Below, in pieces: positions 1 through 64,000 of a DNA stretch of 64,000 bases. Origin of the DNA: Clytia hemisphaerica (taxonomy: Eukaryota > Cnidaria > Hydrozoa > Leptothecata > Clytiidae); NCBI GenBank assembly GCA_902728285.1, contig CACVBU010000950.1, forward strand, positions 32,239-96,238. The letters run 5' to 3'. A program made the position numbers and the translations under genes. The notes beneath the pieces were generated by a model. That model saw nothing but the letters and a program-made list of their open reading frames with translations. It searched no databases and was not told the origin of the DNA. Position 1 is the first letter of the stretch; the number at the start of each line of letters is the position of its first letter.

Positions 1-56
1 TTTTTTTTTTTCTTTTTTTTTTTCTTTTTTTTTTCTTTTTTTTTTTCTTTCTCGTG
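1..56. repeat. T-rich pyrimidine tract
   Basis: Runs of T broken by single C residues, a low-complexity tract at the window edge. It abuts the minus-strand 60-bp repeats and may be an expanded Lys-rich coding tract read on the minus strand, but it cannot be judged without sequence to the left. Confidence 0.85.
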
Positions 57-410
57 TTTTTTCTGATCCTTTATTTAATTCCCGATGCTTACGTTTTAGT
101 TCTTTCTCTTGCTCATGTTTTTCTGATCCTTTATTTAATTCCCGATGCTTACGTTTAGATCTTTTTCTTGCTCATGTTTTTGATCCTTATTTAATTCACG
201 ATGCCTTTACGTTTTAGTCTTTTTCTTCTCATGTTTTTCTGATCCTTTATTTAGTTCCCTACGGTTACGTTGTTTTTCTTTTTCTTGCTCATATTTTTCT
301 GATCCTTTATTAACCCGAAACATACGCTTGTTCTTCTTTACCTGTTCATGCTTATCCGTGCCTTGGATTTTTTCACGTGATCTTTTCTGAACAACGTTTT
401 GTTTTTCCAA
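57..410 (-). repeat. 60-bp coding tandem repeats (basic 20-aa unit)
   Basis: A 59-60 bp unit carrying the plus-strand words gatcctttatttaattccc and tcttgctcatg recurs about six times. On the minus strand each unit encodes a charged stretch such as RELNKGSEKHEQEKE. The last units (about 210-410) are in frame with the protease ORF upstream; closer to the window edge small indels break the frame. Long arrays of basic/acidic 15-20 residue repeats after a cysteine-protease domain are typical of large Helitron-like proteins in marine invertebrates (family knowledge, from memory). Confidence 0.75.
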
Positions 411-1433
411 TAAATCTTTATATTGATCAGTACCTTTAATCTTTTCAACTGATCTCTATGGAACAATTTTTTTCTGCGGATACTTGCCTGATACAATACT
501 TTTTATACTTTCCTGATCATGAAAATCAGTTTTGAGATAAATGATATTGAAAAGATTTATGTTCTTATACTCAGATCTTATATACTGTTTAATTTCTTGT
601 AAGTTGTCAAACTTTAAAAGAACTGAAGTTCCAATACTGCCTTCAACTTGATGGCCTTCGGCGTCTCTGCTATGCGAGTCAAAAAAAAAGTAATTTTTGT
701 TATAGTGCATCACAGCTAGGTAATTTCCAGCTATCACTAAAAATGCACCAGAATGTTGCAACAAGAGTTCCTCCTGAACAAAATTTACTGAAATGTTACC
801 GGTCTCAAAATAGCCTTCAAAAATATTGAAATTAAGTGCACAAGTGCTGTTTCCTATTTCAATTACCTTAGAAAACTCTTCAATATATGGGGACTGTCCT
901 GTAATACCCAATTTTTTGAAATTCAGATCACCTTGATCTAAAACATAATCCAAATCATGAGTCTTCCATAGCGACAATTTTCTAAATTGAGCATAGCAAA
1001 TAGCAAAAAAACAATTCGAGGAACATTGTATACCTGCCGTCTTGCCAAATTTACTGTTGCCCTGGTGAAATGAACCTTGAACAGTTGGGCCTGGGTTAAG
1101 TTCTACATCGCCTGATAATAAGAGTGTGTAATTAACTTTGAAAAAAGTAAGGTTCGGATCTCCCGCTACATTGGGATATTGAACGAAAATTCCATTTCTT
1201 GAAAGATTGAGAAATTCTAGAGGTGTGTAAAGCTCTGTTAGCTCAAACGATTTTGGAATTGCAAAACATAGGAGGGTAAAAAGTGCTATGAAACGTACAG
1301 GTTTAAAAAGTTTTGAGAATGCATTATTGGAAAGGTCGGAACCAACAATAATAGATTTAGCGACACATTTAACGTTTCTCTGAGCTGTAAAAGCAAAACT
1401 TCCTATGCGTGCACGATATAATGCAACAGAATA
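207..1433 (-). pseudogene. 2A-like peptide + cysteine protease (OTU/C76-like) ORF, decayed
   Basis: One minus-strand frame stays open from 1433 to 207 except for a single TAG at 458-456. In order it shows a hydrophobic segment (FIALFTLLCFAIP); the 2A-like motif LLLSGDVELNPGP at about 1124-1086, whose G-P bond is the expected ribosome-skipping site; a Cys box (AGIQCSSNC, first Cys codon 1025-1023); and FFFDSHSRD (His codon 674-672) followed by GTSVLLKF, the spacing seen in OTU/peptidase-C76-like domains of invertebrate mobile elements. After the stop the frame resumes directly into the basic repeats. There is no ATG between the upstream TGA (1436-1434) and the 2A motif, so the start is missing or lies in another exon. 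Seen: motifs, stop and frame. Family knowledge: Helentron-type Helitrons carry OTU proteases. Inference: this is the N-terminal part of such an element, with helicase off the window edge. Confidence 0.72.
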
Positions 1434-2389
1434 TCATCTTCAATTAAGTACAGAGTACAGTCACAGATAGAAAAACTAACTCTAACTAAATATATGACAA
1501 AGTATATCTGGTAAAATGAAATATTCTTGTTAGGATAAATTAAATATATACTAGTACTTGCTGACAATGCCGCTTATGTATTTGATAACTGGACAACGCA
1601 GTTGAGAATTATTTTTGAGCTGACAACGCAGCTTTTGTATTTCTTAACTGACAACGCAGTTGAATTCTTTATGAGCTGTCGATACGCACAAGCTCGATTG
1701 GTCGCAGGCACAGAATCCACACTGTCCTGGCCCACGGGTTGCCGCAATCAGATTCACAGGTGAGTCTCGACCTTGAATCTGAAGGGCGGGAAAAAAAACA
1801 ACAATCAGATTCAGTGCAGTGAATGATGAATCTGAAAAAAAGTGGCAAAAAAAAAAGAAAAACGCCTCAATCACTTTTTAGGTGAAGGGGCAAAAAAGGT
1901 GCTTTAAACAGATCCACTAGAAAAATAACTCTATGTGGAACTGGAAAAGCAAAGTTGAAAGCTATATACTTACTATTTCTTTTGAGTTATAATTTTTGCT
2001 TTTGAGAAGAAGTTAAAACACAATGAATTTGCTAAAAATCGATGGATGCAAACCTGCAAACGCTTCTAAAAATGAAATTCCTCCTTGCCTTCCACAAGTA
2101 TGGTGCCTTACGCGTCAGACTGTGGAGCTAATGACACAATAGAGAGAATGAACAGGAATGAACCTGATCATCTCATTACCTCCGCAATACCGAACTAGTA
2201 TGAGCTAATATGAAAGATATGACGTAATCTTTAAAAAACCCGCGAAAATTGCCGTGGTTAAACGGAGCGTGCACGTGCAACTAAAAATTAAACTTAGTGA
2301 GTTCATCCACCGTATCGAGTACTTTCGTTTTCTAATTTTTTTTCCGATGACACCAACACCGCCGCCGCGAAAGGCTATCGTAATACTTT
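1434..2389. other. no gene seen
   Basis: A/T-rich sequence. At 1560-1720 the phrase tgacaacgcag recurs three to four times at irregular spacing. The short open frames lack any family motif. The 5' part of the 2A-protease element may extend into this stretch, but no coding signal was found. Confidence 0.5.
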
Positions 2390-2526
2390 CGCTAGGCGCA
2401 GGCTCGGATACAGAGGGAGGCTATAACCAATGGAGGAGAGTGCACTTTATTATCGTATTACCTTATATATAAACTAATTACTCTCCATGAATAAGATAGC
2501 CTACCTCCTGTATCCGAGCCTGTAGG
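2388..2526. repeat. hairpin / MITE-like inverted repeat
   Basis: Left arm ggctcggatacagagggagg...ggagag and right arm ctctccatg...cctgtatccgagcc are imperfect reverse complements of about 38 bp around a short loop. This is typical of a small foldback MITE; no clear TSD was found. Confidence 0.65.
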
Positions 2527-3154
2527 CGAAATTAATAAGGTTCAAAATCCACATTAGTAAAATGGCCTAATAAAAGTGGTTATAAACTAGGTCACAGTGT
2601 GGATGTAAACCACACTGAAACGACCGCCTTCCATTACGCAATCACGCATCATGCTCGCGAAAGAGCGCGCGCACACTATTAACGCTTACATGTCATGTAC
2701 TACACTAGTAAACTAGTCGGTTATTACTTATAACATTATAATAAAACTGTCAATCAAATAATGTAAACACTAATTAAATATCCAGCACGCGTGAGAGAAA
2801 AGGAAAATTCAGAAAAGAGACGCAACTTCACTCCTTCGATTCTTTTTATTTGGAGCTTGATTTTTTTGTATATGGGTCTGTTTTCAACGACTAGTTTACT
2901 AGTCTAGTCATGTACCAGATAAACATGTCATCTCCAGTACATTTTAGATTATTCATTGAAAACAGATTACAATATAGTCATTTTTCATGTCTCGATTATT
3001 CAATTCCGAATAAAAGACATTCAGGGAAAAAAAGAGAAACACCTGGGTAATCTAGTTAAAAAAACCGAAAGTAAATGGTAGACAAAGTAATGAGTCAAGG
3101 CAAAACGAGATTAGCGTACCACTATGAAAGAAACCGCCTCCGGCGGTCGATTAT

Positions 3155-3440
3155 TTTATTAAACTATAGTCATTAAAAAAAAACCCCGGTCTGGCAAAGT
3201 ATTGTTTTAGCTTTTTGTCCAATTTTCTTTTGTTACAAACAAAAGACAAGTTGCGATTTGCATATTTTTTATCACGTTACCAAAATCTCCTTTTGGGATC
3301 GGTGTATTTTCTAATCACATGATCAGAATGTTTGCGAAATAAATCGATTTTGGTACGTAAGCTCTATCTTTTAACAATAAAAAGAGGCAAAAGCCTCCCA
3401 GACCAGTGTTTTTATAATGACTATGATTAAACGCCCCTTC
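3155..3440. repeat. inverted repeat with ~200-bp loop
   Basis: The left arm (attaaactatagtcatt...ggtctgg, about 3159-3195) pairs with the right arm (ccagacc...aatgactatgattaa, about 3398-3432). A candidate non-autonomous element; TSD not resolved. Confidence 0.55.
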
Positions 3441-3632
3441 GAATAAACACCCCTCCCAAAAACCGTACTGTTTACGCTATTACTTAAGTTAAAAAGACAA
3501 TAACATATGAAAGGGATAACCAGATGGTTTTGAGATATGTTGCCTTTAGATTATTGGGAAAGAGTTCGATAAAAAGATTTGGAGGTTTTGCTCAGGACTA
3601 TGAAACGAAGCGAATGATCACAAACAATCTGA

Positions 3633-3637
3633 TTATA

Positions 3638-3671
<34 letters not shown>
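3633..3671. repeat. (TA)n microsatellite
   Basis: Uninterrupted TA dinucleotide repeats with one slip. The open frames through here and to 4140 are compositional artefacts. Confidence 0.9.
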
Positions 3672-3699
3672 CTGATTTATATATATATTTGTTTGTTCT

Positions 3700-5350
3700 C
3701 CGGCCAACTTACGATTCTATTCTTTTCAGTTTTTGTGTGATTTTTTCTATTTTTATGTAAATTGTGTTTTGTTGTAGTGTCTGTTTGTTGTCTGTTATTT
3801 ATTTGGAAGCTGCTGGTCAGTTCCTTTTTCTACTATGTTTCCGAAGGCGACTGAGTGTGGGCCCTTTAAACACGTGGAAAGTCACTATGCCAGTCACAAG
3901 TCTGGGACTTCGGGTTTTTTGTTTTGTTTATGTATCCTTTTTTTTTTTAATTTATTTGATGTGTTTTGCTTTTGTATTTGTCCCCCCATTTTGTATGTAT
4001 TTGATGAACTTACGGAAGTGTGTTTATCAAAAAAGTTTTTTGCAATTCATTGTTTTCTCCACTATTACTTTTCCTTCTATCTTCATTTGGATTAGGTTTT
4101 TCTTTCACATACCACTATTTAAATTCCCTTTAACTTTTTGCTAAATTACCCTCTGTTTCGGAATGATTAAAAAATAAAAAATACCAAAAAAATCGTAAAT
4201 ACACACAATTAACAAAAATATTCTTAACTTTTTTCGTTTTTATCAGTTTGAGTTATTTATATATCAATACTTTTCTTTTTCTAAAACGACAGATATTACA
4301 TATCTTCACTATATATATAGCAAAAAATTACTTATGGAACAAATTAATTCAAACAAGCTACTAATAAGATTTTGTGGAGATCGTGATTATTGATTTCAAA
4401 GCGCCGAAGGCGGGCTAGATCCGAAATTCCAGGATGGGAAATGAAGCCACTTATTTCCTATCCAGAACACGTTACCCGTGTGTTTTTCAAACAGAGGTTC
4501 TAAATGCGGGCAAATTGAAAGCTTCACTTTTTCTTGTCTGGGAAAGGTTGAAGATTCCTATGTAGCTTCTTCGGGGCTTCAAAATCAATGATCATTAACA
4601 GTTCGAGCAGAAAACAATTGCTACATTTTCACAGAAATCAAGTTTTTTTCGAAATACTCTTTCTTTGACTTTTCGATTGGAAAGACTTAAGAGTCTGATC
4701 CAAAAAAACATTTTCGAAGTAGTCTAAAAATGTCCGAAAACGAGAAAAATCTGAAGATATATTTGAAATCAGAGAAGTTTAGATTCGAAAAATTATAAAT
4801 TCAAGATTTTTTTCCGGTTAAAAAAATAATCATTGAATTCTTCATTTTTTTAAATTTTGATAAGAATAAGCCTCCAAACAATTCGCCCAGAATTTTCTTT
4901 CTAGCGAGGTACAATAGACTCTTGCTTATTCGAACTTTTATTATTCAAATATCCGAGTAATTCAAAAAGTATGATTCCTCGTTCGGGTTCGAATGAGCGA
5001 GAGTCAACTGTATTATAACTGTACTTTTGATTACCTTAAAGGAAAAACTTTTGGCGTGAACTTAATTTGGCTAATTTGGCAAAAATATATATCTTCTATA
5101 GATCTAAAATGTGCAGACTAAAACTTTTTAGAAGAAACAATTAAATCCTTAAGTAATTAAAATACGATAGGAAAATTAATTAACTATCTTACTAAAAATA
5201 GTAAATTTCTGGATCGGAAGAGCAACAACTTTCGTTTGTGCAGACATTTCAAGGTTACAATTTCCTGGTTTATCAGAAATAAAATACTGTCAATGTTTTA
5301 AACACATCATAACCACATTTTCGATATGGAACGTACTTCGTCATTTACTC
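3700..5350. other. AT-rich non-coding, no gene seen
   Basis: Long T-runs allow open frames of up to about 126 codons (3764-4144), but their composition is almost all Phe/Leu/Val/Cys with no domain. A palindromic word gcgccgaaggcg sits near 4400. Nothing else supports a gene. Confidence 0.5.
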
Positions 5351-5354
5351 TTAG

Positions 5355-5600
5355 GTGCCAAATAAACGGGAGGTTGGAAAATTTTCGAAATTTTAATAAA
5401 CAGAGGGACCTAATTGTCGGGGGGGTTGGAAATTCTACTTCTGAAAGCCCCAAAATAAGGTAAATATAGGCTAAAATCTAACTATTAAGAGCAAAATAAG
5501 GGGCCTTCTCTTTGACAGCTGAAAATATTCTTAAGAATTAATAAACGGGGGGGGGGTCCTTATAAGGTCCGGGGGGGGGAGGAATTGGAAAATTTTCCAG
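5355..5600. repeat. G-run-rich dispersed repeat
   Basis: The phrase ttggaaaattttc is repeated with runs of seven to nine G and the word aataaacggg. The structure is phrase-plus-filler, like the ends of other elements in this window. Boundaries are not resolved. Confidence 0.4.
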
Positions 5601-6407
5601 AAACCATATTGAACTTGGCTAACACCAAGCATTACAATCATCGTCAACAGTTTAATAAGCTAATGACCAGGTTTTTCGAAACCGAAGGAGCAAAATCCTG
5701 AAGAATACGATTGACCTGTAAAAATAAAAACAATAAATAATTTGAGGCATGGAAATCCATTTTGTTCAATAAAAGATTTTGCAAGAGAAAGCCGTTTTTT
5801 TCTGAATGTTTAAATCGTTTATTTCCTATTGAAGGACTTGTACCCTTTCTAAAGAAATAGCTTAACAATGTCTAAGTTTAACGGTCTACGTAAATCTCAA
5901 TGGCATATAGTATTTGGTCGTGGAGACAACGTTAAACATTAAGCAAAAAAAAAATCTTTAAATTCCAATTAAAAAAAATTATCAGAATTTATCAACTAAC
6001 AGGAAGGTCAAAGTTTTTTAACATAACGTTTGATTGACTGAACCGATTTTGAAGTTTTATATACCAAAATTTAAGTTAAGCCACCCACTATAGCATAAAA
6101 AAAGTATCAACAAATAATCTTTAATCGGGAGCCGACAATGTCTTCACAAAACTGAATCCTTCTTTGGCGCACCCGGTATACATAAATAAAGCTCTTTCTA
6201 TTGTTAATAGCAAAGTACCGCTTGAAAAATTCAAGAAATACTGTCTTTCCGGCGAAAATAGGTTGCTCCGGCGATTTTTAAATAGTTCCAGCATCAAAAA
6301 TCAATTTTGTTGAAAATTAAAACATGCTTGATGGTGGGCATTGCTATTAATGATGTTTTTGAATGAAAAAAACAACCAATTATCATAGGAAAAAGTCATG
6401 AAAATAG

Positions 6408-7285
6408 GTGAGAACTCGTATCATATGATGCAGAGGGAGAATGAGAAGAAGGACGACGTCCTTAAAAAGCTCCTTAAGAACGATATCGAGCAAATTTAAT
6501 TAATACATGGCTGATTTTGAAATAACAAGGACATTGTTTTATTTTTTTCTCTTTTGACGTCAAATTTATAGGTTCAACCTATTCCACCTACTCTATTACA
6601 AATCGATATAATTCGTCGTAGGTTGATTCTCGAACCATAATTGTGCGTTGATTTGACATCAGGATAGAGTTTATGTTCGAATGGTAATAATATGCTGATA
6701 TTCCGAAATATCGCTCTTAAGTGAATTTTTGACCTGGGCCCAAAAGGGGTAATTTCGGATTTTGGCCCATAAAATTTTTTTGCTGGAGATAAAAAATTTA
6801 CTCCCTCTCAAAAAAGTTAGTGAAAATAGGTGAGAACTCGTATCATATGATGCAGAGGGAGAATGAGAAGAAGGACGACGTCCTTAAAAAGCTCCAAAAC
6901 CAGCTAGCCGAGAACCGCATCCTTAAGAACGATATCGAGCAAATTTAATTAATACATGGCTGATTTTGAAATAACAAGGACATTGTTTTATTTTTTTCTC
7001 TTTTGACGTCAAATTTATAGGTTCAACCTATTCCACCTACTCTATTACAAATCGATATAACTCGTCGTAGGTTGATTCTCGATCCATAATTGTGCGTTGA
7101 TTTGACATCAGGATATAATTTATGTTCGAATGGTATATAATATGCTGATATTCCGAAATATCGCTCTTAAGTGAATTTTTGACCTTGGCCCAAAAGGGGT
7201 AATTTCCGAGTTTGGCCTATAAAAATTTTTGCTGGAGATAAAAAATTTACTCGAGATAAAAAATTTACTCCCTCTCAAAAAAGTT
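6408..7285 (+). repeat. 422-bp tandem duplication with exon-like coding start
   Basis: Two direct copies begin at 6408 and 6830. Each starts after an acceptor-like aaaatag, then reads open as ENSYHMMQRENEKKDDVLKK and ends in KNDIEQI before TAA. This is a heptad-like, charged coiled-coil tail. Copy 1 lacks exactly 27 nt (nine codons) present in copy 2, so the reading frame is kept. The remaining ~350 bp is non-coding and nearly identical between copies. It may be a duplicated last exon plus 3' UTR of a gene or element not otherwise seen here. No family is recognised. Confidence 0.6.
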
Positions 7286-7769
7286 TCGAAAGACATTGTT
7301 TTTTTAAATGAGATCATAAAATTCCACTCCGCCAATTGTTGTCACGGATCCTAAGGAATGACCCCCTAAAGCAGACAGTAAAATTCGTGATATGCATCAT
7401 TGCAATGTTTTCTGACATTACATCTGACATTACATCACGGACCCAAAAGCTGACTGGTTGTAAGTGACGTAAAGTCAGTCAAAACGTAACTTGCCATCAA
7501 TCAGATGTAGGGTCCTTGGAAGACATTGCGATGGTACTTATTCGTTTTGAAAATGATGACACTGGTCGCACTTGTGAAAACTGTCATTACAGGACTCCTC
7601 AATTTTTTCATAAATTGATAAATTTATCCCAATTTAGGACTGTTACCATCGTTACTCTAGTTGATTATAAAAATAAAGAAGTGATCCTTCAGTCGATGCT
7701 AAACTAACTAATGACCACATATTTTAGACATTACATATCTTTGTACAAAAGTAAAGAAAAAACAAATGA

Positions 7770-7990
7770 TGAAAAAACTAATGTTGAAATCTCGAGAAAA
7801 AAATCCAAAACCGGTTTTTCCGGAAATATCGGGCTCCGTCACATTTCGGGCATTGCCATTTTGCATCATTATGCAAAGAATCAGAAAAAACTAATGGACC
7901 AATCCCGAGAGAAGCTGGTAACAGAGGAACGAACGAACGAACGAACGAATGGGCATGGGTTAATCTACAGGACCTCATAGGGAGGTCCAA
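7770..7990 (-). repeat. dispersed repeat, copy of the 34.3-35.2 kb unit
   Basis: ggctccgtcacatttcggg followed by cattgccattttgcatcatt is the reverse complement of the core of the 34.3-35.2 kb tandem unit. It is followed by a gaac/gaacgaacg microsatellite that matches the (tccg)n end at 34.3 kb. Confidence 0.7.
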
Positions 7991-8448
7991 AAAGCTGACT
8001 TTTTCCTAATATTGCAAATGAAATCTGTATATTTACCTTCGATGGATTATCTCTAACTACAACCGTTGGATTTTCATTTTCTTTATGTTTTTCAGGGAAT
8101 CAGATTTTGCTTCAGTAGATGGTTTAGGATGCAATTTTAAGATCTGTGCAGTTGACATAGTCGCCATGTGACTTTAGTCCACCTTATTCATTTGTTCTTT
8201 TGATTATGAATATTACGATTATCACTTAAAGCGATATGATAATTTACGAGGAATTTTTCGAAAGGGCTTTATGCTACTTTTGGTTAGCATTTTTTAAACC
8301 GAGTTTAATTAAGTTAGGATTATGGTTAGTCAAGTATACTTGAAAACTAACAGGTAAACGCTTGAACGTGACGAAAAACAAGTGGCGAGGTGGAGGTTGA
8401 CAATGTTTTTCCTTCACAGCAAGTCATTGAGCAAGTTTTCAACTTCAC

Positions 8449-8801
8449 CCGGGGGGGGGGGTACTTAGGCAAAATGGGTGCCGGGTATGTGCGAGCCATA
8501 AGGGTACCTTTTCTCATTCCTCAAAAGTCTCTCAAAGGGGTACAAATTCAAAAGTTAGTCTCTGAAAGGGTCCCAAAATCACGAAAATCAAAAATTTCTC
8601 TCTCAAAGGGTCACGAATTCCAAAAATTTTGTCCAAAATTTGGTGACAATCAAACCAAAATTTGGAAAAAATGGACCAAAATTTTGGAAACAGTCTCTCA
8701 AAGGGTCCTAAAATCACCAAAATTTTGTCTCTCAAAGGGTCGATTTTCGATTTTCGGCTCGGACATACCCGTCACCTCGCAAACCTAGTACCCCCCCCCG
8801 G
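8449..8801 (+). mobile_element. poly-G-ended non-autonomous element, 8-bp TSD
   Basis: The element runs from ccggggggggggg to cccccccccgg and is bounded by the exact 8-bp duplication aacttcac (8441-8448 and 8802-8809). Subterminal sequences gggtatgtgcgagcc and ggctcggacatacccg are also inverted. The interior repeats the phrase tctcaaagggtc five to six times with A/T-rich filler. The 8-bp TSD suggests hAT-type mobilisation (family rule). The 132-codon open frame inside is a repeat artefact. Confidence 0.85.
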
Positions 8802-9262
8802 AACTTCACTTGCCCTCGGTTGGTTAAGCACTCACAGTCAATCTTCAAGTAGCAGGTTGAAATCCAGCTGGGCTACGTGTTCGTCGATGGCTGTCTTTAC
8901 AGTTCCCGAACGAATACCTCCCGCCAGATCTTAACGCTGTTCGTCACTTTTAAGAGTAATGACGTAATGTTTCGGTATCAAAAATACACATTATTCTAAT
9001 ACAGTTTTACCGTATTTTATATATCAAAAAATACTATTCCAAAGTCTGACCCTAAACCAAAGCTGCACTTAAACTAAACCATTTCACACATTTATGTTGT
9101 TTGATTTTATTAATCGAACATTAAAATAATTATCTTTACCTTACATGCTGAGAACAAAACTACTGATGATTTTATGGATGTTTTTTGAAGGTAATTACTC
9201 TTTTTTTAATGTTTTTAGAATTTTGTACGAGTTCAAACTCTAGTAATTGCACCATTTACTAA

Positions 9263-9846
9263 GGGTGGTTTTTCACTGAGACTGTCTGGCGAAAATTGAT
9301 TATCTGAAACAAAGAAAATTGATAGGAAAGCATTACTGACTCCCAAAACAGTTGTTGAAGCGTTTACAACCCTTTGAATTTGAAGAAAATTTTATTAAAA
9401 ATCATCAACTTGCATATCAAGGGATTTAGAATTACAGCCTTCTAATGAACATTTTCTGTGACAAGATTCCTCGTCTTTTTTGTATCAAATCAATACAGAT
9501 GAAAGTTTGCTCTTCAACTCTATCGGGAAAGAAAACATTTTTCCCATATGACCAATTTTTTATAAAAGAATCCCACTGCACATTCTGCTACTTTTATGGC
9601 AACAAATTTGTTTTTTCTGCCTTTTTCGCTTAATCGGTCATTAAGGCAAGAGAGGTCTACCCCTCTCTTGGAGAACAAAAGGTTTAATGACCAATTTTCG
9701 ACGTTAAATCTGGAATGCTGATATAAAGATCAAAATCTGATGTTAAGCCCGAATCTTCATTGTATATTTTTTACAACCCTTAGGAATTTATGAAAAGGAC
9801 CGTTGATGTGAACTACTTATCTATCTAGCATATTGAAAAACCACCC
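9263..9846. mobile_element. MITE, TAA TSD (PIF/Harbinger-like)
   Basis: Terminal inverted repeats gggtggtttttca and tgaaaaaccaccc are flanked by TAA on both sides (9260-9262, 9847-9849). A 3-bp TWA duplication is the PIF/Harbinger signature. There is an internal small hairpin agaggtctacccctctct near 9650. No transposase is encoded. Confidence 0.7.
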
Positions 9847-10254
9847 TAAGTTATTTCTTCATTTTTATCATTTTTCGTCATTGTACACATGTATATATTT
9901 TCATTGTAAAAGTTAGATATATTAGATCTCGAGAAAAGCTAATACCTGCAAAATTCCTTAGTCAAGGAAAGAAGCTACTGATGCTGCTTGTGTCTTACAA
10001 TGGGGGCGTCTGAAGGATCTTCAATAGCGGCCCAAAGCATTTACTTGAGGAGTTGCGACCCATGCAAATTACTAAGCTTTGTTAGTCAACCATGAATTTG
10101 TCAAATGAATCAAATCCTATACTTCCAGTTCCGGGAGTGAGCAGGAACTCTGCCAACGACATAACCAGTGATCGTAACACAGATCGATCGAATGAGGAAG
10201 CATCCACAAACCGTACCTTACGGGGGACACATCTGATGACGGCACAATTTTAGG

Positions 10255-12600
10255 GACACTCTTACGTTGTAAGAAACCAATTAAAGTTGGCACTCTCAAT
10301 GTCAACACTTTACGTGACGAGAACAGAGCACGTGAATTAGTTCACTGTGCCAGTAAATACAGCATTGGCATTCTCGGAATCCAAGAACATCGATTTATTC
10401 ACGATGACCCTATCAAGATGAAACGTATTGAACCTCATTACCTAATAACATCCTCAGGATGGAGAAACGACCCCCAAGCCTCTCAAGGCGGAGTCGGCTT
10501 GCTTCTAAATCACAAATCAAAAAAAGCACTCTTGAAGGCCACGAACGTCAGTAATAGAATCATTATGGCTGAATTTGATGGAAACCCAAAAACTACAGTG
10601 TTAGCTATCTATTCTCCAACTAACGCTGCTGACGTAAATAGAGTCGAAAACTTCTACAATGATCTGAACAACACCCTACAAAGCATTCCTACACATAACG
10701 TTCTCCTTTGCCTAGGGATTTCAACGCCAGATTAGGCAGTAACGATGGATTACTTACCTTTCATGACGCAACCACCGGAAATGGACACTATCTTGCAGAC
10801 TTCCTATTAGAAAACAATTTACTTGCTGTTAACACTATGTTCCAAAAGCGAGCAGGTAAACCATAGACGTTCAGAGATAGGGCATCAGGGCTCAAACGGC
10901 AAATTGATTACATTGCTGTCAAAAAGAAATGGAGAAACAGTGTTCAAAATGCTGAAGCATACAACTCCTTCAACACTGTTGGCTCGGACCATAGAATAGT
11001 CTGTGCTACAGTTTCACTCAACCTGAGAACGTCCAAAACACAACCAAAAATAAAATAAGATTGGAAACGATTCTCTTCGGATGTGGACCTTCAAAAAAGG
11101 TACATGATTTCAGTCAGAAACAAATATCAAAAACTAGCTGGCGACAGTAACAATGACAAATATATAAAGTTTGTTTAGGCGAACAAACAGTCAATGCAAG
11201 AGTATTTGCCAAGGAAAAAGAAAACAAAATTTTTGTCCATCTCAACCAATCCAACGGTGATAGCCGCACGGGATCAAGCTGATCCCGCTAAATCCAAATA
11301 TGAATCCTCCCAACTGCTCCCAATCAGATCGAGACAAAGAAGCTTGGAATCAAGAATTACAGTATCTCTATCGTACATACCAAGAAATTGGGAACCACGA
11401 TCTCAGGGAGAAGATAGATAAGCTTGAAAACCTTCATGATACTTGTCAATATGGGGAAACATGGAAATTGATAAACGAAATATCCGGTAGGAAAAAGGCA
11501 AAGGAAGGTCAGGTTACTGGATTCAGCGCAGAAAAACGAGTTCGTACACGGTTCAAACATTTCCAGAACGTTCTAGGCAAACAGCCTGATGTTGAAGATC
11601 CAGACAAACAAATTGATGTAGTCTTCGATGATGCCGAAATCGACGACGAGGAATTCACGATAGACAGATTATGAAAAAGCCAAAAAAGAGCTTATTGGAA
11701 AAGCTGCAGGTCCTGACGACATCCCCCAGAGATCTATAAATTCTGCAACTTTGATGAAATTTGCCTGGGTTTCTGCAACTCTACATTATTAGACCTAGAC
11801 AAACCCAATCTCTGTTCATATATGAACATTATACCTGTTCCCAAGTCTGATGATCTCTCAAAGCCTGATAATTACAGAGGAATAAGTCTTATTTTCACTA
11901 TCGCAAAGATTTTCAATAGACTTATCCTCAATCGTATTCGGAAGACAATCGACCTCAAACTACCTTTTAAATCAAAATGGCTTTCGCTCTGGAAGAATTA
12001 CAGTTGAGCAAATACTAACTCTCCGGCGAATTATTGAAGGGAGGAAAGATAAAAATCTGAAAGCAGTCGATATTCACTGACTTTAAAAAAGCAATACGTC
12101 GAGGTAAAATGCCGAAGATTCTTCGTGCTTACGGAATACCAACAAACTTGCTGGGTGCAATCGACGTAATGTATCGAGATACTAACGCCAAAGTAATCTC
12201 GCCTGACGGAGAAACAGACATGTTCCGGATATCCTCAGGAGTAATGCAATGTGACACATTAGCTGATATTAGATGATATTTCGAAGGCACAAAAGCTGTT
12301 GTCTGCAGTGGAAGGAGAGTTTATTAAGGTGGGACTCGGACTGAATGCAAAGAAGATGAAACCCATTGGATTATAACATCGATGGTCCTACACCACTCCA
12401 CACATCAAACGGCACCAACCTTACGTGGGTGAACGATTTCAAATACCTCGGGTCCTGGGTTAACTTTACTGACAAAGATGTAAGTGTCAGAAAAGCCCTT
12501 GACTGGCAATCACTTGATGAACAAGATATGGAAATCTAACCTGAACACCTCTCTAAAAGTGAAACTATTCGCAAACCAAATGTCGGATAGATCTGTCGGC
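10255..12600 (+). pseudogene. decayed APE-type LINE (endonuclease + reverse transcriptase)
   Basis: The endonuclease begins near 10,280 (GTLNVNTLRDENRARELV, then GILGIQEHRF), continues through 10,418-10,735, and after a frame break near 10,715 resumes with ARLGSNDGLL and ends near 11,020 at GSDHRIVCATVSL. A linker follows (11,300-11,674, ISGRKKAKEGQVTGFSAEKR). The RT begins at 11,822 (IIPVPKSDDLSKPDNYRGIS) with TVEQILTLRRIIEGRKDKNL near 12,005 and a broken FKKA...RGKM. From about 12,260 the region holding the catalytic YADD is missing; what follows (GLNAKK, NDFKYLGSWVN) is out of frame. At least three frameshifts, several stops and an internal deletion make it dead. It lacks the C-terminal ~200 residues, but a matching C-terminal piece of the same family lies at 42.6-43.2 kb. 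The exact LINE clade is uncertain. Confidence 0.88.
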
Positions 12601-13047
12601 GAAGAACACTGGTTGGCCGGCTACGGCCGATCAGGTAAGGTAGGTCAATGACACCCTATCAGTATAGACTTTTAAACTCATATATATTTCGAGTAGGGGC
12701 CAATTTTACTTTCGTTTTGAGTGGTTTCATTTTTCGATTTCAAGTCAACATCTTAGCAACGGGGTGCTTGCATATAGTTACAGGGGTTTGTGCAAAAAAC
12801 TAAACATAGAAGATATTCCAAATCCCCCATTTCGATTAAATGCAATGAGAAATGAAACTTTTCTATGTTTTACTTTTGTGTACCTATTCTTCAAAATGAA
12901 AATATTTAAGATTTTAAGTTCTTCTTTTATTCAATGATTTTTTACGTCACTTTGTTGACAATCTAACTCTCGCATCAAATTCCCGCTTTCTTCAGTAAAT
13001 TGAAGATGAGAAAAAACCTAACCCACGGATCACAAATTGAAACAAAT

Positions 13048-13280
13048 ACCGTGAGATTGGGTAACTTGCATCAGTAGAGGCTAACACGGATAGCCCTCAA
13101 ATGAATAACCTGGCTGGTTATTAAAATACAACTACCCAGCTCCGCTCCCAGCTCCACTCACAGCTCTACTGTACCATTTTTGTTTCTATTTAACTTTGTA
13201 TTTTAATGACCAGTCAGGTCTTTCATTTGAGGGCTATGCCTGCTAGCCTCCACTGATCCAAGTTACCTGATCTCAGGGTA
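13048..13280. mobile_element. foldback MITE with ~83-bp arms
   Basis: Arms 13,048-13,131 and 13,196-13,280 are near-perfect reverse complements containing catttgagggctat and tagcctccactgat. A single-arm copy lies at 39,250-39,320, showing that the family is dispersed. Confidence 0.85.
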
Positions 13281-13512
13281 TATAAAGGGTGGAATTTTAC
13301 AGCCGCCTTTCGTGCAAGGCACTGAAAGGTCACGGGTGCCAAAAAGAAGGACCATTTGAAATGCGGCAACCTCATTGGTGGAAATTTGAATAAACAGCTG
13401 CGAAGGAGCGCTGGGAAGCAATCAGTAGGGTGAATTGCACCAAATTTGTCCCGTCCATCAGCATCATACTCAATTTTCAAGTTTGTTTAAATGACCATTT
13501 TTATTCTAAAAG

Positions 13513-14991
13513 AGGCCCCCTCAATTCACGTATTCATGCACAAAATTTTGCCGATTCACGTATTTACGCGCGAAAAAGACAATTTTCACGTTCACGCGCC
13601 AATTTTGCTTTTATATCTTTTGTTAAAACGATTGGGTTGAATATATGACATTTTATGGGTTCTTTAAGCAGTTTGACCTATTTTTATGCCAAACATTTTC
13701 GCCAATATATAGTTTTCTGCAGTTTTGTGACCTAATTCTCGATAGCGTCGACCTTTTAAGGTATCTTTTACAGCTATTTGAGCTTTAATAAAGTAATTTT
13801 TTAGGTCTGCCGCGCCAAAGTTACAAAGAACTACCCCTCTGGCGTAGGTTGGACTTTTGGTGTTGGTTTTTCTTCCTCGCAGACCCGTAAGAAGTCTTTT
13901 CAAATCGAGGTTGTGCCAATCATGGTTTGAGAAGCCGTAGACTTCAACACAAGCTTCAAAGAGGTGGAGAGGTAGTAGAAGCAGAGAACGCAAATTCCAA
14001 TATTCGACGGGTAAGTCATGGAAGAAAATGTTTTGAAAACAACAACGCGAGCGAAGCGAGCGCGAAATTTTTCGAAATTTTTCGCCTTTTGTGACTGAAA
14101 AACAGCCTTAATACGCTATTGTTAGTCAAGTCTGCCTTATTTGGTCGTACATAATTCTTTGAAAATCTTTGATTTCATTTGACACTGAGCGTTTGTTGGC
14201 GAAAATCTGGTACGGCAATTGACGTACCTGCCGTACCCGGTGCGGCGTTCCAAGAGTTTCGCCAAAGAGAAAACTTTTAAAATTTAGGATGCCTAGATTT
14301 GAAAACGCATCATGTGCATTATCTATGAGAATTTTTTTTTAATTGCTTGAAGCTGCATGTATACAAGATGTTTTAGAATTATCTACTTTTACAAATTATT
14401 GAAGGAGTAAAAATCCTCTAAGTCTCTAAGTTTAACGCGGCATCATTTTGTGTATTGTATTGTATAATAACAATATAAGTGACTACGTAGAGACGACCAT
14501 TACTAAACGCTGACGGAGAAAATTTTCTCTAGACTCTTTTGTTTTGGCTAACGACGCTCTCGTTGGATGCAGTATTTGCATCACAAAAATTGGCCTTAAA
14601 AAATGAAACATACGCCCTCACAAAAATAACAAAATTGTTTGTTTAGATATCTTGAGAATTTTAATGTCATAAATTTGATTATTTTGTATGGCTTTTACCA
14701 TGACAATAAGTGAATATGACAAAAAATTAATGCAAGACTATGCGAGCGAAGCGAGCAAGAAAAATTTACAGATTTAGGTATTTAGGTCTTAGAAAATCTT
14801 TTAGAGTTTCCTTGCGTTTTAGGCAATGATTTGCTTTTCACGTTTACGCTAAAAATCTTGATTCACGAATTCACTGTGGAAAAATCTTATTTTCTCAATT
14901 CACGTATTCACGTGCTAAAAAAGTCCAATTCACGTATTCACGTCAGAAAAAAGGCTCATTCACGTGTCACGCCAGCCCCTGGGGGAGCCCC
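13513..14991. mobile_element. TE with attcacgtattcacg subterminal arrays
   Basis: Both ends carry arrays of the phrase attcacgtattcacg with filler (13,520-13,600 and 14,840-14,970). The outer ends are aggccccctc and the complementary gggggagcccc, and ctaaaag flanks both sides (13,506-13,512 and 14,992-14,998). The inside includes the words gcgagcgaagcgagc at ~14,047 and ~14,741. The MULE-like assignment is inference from the end sequence shared with the 49.2-51.0 kb element. Confidence 0.5.
13664..14075 (-). CDS. unrecognised ORF inside the 13.5-15.0 kb element
   Basis: A minus-strand frame open from about 14,075 to the TAG at 13,664 gives roughly 135 codons with balanced composition, including FFHDLPVEYWNLRSLL, VYGFSNHDWHNLDL and PTYARGVVLCNFG. 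It has no ATG start in this stretch, so it is a fragment or exon. Composition and Trp/His/Cys spread look more like real protein than the A/T artefacts around it. It may be a transposase remnant or captured host exon. I do not recognise a family. Confidence 0.35.
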
Positions 14992-14999
14992 CTAAAAGG

Positions 15000-15625
15000 T
15001 TGTATAATATGTCTAGTTACTGGAATGAATAAGGGAAAGCAAGATTTTTCTCTTAATATGAAGTTTCATGCCGTATTGTGCTGTGCTAATTTTCCTGATA
15101 AAAAGAGGAAATAGTTAGAATAAGCACCAGTTGTGGAACTAAAACAGTGCTAAATTACACAATCAAACAGAATTTATCACTTATTTTGCAATAGGACAGC
15201 CCATAAAAGAATACTGCATAGTTAATTTTTTCCCCGTAAACCTAAAACTTTTGTGTGACGGACGAGACATGGGATGACGGACGGGACATCACCTTAAAAG
15301 CTCCCTCCTGAAAGAAATTTGATATTTAGGGTAAGTTTGAAAAATTCTTTGATTTTCAATCCCTAGCCTACAATAATTTCCAAACTTTACATTGTTACCA
15401 GCACATGCTAGTGAGATATCAGCTAATAAGTAGGGACAGAATTTGTTTTCAGCTCCAATTAGCCTGATATACTACTGATTTCTTAAGCATCAACATATTC
15501 GCAACCGCAAAAAAACGGGTCCAGGTTCAGAGTAAGACCTTTGATTTTGTAAAAATAACTTTACAATTGCATTAAACACTCCCAAAAGACCCATTAAGTA
15601 CTTGTGTGATGGACAGGACAAATTT
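15000..15625. other. no gene seen
   Basis: A/T-rich filler between two TIR elements. It has the short direct phrase gtgacggac/gacgggac near 15,250-15,290 and nothing else. Confidence 0.5.
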
Positions 15626-15629
15626 TGTA

Positions 15630-16897
15630 CAGTATATGGCCCCCAAAACGGAGACGGCCCCCAAAACGGAGGTTTTCATTAAAATGAAGATTCTGACTTG
15701 TAGATTTATCAGAATTAAACGATTTTTGTTTATTTTGAAAGAATGATGGTTATACTTAAAAATGAGCATGTTTTTGCTGGTTTGAGACAGATTCAAAATA
15801 ACATATTTGCGTCTAAAGGAAATATTTTAACACCAAAATTAGATAAAAATTGCATATAACTCACTCTAGCTCCTTGGATATTGAAAATAAGTTATGAAAA
15901 CGGGGTATAGGAAACTCTCTACACCTAATGCCGTTCAGAAAATGCAAATACATCTGTGACTTTAGAGGCTGGGTAAAAGATATAGCATCTTGAAGGTCAA
16001 CCAGTATTTTGGAGCCCTAGAATCAGCATTGACAAAACCGAAAATTCTAAATATGAGAAAAAGCAAAAAATCTTGAAATTCTATTCCTATCACCTTGAAT
16101 TAATAGTTTATAACAAAAAATTAACATTACATATAAAATTTTTCGCTGAATCAGCAAAAACGGCAAATTCTGTCATTTTTTTGCAAAATATAGGAGAAAA
16201 ATTTCTTTAAAGCTTAATATTTTCGGTTTTAGTTAAGCTTTTTTTCTAAAATTTTCACAGCTTATTCCATACATGAATGGAACTATTTTCAAAAGAGGTT
16301 TGTTTTCAAAAACTTGATTAAGACGTTGTTAAATCAAAATTGTCATTATGAAAATTTCTAAATTTTCAGTTTGGACTTTGCAATATCGAAAATCTTGAAA
16401 TATTTCATAAAAATCATAAATTTTACATCCATCGGGTAGTAAATTTAAGGGAAAACACAAATATGTTCATAGTTTTCCCCCTTATTACCACTGGGCTTAA
16501 TAATTTGATTTTAACTACACCTCCGTTTTGGGGGCCCGAAACCTGCATTTTGACAACCAGGGGTATACTGTTAAAAATTTTACGATCAAATAAATTTATG
16601 CCCAGAACCCTCTAAATCATATTTTAAAACTATGGTCAAAATTTTGTATTCATATCTTAAAAATATCTCGAGAAATCGCTAAAACTTCAAACCTCCGTTT
16701 TGGGGACCATTAGAAAAAAGCTACCTTTCTAGCGATTGAAAAATATTGTTGAAATTGAAAATTTTGAAAAAGAACTTCCAGGAAATAAAGTAGACATGTT
16801 AAATGTTTTCATGCAGCAAAGATTTTTGTAAAATCTCTTTTCCTCTAGATTTGAGAGAAATTTCAAATTTGATCGCCGTTTTGGGGGCCACATACTG
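15630..16897. mobile_element. TIR element, TA TSD (Tc1/mariner-like), repeated Cggttttggggg motif
   Basis: Ends cagtatatggcccccaaaac and ttttgggggccacatactg are inverted repeats flanked by TA (15,628-15,629 and 16,898-16,899). The motif ccgttttgggg(g) recurs inside at about 16,524 and 16,690 and is doubled at the left end. No transposase was found in 1.27 kb, so it is non-autonomous. The TA TSD and CAGT start fit Tc1/mariner but do not prove it. Confidence 0.72.
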
Positions 16898-17621
16898 TAT
16901 ACAAAACAAGATTTTTGCAGAAATCGATATATATATAAATATATGGGGCAACACATTATCTGTTCCTCAGTTTTCGACCTACACAGGATTTCGGCCTTTT
17001 ACGAAAAGTTTTTATATATATAAAAAAACCTTGCCATGCATAAAACTTCCCAAAAAACCAGCCTTAAAATCATATTGAAGTCTATACTTTCTAAAACAAA
17101 CCAGTCTCATCTAAAGGTGTTCCCATCATAAATTATTTTGCCTTGAAATTACACGGTTTTTATTTTTTTTCCGAAAAAACGAAAAAAACGCTGTTTCATT
17201 CTAAGTTATAAAGCTTTCGATCTGAAGCTAGACTTTGGACTTAGGTCTGTTTCGAACTTTTGAGAGAATTGACCTGGCATGAAACACATTCTGCTGTTGT
17301 TGTTATATTTTGTTGACTGGGTAAGACATATCAACAACATACAAGCTCGATATTTCCATATCAATAAAGTTTTCATAGAGATCCACTGGTGATTTATATT
17401 ATTTGTTTTGTAGCTTAAGGTCTCAAAGTCTATATTATATCTGTCCCGTTCTGTCCCTAAATAAAAAATTCGAAAAGGAAAATTGATTGGTATTTCGTGG
17501 CACCTTCTAGGCCTTCTTTAAATGTATTTTCATTTTCATAAAAGTAACTGCTAGATAATATAGAGGTAGCTGGGTGGTGTAGGTAAAAATTAACAAAATC
17601 TTAAAAACTCATACAGTATAT

Positions 17622-18360
17622 ATTTATAAAAAACTTTCTACTATAAAAAACTTAAAATATGAATTCCTTCAAAAATATATTTTGATATGTTGTACAGTAT
17701 CTGATTCTGACCCTTATGTAGCTAACTTAGATAAAAGTGTACCATCAGGGGACGCGCCATCAATTGGGAATTCCCATCGATTGGGGTTACACTTTCATAG
17801 TATAAGTGAGGATAATTTTCATCACCTGAAGACTACACTATTTGTAAAGCTGGAAATCATGAAATGACTTGTTTACATTCTAGCTAAATTCGCAAATCGC
17901 AGACCAGAACCTACTGTTTGGCATTTGAAATTGATGAAAGTTACTACTTACTTATGGTCTTATGAAAGTAGCACCAATCCACCGTAGGTAAAATTAATGT
18001 AGATAATATAAGGATCCATAATTTCCATAATATAAAGTATCACGCCATCACGCAAAAAAATTTTCTCCATCACGCATCACGAAAATCGCTAAAATTTATC
18101 ATCACGCAAAGAATAGCGAAAAATAGCCAAATCATGCATCACGCCTCAAATTTTTGCCCTATCACGCATCACGCCAAATTCTTGATCACGCCATCACGCC
18201 AAAAAAAATTCTAATCACGCCATCACGCAAGAAAAAAGTCCCAATCACGCCAACACGCAAACCACTGAGGGGCCTCTGATATACATAAAAAACTTTCTAC
18301 TATAAAATTTGAATATAAAATAATCCTTCTAAAATATGTTTGAAATAGGTTGTATCTGTG
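17622..18360. repeat. direct ~85-bp repeat flanking a cacgc array
   Basis: The sequence starting ataaaaaactttctactataaaa occurs at about 17,622-17,705 and again at 18,283-18,360 with related continuation. Between them, 18,035-18,262 is an array of the phrase atcacgccatcacgca with A/T filler ending in ggggcctctgat. The ORF 17,682-17,867 in between has no recognised family. Confidence 0.55.
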
Positions 18361-18492
18361 TATATGTATGTAACACCCTATAAAAGTTTAAATCATCCAC
18401 ATGATGGCTACTGATGAAAAAGCTTGTACTGTAATGTGAGAGTACAGAATATGTTAGTCAACAAAAAAAACATATTAGACAAAACAAGTATA

Positions 18493-21400
18493 TTAACAGT
18501 AAAACTCATCGTTGTCATCTAAAGGGTTCACAACATAGCCTTTACAGTCACAGTGGTACCATTGAAAGCATCTATCACATTGCACCATATAGGAAGGTTT
18601 TCTCCACTCATACATTCCTAAGGTGACAGAATTATTTTTTGTTTAATAATTTTGAATAAAATAACAATTATAAGTTTAAAAAAAATATTAGGTAACTTCG
18701 ACAAAAGCATGTGGTTTTTAGTTCCAAATATGTTTTGATATAACAGCAATAGACCTTATCGCATTTGCCAATTTTTCTAATTCCCATAACAATCCCACAA
18801 TGCATTGCTTTTTTAGAAAAATCAGCAAATGCGATAAGGAGTATTATTATTTTGGTTGTGCAGTTAGATTTTCTCCCAGAAATTTATAATTAAGCAACAT
18901 TTATTATACTGCCATCCAAAAAGTACAGTACAGTAAACATATATCATTATATTTACCTGTTGACTGAGAAATTTTAGGAATTTCTTCTTCGAACTCTTCA
19001 TATTCTTCATCTTCATCACTTGAAGAGTCATCTGAAATAATTTCTAAAAAGAAAAACTTTATACTTTCACACCATATCCGTTTTTCAGAGAAGAGATCCT
19101 AAGGCCTTTATCCATACATACACCCCTGTCTCTGTGCTCCAGTGGGTGTTGATTACCCAGTGGGGTGAGAATCAAAAAACCTGAAATTCACTGGGGTGAA
19201 AAATATTCTCTCAAATATTGAGTGGGGTGGCGAAAATTTCCTTGACGTTCACTGGGGTGAGAAAAATTTTTTTCCATGAGCTAAATTTTGGTTAGCCTGT
19301 GTGTGACTGTAGACCGCTTAATTTTGTCGTGTTTTAACGATAGAAGGTGTTGGCTGACTTTTAGTTTAGTGCTAGAAAAAATCTGCGTCTTACATACTAC
19401 TAAATATCACTAGAAATATCATCTTGATCAGGTGGATCCACTCTTACACTGTAACAGGAAATGTAATGAGGTCTGGGGGAAGGGGGCTATAGTGGAGCAG
19501 TACGTTATATCAAATTTTATGAACCCTGGAACCTAGTAATGTTTAGTCAACATGATTTAAGTAGAGGTCTTTCATTCAGTATCCACGCAAGTGAGAAAGC
19601 CTCTCGAAAATCATTCAGGCTATAATCTAGCTTTAAAGAAAGGAAGGTACAAGTACAACTGTGGTTTGCGCTGACTGAAATTTTTGATTTTCAACCCCTC
19701 TCGTTTGGCATTTTCTACGTTTTAAAATGACCATTACAATGACCATAGAATTTGGGTTAAATACATTAGTTACCAAGGGAACTTATTTTGGCGGGAACAA
19801 ATTTTGGCGAATTTGGCGAAATTAGACAAACTTCACCAAAATTAGTTGCCGACAAAATTAAATATTTTGTTCATTCGCCTAAATAAGTTCTCGCCAAAAT
19901 CAATATTTTTGGTGTCTAAATAACTTTTTGAGTTTACAAAAAAAGCTTCAAGTAAGACAAATTATAACCGATTTACGCTGTCATTCGCCAAAATTAGTTC
20001 CCGCCAAAATTTAGAAAATTGATCAATCGCCAAAATAAGTTCTCGCCAAAATTAAAATTTTTCAGGATTTTTGCCGCTCGTGAAAATTAGTTCCCGCCAA
20101 AATAAGTTAGTGAGCGAAGCGAGCAGATTTTTTTGGCTTTGTTGAATATTTTACCTTTAAAGAAGGGGAAGGAGAAAATTCTATTGGGGTGATTTTTTGA
20201 AAGAAAAGTTCTACTGGGGTACGTTAAAATAAGGGCATTTCGAGTGGGGTATGTGTAAACCTTTTATCATTTTCAATGGGGTGTTTTTTTACTACAACAT
20301 TCCAGTGGGGTGAGTGATTTGTCCAGTGGGGCTGAAAAATGAGCTATTTTTGGTAAAAAAATTCACTGGGTGGCCAGTGGGGTGGATTCCACTGGGTCAT
20401 AGAGGCAGGGGTGTATACATTGTGATAAAAATTGTAAGATTGTAAAATAGAAAAGAGAAGAAAGAGAAAGAAAAAGTATATTTTCAAAGCGTTAAAATTT
20501 TGGTATCAAGAGCGGACGCAAAGAAAAAAAAATACTCTCTCAGGGGCATCTGAGACATCTAAGAGTAAGATTGAATTTGGGTTAATTTTAGTTTAGATCA
20601 GTGTATCAGTGTATATTTTCTTTGGACTTTCTTCGGAATTCCACTTTCTTCAGGGTGTAAACTATATATTATAGTGGAATATACAGCATACCTTTGTTAT
20701 TGCTTCTTTCACTTGAAACTGTGGTCTTCTTTTAGCAAGTTGGGGTGGTGAAGATGAATTATTTCCGTCTTCATCTTCCTTATCTACAAATATATACACT
20801 TTTTTATAAGAAACTCCAATTAGGCAGACTTAGAGCTGCTACAGAATTTTTGAAATCCAGGCCCAAAGTTGCTTGTAAGGTTGCTTAAAATAGGTGAAGA
20901 GTACATTTGCGCATTTTATACATGTAACCTTGTGTAAATATACAATTAAGAACAATACTCAGTCCTGAAAATAACAAAACCTTTATATAAAGCAATACAC
21001 CTTTATATAAAGCAATAAGTCCCACGTGATGCCCCAAACATAGCATAGTTCTTTCTATTCCTATTTCTGGTAATAGGCCGATCAGTAGGCTAGTTTACAA
21101 TTTTCAGCTTTTCTATTTTTGAATTGACTTTAAATGTGTTCTCAATTTTTATCCCTCCCCAACAAACAACAAATGAACACTTTGGAATATGACTAAGGAA
21201 TTCCTATTTCAAAAATGTAAAATAAAGTAAGAATCAATAACATTCAAAATAGCTTGAAATATTTTGCCTTAAAAAAGGCTAATACTACTGCTGTTAGGTT
21301 TCACTACAGCAATTTCAGCAAGAAAATGAGAAGTATTCCCTAGACATGAATGAATTTCTCTTTAAATATTTTCTCTTGAAATAAATTTCAGAAATAAATT

Positions 21401-22004
21401 TTAGAAATAAATGAATGTTTATAAAAACCTGGAAATCATACATATCCCTGCTATGTTCTCATTCTCAATAAGCAATTCCAATTTTGGTTTCAGGCTTAAG
21501 GTTGCTAAGTATTTTCTGAATTTCAGGCTAATAAAACACAGAGCCACCTTCTATAATTTCATAGGTTTTGATTCTATTTTTACTAACAATACCTCAAATT
21601 AAACATTATGTAGGTAAGTAAATATCTTATATGATTATTGATTCTTAGATGATTTTTATTGCCAGATACTGTAATGCCAAAAAATATCCCTTTTTCAGAA
21701 ATTTGGTAGCTTTTTCTATCGTATCCTCAGGTCTATGCTGCTAAACCAAGCTGAATTGTTGACCTTTTACAAGCTTTTAGTAGCTTGGTTGCTTATATAA
21801 AAAATGTCTTGATGAATCTATACAAACCATGAAATAATTAGATCTCCAGAATAATATCCTTCCTCCTGAGTATCTGTAGTAGATGATTGAATAAGTTAAT
21901 TTTGTTTCCTTATAAAAGGGAAGTAAGTAAAATCAAATCTTACCTGAATCCTTTAACAATTCCTTAAATGATCTTTTCAAGAAACTGGACCCTTTCAAAC
22001 TCAT
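18493..22004 (-). CDS. small split gene with C-terminal PHD-like Cys/His module
   Basis: Four minus-strand exons can be supported. Exon 1, 22,004-21,944 (ATG; SLKGSSFLKRSFKELLKDS), is phase-matched to exon 2, 20,783-20,692 (acidic then AKRRPQFQVKEAITK). Exon 3, 19,043-18,957 (ISDDSSSDEDEEYEEFEEE), is phase-matched to exon 4, 18,617-18,493, ending at TAA. Exon 4 has YMVQCDRCFQWYHCDCKGY and a final EFYC, resembling the second half of a PHD finger (C-x2-C-x2-WYH-x2-C). The first zinc-ligand Cys pair is not visible. The exon 2 to 3 junction does not keep phase (0 versus 1), so an exon of length 1 mod 3 is missing from my model or the gene is broken. The intron concerned (19.0-20.7 kb) carries a 1.3-kb TE. 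It could be a host chromatin reader or a TE-derived gene; PHD tails are common in both. Confidence 0.6.
18754..18842. repeat. hairpin MITE in last intron of the PHD-like gene
   Basis: ccttatcgcatttgccaatttttcta pairs with tagaaaaatcagcaaatgcgataagg around a ~37-bp loop; about 26-bp arms with two mismatches. Confidence 0.75.
19121..20413. mobile_element. TIR element with agtggggt quasi-repeats, TA TSD
   Basis: The left end cacccctgtctctgtg and right end (reverse complement) cacccctgcctctatg are flanked by TA (19,119-19,120, 20,414-20,415). The subterminal 150-200 bp on both sides repeat cactggggtga/agtggggt in the same sense on the plus strand, with A/T filler. No transposase is seen. It lies within the intron between exons 2 and 3 of the PHD-like gene and hosts another element inside. 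Confidence 0.7.
19790..20108. mobile_element. nested element with ttggcgggaac TIR
   Basis: aacttattttggcgggaac at the left end is a perfect 19-bp inverted match to gttcccgccaaaataagtt at the right. The interior repeats cgccaaaattagttcccgcc-type phrases. It is followed at once by tagtgagcgaagcgagc. No convincing TSD. Confidence 0.65.
20420..21940. other. intronic A/T-rich sequence
   Basis: Apart from exon 2 of the PHD-like gene, nothing beyond short direct duplications was found (for example ctttatataaagcaata twice near 20,980-21,015). Confidence 0.45.
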
Positions 22005-22189
22005 GTCTGGTTTAAAACATCATCCAGAAATTACATTCCACCATTTTTTCGCGCGTAAAAAAATCTCGCGCGAAAAATTAATTCAACGAATAATTTAGAT
22101 TGATTATGCTAATTATTTCAATGCGTCATGTTTGATTTTGGCTAAGTGAATATTTTCGGGTCTGCGTTTTACATTCCAAAACCCGTCGA

Positions 22190-22850
22190 AAAATGTGTTA
22201 GATCTACGGATAGTAGATATCACCTTCCCAAAATGTGGAAGAAGTTATATCGGATCGCCCAAAGTTACCTTCATTTTCATTTTATTTTTTTATTTTCTTA
22301 TCTCTGATCCTGTTTTTCTCTTTTCTGACTGTCTGAGTTTCTGAGACCTAATTTCTCAATTCTGACTATAAGTTATCATACCTGTATCATATTTTGACCA
22401 ACCACTTCATCGCACCGTTCGGGGTTCGAACCACCATCAAAGTGAGACCTTCGGATTCGGAAACCAACGCCTTATCCGTTGACGTAGAGCCATCGTCGCA
22501 CAGCAAAATAACGCAATTCATAACATATTATACCGAACTGGCAAAGACGGGGGTAATGTTATTATAATATGGGTAAAAAGTACCCCTTTTTTAAACCTGA
22601 CTGAAATTCGAGCCGTTAATAGCAACCCGGTGGGGCCCAAGGCGTCGAGTATGCACCCGGCACAGTGACAAGCCGTGACTAACAACCCTGACCCTACTTA
22701 ACTGTTAGTTAACCAATTCCCAACAACAAAACCCCCGGAAACACAGATTCCGGGGTGACTATCAGCGATCCGTGGATAAGAAAAAAAAAAAAAATGAAGG
22801 TAACTTTGGGCGATGATCCGATGTAACTCACTCCCAAAAATGTTTCACCA
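22190..22850 (-). mobile_element. tRNA-derived SINE-like unit between inverted arms
   Basis: On the minus strand a tRNA-like block (about 22,500-22,405) has an A-box-like tggctctacgtcaacgg, an anticodon-loop-like ttccgaa (CCG, Arg type) and an exact B-box core ggttcgaacccc (22,432-22,421). Length and arm mismatches exclude a functional tRNA. The sequence aaaatgaaggtaactttggg occurs inverted at both sides (about 22,236-22,275 and 22,785-22,830), each next to an A- or T-rich tract. So two tail-containing units may lie head to head, or the whole is a foldback. Confidence 0.5.
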
Positions 22851-22864
22851 CAATGTTTTTACCT

Positions 22865-23240
22865 CCGGGGGGGGGGGGGGGGGGGGGGGTACTAGGTTTG
22901 CGAGGTGGTGGGGTGACGGGTATGTCCGAGCCGAAAATCGAAAATTGACCCTTTGAGAGACAAAATTTTGGTGATTTTGGGATCCTTTGAGAGACTTTTC
23001 CTAAATTTTGGTCCATTTTTTCCAAATTTTGGTTAGATTTTCACCAAATTTTGGTCAAAATTTTTGGAAATCGTGATCCTTTGAGAGAGTAATTTTTGAT
23101 TTACGTGATTTTGGGACCCTTTCAGAGATTAACTTTTGAATTTGTACCCCTTTGAGAGACTTTTAAGGAATGAGAAAAGGTACCCTTATGGCTCGCACAT
23201 ACCCGGCACCCATTTTGCCTAAGTACCCCCCCCCCCCTGG
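22865..23240 (-). mobile_element. poly-G-ended element, second copy, 8-bp TSD
   Basis: A reverse-oriented relative of the 8.4-kb element: ends ccggggg...ccccctggg, the phrase ctttgagaga repeated, and an exact 8-bp duplication ttttacct at 22,857-22,864 and 23,241-23,248. Confidence 0.85.
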
Positions 23241-23928
23241 GTTTTACCTAGACCAATTTTTCACGTTTTATGAAGTCGCGCCAATGGCTAATTTATTCTG
23301 AGTTTAAAACTGTTATAATTAAATGAGTTTGGAAACTATTCTAGTCGCGAGTTAGGAGTTGCTAGTTTCGAGTTGGGGAGTTGCTAGTTTCGAGTTGGGG
23401 AGTTAAAAAATTACCGGCTACCGAAAAAGAATAACATACATCAAAAGTACGATTTTGAAAGTAAATGTAATATGAGAGTAATATATAACACATATAATAC
23501 GTATAATACATATACCACCTGTAATATGCTTATTTGCCTTTAAACACGTGCGCTGAGAGCATGGAAAGCTATTTTCTACTGCCAATTCATATCCATTTAT
23601 ATTTCCTGCATTACATTGAGTATAAATATAATTCTTGATTAAAGTGACTTTAGAACCATTGTATTTTTATAATATGATCAAAATTGTTATTAAAAAGTGT
23701 CAATTCCAATGATAAAATGACAAAAGAAAGTGTCATTATTTCCTAGCTCTATACTGTCTGTAAGCTATCTCTACGAATTTTTTGAGGCTAAGATGACTGT
23801 CAACTTATATCCTTTTATATACAATAAGCATCACTTGCAGTATGATCAATATTGTTTGGGGAATTTGTTTGAAAATCATTGTATTTAAAGATTTTGTCAA
23901 TATTTTTACAAGAACGTGTCATGTTGTC

Positions 23929-24670
23929 CAGTAGCGGCCTGGCTTAATTTTCTTGGTGGTGCAAACTATGAAATTGGCACCCCTGGTATTTTTGTCCTTA
24001 TTTGCACCCTATACCATTAAGTGAAACTATTAAACTGGTAAGAGCAGTGACTGTTTGAAAGTAACGCCCGGAATCTGTGAGTTAACAAAGTTTTATTTAT
24101 ACGAGGGTGGTGGTAATGATAATTCGATATCTATTTCCTTGTTATTTCCTGGTCTTACTGTACTCTCCATTAAAAATCAATGGCTGAAAGAGGGCCCAAA
24201 AATTCGAAAGTTGGCAAGAACAAGGCTTGTTCGTAATTCTGGCGCCGCAGGCAAAAAAATTTGCTGTAAGAAAGGTCAAACAGCTTATAAGATATTCTAA
24301 AAAGGAGAAAGTTAGTCCGCATAAGACCACAAAAACCACAGTGAGCAGTTTCGATCAATCTCTCATTTTGCGGGTGAGCATCCTCTTTAACCCCTGGTGG
24401 ATACAAAACACTTATCTTGCTTTGACCTTTTGCAATTCAATGTTGATAGTAGTTTTGAAAAAAATCGTAAAATAAAACGAAGCGCCGCAGGCGAAAAAAT
24501 AATTACATTGCACTTATAGAAGGCGCTAAAAACGTGTCAAAGGGCGCAAAATCGCCCAAACAAACATCAAAAAGATTTTTGGCGCCCCCTTGAAAAGCTT
24601 TTTTGGTGCACTCTCTCGTCTTTCTGGGTGGTGCACTGCACACCCTGTACCCCCTGCCAGGCCACCACTG
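23929..24670. mobile_element. non-autonomous hAT element, perfect 8-bp TSD
   Basis: TIRs cagtagcggcctggc and gccaggccaccactg (13 of 15 match) are flanked by the exact duplication atgttgtc at 23,921-23,928 and 24,671-24,678, diagnostic of hAT. No hAT transposase in 742 bp. A diverged copy is at about 55.0-55.8 kb. Both copies keep one minus-strand frame open (here 24,406-24,170) sharing YPPGVKED, CGFCGLM and TFEFLGP. Confidence 0.85.
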
Positions 24671-24873
24671 ATGTTGTCAGCATTATGACAATGACATAAC
24701 AGTACTAAGTATTTTCAGCACCTTACCATTTTCATGATCTTAAAGTCAATAATATGTTTGGTACTGGCTAATTTGAAATTTGTTCTTTTGGGCTACATTA
24801 GTTTAAATTAGAAAATTTTCGGTCGCCGTAAAGTTTTACGAACATCCCAACTCGAAACTAGCAACTCCCCAAC

Positions 24874-25215
24874 CCCGGGGGGGGGGTACTTAGGCAAATG
24901 GAGGGTACGGTATGTGCCGCCCTTAAGGGTACCTTTTTTGGACTTCCAAAGTCCCACTAAGGGTCGGAAAAATCAGAAAATCAAATTTCAGTCCCACTAA
25001 GGGTCGGAGAAATAGAAAAATTTCAACTTTTTACCTTCTGAAAATCGAAATTTGGTCAAAATTGGTCAAATTTGTCCCGCTAAGGGTCGTAAAATTCCCA
25101 AAATTTTCCTTGGTTTTCTCTTTTTTAGTCCCGGTAAGGGTCCAAAGTTCGAAAGTCGGGCGGCACCCCCCCCGTCAACTCGCAACCCTAGTACCCCCCC
25201 CCCCCCCCTCCCGGG
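24874..25215 (+). mobile_element. poly-G-ended element, divergent subfamily, 8-bp TSD
   Basis: Ends cccggggggg and ccctcccggg lie inside the exact duplication tccccaac (24,866-24,873, 25,216-25,223). The interior phrase differs from the other copies (cactaagggtcgga instead of tctcaaagggtc), while the outer tacttaggcaaatgg and cgcaaccctagtacccc are shared. Confidence 0.85.
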
Positions 25216-25463
25216 TCCCCAACTCACCAACTAGAAAATTACCTAGACTCTAATTAAATTTACTCTTGGCACTCTTAAAAGTATATGTACAAACTGTAGG
25301 CTAAAAACAGCGGGAATTTCATAAAAAACATCAGTGGCGCGAAAGAAGCAACCAATCGTGTCATTTCTAAATATGACTTAGCCAATGAAAGACCCAGGAA
25401 ATTGCGGGTTATTGTTTTCCATGGCTACACAATGGCTGCTTGTTTCACTTTCGATTTCAGTCA

Positions 25464-25470
25464 TATAAAT
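25464..25470 (+). promoter_or_regulatory. TATA-like element upstream of the integrase-kinase gene
   Basis: tataaat lies about 215 bp before the first candidate ATG, in the short gene-proximal sequence after the last TE. Weak evidence, position and sequence only. Confidence 0.25.
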
Positions 25471-25682
25471 AATGTGTAATGGCAAAGGTGGGTTGTTCTG
25501 ATCGGTGTATATCGAGCCAGAGCCTCCAGCAGCTAATAGAGCCTGTTGCGATCTGTCCCACTTTGGTGTGCATTGTTGCGAATCCTTAGAGTTTTTTTTA
25601 AAACTACAGCTTGCAGCGTCGTCCTATTTAGTTGTTGGTTCGTGCCCCCTCTGTGGTGCACGGCGTGCTTCTTTGGCATTTA

Positions 25683-28600
25683 ATGTCTCAGAAGCCTTCG
25701 AGTATGAGCAGAATGGAGAATTTTGATTGTTACCTCAAGAAGAGAGCTGCTGACACACAGCAGGCTAAATTGGTCAGCTTGGAGGAATATCTCTTGATGG
25801 TTGAGTTTTTGAAAACTCGCCAGATAGTGGGTTGCAGTCCAGCTGATGTTCGAAACATTCGAAAGAAAATTAGGCGTAACAAGATGATTTTAAAAGAAGA
25901 AGATGGAAAAGACATTATATTGATGTCGAAAAAAAGGGATGATCGTCAGGTAAAGTCAATCTGTTCATAGCTTTTTTAACCAAACCAAGTTAAATCCTAG
26001 TGTCAAAAAAATGATTCTTGATACACTCTGCATAATAAATCTGCGTAATAAATAATAGAGTGTCAGAAAGTCTGCACTAATTTTTCCTCAATATTTTTTT
26101 GCTGGAGTATACAATAATTCAACCTGGTATCATCTACAAAAAAAATATTATTCAGTTTCTTTCTACTGCATTTCCTAATTTCCTTTTGATGATAACTTCA
26201 TGTATTGATTTTTGAATTGAACAAAACACAGACAGCTGTGTTGGTTAGAGATGAAATAATTTATTATGTTTCTACTATTATTATGATGTTAGTAATTTGT
26301 TATTCAATTAACTATCGTGTTCTTCTAAATGTTGATAAAGTGTGTTATTTGTGTTATAATAGTTTAGGTTTTTCATTTTGAAGTTCTGCATTTCCAAATA
26401 ATTTTTTGCAGGGCCCGCGCCACCGGGGGGGCCGGGGGGCCATGGCCCCCCCACTTTTTTGCAAAGCAAAATAAAAAAATTCTCCTAACCTAATTATTTT
26501 TTTCTTTTCTGTGCGCGTGCCAATAAAAACATTAGAACCTTTCTAAATGGTCTAAAATAAGTCTAATTTAAACAAACAAACTTAACAGTTTTCTTTCAGA
26601 AAATCGGAACAAAAAGGAAGCTGTTTTAGCCAAATAAGACAGGTCAAAATCGAAAATTTTCCGGCCCGTCGACGCAAACCATGGTTGCGCCTCCTTAGTC
26701 ACTATATTTTTGTTGGCCCCCTCACTTTCAAAATCGTGGCGCGGGCCCTGTTTTGTCCTATTGGCTCAGGACCCAAACAATATTGTGAAGGGAATTTGAT
26801 TAAATTTTTGCTTTTGCTTGATGGGGAGTTGAAGAAAATGGATCACTTTAGAGTTTCAAGCTTTGATATTGAGTCATTTTGTTTACGTATGCCTTTATTT
26901 TTATTCTTTTGACATGGGTCTGAGTTTTAAAGTTATCTTTGTGGGTTGCAAAAACTAGGTTGATGGCAAATTTGACAAGTTTTCATTTTTCTTAAGTTTT
27001 CAGCCAATAGCACTTTTCAAGATCCTCTTGTTAATACTTCTTTTGAGTTCTGTGTGGAAGTTACAATGGGAAGCAGTGCATTTCATAAAATATGTCAAGC
27101 TCACTAAATTTTTAAGAAATGCAGATCCAATCAGTATAGACCTTTGCTAGGCCTGGTGTCTCATGCTGAGTATTTAATAACTCCAGCATCAAAGCAATGA
27201 TAATAACAAATGGTGAAAACTTATAACAATAATGCATTAATAAGTCATTGTTTTGATGCTGGAGTTTTTATTATTCACCATGCTTGTCCAGACGTAATTC
27301 AATCAAAAGTTAAATCACCAAACTAATTGAACTTTGTCGAACTTAATCGAGCAAGTAAAGTTTAATTAAGTTTGACAAAACATGTTAAGTTCGACAAAGT
27401 TCGGCAACTAGAAATGCTTGACAATTTCAACAAAACTTCGTTCAATTTGACAACAAGAAATATTCAACAGAAATTGAATTGTCAAAAAAGTTAGAAAACA
27501 AAAAACAAATTGTTAATAAAATTTTCTTTTCATTAGTACTTTTCAAGACATTTAAATTTTAAGTTTCATGACGTCATTAAATATGATATGACGTCGTAAA
27601 CCTAATTACTTGAAAAAGACAAAAAATTATTCTTTTTAGCTGGCATTTCTGAAATCTACATCTTAATATACTTCTTTTGACGTGTAAATGACCATGTCAA
27701 AGGCCTCAGATTTTTTTCTCCAAACTTATGTCCTTTTTGGATATGCCATAAGTTACACAAGGGACCATGGTGATCTTTCTGGGGAACTTTTAAAGAGATG
27801 AGATGAAATTTTTGCACAAAAAGTTACCTCATAACAAGTCAACAGTAGAAGAAAGAAGTTTTTGATACATCCAACAGATCATAAGTTCCGAGACACTCCG
27901 AATTGAAAAAAGCTAGGAAATTGAAATTTTGAGAGTAAGTGCTCTTATATGCTCTTCAAAGGATAAAAAAAAAAGAAAATTTATTCTCAACTTTTTGAAA
28001 TTTGGTCAAAATTGAAAATTTTAGATTGCCGTGCACATCCCACTTACCAAAAGGTCTATTCAGCTTGTAATATTACTATCTGTTTCTACACTGTTTTTTA
28101 TTTTGATTATAGTTATCAGAGCGATACGGTGCATATCGCAGATTTCTGCCGATAACTGAAATTCAAGATGTTATCATCGATTTTGTACATCCCGATAAAG
28201 GCAAAATTGAAACATACTTAGAGGTATCAGAGGTTTTATTTACTTAGTTTTGTTTGTAATTTTTATCGATATTGAATTAAAAGAAACAAAATTATTATGA
28301 ATTTTTACAGTAGCATTGCTGAGAAACATTTAGCATTAATTTCAATTTTATTAAAAGGGAAACCCTTCATAGTCTTTAATTTATAATGATTTTACAACCA
28401 ATACTGTTTCTGAGATAATTTCTTCTATTAAATGAGAAAATTTCTTCAATGTTTTTTATCTATTCGTTTTCAAATATTCTTCATATCATATTAAATAGGA
28501 CTTCGTCTTTTATGGATGCTTGGAAGTAAAAGTAAAGTATAAAGTGGAAAAATTAGATTTCTCTTGTTTTTTATTTTAGTTGAATAAAGACTTTTTTATC

Positions 28601-31600
28601 CCTCGGTCTGTGGTATCGGCATTTATTGATATTGTCGGCAGAACATTCCAAAAACCAATAAACTTGAAATTTATGGAATGTTTAAAAGTAAGTTGAAAAA
28701 ATGTTGATAAATATTGGTATAAAATGAGTTACAGAGATGAGTACTTGTATATAAGTTTTGCTGATGAGTATTTGAATAGATTTGTTTCTTTAAATGATTC
28801 ATTTTTACTATGTTTTCGATTAGATATATGCAATGACCAATAAAAAGCAGCTTGTAATTTATAAATATAAACAGATCACAGACAAAAAATAATCACTTTC
28901 ATACGACATTATTATGCTTTTTATCTTTCAAGATCGATGTGATTAATGTGTCGTCTGCTGGCAAATTGGTACATTGTTACGATGTCCAAACAAACTTCTC
29001 ATTTGCATTATTTAATACAAACTCGATAGATGTGAATGAGATTGCAGAAGAAATATCTGAATCAGTTGTCAGTTTGTTTGGTCTACCACAGACCATCATT
29101 TCAAACCTTCAGTGGAATTTGGTGGAAGTGCTAAATGATATTTGGGCCTCCAAAATTTTTAATGGCGGTGTTCAGCCATCGGGAGATTCATTGCTACCCT
29201 TCTTAAAAGAGAAAACTGAGAGAAGGAGCCTTCAAAAGATTTTGTGTGAGTATTAAGAATCTTTTTTTTTGAATTAATGAAGATTAGTCAAATTACACAC
29301 CATTTTATTCAACATTGCCAGGGGTGAACTGCATAGAAAGGAAAAGTTTTGTAATTTATTTAGTTTCTTGATCTAGATAATTAAGTATTTAAGGTCAATT
29401 TGGTTTTCTGTATTTGTGGTTTTAATTCGTTTGAATTCTTTCAAGCATTGTTTTTAATTCATCCACTCAACTTTCATCATAAAATTACAATCTATTGATT
29501 TGTATTCTATTTTAGTGAAATTGAACACGACTGAAGAAAATGGCAGAATCTCCCCATACGAGCAGGCTTTGGCAAGGAAACCTTGTGTCCCAGGTACGAA
29601 ATATTTAAAATAAGTTATTGCTCTTGCATGACGCCATTCTCCCAACCCAGAACTCTATTTTATTATTTACCTGCCAATCGATCTAGTTCTGAGAAGAAGA
29701 TAATCAAATGAACTGTATTTTTTATGAAAGAAAATAGAGAAAATGTTGAATCATATCAATTATTATTTTGAACAGTGTGGCACACATAATTAGTTAAATG
29801 TCATAGATTGACCTTCAATTTTGTTCAAATTATTCTATTCAAAAAGATCTTCCTTGCTACTTTCAATCTTTATCCTAAATTTTCATTCAACGTTTTCTTT
29901 TTAATTTTCAGCCAGCTTGTATGGAACACCCCAAGACGGAGGCCAAACAATGAACGATACCCTTAATGCTAGGTGAAGGAAATAATCTATATCAGTCTTA
30001 AAATAGTGTAATTCCGTTTATATTCGTCAAGAATTGGTTTGTTTATACAATACTAGCAGTTTGACACTTTAAAAAAGTACTAACAAACATTATTTTAATT
30101 GTTTGCATGATTTCATTTCAGTGATCTTGAAGATGAAGATGGTATCGACGACGATGTTTTTGCTGTTGCACTGAATTCAACAGCATATCACGGTAAGATG
30201 ACGAAAACGTATTTTAATAGGAAAATTTATGTTTAGCTTAGAATTCCCTCCTTTTAGATGTAGAATCTGATATATATTGATAATTAAAAAAATTTGTTAC
30301 TATCTTCAAAAGATTTCAGGGCAAACTTTGATCAAAAGTATTTCTTCACATTTCTTTATTTTAGGTGTTGAATGTAGAAGGTTGGTGGATGTCCAATTTC
30401 GAGATGGTAACAGGTTATCCTCGATAGCGTCTGCCACCACCAACCAAACAACGCGAAACATCGCCGGACAAGTTCTTCCACTCCCAATTGTGAGCCTTCT
30501 CATATATTCATTTTATTAGTTACATTCCATTCCTTAAGATCGGTTGCAATAAATGAGAAATGGATAAGCCGGTAAGGCTCGGAAAATATTGCTAGCTTCA
30601 AGACTGACATTACAGACAAAACTGTGAGGGTTTTTCAAAGGAAAGAATTCAACAAAACTGATTTATACTAGACTTAGGTGAGGGTATTCTTTTCAAAGTA
30701 AAGGTTCTACAGAAGACAATCCTAGCTTCAACAAAACAAGAAATACAGCCTATTATGGCTTACTAATTCCTGTAAGATTAGGTACAATTTATTTCACATT
30801 TCTAAGCACTGTGTGGATCTGATAGAATTTCGAGCTTCAAATTACTGTATTTCCTTGTGTATTAGAGTAGGTGACTTGTTGTAGCACACATTTGCCAGAT
30901 GCTGTACCCGATATTATCAATTTTTCACCCAGTTAACTTCAGTGCAATACCAGTCAATTTTCAAATCTTTTCCCTGACACTTTTAGCCTGTAACGTCATC
31001 TTTTTGCGATAACCAATAACTTGCCCTACCTTTTTCATTTACACCTAAACTTTTAACCTTAACTTTTTTTAAGTATGGAAATAGTCACTCAGAACTCTCA
31101 AAGATACTCAACTTTGCTATAAAATCCTATTTCCCACTTACGTACAATTACCCTTTGAGTACAGTTTTGCGTTGAACTCCACTTTGATACTACATTTGAA
31201 AATACATGTACATGCCCATTCAGAAGCCAGTCTGAGCTGTCTCCCAAAATCTTTAGATTCTCGATGAAGTGGTCGTAACCTTTTTAGGAAAATTTTACAA
31301 AATGACATTCAAAGCAGCCTTAACCCTTAACATTCTTAACTGACTATCATTTTCAGGTAAAATCCACTGAGGAAGTAGATGCGAGGCTGCTCACTCTATG
31401 TGAGCAGGATATTTCAAGTAAAATCTCAAAAGTATTAACTAAAAAGTAAGTATAGGATAGGAATTTTTCAACATTTTCTAGTTTTCTTGTTTTACATTTA
31501 ATTTTATTCGAGAACTAGAATTAAAATGATTTCGTTTAAGACTCTTTAAAAAATACTAACAGGGCTGAGGTCTCCTTTCCTTGATAATTTTGGAATCTCT

Positions 31601-34600
31601 ATAATCATACCATTTTTAATAGTTTTGTCACGAAGAAGATTGGAGAGGGGTCGTTTGGGGAAGTTTTCATGAAGGAAGAAAATGGGGAGAAAAGTGTAAT
31701 AAAGGTAACTTTTGATTTTATTTTTCCAAATACATAATTTTGTACGTGAAAACTTTAAGGATTTTATGTCTATTTATTCATTTATATATTTAAGAAATTA
31801 GGCCCTGGGGCCCTTTTTCGCTACATGTAAACTATAAGTTTGTTTACATTGTAGATTTTAGGTGTTATAAAACAGTTTATTCATTTCGACTTCACTTATA
31901 CACTCATCAGCTTGTATTTTTTTGTATGCGTGAGGCTTCTTTCTGATTAATAGTAAATAGAAATATCTCTTGACTGTATGTTATAGATTATACCAATTGG
32001 TTCGGAGGAAGGAAAGACGAAGAAAGAAGTGCTCATAGCAGAGATTGCAATCAATAAGTAAGAAATTTTCATCTGTTATAATGCTTTACTTCCACATATT
32101 TTACGACAAAGCTCAGAACCTTCTTTGGGACTTAAAAATTAAAAAAAAACAAATTTAGTAACATTGCGTACGATGAATCGCTGGAATTGAGAAAAAAACT
32201 TATTTATCAAATAATTAAAAACTGTTCTGTTGTGCCGTTTTATTTCTTGTAGAAAAATGTCAAACTGGAATGGTTTTGTGAAACTGAAAGCGTAAGAACC
32301 AAACAATTAGCACTGATATCGAACACACTCATCTTTGGAAATAACGTGAAAACCTTTTAAATTTTAAAATCTGGTCGTTTCAAAATCTGAAACAGTTTTC
32401 ATGCATCGTGACACAAAATGAAAACAATGTCAAAAGAAGAACTCAAAACTACCTGATGGTTTCTATTGTTTTACAAGACATGTGGTTCAATTTACAATTG
32501 CTATGTTCCTTTAAATACTGCTTATACTATCAATTTTCCGTTGCCATAATTAATAAGATTTTTTAATCTATTGCCAGTTATTGAATTCGTGCTCATTAAA
32601 TATATAGTATATAAATTACGTCACAAACATCACTTGCCTCGTATTCAAATGATTACCATGGTGATTATGTCCCTTAATACATCAAATGATTTTTTTATGA
32701 ATAGAAAGAAGTTTAATAATAAAATCCATTGGGAGTTAATCACCATGGCAATAATTTCAAAACGAGGCAAGTGATGTTCGTGACGTGATTTATGAAAAGG
32801 TTTATAACACATCTGAGTTGTGATTGCAATATATTTCTATAGGGCATCAGTTTGTAGCGGAAAGTATCCAATTTTTTTGAGAAGGTTGTGGAGTGAATGG
32901 GCGGAGAGCAATGACTCGTATAATGTGGATCCGGGTATGATATTATAATCCATTCATTTTAATTATTCGCTCGTTTTTTACTACATTTATGGAGACAGCT
33001 CTTGAGTTTAATTACGCAAACATAGTCTCCACGTGGTAACAAAAACGTATGCATATTCAAAGCAAATGAATTGTAAATCACTTACAATATTTGGGTCATG
33101 AGTTTAAGTCTAGAACAGTATAAGTTTAAAAATATATAAATTTGAACGAAAAACTCTTGAGTTTTTATCGAAAGTTAACATTCTAAAATCAGATTGGAAG
33201 CGAGAAAGCTAGTCGCAACAAGAGTGTGTTTGCAACCGGGTGCCTGTTTAAGTGTAGTGAAACTTTCTTGAATTGTTGTCATACATTACGACTTGTACTC
33301 TTTTTTTTCTATTCCATACCAACCATTTATTTTTCTTGAAACTTTTCAATACAAAATATTATGTTTGATCTTGGTTTGTATTTTCTCATAGTCATTTCAT
33401 CTACAGATTAAAATTGTATTGTTATTTTTGCTGCTTTATTTCAGAAATATACAAAAGCAACCAAGAATATGTTGTCATGGAGCTGTGTCATGGAGGGGAT
33501 ATGCTAGAGGCAGCGGTAAAGAAGTTTTACACGATGACAAACATTGTCAGTGCCATCAAACAGGTATTTTCCTTATAATTTCTTACAAATGAGTTTATTG
33601 GTAATTTTCAAATGCTTTGGGGAACTCGTATTGCAATTGACTCAGTATCGAGTTGGTGTATAATTGTCAAATCGAGTCAGTGTATAATTGTCATCAAATT
33701 ATCAACATCTTTTGATCCCTCACTTTCACACTTATTTTTCTAGCTCGTCCTCACTTTGGCTGCCGTGGAAGACTCCATTGAGTTTGAACATCGGGACCTT
33801 CACATGGGGAACGTGCTGGCAGGCCATGACCCCAACAAGCCAATTCTTGAATTTGATGTGTGTGGCGATGTGTACAAGGTCCCGAGTAATGGTTGGGTGA
33901 TAACCATTATTGATTTTACACTTTCACGGCTGCAAAGTGGTGAGTAAATATCTGTTTTTTTTTTCACCATGGTATTCATTATGCTAAATAGTTAACCGGT
34001 CACTTTTTCGAAGCGGGCTACACGACTTTTTGCGCAATGCAATTGGTTCTTTTCGCATGACGACGGGCCTACACTGGCCAGAGTTGCCCGTCGTTAGGAA
34101 AATTCATTGTGACGTCACTTATTGCAAAGGAAAATGAACAATGCGTTGACATCATTTCTCTCATTTTTTATCGTAGTTTATAAATGATAACTTTGCGAAT
34201 CCCCCACTGCATGTCCATTCCACTCCTTTTACATTTCTTTCATATGAAAACCATTTTTGGACCTACCTCCGGGTACCCCGGTGGAGGTTCTATAAATTAA
34301 CCCTCGTCCGTTCGTCCGTCCGTCTGTCTGTTACCAGCTTTTCTCAGGATTGGCTCATTAGTTTTTTCTGATTTTTTGCACAATGATGCAAAATGGCAAT
34401 GCCCAGGACGTGACGGAGCCTGATTTTTGAGAAAAAATTTATTTGGGCAAAAATGAGGGCCGAAATCTACCTAAAAATAGGGTTTTTTGGAATTTGTGCA
34501 AAATCCTGTCATTACTTTTTTCTGATTTTTTGTACAAAGATGGAGGGCAAGATTCTCTAAAGAATGGCTGAAGTGGTTTTTCCCGGAAAATTCTTATTCG

Positions 34601-36459
34601 CCTTAAAAAACGAATTTTCGTATTTTGGGGAAATTCCCTTTAACCAAATAAGAAAATATAGCTCTTCTCAAAGTTGGCTCGTTATTTTTTTCTATTTATT
34701 TGCACAATGATGCAAGATTGCAATGCCTAAAATGTGACGGAGACCGATTTTCGAAAAAAATTATAATTGGGCAAATTTGGGCCAAAAATTGCCTAAAAAT
34801 AGGGTTTTTTAGACTTTGTGTAAAATCCTGTCATTACTTTTTTCTGACTTTTTGTACAAAGATGGAGGGCAAGATTCTCTAAAGAATGGCTGAATTGTTT
34901 TTTCCTGGAAAATTCCTATTCGCCTTAAAAGACGGATTTTCGTATTTTGGGGAAATTCCCTTTAACCAAATAAGAAAATGTAGCTTTTCTCAATGTTGAC
35001 TCATAATTTTTTTCTGATTTTTTGCACACTGATGCAAAATGGCAATGCCCAAAATGTGACGGAGCCAGATTTTTAAGGAACATTTTTTGTGCAAATTTGG
35101 GCCAAAAACAGCTTAAAAGGTTTTTTGGGCCTGAATGGTTTAAGTGATTTTCGTATTTGGGGAAATTCCTTTTTACCATTTTACATTATTCAACACACAA
35201 GCTTTATTTTTCCATTCTAAATTTTTGTACAAATATTGTCACTTTTTTCTTATTTTCATCTGATGTTAATCATTAGGTAGGTCCATTCAGAATGTTGCTT
35301 GTTATCATTGTATTTAAACTTGTTTTCACATTTCCGTTACAATACATTTGATCATGAACTGACATTAGTTCACTATGTTTTTTATGCAACCGTGTGACGA
35401 CGAAAATTGCAAGCCAATGAAATTCTCGATGTAAAGCGTTCTTTTCTTGAAGAAGGATTTCATGATGTTAAAGATTTTATATATAGTTACCAGTGTGGAT
35501 TATACTTCCCTGTAAAACATACGTTTTTCCTTACTATTTTCAGAGGATTGTGTAATATTTACCGATCTTTCTAAAGAAATGACGCTGTTTGATGGCGGTC
35601 GCACCATGACACGGCTGATGCAAGCTGTCCGCGAAGATAACGGGTAGGGAACTGATTTCTTGTTGCTAAAAAAAAATCGACAGTTGTGCTATACCCTATA
35701 CCGGGTGTATAAATAATAGCCTATAGTTGAGGAAACTTTTTATGAAATTTGAAAAGTATTGCAAGTATTGCTTCGATGGTCAAAATGTTAAGAACAAGTT
35801 AAAGGCTTCGTGGACTGTAAAATATCTAATTTCTTAGGAAAATAAACAAAAATACTCAACAAATGGCGAAAATAAGAGTATGCTAAGAAAAACTTTAGGC
35901 TTAAAACTCAAAAAGTTAAAAATATGTATTCAGAATTTTTGGATGTTCTTATAAAAAAAACGTTTATAATATGTGTCTTTGTTTCGATGCAATGAAGTAA
36001 TCAGTTCCGACCAACTAGTTTTCATTGTATTATTGACGACTTCACAATTTCAGAGCATTTAAATAAACTTCTTTAAGAAAACTTAAAAAGCGTAGAAGCA
36101 GCAAATTGATAAGACAGAAGATAGAAGCTTCAAAAGAAATTTTCGTCATTTTACTTGACTTTATCAGCACATCTTTTTTGCAACCAAGTAAAGATATCTT
36201 CAGATTAGGGTCTCTTTAAAACATAGTTTATTATTGATTTCAATTCTTATCTTCTTCTTTTTGTCATTTCAGAAATGATTGGAAAACTTTCAACCCCCAA
36301 TCAAACGTGAGGTGGATTTTGTTTTTATTGAGGGAGCTGATTAAACGGTGTGAACATACGGTGAAGTTGAAAGGTCTTTTGACCAGACTCGAGCGATATA
36401 AATCGTGCTATCAGATGCTGCCTCATTTTGACGAGATATTCGATATGACGAAAAAATAA
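25683..36459 (+). CDS. integrase-like domain / haspin-like kinase fusion, 17 exons, 702 aa
   Basis: Exons: 25683-25949, 28113-28223, 28580-28687, 28933-29245, 29516-29593, 29912-29972, 30122-30192, 30365-30489, 31357-31445, 31623-31704, 31987-32057, 32253-32291, 32843-32934, 33445-33563, 33744-33939, 35544-35643, 36273-36459. All introns are GT-AG and phases agree at all 16 junctions; total 2,109 nt with TAA. Residues ~20-310 resemble integrases of the gypsy/Ginger type as kept in KRBA2-like host proteins; ~410-700 are a haspin-type Ser/Thr kinase, a family that phosphorylates histone H3 Thr3 in mitosis. An acidic, Thr/Ser-rich linker joins them. An in-frame stop precedes the first ATG; the third ATG (25713) has the best Kozak context. 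Intron 1 (2.2 kb) and intron 15 (1.6 kb) hold repeats. A variant poly(A) signal attaaa lies at 36649. It could alternatively be two genes mis-joined, but the phases argue against this. Confidence 0.85.
26409..26750. mobile_element. TIR element (cagggcccgcgccac) in intron 1
   Basis: Perfect 15-bp inverted ends cagggcccgcgccac / gtggcgcgggccctg enclose 342 bp that also has inner inverted ggggggccatggccccccc and catggttgcgcctcc. No clean TSD was found (only a shared ttttg). Diverged relatives occur near 46.4-46.7 kb. Confidence 0.75.
27168..27266. repeat. hairpin MITE in intron 1
   Basis: aataactccagcatcaaagcaatgat pairs with gtcattgttttgatgctggagttttta; ~26-bp arms around a ~45-bp loop. Confidence 0.7.
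32611..32793. mobile_element. palindromic MITE in intron 12
   Basis: ataaattacgtcacaaacat...gattaccatggtgatta pairs with taatcaccatggcaat...atgttcgtgacgtgatttat; arms of ~62 bp with ~85% match, 60-bp loop. It lies between exons 12 and 13 of the kinase gene. Confidence 0.75.
34265..35175. repeat. ~325-bp tandem repeat in intron 15
   Basis: Units begin near 34,336, 34,661 and 34,983 with gcttttctca..ttggctc and contain cacaatgatgcaaaatggca and gtgacggagcc; the third is partial. The array is preceded by a (tccg)n/(tctg)n tract at 34,306-34,331 and ggtaccccggtggagg. A single inverted copy lies at 7.8-8.0 kb, so this is a dispersed family. Confidence 0.8.
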
Positions 36460-37051
36460 GAGCTTTTACTGTACACGTTTCTTTTTAAGAATCTAGTTTT
36501 ACCAAGCAGCCTCAATGTTTCTTAAGAAATCGGCCTTTTTAGCCTTAAATGTTTTTTACATGTTTCTAAACTTTTTGACATAATCAGCCTATTTTTCATG
36601 CAAAGAAAAAATAACATTTGTGTTGATTAGAAGGTTCTTAAAAAACGAATTAAAAAATGACATTTTCTCATTCTTAGCCTCAGCATGTTTCTTAAGATGT
36701 CTCTTAGTTTTTAAGCATTCTAAGCCTCATGTTTCTTAAAAGTGTGTTTCTTAAAAAAAACGTGTATTTCCAAATAAGATTGTGATCAGTATCTCATTCA
36801 TCTACATTTTTTGAGTTTTCTTTTTTGAGTTTTCAGATTGCTCTTATTTTTTCTCTATATTGAATAACTTGTCAAAATCATTCTTATAAAACTACTTCGT
36901 AATTCTTTTGAGTTTTACTTTTTACTTTGAATGATTCAAGTTTTCACGTATCTGTCGTTACTTTACGTAAGCATCTGATACACAATTTGTATGGTTTGAT
37001 TCTTCTTGAAAGGAAGGGAACTTTCTAATCCAAGAAAAATGTGCGTTTTAA

Positions 37052-37893
37052 GGGCTCTGACCATAGTTAAAGAATTTGTTAAGGGATTTGAAGAAAAAAC
37101 TTTTGCTTTGGGTTACTTGAAACGTTTAACAAAAAGTTGCCTTTATAAGTTGTTTTGTAATTCACACGCTTTTTTTATAAGAATGGTGTTTTTTCATTTC
37201 ATCATGGATATTCTTAACTTTTCTGGGAAAATCATCCTAAAATATTCTTAGGGTATTTTATTAGGTTAGGGTCGAAATGTAGCCAAAATCTAACAAGAAA
37301 TACACACCTGAAGCAAAATTGGCATTTTTGTGAAAAATTCGAGGCTTACTGGGGGAAAACTGGCAATTTACAGTTAGAATTGCTCTGTAAATAGCATTCT
37401 TAGATTTTGTTGCCTTGTTCCATGATGCTGATATTCTTACGATATTCTTAATTTTTTGGCCATTTTAATCATGGACATTCTTATAAAGTGTTTTCTTATA
37501 AAAAAAGAAGCGTGTATCCCTTCAAAAGTGGTCATATGCGGTTTTAGACCCTTGTCGAACTTATCAGATGAAGAGCTTTGTAATTGTAATTTCATTGTTT
37601 TTTAACGAGCGTTGCACTCCTCATGTTTCTTGAAAAATTTTAAAGTGATGTATAAAAAATTATGACAGTTTTTCTACGAAAAATGCTAACGCAATAACTT
37701 TTTCAAAATGTCTATTCTTCACCGAAAATAAGGTCCTTAAAGTTTTATTACACTACTTCTTCGCAAAAGTCTTCACTCTCTTCCTCGTCAAATGATTCAT
37801 TCCGATTTTTTAATTTTCAGTTTCTTGGTTACATCAGGTAGAAATCTATATTTTGTACATGAGAATAAAAGAAATCCACCTTGGTCAGAGCCC
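37052..37893. mobile_element. TTAA-flanked TIR element, copy A
   Basis: gggctctgaccatagt and the inverted ggtcagagccc are each bordered by TTAA (37,048-37,051, 37,894-37,897). TTAA duplication is the mark of piggyBac or Kolobok elements. No transposase is seen. Confidence 0.8.
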
Positions 37894-38112
37894 TTAAACC
37901 TTATTACCATAGCAGCGAAAATACTAGTAATTCCTAGTATAATGGAAAACACCTCTCAGAGATTTTTGTTAAATTTGTAGTTGAGTAACTTTGCTTTCCT
38001 GTGTCTGTGGAATTTAACTCTAACAGACGGGTCAAATTAAGTAGTGATTTTGCAGATGGAATAGAACAACAAGTACAAGAATGCTTTGTATTCTACTCGA
38101 TTGCTTACGTAA

Positions 38113-38155
38113 TTTGATAAATTTGGTAAATTTGGTAAATTTGGTAAATTTTGAA
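38113..38155. repeat. (aatttggta)n short tandem repeat
   Basis: A 9-10 bp unit, aatttggta, in four to five copies. Confidence 0.75.
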
Positions 38156-39249
38156 TAGGTGAAATCTATCAGAGGCCACTGCTTATCAGTGTATCTATTT
38201 TATTTTTAAAAGTTTACCCTGAAGGCTTTGAATAATCAAAAGTTGGCAGTGAGAAAGAATTAGATAAACCAAGAAACATTTGAACAATGGTTTTTTTATT
38301 TCGACTTTTCAGACCTATCGTTGAGGCCTGTTCAAGCTAGTGAAATATTAGTTTCGCCTATTTTGTAGTTATGGATATTCCAGATAAAAAGTTAACCCAG
38401 CTTTCAAAATTTATCAAAACAACTCTGGGAAGATTTTTCGGTCTGGTGGACTTCTTATTTTGGTTAAATAGTAAAGGTAATAGTAATTCATCAAGTTTCG
38501 TTATGCTGTTAGTAATTGGTTAGCATCACAAGAAATATTGACCGAAGTGAGCAATGAAGGGAATAAAGTGCTGTTGAAGACTAAAGAAATAACCCATCTT
38601 AAGGGAGAGGAAGGGGATAGAAACCGTATTTACTTAGAGGTTCCCTGTATAGCTTTCAACTTTTCCGTGTTGCCACACCGTTTTTATTTTAGTTTGTAAG
38701 TATGTTCATTTTTAGGACATTATTTGAGAGATTTGGAAAATTGTATATGACTTTATAAAGTCAATGAAATGCTCATTGACTTTATTATTATAGAGGTGAT
38801 TTAGTTTGTCTTTGATCGTTAATCTGATGGAAATGTACATGAGGCGTGATTTGTAATTATCTGAAATGCAACCTACAAGGAATAAAGGATGACAAAAATG
38901 AGTTCACTCATGGGACCAATAAATACAGGGATCTATTTAGAAGAGTTTTGTGTCTTTCTTGCTATGATGTATCTATGTTTATATGGACAATTGTGTAAGG
39001 TTTGTTATCCAAGGTAAAATATGAAAACATGACATGAAAAGTAAATTTGCTTAAATTGAATCATTTGTAGTTTGTAGTGGAAAGAATGTTTATGTTTTCA
39101 TTTTCGTCGTGGTGAAAAAGGAATTTTAATTTTGGTAAAAAATATCTCGTTTTGTCATGTACTTTTCATCTTGTTGTGGTGAAAGATGTCTTTTAAATTT
39201 TGGAAAAATACCGTGAATTGTAGTTCATTTGTTTTGAAATTTTGCTGCT

Positions 39250-39320
39250 TTGATTGGTCAGTCATTTGAGGGCTATACATGTTAGCCTCCACTGATGCAA
39301 GTTACCCGACTTCACGGTAT
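39250..39320. mobile_element. single-arm copy of the 13.05-kb MITE
   Basis: tgattggtcagtcatttgag...gttagcctccactgatgcaa and gttacccgacttcacggtat match one arm of 13,048-13,280; the other arm is absent. Confidence 0.7.
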
Positions 39321-39710
39321 CTCTTTAAAAATCGACCGGTTCAGATGATGTTTTGCGATGGATGAGTATTCAAAAGACAATTCTTACTAATGAAAATGCA
39401 CAAATATCGCTTTCTCTTCGTTGAAATCATTCAATGGTTATCCATGTGAGTCTTACTTTTTTGGTATTTCCACTTTTGTTATGTTGTAAAAATTTCTATG
39501 TAATTGACGTACGGTTTTAGATAAAAATTGCCTAACGATGTATTTGATACTTGAAACAAAAAAATTGAAACAGAACCAATGGAATATCATCAGACAATCA
39601 ACTAAGGTAAGGACAAGACTATTCTCCAATTTTCCAAATCTCTCTTTTAGCCATTTCATTTAATTTCATTTTAGTCGTTTTTAGATTTTTTAGGATCATT
39701 TGTTTCGAGC

Positions 39711-39815
39711 CCAACTGGCACACAACATTGTTTCAACGTTTATCCAATACTTATCTAATTATCAGAACATCTAACGTTAGATGAACGTTGAGACAACGTT
39801 GTGTGCCAGTCGGAT
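39711..39815. repeat. hairpin MITE (actggcacacaac)
   Basis: ccaactggcacacaacattg and caacgttgtgtgccagtcgg are inverted ~29-bp arms, with an inner ctaacgttag palindrome. Confidence 0.75.
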
Positions 39816-40779
39816 TTTTGCTGATATATCCATTTCTTTTGTTTTACAACTCCTTAAAAACGTTTCTTGTCTTCACAAGTTAAACTTAAAATCTTCTGAT
39901 TTTTTTAATTCTTGTTTTACATTTCTAGGAGCGCTTTAATGCTTTCATTTTAGAATCTGTTCAGGATGCACTATTGCTTGCTAACATGTGGAAACCACTT
40001 AAAAGGGAACTAAATAGTTCAATCACCCTGACATTGTTTCCATTGCAAAGCCAAAAATGTACATCCTTGTCGTAAACAGACTTTTTTAAGGATTGAAAAC
40101 CAACGCAGATATTGTACATGAATCTAGCTTCTCGTTTTGATGCTTTTCACCAAAGTTCGTCCTAAAAAGCCTCTCAAGGAAATCACTGCATTGAATTAGT
40201 TGAATTAGTCTTTTTTAGTAACTTTATTCCTCGCTTAAGGTTTTCTTTTATTCTTTACATAATTTGGATTTTAAGAACTTAGTAATCGAAAAATTATTAC
40301 AATTTTTGTACAAACTTTTTTTTAAACTTTGTTTTGTAGTAAAAAAATTAATAGAAATTCCTTAATAATAATTAATATGATTAATTTTGTATATAATTCA
40401 GAATTATACTTTTTGAAAAAATATTTACAACTAAAAAATATTTATGTAGAAAAATAATATTTTGAATTTTTTTTTGATATTCTAATTTGCTTTTTAATTT
40501 TGTACTAATAATCTATTAGAGGAAGTGTAACCATTCTGTAATGTTTGAATTGATTTTTGTAAACATTTTTTATTTTTTTAGCATTTAAAATAATTCTTGT
40601 AAATTTTGACGCTCGATAGTTCTTTTTTTCTCCTGTTGAGATTTGGGCTGAATTTTTGAACACGAGATGCCTCAAATTTTTGTCGAGTGATAATGTGATT
40701 TAGTCGAATGATATTTTGAGGTTAAAATTTGTTTTTCAGAATATTCTTCTAGTCACGGCAAGCTATAAAGTCCTTTTAA

Positions 40780-41900
40780 ACTGGAAACTTTTTTGAAGAA
40801 TGGTACTAATTTTGTTATGTTTGAATTCATTTTATGTAATCATTTAAAGGGCCCCTTTAAAGGGAAAGAAATCAACGACAAACAACATTATGATTACATA
40901 ATAAAATATGGAATTTACACATGTCAGAATTTATGTACGGCAGAAATTCATTTTCTTAAAAGAAGCGAATATTTTTTTTCATAATTTTGGACTTAATATT
41001 TTTTTTCTGAATAATATTTTAAGCTATTTTTCTAATATACAGTATTTTCAACGTTTTTCAAGATAATTTGAGGTTTGATTCTGCATTCCGTTGCATCAAG
41101 TCGAAGTCGAAGTCGTTCTGTCCTGAAAATTTCTTTCTATCATGTTTGAATTCATTTTTTGTGAAATTTTAAAGCTGCAATCTTGTTCAAAATCAAACAG
41201 CATATATGATCACTGAACATGGAATCAGACATGACAGAATTTATGTTACCTTGATTTACATTTCAATACTTTGCTAGTCACGTTAAGTCGAAGTCGTTTT
41301 GTACTGCAAGTCTTTTGAAAGGAAGATTGTCAGAACAAAATATGGAATTAGACATGACAGAATTTATGTACACGCAGAAACTTTTTTTATCGATATAAAA
41401 TATGTTAATATTTTTCATAATTATGAACTTGTTTTTTTTGTATATCTTGATATTTTTAGCCCTCATATTATGGGTTAACATTTTTCTAAAAATAGATTTT
41501 TCAGCTTTCCTGGAAATAATTTTGTGCGATTTTTTTTAAGCATTTTGCATTTGGTTGTATCAAGTCGGAATCATTGTTTCCTGAGAATTTCTTTCTGCCA
41601 TGTCTGAATTCATTTTTTCAGATCATTTAAAGCTGACCTAATAAATGACCTACTAAATAAAATCTTATTCACAATCAAACAGCCTATGATCACTGAACAT
41701 GGAATCAGACATGACAGAATTTTTCAACACTTTGCTAGTCACGTCAAATCGTACTGAAAATCTTTTGAAATCTCATTTTTGCAATGTTCCAATTCATCTT
41801 TTGTAATCATTTAAAAATGACATAATGCAATAAATGTATATACTAAGAAATGTCATAAGATTACAGAATATGAAATAAGACATTTAGTGAGGTGCAGGTA
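40780..41900. repeat. degenerate ~320-450 bp tandem repeats
   Basis: The blocks gctagtcacg, gtcgaagtcgt, tttgaattcattttttgt and catgacagaatttatgt recur in the same order three to four times with indels and A/T drift. Open frames here (40,793-40,984, 41,278-41,481) are not conserved between units. Confidence 0.6.
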
Positions 41901-42639
41901 TACGCCTTTATTCCTAATTTATGGACAAAAGTATTTTAATGTTTTACAGGATTTTAAATAAATTTATAAATTTGTGTAAGTATGAATATTTTTAATATTT
42001 ATAATTATGAAATAAGCTCTAAATTTTACAAAAAATATTTTTTTTATTCAAAAAATATGACTCCATTCCCTTTTAGAATTTTTTTTCAATTAGCTAGTTC
42101 GCAAAGTTGAAATCGTTTGTTCTGGATTTTAAGGCCTTCTTCCTAAACAGCAAGAACTGTTCAATACATATCCAGTATGATTTCTGGCCCTAATTTCTGC
42201 CAGTTTCGAATTGGAAAATTTCTAAAATCACGCTTACACGCTTTTCTTTTTACAAGAAAAACCTCTATAAAAATATCAGGGTGAGATTTCAGAGTTAGAA
42301 CAATAGGCCTATTGTTTAGAACAATAGGAAAATAAGAGTAATGCTCACCCTCAGCCAAAGTACACTATTCTTATAAAAAAGCGTGTATTTGTCCATGTTG
42401 TTTTTTAGCATAAGCATTTCAAACATAACAATTTACTCAAACACTTTTGAGTGATGAATAGAAGTTAAAAATATTCAGAGACGAGGTCATAAATGTTACT
42501 CCTACCTTGAGGTTTCGACTGTACCAAAATAAATCGATAGTAAAAATCTTTTAGCAGACCTCCGGATATTATAGTGGAATCCCTTTAACTCGAACCACTA
42601 TTACAAGTTTGCTGGTCCTTTCAGTTAATTATTACTTAT

Positions 42640-43190
42640 AACTTACTTTACTTTATGTCCTTTATGCGACCGCAGTCGAGTACGCCTTCACAACATCCTA
42701 TCATTCATCATTGTTGGCAGATCTTCTAGCTGGACATTTGTTTCTCTGACAATGCAATCAATGAAATTTAAAGGACGCTATCCTCTAGTTGGGCATTTCA
42801 ACCTCAAAAAAAGTACGTCGGAAACGATTTCTTCTTTTGCTCTGTGGCAATAACCTGCTACCCTTGTTTTTCTTTGATTGACGACACTTGAGATGGACAG
42901 GAGATTTTCATAGATTTCAGCTTTGGTTTTGTGCTGGCGCCATGAGATATTTTTCACTCTCATGAGAAGACGGGTGTAGCAACCACCAAGACGAACCTTT
43001 ACTTCTTTCTTCATGGTCCAAGTTTCCGCACCGTAAAGTAGGATGTTTTCTACACAGGCTTTGAAAAAGGATATTTTTGTTTTGTTAGAAATTGTTGATT
43101 GTCACACATTGTGTAGGCGGTTACATGCAGACCATGCTTGCGCTTTTCGAGTGTTGAACTCTTTTCTGCAGTCTACGACGTAGGAGCCTA
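42640..43190 (-). pseudogene. C-terminal fragment of APE-type LINE
   Basis: The minus-strand frame reads CRKEFNTRKAQAWSACNRLH, a TGA in place of a Trp, then FFKACVENILLYGAETWTMK and KVRLGGCYTRLLMRV ... EIVSDVLFLRLKCPTRG, and then breaks. These are the post-RT thumb and tail motifs of the same LINE family whose front half lies at 10.2-12.6 kb. 5'-truncated and dead. Confidence 0.82.
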
Positions 43191-43611
43191 GGGGTTTGAA
43201 GCATTGAGTTTCAAGCCCGAAGGGCTAGAGGTCAATCTCTAACCTTTCTCAGGCAAGAAAAATTGAAGCCTTAAAATATGCGCCGTATTTTTGATGACGA
43301 ATTGAATCTAGCAATTCCTTTGTTTTCGAGTGATATATTTTTCGAAATTAAGCGGTAAATTTTAGTTTCAATCCGTCATTTGTGTAAAAAAGGCCGCGCA
43401 ACTTTGGTAGGATTTGTTGGCTTCAAATCCTACCAAAGAGATTGACTTCTAGCCCTTCGGGCTTATACTTCATTGGTTTGAAGTTTGAGACTTTGTTTAG
43501 TGTATTTTCATCGGTTGAGGCTAACGGTAAATTACTTATAAAATCTTACTCCATAACTCGAAATTTCCTTAACTTGTACAAATTTGCGTTCCCGTGCGTT
43601 TTCGAATTAAG

Positions 43612-44318
43612 GGCTCTGACCATAGTGAATTTTTCATAATCGCCGTGTTTAAAATGTGTTTTCTGACTGATGTAACCAACCAAACTATGGCATGTTATAC
43701 ATTTTCTGTTAGAAAAACTATTCCTGAATCTGAAAATTCAAAAATTGCGATGAAATAATTTGATGAAGAAGAAAATGAAGACTTTTGCGAGGAAAAATAT
43801 TTCAACTTTGAAGAGCTTAGTTTCGGCGAAGAAAAAACATTTTGAAAATTTTTTCGCATTAGATGGTGTATCTTTCACCAAACAATAAAAATTTTTGCGG
43901 AAAATTTTTGTAAATGCTTCTTTGTCTCAAAATCTTCAAAATAGTGGTTTTTCATCAATTTTTCATCTGGATTTTGCTTAAAAAAACAGTCATAATTTTT
44001 GACACATCTTTTTAGAAAAATTTTCCGCAAAATTTAAAATAGTTCAATTCTTTGCGGACAATGTAAAGAAATTTTGAAACAAAAAGGTTAATTACCCATT
44101 AAAACTTAGCGCTTTTTATAAAAGAAGGTGCAACATATTATTAACGTCTTTTTAAAGTTCATAACGTCATTTCTGCAATTAAATTCTTAATTACTCTGAA
44201 GGGATTTGATTAAAAAGCAATTTATAAAGGCAATTCTTTGTTAAAAGTGTTAAAGAACCTAAAACATAACTTTTATGTTCAAATACTAAAATCAATTTTC
44301 CGACTATGGTCAGAGCCC
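43612..44318. mobile_element. TTAA-flanked TIR element, copy B
   Basis: gggctctgaccatagt...actatggtcagagccc with TTAA on both sides (43,608-43,611, 44,319-44,322). Internal A/T-rich sequence resembles copy C, including a Glu-rich frame start (gaagaagaaaatgaagac). Confidence 0.85.
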
Positions 44319-44590
44319 TTAACTACATTTGCAGAGCGAGAACAACTACTAGAAGCTTTTTACTTAAAGGGACATTACAGTAGTAAAATGTAAACATTGT
44401 GCGAACCACGTATCATTAAAAAGAACAATTAAAATCACGTGTCCAAAACAAAGTTGTGAAACAATTGAACAATCAAAATTAGCCATATTTGGTTTGATTT
44501 TTTATTTTGACATGTGACATTTGTTTTGATTTTGTATCCGCTGCATACAGTTTGTTTACAAATTTCGCAAGTACTGTTATGTCCCTTTAA

Positions 44591-45274
44591 GGGCTCTGGA
44601 CGATTTTACACCAACTTAAATGGCAATTTCTGCATTTTAAAAAGATCAATGTATAACTTTTTTTATATGTCCTCTTAAACCTACCTTTTTAGAATTTAAA
44701 AATCGAAAAATTGAAATGAAAAAATTAAATGAAGAAGAAAACGAAGAGTTTTTTGAAGAAGAGTATTTCACCTTTCAAAGCCCTAATCTCGGTAAAAATC
44801 TAACATTTTGGATTTTTTTTGGTTCAGGTGATGAATCTATTTACTATCTAAAAACACAATTTTTGAATTTTTTTTGCAAGTATCTTTCCTTTAAAATCTC
44901 CAACAAACCTCATTTCGGGCAATTTTCTCCACTAAATTTCCATACGAAAACAGCTATAACTCGAGATGTAGCCAAATAGATAATATTTCCGAAAAAATCT
45001 AAATAAAGAAATTATTTGTCACTAACTTAAAAAAAGTTTGAAACAATAAAAATTATTTCCATAAGAATATTAGGCTTTTTTTGTGAAAAGTACACGTATA
45101 GCGTTGTTATGACGTTTTATTAAGGTCCATGCCACACTTATTCCTTAATTACTCGTGATGTAATTATATAAAATCATTTTTTCAAAAGCAGTTTGTTCTT
45201 AAATATGTCAAAGAAACGAAAACGAAGGTTTTATCTTCAAATTCTGAAATTGATTTTCACTATAACCAGAGCCC
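44591..45274. mobile_element. TTAA-flanked TIR element, copy C
   Basis: gggctctgga...aaccagagccc with TTAA on both sides (44,587-44,590, 45,275-45,278). An 87-codon frame at 44,716-44,979 (LNEEENEEFFEEEYFTF) is open here but interrupted by stops in copy B, so it is not a conserved protein. Confidence 0.82.
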
Positions 45275-45289
45275 TTAAAAAAGCTTGTT

Positions 45290-47150
45290 TATTTCTCATT
45301 TTACAGTTTAGCGTGAAAACCACAATCATTACGGGAAGTGAGATTTTATGCTTATTTCAGTGCAATTTAAGAGGGTCTGATTTTAAAAATTTCAATCGTC
45401 TCAATTGTTATTCCATAGAATTATTATCAGATAGAATGAATTCATGCTTTTTTCCTCAAAATGAAGCGTGTCTGTAAAAATAGGTCCCTTAGTTGCAATG
45501 GGAATTCAATTGCACGTGTGCAATGATAATGTCATTTCTTTGTTCTTATCGTATTTCGATTGCATATTTTCTCATGCTTGATTGGATTCTTTTGAATTCT
45601 CAAAAAATTATGCACATAATTTGATTATTTTCAACTGGAAATTTCGGGCACTTCGGTCCCCTCAATGCAAATAAGAATTACATATTTGAAATCAGCTCAT
45701 TTTATAGATTCACCAGTGTTGAAGACTATTTGAAAACGCACTTCTAAGAAAAGAAAATTGGGTGTCAAGTTTTCACCTAAATTAGTTATTCTTTCCATAT
45801 AGACTAAAATTGATTTTTTAATTTTAGGAGTTAAAATCGATGGAATCACTAAATTTCAGCTCCTAAAACTCCAGATTGTAAGCTAAAATAGATTTTTAAA
45901 TATCAATCGTTTTCCAAAACTAAAAATTTCGTAACTGAGAAAAAATACCGTGCAAACATACCCTTATAATAAGATTTCTATCCAAGAAACGTTTTTACGA
46001 CCAATAATCACTTTAAACAAAGGGAATCTGAATCGTCTGAATAGATGATGAAGTAGCCAAAGTGATATATTATTCTATCTGATAACAGTTCACTGGTTAT
46101 TCCCAGCTAAAAGAGTAAAGTGCATTGTAATACCTCCTTTCAGCTAATGCATGTAAAAATGCGATTTCATAGTCTGATATTTTAAAGCCCACGCATGGGA
46201 AAAAGTATTTTTACATGCATTATGCGGTTGTCCCACTTTTACATGGAAGAACCCACCCCAGAGAATGGTCATTTCACACGCAACGGTTTTAAATATTTCC
46301 TTCCGGTGATAGCTCCGTCACGTTTTTCACATACTTTCTATAGCTTTATTTCTGGGAAAGAAATAAAGTCGGGAAGATGGCCATTTAAAGACATAGTAGA
46401 GGGTTGAAAATTTTCTCCCGTCGACGTAAACCATGGTTGCACCTCTTTAATCGCTAAACTTTTGCCCTCTCCACTTCCAAATCCCATATCACCAGAGAGC
46501 TAAGCCTCACTCTTATTGCAAAGTAGAAGGTAAAGAGCTTGAACCACCTATACCGTATATCCTATATTTAGTGCTTACAACATGCAGGGTATTCGCAAGC
46601 CTCATTTCTGGCTGCTAAGACCAGCATTTTTGAGCTAATTGCAAAGCATGAATTATTGAAACTTTTGCCATTCAGCGCAAGCCATGGCTGCACCTCCTTA
46701 GATTTTTATTCAGTAAAGTAAAAGTAAAATATTTTTGCCCTTATATAGCTATTTAGAACAAACTTTACACAAATCATCACACTTCCCAAAAGGGAAATCT
46801 TGTTCACTTTTCTTTTTGGGTCTCCTGCAAGAGACGCAGAGAAAAACTATCGAGTCAGATGTATTTGGTAACCTTAGAATAAAAGGGCTCAATCACAAAA
46901 TTGTTACTTTTCCAGTTTCTTGATTGATTTAACTCTTACGAGAGAGAGGGAAAATACCCTGGGAATAGGCCTAGAATAAATAAAATCATTTAACCTAGTA
47001 AATCATAGCGCTAGATAAAAATTCGCCGTAGCTAAACTATTACTTAAAATCTAATAATCAAATGAAACCATTCCCAGCGGTCTTTATTATTTCAAATCAT
47101 GAATTTTTATCCAATTCAGACATTTTCACAATTTTATACAAACTAAGCCG
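45290..47150. other. no gene; decayed relatives of the intron-1 TIR element
   Basis: Words ccatggttgcacctc (46,430) and ccatggctgcacctcctta (46,684) plus gtcgacg match the 26.4-26.75 kb element, so degraded copies lie at about 46,380-46,720. The rest is A/T-rich without coding signal. Confidence 0.45.
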
Positions 47151-47461
47151 GTAGGTAAAGTCTGGACAACCAACATTACGTTTTTTGGTTTATAAAGATT
47201 AAAATGTTTTACGTAGAATACGACGGAGATCCATTTGTGCTACAATGGAACCTCCAATTGGCAAACGCCATTGAGGAAAAGAGTTGGTGTCCGCTAAATG
47301 GAAGTGTACGCCTTTTAGAAACTTTTTAATTGTGTGCTCTAATACATCCTGTGTCAAAGATCCACTGGGGCCCCAGCCCGACAGAAACATTTGCCAAAAA
47401 TTGTGTCCCCGGTGGGAAAATACTCTGCAATTTAAGCCCCACTGGAAAATTATCAACATAG

Positions 47462-48520
47462 CCATTTAAGTTAAATGTTTCCAAATCTATGTTTGCTTGT
47501 TTTATTGAAAAGAAATACTTCTTGGAAGAATGCTAATTTACATTCATTGAAGTCACTCTGAGCTGGATGACATGCAAGTGTCCATATCGGTTGCGTCTAA
47601 CCGATATGGCCATTTTAGTTTAATGTTTCCAAATCTTTGTTTGCTTGTTTTTATTGAAAAGTAATATTTCTTGGAAGAATGTTTCAGTTAACTTTCATTC
47701 ATCGAAGTCACTCTGAGCTGGATGACATGCCAATGTCCATATCGGTTGCATCTAACCGATATGGTTATTTTAGTTTAATGTTTCCAATTCTTTGTTTGCT
47801 TGTTTTTATTGAAAAGTAATATTTCTTGGAAGAATGTTTCAGTTAACTTTCATTCATCGAAGTCACTCTGAGCTGGATGACATGCCAATGTCCATATCGG
47901 TTGCATCTAACCGATATGGTTATTTTAGTTTAATTTTCCATTCTGTTTGCTTGTTTTATTGAAAGAATATCTTGGAAGAATATTTCAGTTAATTACATTC
48001 CTTAAGTCACTCTGAGCTGGATGACATGCCGTGTCCATATCGGTTGCGTCTAACCGATATGGCCATTTTAGTTTAATGTTTCCAAATCTTTGTTTGCTTG
48101 TTTTTATTGAAAAGAAATACTTCTTGGAAGAATGTTTCAGTTGATTTACATTCATTTAAGTCACTCTGAGCTGGATGACATGCCAATGTCCATATCGGTT
48201 GCATCTAACCGATATGGTTATTTTAGTTTAATGTTTCCAATTCTTTGTTTGCTTGTTTTTATTGAAAAGAAATACTTCTTGGAAGAATATTTCAGTTAAT
48301 TTACATTCATTTAAGTCACTCTGAGCTGGATGACATGCAAGTGTCCATATCGGTTGCGTCTAACCGATATGGCCATTTTAGTTTAATGTTTCCAAATCTT
48401 TGTTTGCTTGTTTTTATTGAAAAGAAATACTTCTTGGAAGAATGTTTCAGTTGATTTACATTCATTTAAGTCCCTGAGTGGATGATTGCAAGTCCATATC
48501 GGTTGCGTCAAACCAGAGAT
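47462..48520. repeat. ~155-bp satellite, 7 monomers, perfect palindrome in most
   Basis: ccatatcggtt-(6 nt)-aaccgatatgg recurs at 47,582, 47,737, 47,892, 48,035, 48,190, 48,345 and, broken, 48,494; spacing 155, 155, 143, 155, 155, 149. The 11-bp stem is invariant in six copies while only the loop changes (gcgtct/gcatct). The remainder of each monomer (gtttgcttgtttttattgaa, ctgagctggatgacatg) is highly similar. The array ends exactly where the LINE sequence starts. Confidence 0.93.
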
Positions 48521-49203
48521 TTGGATTATATCATTGGGTGGCATCTACAAACATCCTTCTTTCAAAATCGATCTTTTTAATTGACAATATTTATCACCTC
48601 TTTTGATAAAAGCATGCAAAGAAATTAAAAAGCTCATTTTGTTAGGTGACTTTAATAGTGATCTCCTTACCTGTCATACGGAAATCTCTCCACTCTAAGT
48701 TTCTTGATACACTTGCAATCATATCAAAATTCTTCCATCGATCATACTTCCTACTAGGGTAACCGACACATCCAGCACTCTCATCGACAACATTTTCACC
48801 TCAAATACTGACTGTTCTCGATATCTGAAATCTTACAGTGGCTTTTATCTGATCATCTACCACAATTTTTAATATTCCTGAATACTTCTAATTCAAAACT
48901 TAAGCCCCATTTGCCCTTTCGTCGTGACTGGGTCTAAATTTCGTGCACATTCTTTAAACGTGAATTTGATAGCATTGACTAGAAAGGCTTGATCGATATT
49001 GACAAAGGTGATGTTGAATCTTCTTTTAATGCTTTTGATACTCGTTTTGCTCTTTTATATGAGAACCATGTACCTCTTAAACAAGTTACTAGACGTGAAA
49101 GCAGGTCTTCTTCTGAAACCATCTCTAGAGGTATTCTCACTTCGATGAAAATTAGAGATGGCTTATTTCGTGACTATCTAAACACAAACCTACCTGATCT
49201 GAA

Positions 49204-51021
49204 GAGGCCCGGAATTCCCGAGTTATTTTTTCCGAGTTAAAAAAACCGAGTTAAAAAAAACCCGAGTTATCCCGAGTTATGACGTCATTTTTGGAATTTA
49301 GTGACGTCATTTTTCATTTCATAACTCGGTTTATTTTGCTTCCTTTAACTTTCCGATTATTTTCCATTTTTTTTACTCGGGAATTTTTGCTTCCTTTAAC
49401 TTTCCGAGTTATTTTCCATTTTTTAACTCGGGAATTTTTGCTTCCTTTAACTTTCCGAGTTATTTTCCATTTTTTAACTCAGGAATTTTTGCTTCCTTTA
49501 ACTTTCCGAGTTATTTTTCATTTTTTAACTCGAGAATTTTGCTTCCTTTAGCTTTCCGAGTTATTTTTGAATTTTTAACTCGGGAATTTTTGCTTCCTTT
49601 AGCTTTCCGAGTTATTTTTCTTCATAAAAAAACACCAGTTTTAATCTTTTGATCCCATACCAACCTAAATCAAGACATAACCATCCATTACCAACTAGAA
49701 AAACCTTAACTTGCTTAATAATGAATAATCAACAAACAAGTGAATAATGAAAAGCAAGAACTGAAGTTAAAACCTGCTAGATAAACAAAGTGTAAGCCCT
49801 TCAAAAATATTACAGCATAAATAAAATCTCAAAAAATACAGCAGGTAAGTGATGAGATAAAGCTATTTCAAAATTTATATTTCCTCCCTATTTCATTAAA
49901 GAATACTGTAAGTGACATGACAAGATTCTCAGAAAAATTCACTGAGTCCTTCCCCCTTCGCTGTAAAAAATTTGAATGAATCACCAACGATTCTTGAATC
50001 AATCATTTCACAGACTATTCGTAGATTTTTATGAGAGATATTAAAAAATAAATAAATAAAACTGTCCAGAGTGCACACACTCACCAAATCAACTTACAGA
50101 AAAACATTGGAAAGTTTCCCGCACGCATGTGACCTTTGCAAAACATTCGAATTATGAATCGAATCTTTTTGTGTCATAAGGCTCTAATTAGACTTGCGGG
50201 TAAAAAACATTCCGGGGGTCAAATACGCTACTTTTTCAAAGTGGAAAGTCTTTAAATGGTGACCTGAAGGTATATTGTTATTCGAATGTTTACCCCCGTC
50301 TTTTTATAAAAATAATTCGAACATCAAACCCCATTCTGCGCAATGTGAAGTTAAAGATACTGGAAAATTTTACTTAAGCAACGAGGAAACTGCTAGTCGA
50401 GTTTTTTGTCACTCGTTGTCACACGTACAAAGAATAAACGTAACGTAAGCGAATGAATGAACACTAAATTTTCGTGAGAAAATTTTTAGAAGCAGAAAAG
50501 TCGCCCTTGGCTTGGCACATCCCTGTGTTATTGAAAAACAATGGAGGGATCGTGTAAGACCCGTTCGGCTTTAAAGAAGCCCCGGGGATACTAGGGTTGC
50601 GAGCTGACGGGTATGTGCCGCAAAAATTGAGGAAAAAACTGATTATTTCGATTATTTTGTGACCCTTATTGGAACTATTGGCAGTTTTAACAAGCCAAAA
50701 AAATTCAAAAATAACTCGGAAAGCTAAAGGAAGAAAAAATTCCCGAGTTAAAAATTCAAAAATAACTCGGAAAGCTAAAGGAAGCAAAAATTCTCGAGTT
50801 AAAAAATGAAAAATAACTCGGAAAGTTAAAGGAAGCAAAAATTCCCGAGTTAAAAAATGAAAAATGACTCGGAAAGTTAAAGGAAGCAAAATAAACCGAG
50901 TTATGAAATGAAAAATGACGTCACTAAATTCCAAAAATGAAGTCATAACTCGGGATAACTCGGGTTTTTTTTAACTCGGTTTTATTAACTCGGAAAAAAT
51001 AACTCGGGAATTCCGGGCCTC
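49204..51021. mobile_element. MULE/foldback-like element, 9-bp TSD, repeat-built TIRs
   Basis: Starts gaggcccggaattcc and ends ggaattccgggcctc, flanked by tgatctgaa at 49,195-49,203 and 51,022-51,030; restoring the LINE linker across this site supports the boundary. Inverted arms of ~330-420 bp are composed of 51-bp tandem units (actcgggaatttttgcttcc...ttccgagttatt). The 17-codon periodic open frames on either strand are artefacts of this unit. The ~1-kb core has no transposase. A 9-bp TSD with long TIRs fits Mutator-like elements; 7 or 11 bp are also possible readings of the same boundary. Confidence 0.8.
50575..50640 (-). mobile_element. one-ended fragment of the poly-G element family
   Basis: ccccggggatactagggttg then cgagctgacgggtatgtgcc matches one end of the elements at 8.4, 22.9 and 24.9 kb; the other end is missing. 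It is inside the MULE-like element. Confidence 0.6.
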
Positions 51022-52225
51022 TGATCTGAAGGCTTTCTTGCGTGGTAGGTATAAATTTTATCGTAACCGAATCGTTTTTCTCTGTCGTTTGAGTAAAAAA
51101 CTTCACTATTCTAAATTCTTTTTTCATAATTCAGGAAATATTAGAAAGTTATGGGAAGGCGTTCGTGAAATTATATCCTCTTCCTCATCTTCTAGCTGCA
51201 TCTCTCTTAATATTGAGGACACCCTCTCTTCTAATCCCAGTTTCTGAAACTTTTAATGACTTCTTTGTAACAATCGCAGGTAGCATTCGTTCCAAAATCC
51301 ATTTTACTCGTCATCGTTTCTCTGAGTGTTTGAAAGACGAAAATCTGAATACAAAAACTTTTTTCATTGTTCCCACGACCCCTAATGAAGTATTTGCTGT
51401 TCTCAAGTCCTTAAGTGATAACAAATCCACGGGTCCAAGTAGCATATCCTATCCGATAATCAATTCAAATCTACAAAGCTTTTCTCTGATTCTTTCTGAC
51501 ATTATCAACTTGTTTTTCTATTTTGGTAATTTTCCATCTAAACTCAAAGAAGCCAAAGTCATACCTATCTTTAAAGAAAAAGGCTCTCCTGCACTTGATG
51601 CTGAAAACTACAGGCCCATCTCTCTCCCAAAAACTTATGCACAAACGTCTTATGACTTTTCTTGATCAATCAGGCTCTTTGTATCCACTCCAATTTGGTT
51701 TCCGCTCAAAACACTCTACAGAAACAGCACTTCAATATTGTGTTGATCAAATCTTAACTGCTCTGGATGAAGGTGAGTATGGCTGCTCTATTTTCATTGA
51801 CTTACAAAAAGCTTTTGATACCGTTGACCATGAGATTTTAACTTCAAAACTAGAATTCTATGGGGTTCGTGGGACAGCTCTTGATTGGTTTCGCTCTTTT
51901 TTATCTGATTGATCACAATTTGTGTCTATTTCTAGCATTAGTTCTAAAACTAAGCCTATGCTTCACGGTGTTCCCCAAGGCTCTGTTCTTGAACTATTAT
52001 CATTTCTTCTTTACGTTAACGACTTGCATATCGCCCTTCCTTATTCCCAAGTTAATTTATTCGCTGATGACACAATGCTTTTTATCAGAAACGAACTCTT
52101 AAAAATGTAACAATCACCTTTTTGTTGTTACTAAAGTATATTCCGTAAGTCTTATTTTCGAATGACTCAAAATAATGATTTAACACGATATATTTATGGG
52201 GTTCGCTATTAATTAATTTCCCTTA

Positions 52226-52808
52226 GGTCGTATTCACACTACAGACCTTCCTTAATAAAAATGTAGTTAGGAGAATCTTTTGTTGACTACAATACAGAAC
52301 GTGCATTTAACAAAGAGTCGAACGCGTAGTATTGTAATTTTTAATCGATCTTCCTTAATTAAGAGTCGTAAGCTCTATTGTCTTAAGGGTAGGGTAGAGG
52401 CTTCCCTTAAAACAAAAGATTTTATTAAGGAAGCATAAACAAAGAATGCGTGCAGTGAACAAAAAGTTTTACGATTTCAAAAACGAATGAACTGAGGAAA
52501 AAATTAGAAATAGTGCAAACGGTGTTGTTGATGTGTAAGATGAATGCAGTTATTGAGTAAAACCATTAGAACAAATATGTTTGCAGATTTCAAGTGATGT
52601 ATGGATACCAATATCAACCAATCACAGGTGAAATCGAAACTCTCAATAAAAAATCAACCAGCCTTAAGCAAAATCAATTACCGTGTTATAATAGATCTCG
52701 TGAACCTACAAAGAACTGTAATAAAAACCGGTGTATTCATCCATCATAAATCTCTTTGTTTAACTTTGATAGATTTAATTAAGTAAACTTTCCAGTGTAA
52801 ACGCGCCC
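52226..52808. mobile_element. Harbinger-like MITE, TTA TSD
   Basis: 15-bp TIRs ggtcgtattcacact and agtgtaaacgcgccc (10 of 15 match) are flanked by TTA (52,223-52,225, 52,809-52,811). 583 bp, no transposase. Inserted in the LINE region. Confidence 0.75.
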
Positions 52809-52938
52809 TTAGATTCTTTTCTTCTTCCTTTAAATTCAAATTCGTAATTACAATATAGGATTATGCTTAGTGCGGGCTGATGGCCTCGCTATTTGTTTCT
52901 TAGGCTGATGGCCTATCTTCTTTCGCTTTATTTCTTCT

Positions 52939-53207
52939 CTATTTGCTTGCTTCCCCCGACTGACTTCCTTGATTTCGACTCCTGTATTTATACTGTTTTT
53001 GAGGTGGTGGAGCGCCACTCCTTCTTCTTGTTTTTCCCATGATTTCTTTTGTTTGATGAAGAACGTTGCTCTGACGTTGCCTTCTCTCGCCAGTACGTAT
53101 TTTTTTTAAGAATTTCGTGTAACGCAATTTGCGGTTAGGGTTTTTCCATTTGCTAGGACTTGCCCAAACCTTTTTCTTGCGGAATTTATAACACTCCTTA
53201 TTTGGGC
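52939..53207 (-). CDS. unrecognised basic ORF fragment
   Basis: A minus-strand frame open from after a TAA at ~53,208 to a stop at 52,939, ~88 codons, no ATG at the start. It contains NKECYKFRKKKVWASPSKW, TGERRQRQSNVL and RRRSGAPPPQKQYKYRSRN: very basic, Arg/Lys/Gln-rich, nucleic-acid-binding in character. It interrupts the LINE between RT and C-terminal domain, so it belongs to another insertion. Family unknown. Confidence 0.3.
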
Positions 53208-53934
53208 TTTACATGCGGATTATCTTTTTTCTCGCGGTTGAGTGGATCGTTCTGTAAACGTTTACTTAAAAGTTTGTTCTCTTGGTTTGATTGGTGGATT
53301 CTTTGCAACAATAGGTAATGTTTTTGTCAGGTTTGTATCGAAAATCTCGTGCTTACGTAGTTGGTGGTTTGGTCTCTACCGAGAGGAATGTTCGAATTCC
53401 CAGGGATTATCTTTTAATATTCTTTTTATTTACAAAATCTTTAATCGAATGTTACCACCTCTTCTGCAAGAACACTTCATTTTGACTCGTCCCGGTGATG
53501 TTGAGCGTCATGAAGTCATGCGATGTAAATCTGGTCTGTTAAAACTTCCCGAGGTCTCCACAGTAACTTATGGCAATTACTCAGTGCTATATCAATCCAT
53601 TTTATCTTGGAATAAACTTCAGAAATTCTTGACCTTTGATATGATATGTCAACCTTATAATTGGATCGTCTTAAGGACTTAATTAAATTATATTACCTGT
53701 CGCAATATTTCTAATTATTTTTATCAAATTACCTATTCTAGCCATAGATTCATTTATATCTTACATTAACATAGGTACTTATTTTTATAAAAGATTTTGT
53801 AGATTTATTTCTTGTAACTTAACAATTTTGCGACAACCTCCTTAGTTTAGATTTTTTCTATGAGTGTGGTCGCTAGTCTTGTTATAGACAAATAAATAAA
53901 CACTACTACTACTTGTCACGAGTAAACAACCTAA

Positions 53935-54900
53935 CCTAGTTTCATTCCTAGTATTCATTGTTTAACAGTGGACTAGGTCAGATTGTTTAACAGTAAACCG
54001 GACATGACTATAGGTTAAATTGTTAAACAGTGGACTAGGTCAAATTGTTTAACAGTGGACCGGACATGACTATAGGTTGGATTGTTAAACAGTGGACTAG
54101 GTAGGATTGTTAAACAGTGGACTAGGTTGGATTGTTAAACAGTGGACTAGGTTGGATTGTTAAACAGTGGACTAGGTTGGATTGATAAACAGTGGACTAG
54201 GTTGGATTGTTTAACAGTGAACCGGACATGGCTAGGTTGGATTGTTAAACAGTGGACTAGGTAGGATTGTTTAACAGTGGACTAGGTCAGATTGTTTAAC
54301 AGTAAACCGGACATGACTATAGGTTGAATTGTTAAACAGTGGACTAGGTAGGATTGTTTAACAGTGGACTAGGTCAAATTGTTTAACAGTGGACCGGACA
54401 TGACTATAGGTTGGATTGTTAAACAGTGGACTAGGTAGGATTGTTAAACAGTGGACTAGGTTGGATTGTTAAACAGTGGACTAGGTTGGATTGTTAAACA
54501 GTGGACTAGGTTGGATTGTTAAACAGTGGACTAGGTTGGATTGTTAAACAGTGGACTAGGTAGGATTGTTAAACAGTGGACTAGGTAGGATTGTTAAACA
54601 GTGGACTAGGTTGGATTGTTAACAGTGGACTAGGTTGGATTGTTAAACAGTGGACTAGGTTGGATTGTTAAACAGTGGACCAGGTTGGATTGTTAAACAG
54701 TGGACTAGGTTGGATTGTTAAACAGTGGACTAGGTTGGATTGTTAAACAGTGGACTAGGTTGGATTGTTAAACAGTGGACTAGGTTGGATTGTTAAACAG
54801 TGGACTAGGTTGGATTGTTTAACAGTGGAATAGGTCAGATTGTTTAACAGTGAACCGGACATGGCTAGGTTGAATTGTTTAACAGTGAAATACTTTCTGG
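53935..54900. repeat. 25-bp minisatellite (gttaaacagtggactaggttggatt)
   Basis: About 35 copies of a 25-bp unit with a higher-order variant containing aaccggacatgactatag (29-31 bp). The left third mixes variants; the centre (54,420-54,830) is nearly pure, as expected from recent local expansion. It begins right after the LINE 3' tail. Confidence 0.95.
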
Positions 54901-55004
54901 TCTGTATTTTATAACATTATTAGGTTAAACGACATTAGGTTATATTCTTTAACAGTGCTCTCCACTACTAAAGAATCCAACCAGTGACCACGCTAACTGC
55001 ACCT

Positions 55005-55790
55005 GATCCCTTTTATTTATACGAAGGTTGGTGTAATGATAATTTGATATCTATTTCCTTGTTATAATTTGAAATGTCATATTTTCTTTTCTGAACAAGG
55101 AAAAATTTTCAATTTTCAACTTTGAAAATGTCTAAAAATGCCCCAATTTATACCGATTTAGCACCAAAAATGAAGCTCCTCAAATAAAAAACATGAGCTG
55201 TTGATACTTGAAACGGAAATTTTATACCTTGTAAGTTGATTTGGTCTATATATTGGCTTTCTAAAACTGAAAGATTACCTGATATACTTTTGCGCCGCTG
55301 GTCTTACTCTCCATTAAAGATCAATGGCTGAAAAAGGCCCCAAAAATTCGAAAGTTGATAGGAAAAAGGGTTCTTTGTTAGTTTGGCACTGCAGGCAAAA
55401 AATTTGGATGTAAGGAAGGTCAAAAAGCTTAAAAGATCTTCTAAAACGGAGAAAGTTAGTCAGCATAAGACCACAAAAACCACAGCGAGCATCAACAAAT
55501 TTCGATCTTTTTGGCAATCTCTCATTTTGGGGGTGAGTATCCTCTTTAACCCCTGGTGGATACACATTAATTCTTTTGCTTTGAGTTTTCGCGATTGAAT
55601 GCTGATAGTAGTTTGGGAAAATTAAAGAGAAAGGATTCAAAAAGGAAGCGCCGCAGGCGAAAAAAATTAAAATTGCACTTATAAAAGGCGCTATAAACAT
55701 GTCGAAGGGCGCTTAATCGCCCAATTAAACGGCAACAAAATTTTGGCGATCATCTTTCTGGGTGGTGAACTGCACACCCTGCACTTCCAT
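55005..55790. mobile_element. diverged hAT copy 2
   Basis: tttatttatacgaaggttgg and later ggtcttactctccattaaag, tggctgaaaaaggccccaaa, gcgccgcaggcgaaaaaa and gggtggtgaactgcacaccc match 23,929-24,670, with ~235 bp extra at 55,066-55,302. Terminal cagtggcggcc repeats are lost. The shared minus-strand frame runs 55,700-55,314. Confidence 0.75.
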
Positions 55791-55799
55791 CCCCACCTT

Positions 55800-57480
55800 T
55801 AGAAGAAGTTCCGGCGGGTTTTTGAGACAGGGGTGTCATATTTTAATCTACCTAAAGAAGAGGGCCAAAGAACATTAACGAAGGGGAGTGTTCTTTAAAG
55901 ATTATAACTTTTCCTTTAATGTTGAACATGCCTTAGAGGTGGCCAACCATGTTAATCACGCTTTAAAATAATATAATTTTATGATCACGCAGGGTATTTA
56001 TTTTCACCCAATTACGACCCAAAAATACTCCATTTATCATCACATCAACATCGGGTTGGGGGGGGGGGGGTATTTATAAAAGCTAATACAATCAAAAGGA
56101 GTCACTAACTTTAAGTGGACAATCTGCCTGAGTCTTCCTTGTTAAGATATTCCTTGAAATACAGATTTGTTGCTTAAGAAAAGCACAGTAAAAAAAGAAT
56201 GCAAGATGCTACGAGAGAATAAGTTTTTTTTACATAGTCGAGGTTATATAAAAGATTTTGTGGTGATCTGGTCAATTTTAGGATGACTTCAACGTATTGA
56301 TATTCTGTGAGTTCCTATCATAACGAACTTTTTATTTTTTTCAAATTTTCAAGACTATATCATTTCTAGATAAAAAATTATAGTACAATTATGGAAAAAA
56401 TATTTGAGACTAGGGGATTTTCCGGCAAAATTTTAAACACCACAAATGATTTTAAAAAGCGCCTTAAACTACAGTTGGAAAGTAGAGTTTTAACTTTGAG
56501 TTTTAACATGAAACTTAAGACTTACAACCTTCGGATTTAAAAGCTCAAATTTATTCGAATAAGGCTTGGAATATAGCCTAAAAGTCACCGAGCCCCTCTA
56601 AAATCGAAATATTCAATATAATAAAGTGGAAGAGTCTGATTTGCAGACCTTTACTTCATATAAGGAACTTTTTTCGCTAGAGGATGAGCAGAAGCCTAAA
56701 ATCAATTCTCGCCCGAACTTTAAATTCTGAAAAACGTGGTTTGCTTAACGTGGGCATATTTATTTTTCTTATAAGCATATTCTTTATAAGAAACCAATCA
56801 ATAACTTTTGATTTGAGGGAATTAAGCTTTCGGTAATTAGTTCTTTAGCAAAGCCAGGAAGGAATTGTGCTTAACGTGAGCATATCTATTTTTCTTTTAA
56901 GTATCGTCTTTATAAGAAACCAATCAATAACTTTTGATTCAAGGGAATTTGGCTTTCGGTAATAGCTTTTTTCATAAATCAAACATAGCACAATTTAGCT
57001 AAAATTTGGAAAATAATAAGGCATAATCAATTAAGTATGAACTCGCAAGAAAATAACACACTGAGAATTCAACCAGAAAATGAAATATAGATAAAACCAT
57101 GTGTCATTGAGTCTATAAATAAATTTTTACGAAGTGTTTTTGATAAATATGATAAATGATAAAGAAATAAAATCACTTCTGTCTCATAGAGAATGCTAAA
57201 AAAAAACTGGATAAGAAATCAGAAAAAATGAAATGAACCGCCGTTGTTGTCGTCTTTTTTTCTGAATAATTTTTTGCAGAACATTCGCCTTTCACGTGCC
57301 GGGGGGCAATAAAAATCACGTCAAAATTTACAAAAATTTAAGGTAGTAATACTGTATGGCACGTCAAAAATTTAGGGCGCGTTGATAATAAGGCGCGTGG
57401 GCGTGTTGGCGCGTCAATAAATGGAAGGCGCGCGGGCGCGCAAGGTGCGTCATTTAACAAACTCTGAAAGAACGGGGAAG
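55800..57480. other. no gene seen
   Basis: A/T-rich, with a G-run at 56,055-56,068, an imperfect ~120-bp direct duplication (aagaaaccaatcaataactt at 56,789 and 56,918), and a GC-rich ggcgcg phrase array at 57,370-57,450 just before the DIRS element. Confidence 0.5.
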
Positions 57481-57599
57481 GGGGATTTCATTTCATAAAA
57501 TCTCCGCCCAATCTAATATTGGTTACCGCCCTCACTCGGATAGTAAATCTAGGACATCGTCCTAAACTACCCCTCTTAGCTTTCAACTCGCAAAACAAG

Positions 57600-58742
57600 A
57601 TGGCGGAACAAGAGTAAGTGTAATTAAAATTCTTTGAATTCCCCAAATATCCAAGTAATCTGACACATATTGAAAGTGATAAAAGGCTCAGCCATCACTG
57701 AGAGGATAATGGGTCATAACTAAGTTACTCATTTCACTTCGAGATACAGGAACTAGCTGGTATAGCCATAGATTCTTGTTTTGCTCGTTGTTTTGTCAGA
57801 TCAGAATAGAAAGAAACAATAGGTTAAGCCCCCAGGGCTAACCGTTCCACAATACTTATTACCTGTGGTAATATGTTTTCTCTTTTATGTCACAGGATTG
57901 CCAACAAAGAGAAACAGGCAGCTGGCTCAAGTAAGAGAAGTGCTGACGTCCTGGGAGAAGATGAACTTGAAGGGCCAAGAGCTAAAGTGTCTTGTCTAGA
58001 ACTTTTTGAAGAGGACAATGCAATAAACTTAAGATCAGATCTAGCGGATCAAATAAACAACTACATTCGCAGACATGTCTCGGACAAAATTCTAAAAGAG
58101 AAGATTTTGGAAGACTATCCGATTCCATCTAACATAGACAAACCTCAGAATTTGGATATGTTTATGAAGGACACTTTAACCTCTTACAAAGCATTTGCTA
58201 TGGCGAGAGATAGCCAATTGTATAACATTCAGTCTGGTATACATAAGATTTTTGGACCACTGGCCAATCTTTGGGAATTGGCTGAGGAGGACAAGAAAGA
58301 CCTGCTTTCTAAGGAGGATGTCCCAGACGAGGTGAAGGAAAAGATGGAGGAAATGTGCCGTTCCTTTACCAATGTTATTGCACTTGTCGGACAGGCGTCG
58401 AACAAAGTTGCATATTATAGACGTTTAAACATGGTTGAAAATATGACAGGCGACTCTAAGAGAGCCAAGGAACTTCTAAGTGAAAATGAAGAAGTTTTAA
58501 ATGAAAAATCTTGCAACCTTTTTGGTGAAAAGTTTGAGGATCTCATTGTCAAGTTAGCCAAATCCAAAAAGAAATCAAAGATGCATTGTCTAATCTTGCA
58601 TCACCCAAGCCGGTATCCAAGAAGCCCTTTCACAGGAGCTCTCTATCAAATGCAGATCAAGGAGGAGATAGGGGCGTGGAAACCGAGGTGCCTTCAGTGG
58701 TTGGTTGGCCAGGAGTCAGTCATCCTTCAACAAAAGAGGTAA
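57600..58742 (+). CDS. DIRS ORF1 (Gag-like) with a predicted intron
   Basis: The large frame lacks a good ATG. A short first exon 57,600-57,613 (ATG GCG GAA CAA GA) ends at a canonical gtaagt, and ttatgtcacag at 57,885-57,895 is the acceptor; joining gives MAEQEIANKEKQAAG in frame with the body. The rest is acidic and helical (SDLADQINNYIRRHVSDKIL, MEEMCRSFTNVIALVGQASN), as in DIRS Gag-like proteins. It overlaps the RT frame at its 3' end. The intron (282 bp) is inference from sites and frame; introns are known in some DIRS elements. Confidence 0.65.
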
Positions 58743-60147
58743 GCCATCCTCCTTCAAATCTTCTGGAAATTCTACCAATGGGGAAATTTCCAAATGTTCT
58801 CCCAGCAATAAAGGGGCTTTTCCAAAGGAGATCCCTCAAACACCATTAGCAGGAAGGACAAAGTTCTTCCTGGAAAACTGGAAGAAACTAACAAGCGATC
58901 AGATTTTATTAGAGATGGTGAGCGGGTACAGAATCCCTTTTCTAGAAAACCCTCCCCCAGTTTTGAGACAAAACCCTTACGTTTCTCAAGTAAGTCAGGA
59001 CATGAGGGAATTAATCCAGGAAGAGGTGAAAAGTATGTTGCTCAAAGGGGCAATCGTGACAGTGACACCATCACCAGAACAGTTTGTCAGCCCTCTATTT
59101 TTGGTACCAAAGAAAGACCAGGGGCAAAGGCCAGTGATAAATCTGAAAAACTTGAACAAATTTATTCCATACGAACACTTCAAGATGGAGGGATTATTTT
59201 TAGTGAAGGAAATTCTGAAGGACTGGATGTTAAAAATCGATCTCAAGGATGCATATTTCGCCATACCTTTAGATCAGCATTCTCAGAGGTTTGTGAGATT
59301 CGAATGGGACAAGACCCTATACCAATTCCAGTGTCTCTGTTTCGGTTTATCTCCAGCTCCAAGAGTGTTTTCAAAAATTCTGAAGGTTCCAATTTCACTT
59401 CTGAGGAGATTAGGGATTCGTTTAATCATATTTCCGGACGATATCCTGCTAATAGCCTCGACTCCAGAGGAGTTGAGACAGATGAGGGACACAACTATTT
59501 TCCTTTTGCAAAGTCTTGGGTTTCTAATAAATGTCAAGAAGTCAGTTTTCGAACCAACCCAAAAGATAGAATTCTTGGGGATGATAATAGACTCAATCAA
59601 AATGACTCTAAGCCTTCCAGAAGAGAAGGTGGTTGCCATAAAGAAGCAATGCTCAGAAATGTTAGAAAAGGAAAAGGTTCCCCTGAGGGAGTTATCGAAA
59701 CTAGTGGGCAGGTTGTCTGCCTCAATGCTAGCAATATTACCAGCACCCCTTCAATACAGGAGCCTTCAACGACAACAGATTTCAGAGTTGAAGGAACAGG
59801 GTTCATACAATCATGTAGTGGAATTGACAGAGGAGGTGAAAAAGGAAATAAATTGGTGGCTCTTGAACCTAGAACTTTACAATGGGAGGAGTCTAATAAC
59901 CCCACCTCCACAGATAGTAATCCAAACGGATGCCTCCAAAACAGGATGGGGAGATGCTTGTCGGAGTTTAAGAACAGGGGGTCCATGGTCTCTGGAGGAA
60001 CAGCAGGAACATATAAATGTTTTGGAATTAGAAGCAGCCAGGATAGGTCTATTGACATTCATACCAAGGTTCAGGGCAACGTCGGTTCATATTCAGATGG
60101 ACAATACAGTATGGAACAAAAGATTGATCCCGTTCGATGTCCTGTAA
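58705..60147 (+). CDS. DIRS reverse transcriptase - RNase H, 3'-truncated
   Basis: RT motifs in order: SPLFLVPKKDQGQRPVINLK, WMLKIDLKDAYFAIPL, QCLCFGLSPAPRVFSKIL, IIFPDDILLIAS (59,425-59,460), FLINVKKSVFEPTQKIEFLG. The catalytic FxDD reads FPDD where DIRS elements normally have Y/FLDD, one C/T change that may inactivate it. RNase H: IQTDASKTGWG and HINVLELEAARIG, HIQMDNT, after which the frame runs into recombinase-linker DNA and stops. The region overlaps ORF1 in a different frame (+1 relation); no ATG at the RT start, so frameshift or re-initiation is implied. Confidence 0.9.
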   Translation: MARSQSSFNKRGKPSSFKSSGNSTNGEISKCSPSNKGAFPKEIPQTPLAGRTKFFLENWKKLTSDQILLEMVSGYRIPFLENPPPVLRQNPYVSQVSQDMRELIQEEVKSMLLKGAIVTVTPSPEQFVSPLFLVPKKDQGQRPVINLKNLNKFIPYEHFKMEGLFLVKEILKDWMLKIDLKDAYFAIPLDQHSQRFVRFEWDKTLYQFQCLCFGLSPAPRVFSKILKVPISLLRRLGIRLIIFPDDILLIASTPEELRQMRDTTIFLLQSLGFLINVKKSVFEPTQKIEFLGMIIDSIKMTLSLPEEKVVAIKKQCSEMLEKEKVPLRELSKLVGRLSASMLAILPAPLQYRSLQRQQISELKEQGSYNHVVELTEEVKKEINWWLLNLELYNGRSLITPPPQIVIQTDASKTGWGDACRSLRTGGPWSLEEQQEHINVLELEAARIGLLTFIPRFRATSVHIQMDNTVWNKRLIPFDVL

Positions 60148-60965
60148 AGCATATTCTAGATTTTCTTACTGATCTGTGTACAAAGGGACTCCAATATAGT
60201 ACTATAGGTGGGTACAGATCAGCAATTTCAGCTTTCCATGAAAATTGTGATTGGTCTTCGATAGGAGAACATCCTCTTGTCAAAAGGCTGATGGTTGGTA
60301 TTTTCAACAAGAGACCACCTCAACCTCGTTATGGATTCACTTGGGACGTTGAAACGGTCCTTAGGTACATAAATGGTTTAGATTCTTCTACAATAGACAT
60401 TAAGTTACTGGCATTAAAACTAACAGTACTGTTGGCCTTAACCGGGGCATCCAGGGCTTCAGAACTTAACATTCTTGATACAAAGTTTCTATCTAAGTAT
60501 TCTTCAGTTTACATCTTTGAACTAGATGGTGTAACTAAAACACAAAAGCCTGGGGATTCGCCGACTAAAATAAAATTGTTCAGATTTCAGGAGAACTTAT
60601 CTCTTTGTGTGTGCCATACAATAGACGAGTTCTTGTCTAGAACTAAGGAACGAAGGGGAACGGAAACTAGACTCCTAATATCACATATCAAACCATATAG
60701 AAGAGTTTCTACAGACACAGTTTCAAGGTGGTTAAAAACGATAATTGGATTAGCTGGCATTGATACTAAGATTTTTAAAGGACATTCTACAAGATCAGCG
60801 ACCACTTCTAAAGCTTCCAGTCTGGGGATCTCTGTGAGGGAGATCTTAGAAAGAGCTAATTGGACAAATGAGTCCACTTTCCAAAAATTTTACAACAGAA
60901 AAATTGATCCTGGTAAAGGGGAGAAATTCCAAAAGGCCTTATTGAGTAGCTTTGAACAGGGGTAG
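60100..60965 (+). CDS. DIRS tyrosine recombinase
   Basis: The frame continues through VKHILDFLTDLCTKGLQYST, HPLVKRLMVGIFNKRPP, LALTGASRASEL (first catalytic Arg), KGHSTRSATTSKA (H-x-x-R, His codon 60,783-60,785), ANWTNESTFQKFYNRK (nucleophile Tyr) and stops at TAG 60,963-60,965 inside the right terminal repeat. All expected catalytic residues are present. The N-terminal start has been lost by the deletion fusing RNase H to the recombinase, so no independent start is visible. Confidence 0.9.
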
Positions 60966-61048
60966 TTTAGGACGATGTCCTAGATTTACTATCCGAGTGA
61001 GGGCGGTAACCAATATTAGATTGGGCGGAGATTTTATGAAATGAAATT

Positions 61049-61451
61049 GAGGATTGTGCAAGGGCCCGAAGGGCCCGCAGTGCAATCCCGATTTTATGAA
61101 TAAAATCGAAGCCAACGATCTAATATTGCCCGCCCACCATCTCCCTTATTGGTGTTTCATTTCATAAAATATGTTTTATTTTTCTCTACTTGTCAGGTAA
61201 TTCTGCTTTCAGAGGACGCGGACGTGGCCGAGGAAGATTTGGTGGATGATTGAAATATTATTTCAATGAAAGATACGATTCTTAAACTAAATATTGATAT
61301 TGTTTCTTTCTTTCTTTATGTTTTATCCCGGGCTTGTCCTAGATTTACGATGCGAGTGAGGGCGGTAACCAATATTAGATCGTTGGCTTCGATTTTATTC
61401 ATAAAATCGGAATTGCACTGCGGGCCCTTCGGGCCCTTGCACAATCCTCGA
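61049..61451. mobile_element. inverted-repeat unit enclosing an RG-rich terminal exon
   Basis: Arms 61,049-61,128 and 61,370-61,451 are ~80-bp near-perfect inverted repeats (ggattgtgcaagggcccgaa). The right arm continues inward into aatattggttaccgccctca, the same sequence as the DIRS terminal repeats. This looks like a non-autonomous DIRS-like unit abutting the full element. Confidence 0.6.
61197..61249 (+). CDS. putative last exon, RG-rich tail
   Basis: After a pyrimidine-rich acceptor (tttctctacttgtcag) the frame reads NSAFRGRGRGRGRFGG then TGA at 61,247-61,249. RG repeats are typical tails of RNA-binding proteins. It sits inside the inverted-repeat unit, so it may be a captured host exon or the tail of another DIRS Gag. 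Confidence 0.4.
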
Positions 61452-61834
61452 GTTTCCCTGATTATCGGCCGACTGTAAAATGTTAAAAGCTATACTATTT
61501 TTAAAAGTACCAAGTTATCTTAGACGTTCTCTAAGATGTCCAGCAAAAATCATCGCTATCCAACAAATTTCTAATCCTTTTTTAATAATTTTTTTGTTTC
61601 TTTATTAAGAAAGTCATATATTACTTGAAAAAGTACATTAATTGTTAATTCTCTTGAGGTGTATCAATAACTGAATCTAATTGGTTGTTCGTTTTTTTGT
61701 TTAAATTAGTTTTTCTTCTCCTGGGAATTTCAATCGTCAAAATATCCTTTCTGTCAGCGGTTATATATAGACAGAATAAATTTTCGATCTCAAAACACAT
61801 CAACAGTAGAAAGAGGTGTGTTAACCCTATTAGC

Positions 61835-62560
61835 CCCAAGCTTTTTTGACTTTTGTATCCCCAGGGGGGGGTAGAATCTACCACCCTCGATTATTTTCGA
61901 TCTAGAAGAGCTATGGCCATGAAATTTGGTACAGATGTTCTCCATCATGATACAATTTTCCAGGAAGAAAAGAAAAATTGATTACGTCATTCAAAAACTG
62001 ATGACGTCATCACAAAATTTCCACCTGTCGGAAAAAAGCCCAAATATATGGTTTACAAAAATGTCTATTACAGTCGAACCAATAAAGATATTTCAATTCT
62101 GTTTAAAGATTCTGAAAGATAAAAGACTGTTCTTTAACATAATTGCCGGTTTTGCAAATTCCATGAAGAGTTTTTCTTAAAATCCATGCTGAAGATGAGT
62201 AAAATTTTCAAAATTTGATGACGTCATAAATGATGACGTCATTATTTTCAAAAATTCTCTTTTGATTTTTTAAATCTGTATTATCAATGCCTATCACGTG
62301 TCAAAATTTGAAAATGATTGAATAAATAGTTTAGAAGTTATCAGCACTTTAAAATTTTGAGTTTTAAGCGATTTAAGCTGGGTTTTATGTCATGTTTCAC
62401 AATAAAGTCACAAAACCTGATCTGGACAACCTATGACCCTAAAATTTTGCACAAGTACTCTTAATAAGATTTTATTAGCCTCCGTCTCAGAACGCGGTCA
62501 GAAAATTTTGCGGATAATTTCACAGCGAAAATGCATCCAGTGAAATTGGGGGTAATGTAT
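61835..62560. repeat. dispersed-type repeat with TGACGTCA palindromes
   Basis: ccaggggggggtagaatctaccaccct (palindromic) is followed by tgatgacgtcatca at ~61,998 and two gatgacgtcat at ~62,218-62,240. TE-like, boundaries not found. Confidence 0.4.
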
Positions 62561-62569
62561 CATGATTCA

Positions 62570-64000
62570 AGTCGACTGACATAATTGTACACATAATACA
62601 TGTTACAAGTTCTGCCTACGGATTCTCAAGCTCGGCTATAATAAAACTATTACATGTTAGTAGCGGAACCGACTGACCAATGTTATGTAGCAGGTTGAAA
62701 CATGAGTTTCTGCTGGAAAGATGCAGTTTGTTTTCAAGTTAAATCTTCAAAATAAAACAAACTGTGTGGGTTTCTTTACTTCCAAACAACCTACCAATAG
62801 TTTTGGAACACTCCATAATAAAGGAAGATGGCTCTCTTCTTGTGGATTGGCTTTCTGATACCCCATATAAACACGATGTGACTGGATGAAAGTGAAGAGA
62901 CATGATTTGTTGGTTTTTGTTTGATTTGATGGCAAATGGGATAGTAAATGACTTTTCATGTATTGCTTGGCTCTACATATGATACATCTAGCTTTGAACA
63001 CCTCCAGAATGTTGAAAAAAGCATTTTACGAGATAAGTTTCAATTATAATTTTCATGGAAATTTTTAATCGACAGATTTTTAGCTTGGCGTCAGTTTTGT
63101 TTGGTTGATGTTTGGTATTGTGATCATTAAAAGCAATGAAATGCCACACAGTCACTCTATACATGATGCCTCCAGCCATGATTGGTATCAGAATGTTGGA
63201 GAAAAAAACATTTTACGAGAAATTGTTGATAGAAATTATATTGACTTATTTTTACAATTTTAGCGGTGTGGGTTTAGTTGGTTGATAATGTTTACACTGT
63301 GGGATGGTTTTCAAAAAACAGTTATATTGATTGCTGTTTGTTGGAATCGATTACCAAAAAAAAAGAGAACCTTTTTTTGATAAATACTTTATTTTTTTCA
63401 TGAATCGAGAAAACCGTGTGGATAGTATGTCTTGTAGTAACCAATTCAGTGTCTGTTTTCAAATTTTGAAAGCTCTATGCCTACTGAATTGAAGCTCTGA
63501 CTAGCTCTGTTTTAAAACTTTGAGCCATGTTTTTTTCTTTGTTGCTATTAAAGATAGATTTTTAAATTGTCGTAATGGAAATTTATTTGTAAAGTTTTAG
63601 TTTTTGAGTTTAGTTCATCAGTAGTACATACAGTAGTATTTTTTCAGTAATCCTTTCTTGTAAATATAGTAACATTTAACCAGACTCATTGGCCTAATTA
63701 TATTCGAATTTGTATTTTTTTAGGACAGATAAGTACATATTTTTAAACACCAAAACAAAGCAAACAACATGCCAGTTCTTTCTGGACAAATATACTTTAT
63801 TGTGTGCTTTGAGTTCTATTTTAATCAACCCTCTCAACTGCTGATCTTTCAACTATCATTTAGGAGTATAGAATGGGCTTCCATAGTATGTATAGTACCA
63901 TTTTCTCTAAGTATTTTGTGCAATTTGTCAACAAAGTAGACTTCTTGACTGTCCTTGTCCCTTATGTTAAAGTTGTTCTGATGGAGGAGTTTGCTATTTT
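62570..64000. other. no gene seen; ~185-bp duplication
   Basis: cagaatgttg...cattttacgaga occurs at ~63,006 and ~63,192 with partly similar flanks. Minus-strand frames at 62,747-63,001 and 62,988-63,179 (with ARCIICRAKQ) are open but not tied to any family. Confidence 0.4.

Follow-up and report, generated by a model that had tools for sequence, protein, structure and literature searches.

A haspin-type kinase gene of Clytia hemisphaerica with an N-terminus probably derived from a mobile-element integrase

The window analyzed here, a stretch of 64,000 nucleotides of the Clytia hemisphaerica genome, contains a gene that is probably a hydrozoan host gene encoding a haspin-type kinase whose N-terminal ~290 residues stem from a dead Gypsy/Ginger-type integrase. 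A deposited protein reaching from one part into the other supports the view that a haspin kinase is fused here to a further coding part. A mobile-element origin of the N-terminal domain is probable from sequence comparisons with paralogues in the same genome.

Gene model and kinase half

As proposed in the initial annotation, 17 exons join in one frame without any stop to encode a protein of 702 aa, and all 16 introns are of the GT-AG type (Table 1). Upstream of M1 the nearest in-frame stop is located at the 18th codon with no intervening ATG. The residues D164, N220, K435, E454, D560, N565, and D599 are present in the translation as previously named, and the SPYE tail starts at residue 279.

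Table 1. Exons of the window gene (positions in the window; residues of the 702-aa protein)
Exon	Position	Strand	Residues	Features
1	25683..25949	+	1-89	M1; N-terminal extension of the integrase-like part
2	28113..28223	+	90-126	degenerate H2C2-like stretch, first half
3	28580..28687	+	127-162	FFIPRSVVSAFI; H2C2 CxxC missing in the window gene
4	28933..29245	+	163-266	integrase-core-like; D164; N220 facing the second catalytic Asp
5	29516..29593	+	267-292	integrase-like tail SPYEQALARKPCVP
6	29912..29972	+	293-312	linker
7	30122..30192	+	313-336	acidic linker
8	30365..30489	+	337-378	linker
9	31357..31445	+	379-407	LLTLCEQD; haspin homology begins
10	31623..31704	+	408-435	glycine-rich loop, K435
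11	31987..32057	+	436-458	E454
12	32253..32291	+	459-471	
13	32843..32934	+	472-502	
14	33445..33563	+	503-542	
15	33744..33939	+	543-607	catalytic loop HRDLHMGN (D560, N565); IIDFT (D599)
16	35544..35643	+	608-640	
17	36273..36459	+	641-702	then stop

Independent support comes from the transcript-named EukProt entry TCONS_00032528-protein (476 aa), which matches the window protein at every position from residue 1 to 460. It joins exons 1 to 11 and thus crosses the boundary between the integrase-like part and the kinase, so that a probable mobile-element domain and part of a host enzyme would be found in one product. Transcripts in which the two halves never join had been named in the initial annotation as one case against a fusion; this entry joins them. 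At the junction of exons 11 and 12 it contains a single additional G; exon 12 and the first part of exon 13 are then read in a different frame, which ends in a stop. Since the entry leaves the frame at this junction, the frame of exons 12 to 17 rests on splice signals and homology, and the haspin homology agrees with the canonical exon 11/12 junction and not with the frame of the entry. The extra G is compatible with no GT-AG junction in this assembly. Hence, the G more probably reflects an assembly difference or a wrongly set junction than a truncated-kinase isoform, a reading that was set aside.

The Pfam haspin model PF12330 matched residues 388-672 (E 8.1e-38, 130.8 bits versus a curated cut-off of 25), and human haspin structures matched the kinase half at E 1.4e-39. 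All catalytic residues (K435, E454, D560, N565, and D599) are present, which bears out the earlier assignment to an intact haspin-type kinase and suggests that the enzyme is quite likely active. The window protein shares with haspin (GSG2, PF12330) the whole kinase domain, the K/E/HRD/N/D residues, and DFT replacing DFG, but carries an integrase-like instead of the usual N-terminus. Its catalytic loop reads HRDLHMGN, whereas HRDLHWGN is found in the copy at C20, a further locus of this genome, and in 5 of the 9 further haspins compared. Histone H3 is marked by haspin, which also contributes to positioning the chromosomal passenger complex. The predicted kinase may act on a haspin-like substrate, e.g. 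histone H3 Thr3.

Integrase-like N-terminus and its paralogues

Searches with the window N-terminus gave no integrase match in Pfam or NCBIfam, no match among PDB sequences, and the self-match alone among 1947 candidates in a protein search. The integrase profile comprised 30 of the 119 listed closely related Ty3-type integrases and two outliers (P0140 and P0141). Comparison by hhalign remained non-significant (E 0.07-0.08), and HMMER without filters yielded 0.6 bits versus 5.2 for the best of 1000 shuffles. For a home-made profile alignment, 38 of 200 shuffles scored as well, as did 26 of 68 natural controls; with cheaper gaps, the counts were 27 and 18, respectively. Likewise, 10 of 300 shuffles equalled the tblastn result obtained with 12 same-genome integrase loci. 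DNA-pattern searching of viral_contigs for closer integrases identified one true integrase (L002); 13 further loci (12 and L001) were discarded as sequences not readable as integrases. Additional pattern searches of viral_contigs yielded no integrase, three more loci also not being integrases, and related-locus searches yielded one locus, on the contig of L002, and two loci.

The DDE triad is incomplete in that D164 is kept, N220 occupies the second position, and the third acid is replaced, its position aligning with Q243 by MAFFT and with P251 by BLAST to L045. The HHCC zinc ligands are also incomplete, as exon 3 does not contain CxxC. Judged by the triad, the integrase part is catalytically dead. 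The loss of the CxxC pair in the window gene speaks against zinc-finger-dependent DNA binding by the DNA- or chromatin-binding module envisaged in the initial annotation. AlphaFold modeling of the N-terminus from the single sequence was useless (pLDDT 33). A second model reached a pLDDT of 56 and was driven by an integrase-fed alignment, and therefore provides no independent proof. Both models are of low confidence, and Foldseek returned no match in the PDB at E<=0.001 and no integrase among the matches listed (50 of 297).

Two other loci, C691(+) and C622, carry integrase-like exons upstream of haspin exons of their own. C691(+) matched window residues 164-247 at E 3.7e-7. C622, which was missed by direct search with the window N-terminus, contains an integrase-like exon 4 as well as an exon for the SPYE tail. 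At C656 (the locus of the window gene), C691(+), and C622 alike, exon 4 starts with Ile-Asp at phase 0, and both exon 4 and exon 5 end at phase 1. The counterpart of exon 1 in C691(+) is collinear and weak (E 8), and exon 2 has a 67% identical piece at C691:170244-170372. The fourth locus, C20, resembles a conventional haspin gene without any visible integrase exon, although a diverged one could escape detection. The kinase tree groups C20 with the three fused loci (97/95) and the fused three with each other (82/85). Matches to the N-terminus, 49 in number, are located on two contigs and are not dispersed; they include partial copies, which form arrays of exon 4 on C656 and of exon 1 on C691. 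Several C656 and C691 copies show stops and scrambled exons. Alternating 4A/4B exon arrays share the contig with the window gene.

In tblastn against the 12 same-genome integrase loci, C622 reached E 3.1e-5 and C691(+) E 5.9e-4, each with 0 of 300 shuffles as good; the kinase half as control was equalled by 140 of 300. The significant matches mainly fall into the SPYE tail exon (query residues 86-121 in C622 and 141-162 in C691), those to the integrase core being weaker. Weak in-register matches link three paralogues to three different stretches of integrase, with shuffles exceeding all three HMMER scores. The family aligned to the integrase profile with an hhalign score of 23.2, which none of 150 column shuffles attained (mean 12.8, maximum 22.3), with the C622 row poorly placed in the alignment and a probability of 2.45% given by hhalign itself. 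Pfam assigned no integrase family to C622 exon 4, C622 exons 4 and 5, or C691(+) exons 3 to 5. For C691 minus-strand exons 2 and 3, a query joined from separate partial copies, Integrase_H2C2 (E 0.015) was the sole family listed; exon 3 of this strand alone gave no integrase family. One C691 copy has the CDRC (CxxC) motif that exon 3 of the window gene lacks.

Thus, the degenerate integrase described in the initial annotation is not significant in the window protein alone (residues ~90-292), including in the profile search that the annotation had set as one of its own refuting tests, and becomes credible only through the same-genome paralogues. A fused gene with an integrase-derived N-terminus appears very probable from these comparisons, and is not rated higher because most of the significant similarity of the paralogues is confined to the SPYE tail.

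Exon 4 looks constrained, which would reflect purifying selection on the integrase-like part. Its dN/dS was 0.14-0.17 over 72 codons versus five C656 copies, these comparisons being non-independent, and 0.35 over 36 codons (224-259) versus one C691 copy. Fisher p was about 1e-6 for exon 4, with site counts entered by hand. The low values, together with the exon-4/5 boundaries and phases common to the paralogues, support the earlier view of the fusion as old and maintained.

Alternative explanations

It is unlikely, but the most probable alternative, that a lineage-specific domain of some other origin makes up the N-terminal half and resembles integrases (FG.P, SPYE..KP) by chance. The lack of significance for the window protein alone, the C622 and C691(+) exons without a Pfam integrase, the lack of an integrase among the Foldseek matches listed, and the concentration of significant paralogue matches in one exon would fit such a domain, whereas the in-register though weak matches to three integrase stretches, the shuffle controls for C622, C691(+), and the family, and Integrase_H2C2 as sole Pfam family for C691 exons 2 and 3 argue against it. 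That exon picking alone has united two adjacent genes with separate transcripts, one a relic of an integrase and the other a copy of haspin, is very improbable: TCONS_00032528 ends in exon 13, but it joins exons 1 to 11 over the boundary, and C691(+) and C622 repeat the order and strand with common exon-4/5 boundaries and phases.

Capture of a haspin gene by a transposon, which would make the loci element copies or relics rather than host genes, is quite improbable as well. Many partial copies exist, and introns can occur in Ginger transposase genes, including those of Hydra (PMC2836005), but the 49 matches are confined to two contigs and exon 4 has a low dN/dS. The stops and scrambled exons in several copies might also indicate a decaying pseudogene family in which the window copy is open by chance. 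This is highly improbable in view of its 702 open codons, the transcript-named protein, and the dN/dS of 0.14-0.17 for part of exon 4.

Proposed origin and relation to known systems

For the preferred host gene with an integrase-derived N-terminus, we infer that a haspin duplicate gained integrase exons and that later duplication carried the fusion to three loci or more (C656, C691, and C622), while the conventional haspin stayed at C20. The integrase presumably lost catalysis (Asn at 220, third acid gone, D164 kept), and the window copy also the CxxC half of the zinc finger. The dead integrase core may serve as a docking or multimerizing module directing the kinase to specific chromatin or protein partners, a role that we propose tentatively. 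A genome-defence reading is far less probable. Here, a locally duplicating haspin-kinase family would use the dead integrase to recognize intact integrases or their DNA, haspin-type phosphorylation would be put on mobile-element chromatin as a defence device, and the 4A/4B exon arrays would be a reservoir of variant recognition exons.

In SETMAR, the mariner transposase is located C-terminal to the methyltransferase, whereas the window gene has a putative retroviral-type integrase N-terminal to the kinase. The partners in SCAND3, KRBA2, and NYNRIN are not known to be kinases. PMC3257199 lists these three as intron-containing genes of integrase (rve) origin, which the window gene would resemble. 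SETMAR/Metnase joins a transposase gene to a histone-modifying enzyme gene (PMC3424704), a combination comparable to the fusion proposed here. GIN1/GIN2 and Imagin are host genes derived from Ginger1-type integrases and, probably like the window gene, multi-exon genes with an integrase-derived core; GIN2 and Imagin have also lost DDE residues. In contrast to the window protein, GIN1/GIN2 and Imagin reportedly retain an HHCC zinc finger, and the portions available of their descriptions mention no kinase (PMC2836005, PMC3424704, PMC12863088).

The window gene may illustrate the way in which a kinase of chromatin acquired a novel targeting module, and would extend the SETMAR principle of a mobile-element module joined to a histone enzyme to a kinase and an integrase. 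A lineage with both a conventional-looking haspin and haspins with a mobile-element-like module would represent a natural experiment on the re-targeting of a chromatin kinase, and since Clytia is a laboratory animal, this idea is testable.

The fusion gene, its transcript and its kinase domain

A base-by-base rebuild of the fusion gene on contig C656 reproduced the 17 exons that the initial annotation had joined in one frame, with 702 codons and 16 GT-AG introns, and confirmed the residues named there. The closest in-frame stop upstream of M1 is 18 codons away. A protein search (7989 candidates scored) returned 20 proteins at E<=0.001, namely the 476-aa EukProt protein TCONS_00032528 and 19 haspin-domain proteins, for none of which an integrase domain is listed. 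TCONS is the naming style of Clytia transcripts (PMC10620158). TCONS_00032528 is identical to residues 1-460 of the gene product; it thus joins exons 1-11 and extends beyond the N-terminal half to within the N-lobe of the kinase. This supports the proposed joining of exons 4-10, although the reading frame of the protein ends early: where exon 11 meets exon 12, an additional G shifts the frame, and a stop follows in exon 13. The extra G is compatible with no GT-AG junction in the assembly, whereas haspin homology continues through the canonical junction. The C656 gene is an open fusion supported by a transcript through exon 11.

Pfam Haspin_kinase covers residues 388-672 (E 8.1e-38), and residues 411-672 match human haspin structures (E 1.4e-39). 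In the predicted product the kinase catalytic set is complete.

Paralogous loci and neighboring elements

Searches of the same genome covered 417 Mb in 951 contigs. Nine haspin matches resulted from 31 scored candidates, three on C20, two on C656, and one each on C691, C622, C285 and C276. The latter two were weak (26 bits), and the C285 match looks, by eye, like another kinase. Used as query, the C656 N-terminus gave 49 matches, confined to C656 and C691. On the C691 plus strand, an exon that matches C656 residues 164-247 (30.6%, E 3.7e-7) is followed some 4 kb later by haspin exons; around this exon, visual inspection of weak hits, exon order and splice sites served to assign counterparts of exons 1, 3 and 5. 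On the C622 minus strand, haspin exons are preceded by an integrase-like exon 4 and by an exon containing FNTSRLNSPYEKVFQRKPTIPG. Direct search with the C656 N-terminus did not retrieve these exons; they were assigned from their order and strand, together with exon boundaries and the presence of the exon with the integrase-like SPYE tail. In all three fused loci Ile-Asp opens exon 4, which starts in phase 0, and exons 4 and 5 both end in phase 1.

The exon-4 arrays on C656 intersperse C656-gene-like and C691-gene-like types. Some copies contain stops, others are open across residues 161-232, and the arrays may represent local duplication or variant exons.

Coordinates of the fusion gene, related copies and other elements
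Feature	Location	Strand	Remarks
Fusion gene	window 25683-36459		haspin match at C656:65964
Short elements with inverted ends, introns 1 and 12	window 26410-26755 and 32620-32800		by eye; perhaps small non-autonomous transposons
322-bp tandem repeat, intron 15	window 34336-35109		
325-aa frame	window 456-1433	-	contains DVELNPGP, a 2A-like ribosome-skipping motif as in non-LTR elements
Satellite-like arrays	window 47461-48514 and 53957-54887		155-bp and 25-bp units
Element resembling DIRS type	window 57828-60965	+	by eye; gag-like frame, reverse transcriptase frame, overlapping frame with tyrosine-recombinase-like end
Second haspin match	C656:106177		with stops
Tandem exon-4 array	C656:112234-115526	-	5 matches; outside window
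Tandem exon-4 array	C656:206366-212941	-	11 matches; outside window
Tandem array of exon 1 piece	C691:172394-174397	-	13 matches, mostly residues 49-85

Probable integrase ancestry of the N-terminal half

The integrase similarity claimed for the N-terminus did not reach significance in searches with the C656 sequence alone. Pfam reported no integrase family, a PDB sequence search nothing at E<=10, and a protein search (1947 candidates, E<=10) only the query itself. Against an integrase profile, hhalign gave E 0.07-0.08 and unfiltered HMMER 0.6 bits; the profile alignment was equalled by 38 of 200 shuffles, or 27 of 200 with cheaper gaps. Residues ~195-220 fall on an integrase helix and the second catalytic Asp in hhalign, HMMER and the stricter-gap profile alignment, none of them significant. 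The proposed replacement of this Asp by N220 holds in these three, but not in the cheaper-gap alignment, which places N220 elsewhere.

The N-termini of the three fused loci each match a different part of the integrase profile, in register, at 0.5-2.7 bits; shuffles score higher (best of 5000, 6.8-9.1 bits). Comparison with 12 same-genome integrase loci, out of 150 scored, gave E 3.1e-5 for C622 and 5.9e-4 for the C691 plus-strand locus (0 of 300 shuffles equal in each case), 0.032 for the C656 N-terminus (10 of 300), and 1.1 for its kinase half as control (140 of 300). The best C622 and C691 matches fall largely within the tail exon (query residues 86-121 and 141-162, respectively). One C691 alignment extends from an FGRP stretch to the tail (E 0.001). 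For the C622 core the best value was E 0.19. The C656 gene aligned with the same-genome integrase locus L045 over residues 189-299, with N220 opposite Asp. Pfam found no integrase family in the C622 and C691 plus-strand exons.

A six-sequence family alignment, in which C622 is poorly aligned, reached a score of 23.2 with the integrase profile over 192 columns, compared with a mean of 12.8 (sd 2.4, maximum 22.3) for 150 column shuffles; the hhalign probability was 2.45% (E 0.019). Two C691 minus-strand exons, joined from separate partial copies, matched Integrase_H2C2 at E 0.015 and 15.8 bits, under the curated cut-off of 25.5. The CxxC pair, half of an H2C2-type zinc finger, is kept by one of these two exons and lost in the C656 gene. 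This exon alone gave no Pfam family, and a chimera with the C622 exons no Pfam hit.

AlphaFold modeled TCONS_00032528 at pLDDT 33 alone and at 56 with 32 integrases in the alignment (block means 79-88 at residues 101-140 and 191-240). A Foldseek search of the PDB with the integrase-fed model yielded no match at E<=0.001, and the best 50 of its 297 matches included no integrase. For the claimed integrase fold, these model-based results weigh negatively or at best give no support.

Constraint, age and possible function of the fusion

Over residues 161-232, dN/dS between the C656 gene and five C656 copies was 0.14-0.17; these copies are nearly identical mutually and thus provide about one independent comparison. 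For three of them, nonsynonymous changes numbered 11 and synonymous ones 17 (Fisher p ~1e-6, site counts hand-entered). Against C691 minus-strand copies, dN/dS was 0.35 for residues 224-259 of exon 4 and 0.14-0.47 for four haspin-part pieces, with few changes and stop codons skipped. The integrase-like core of the C656 gene appears to be under constraint.

A kinase tree of 10 rows, from which three of nine outside rows were dropped (the motif filter missed their start) and in which C622 lacked some pieces, grouped the conventional-looking haspin C20 with the three fused loci (97/95) and, with lower support (82/85), the fused loci together. This grouping suggests that the fusion came after a haspin duplication in the lineage and before the split of the three loci. 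Alternatively, C20 may once have had the N-terminal part and then lost it; no integrase exon was seen in 20 kb at C20, although one as diverged as C622 exon 4 would have escaped tblastn. The C20 catalytic loop reads HRDLHWGN, a sequence shared by 5 of the 9 other haspins compared.

Host genes derived from integrases include GIN1/GIN2, Imagin, SCAND3, KRBA2 and NYNRIN (PMC2836005, PMC3424704, PMC3257199, PMC12863088), and SETMAR is a fusion of a transposase and a histone methyltransferase (PMC3424704). None of the open-licence papers listed by literature searches was, going by title and abstract opening, about a haspin-integrase fusion. Judged from its residues, the integrase-like core of the C656 product is catalytically dead. 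Because the CxxC pair and catalysis are lost, DNA cleavage or zinc-dependent DNA binding by the C656 copy is unlikely. Docking on chromatin or on another integrase-fold protein, or self-association, would be a better fit, and the N-terminal module may in this way position the haspin-type kinase.
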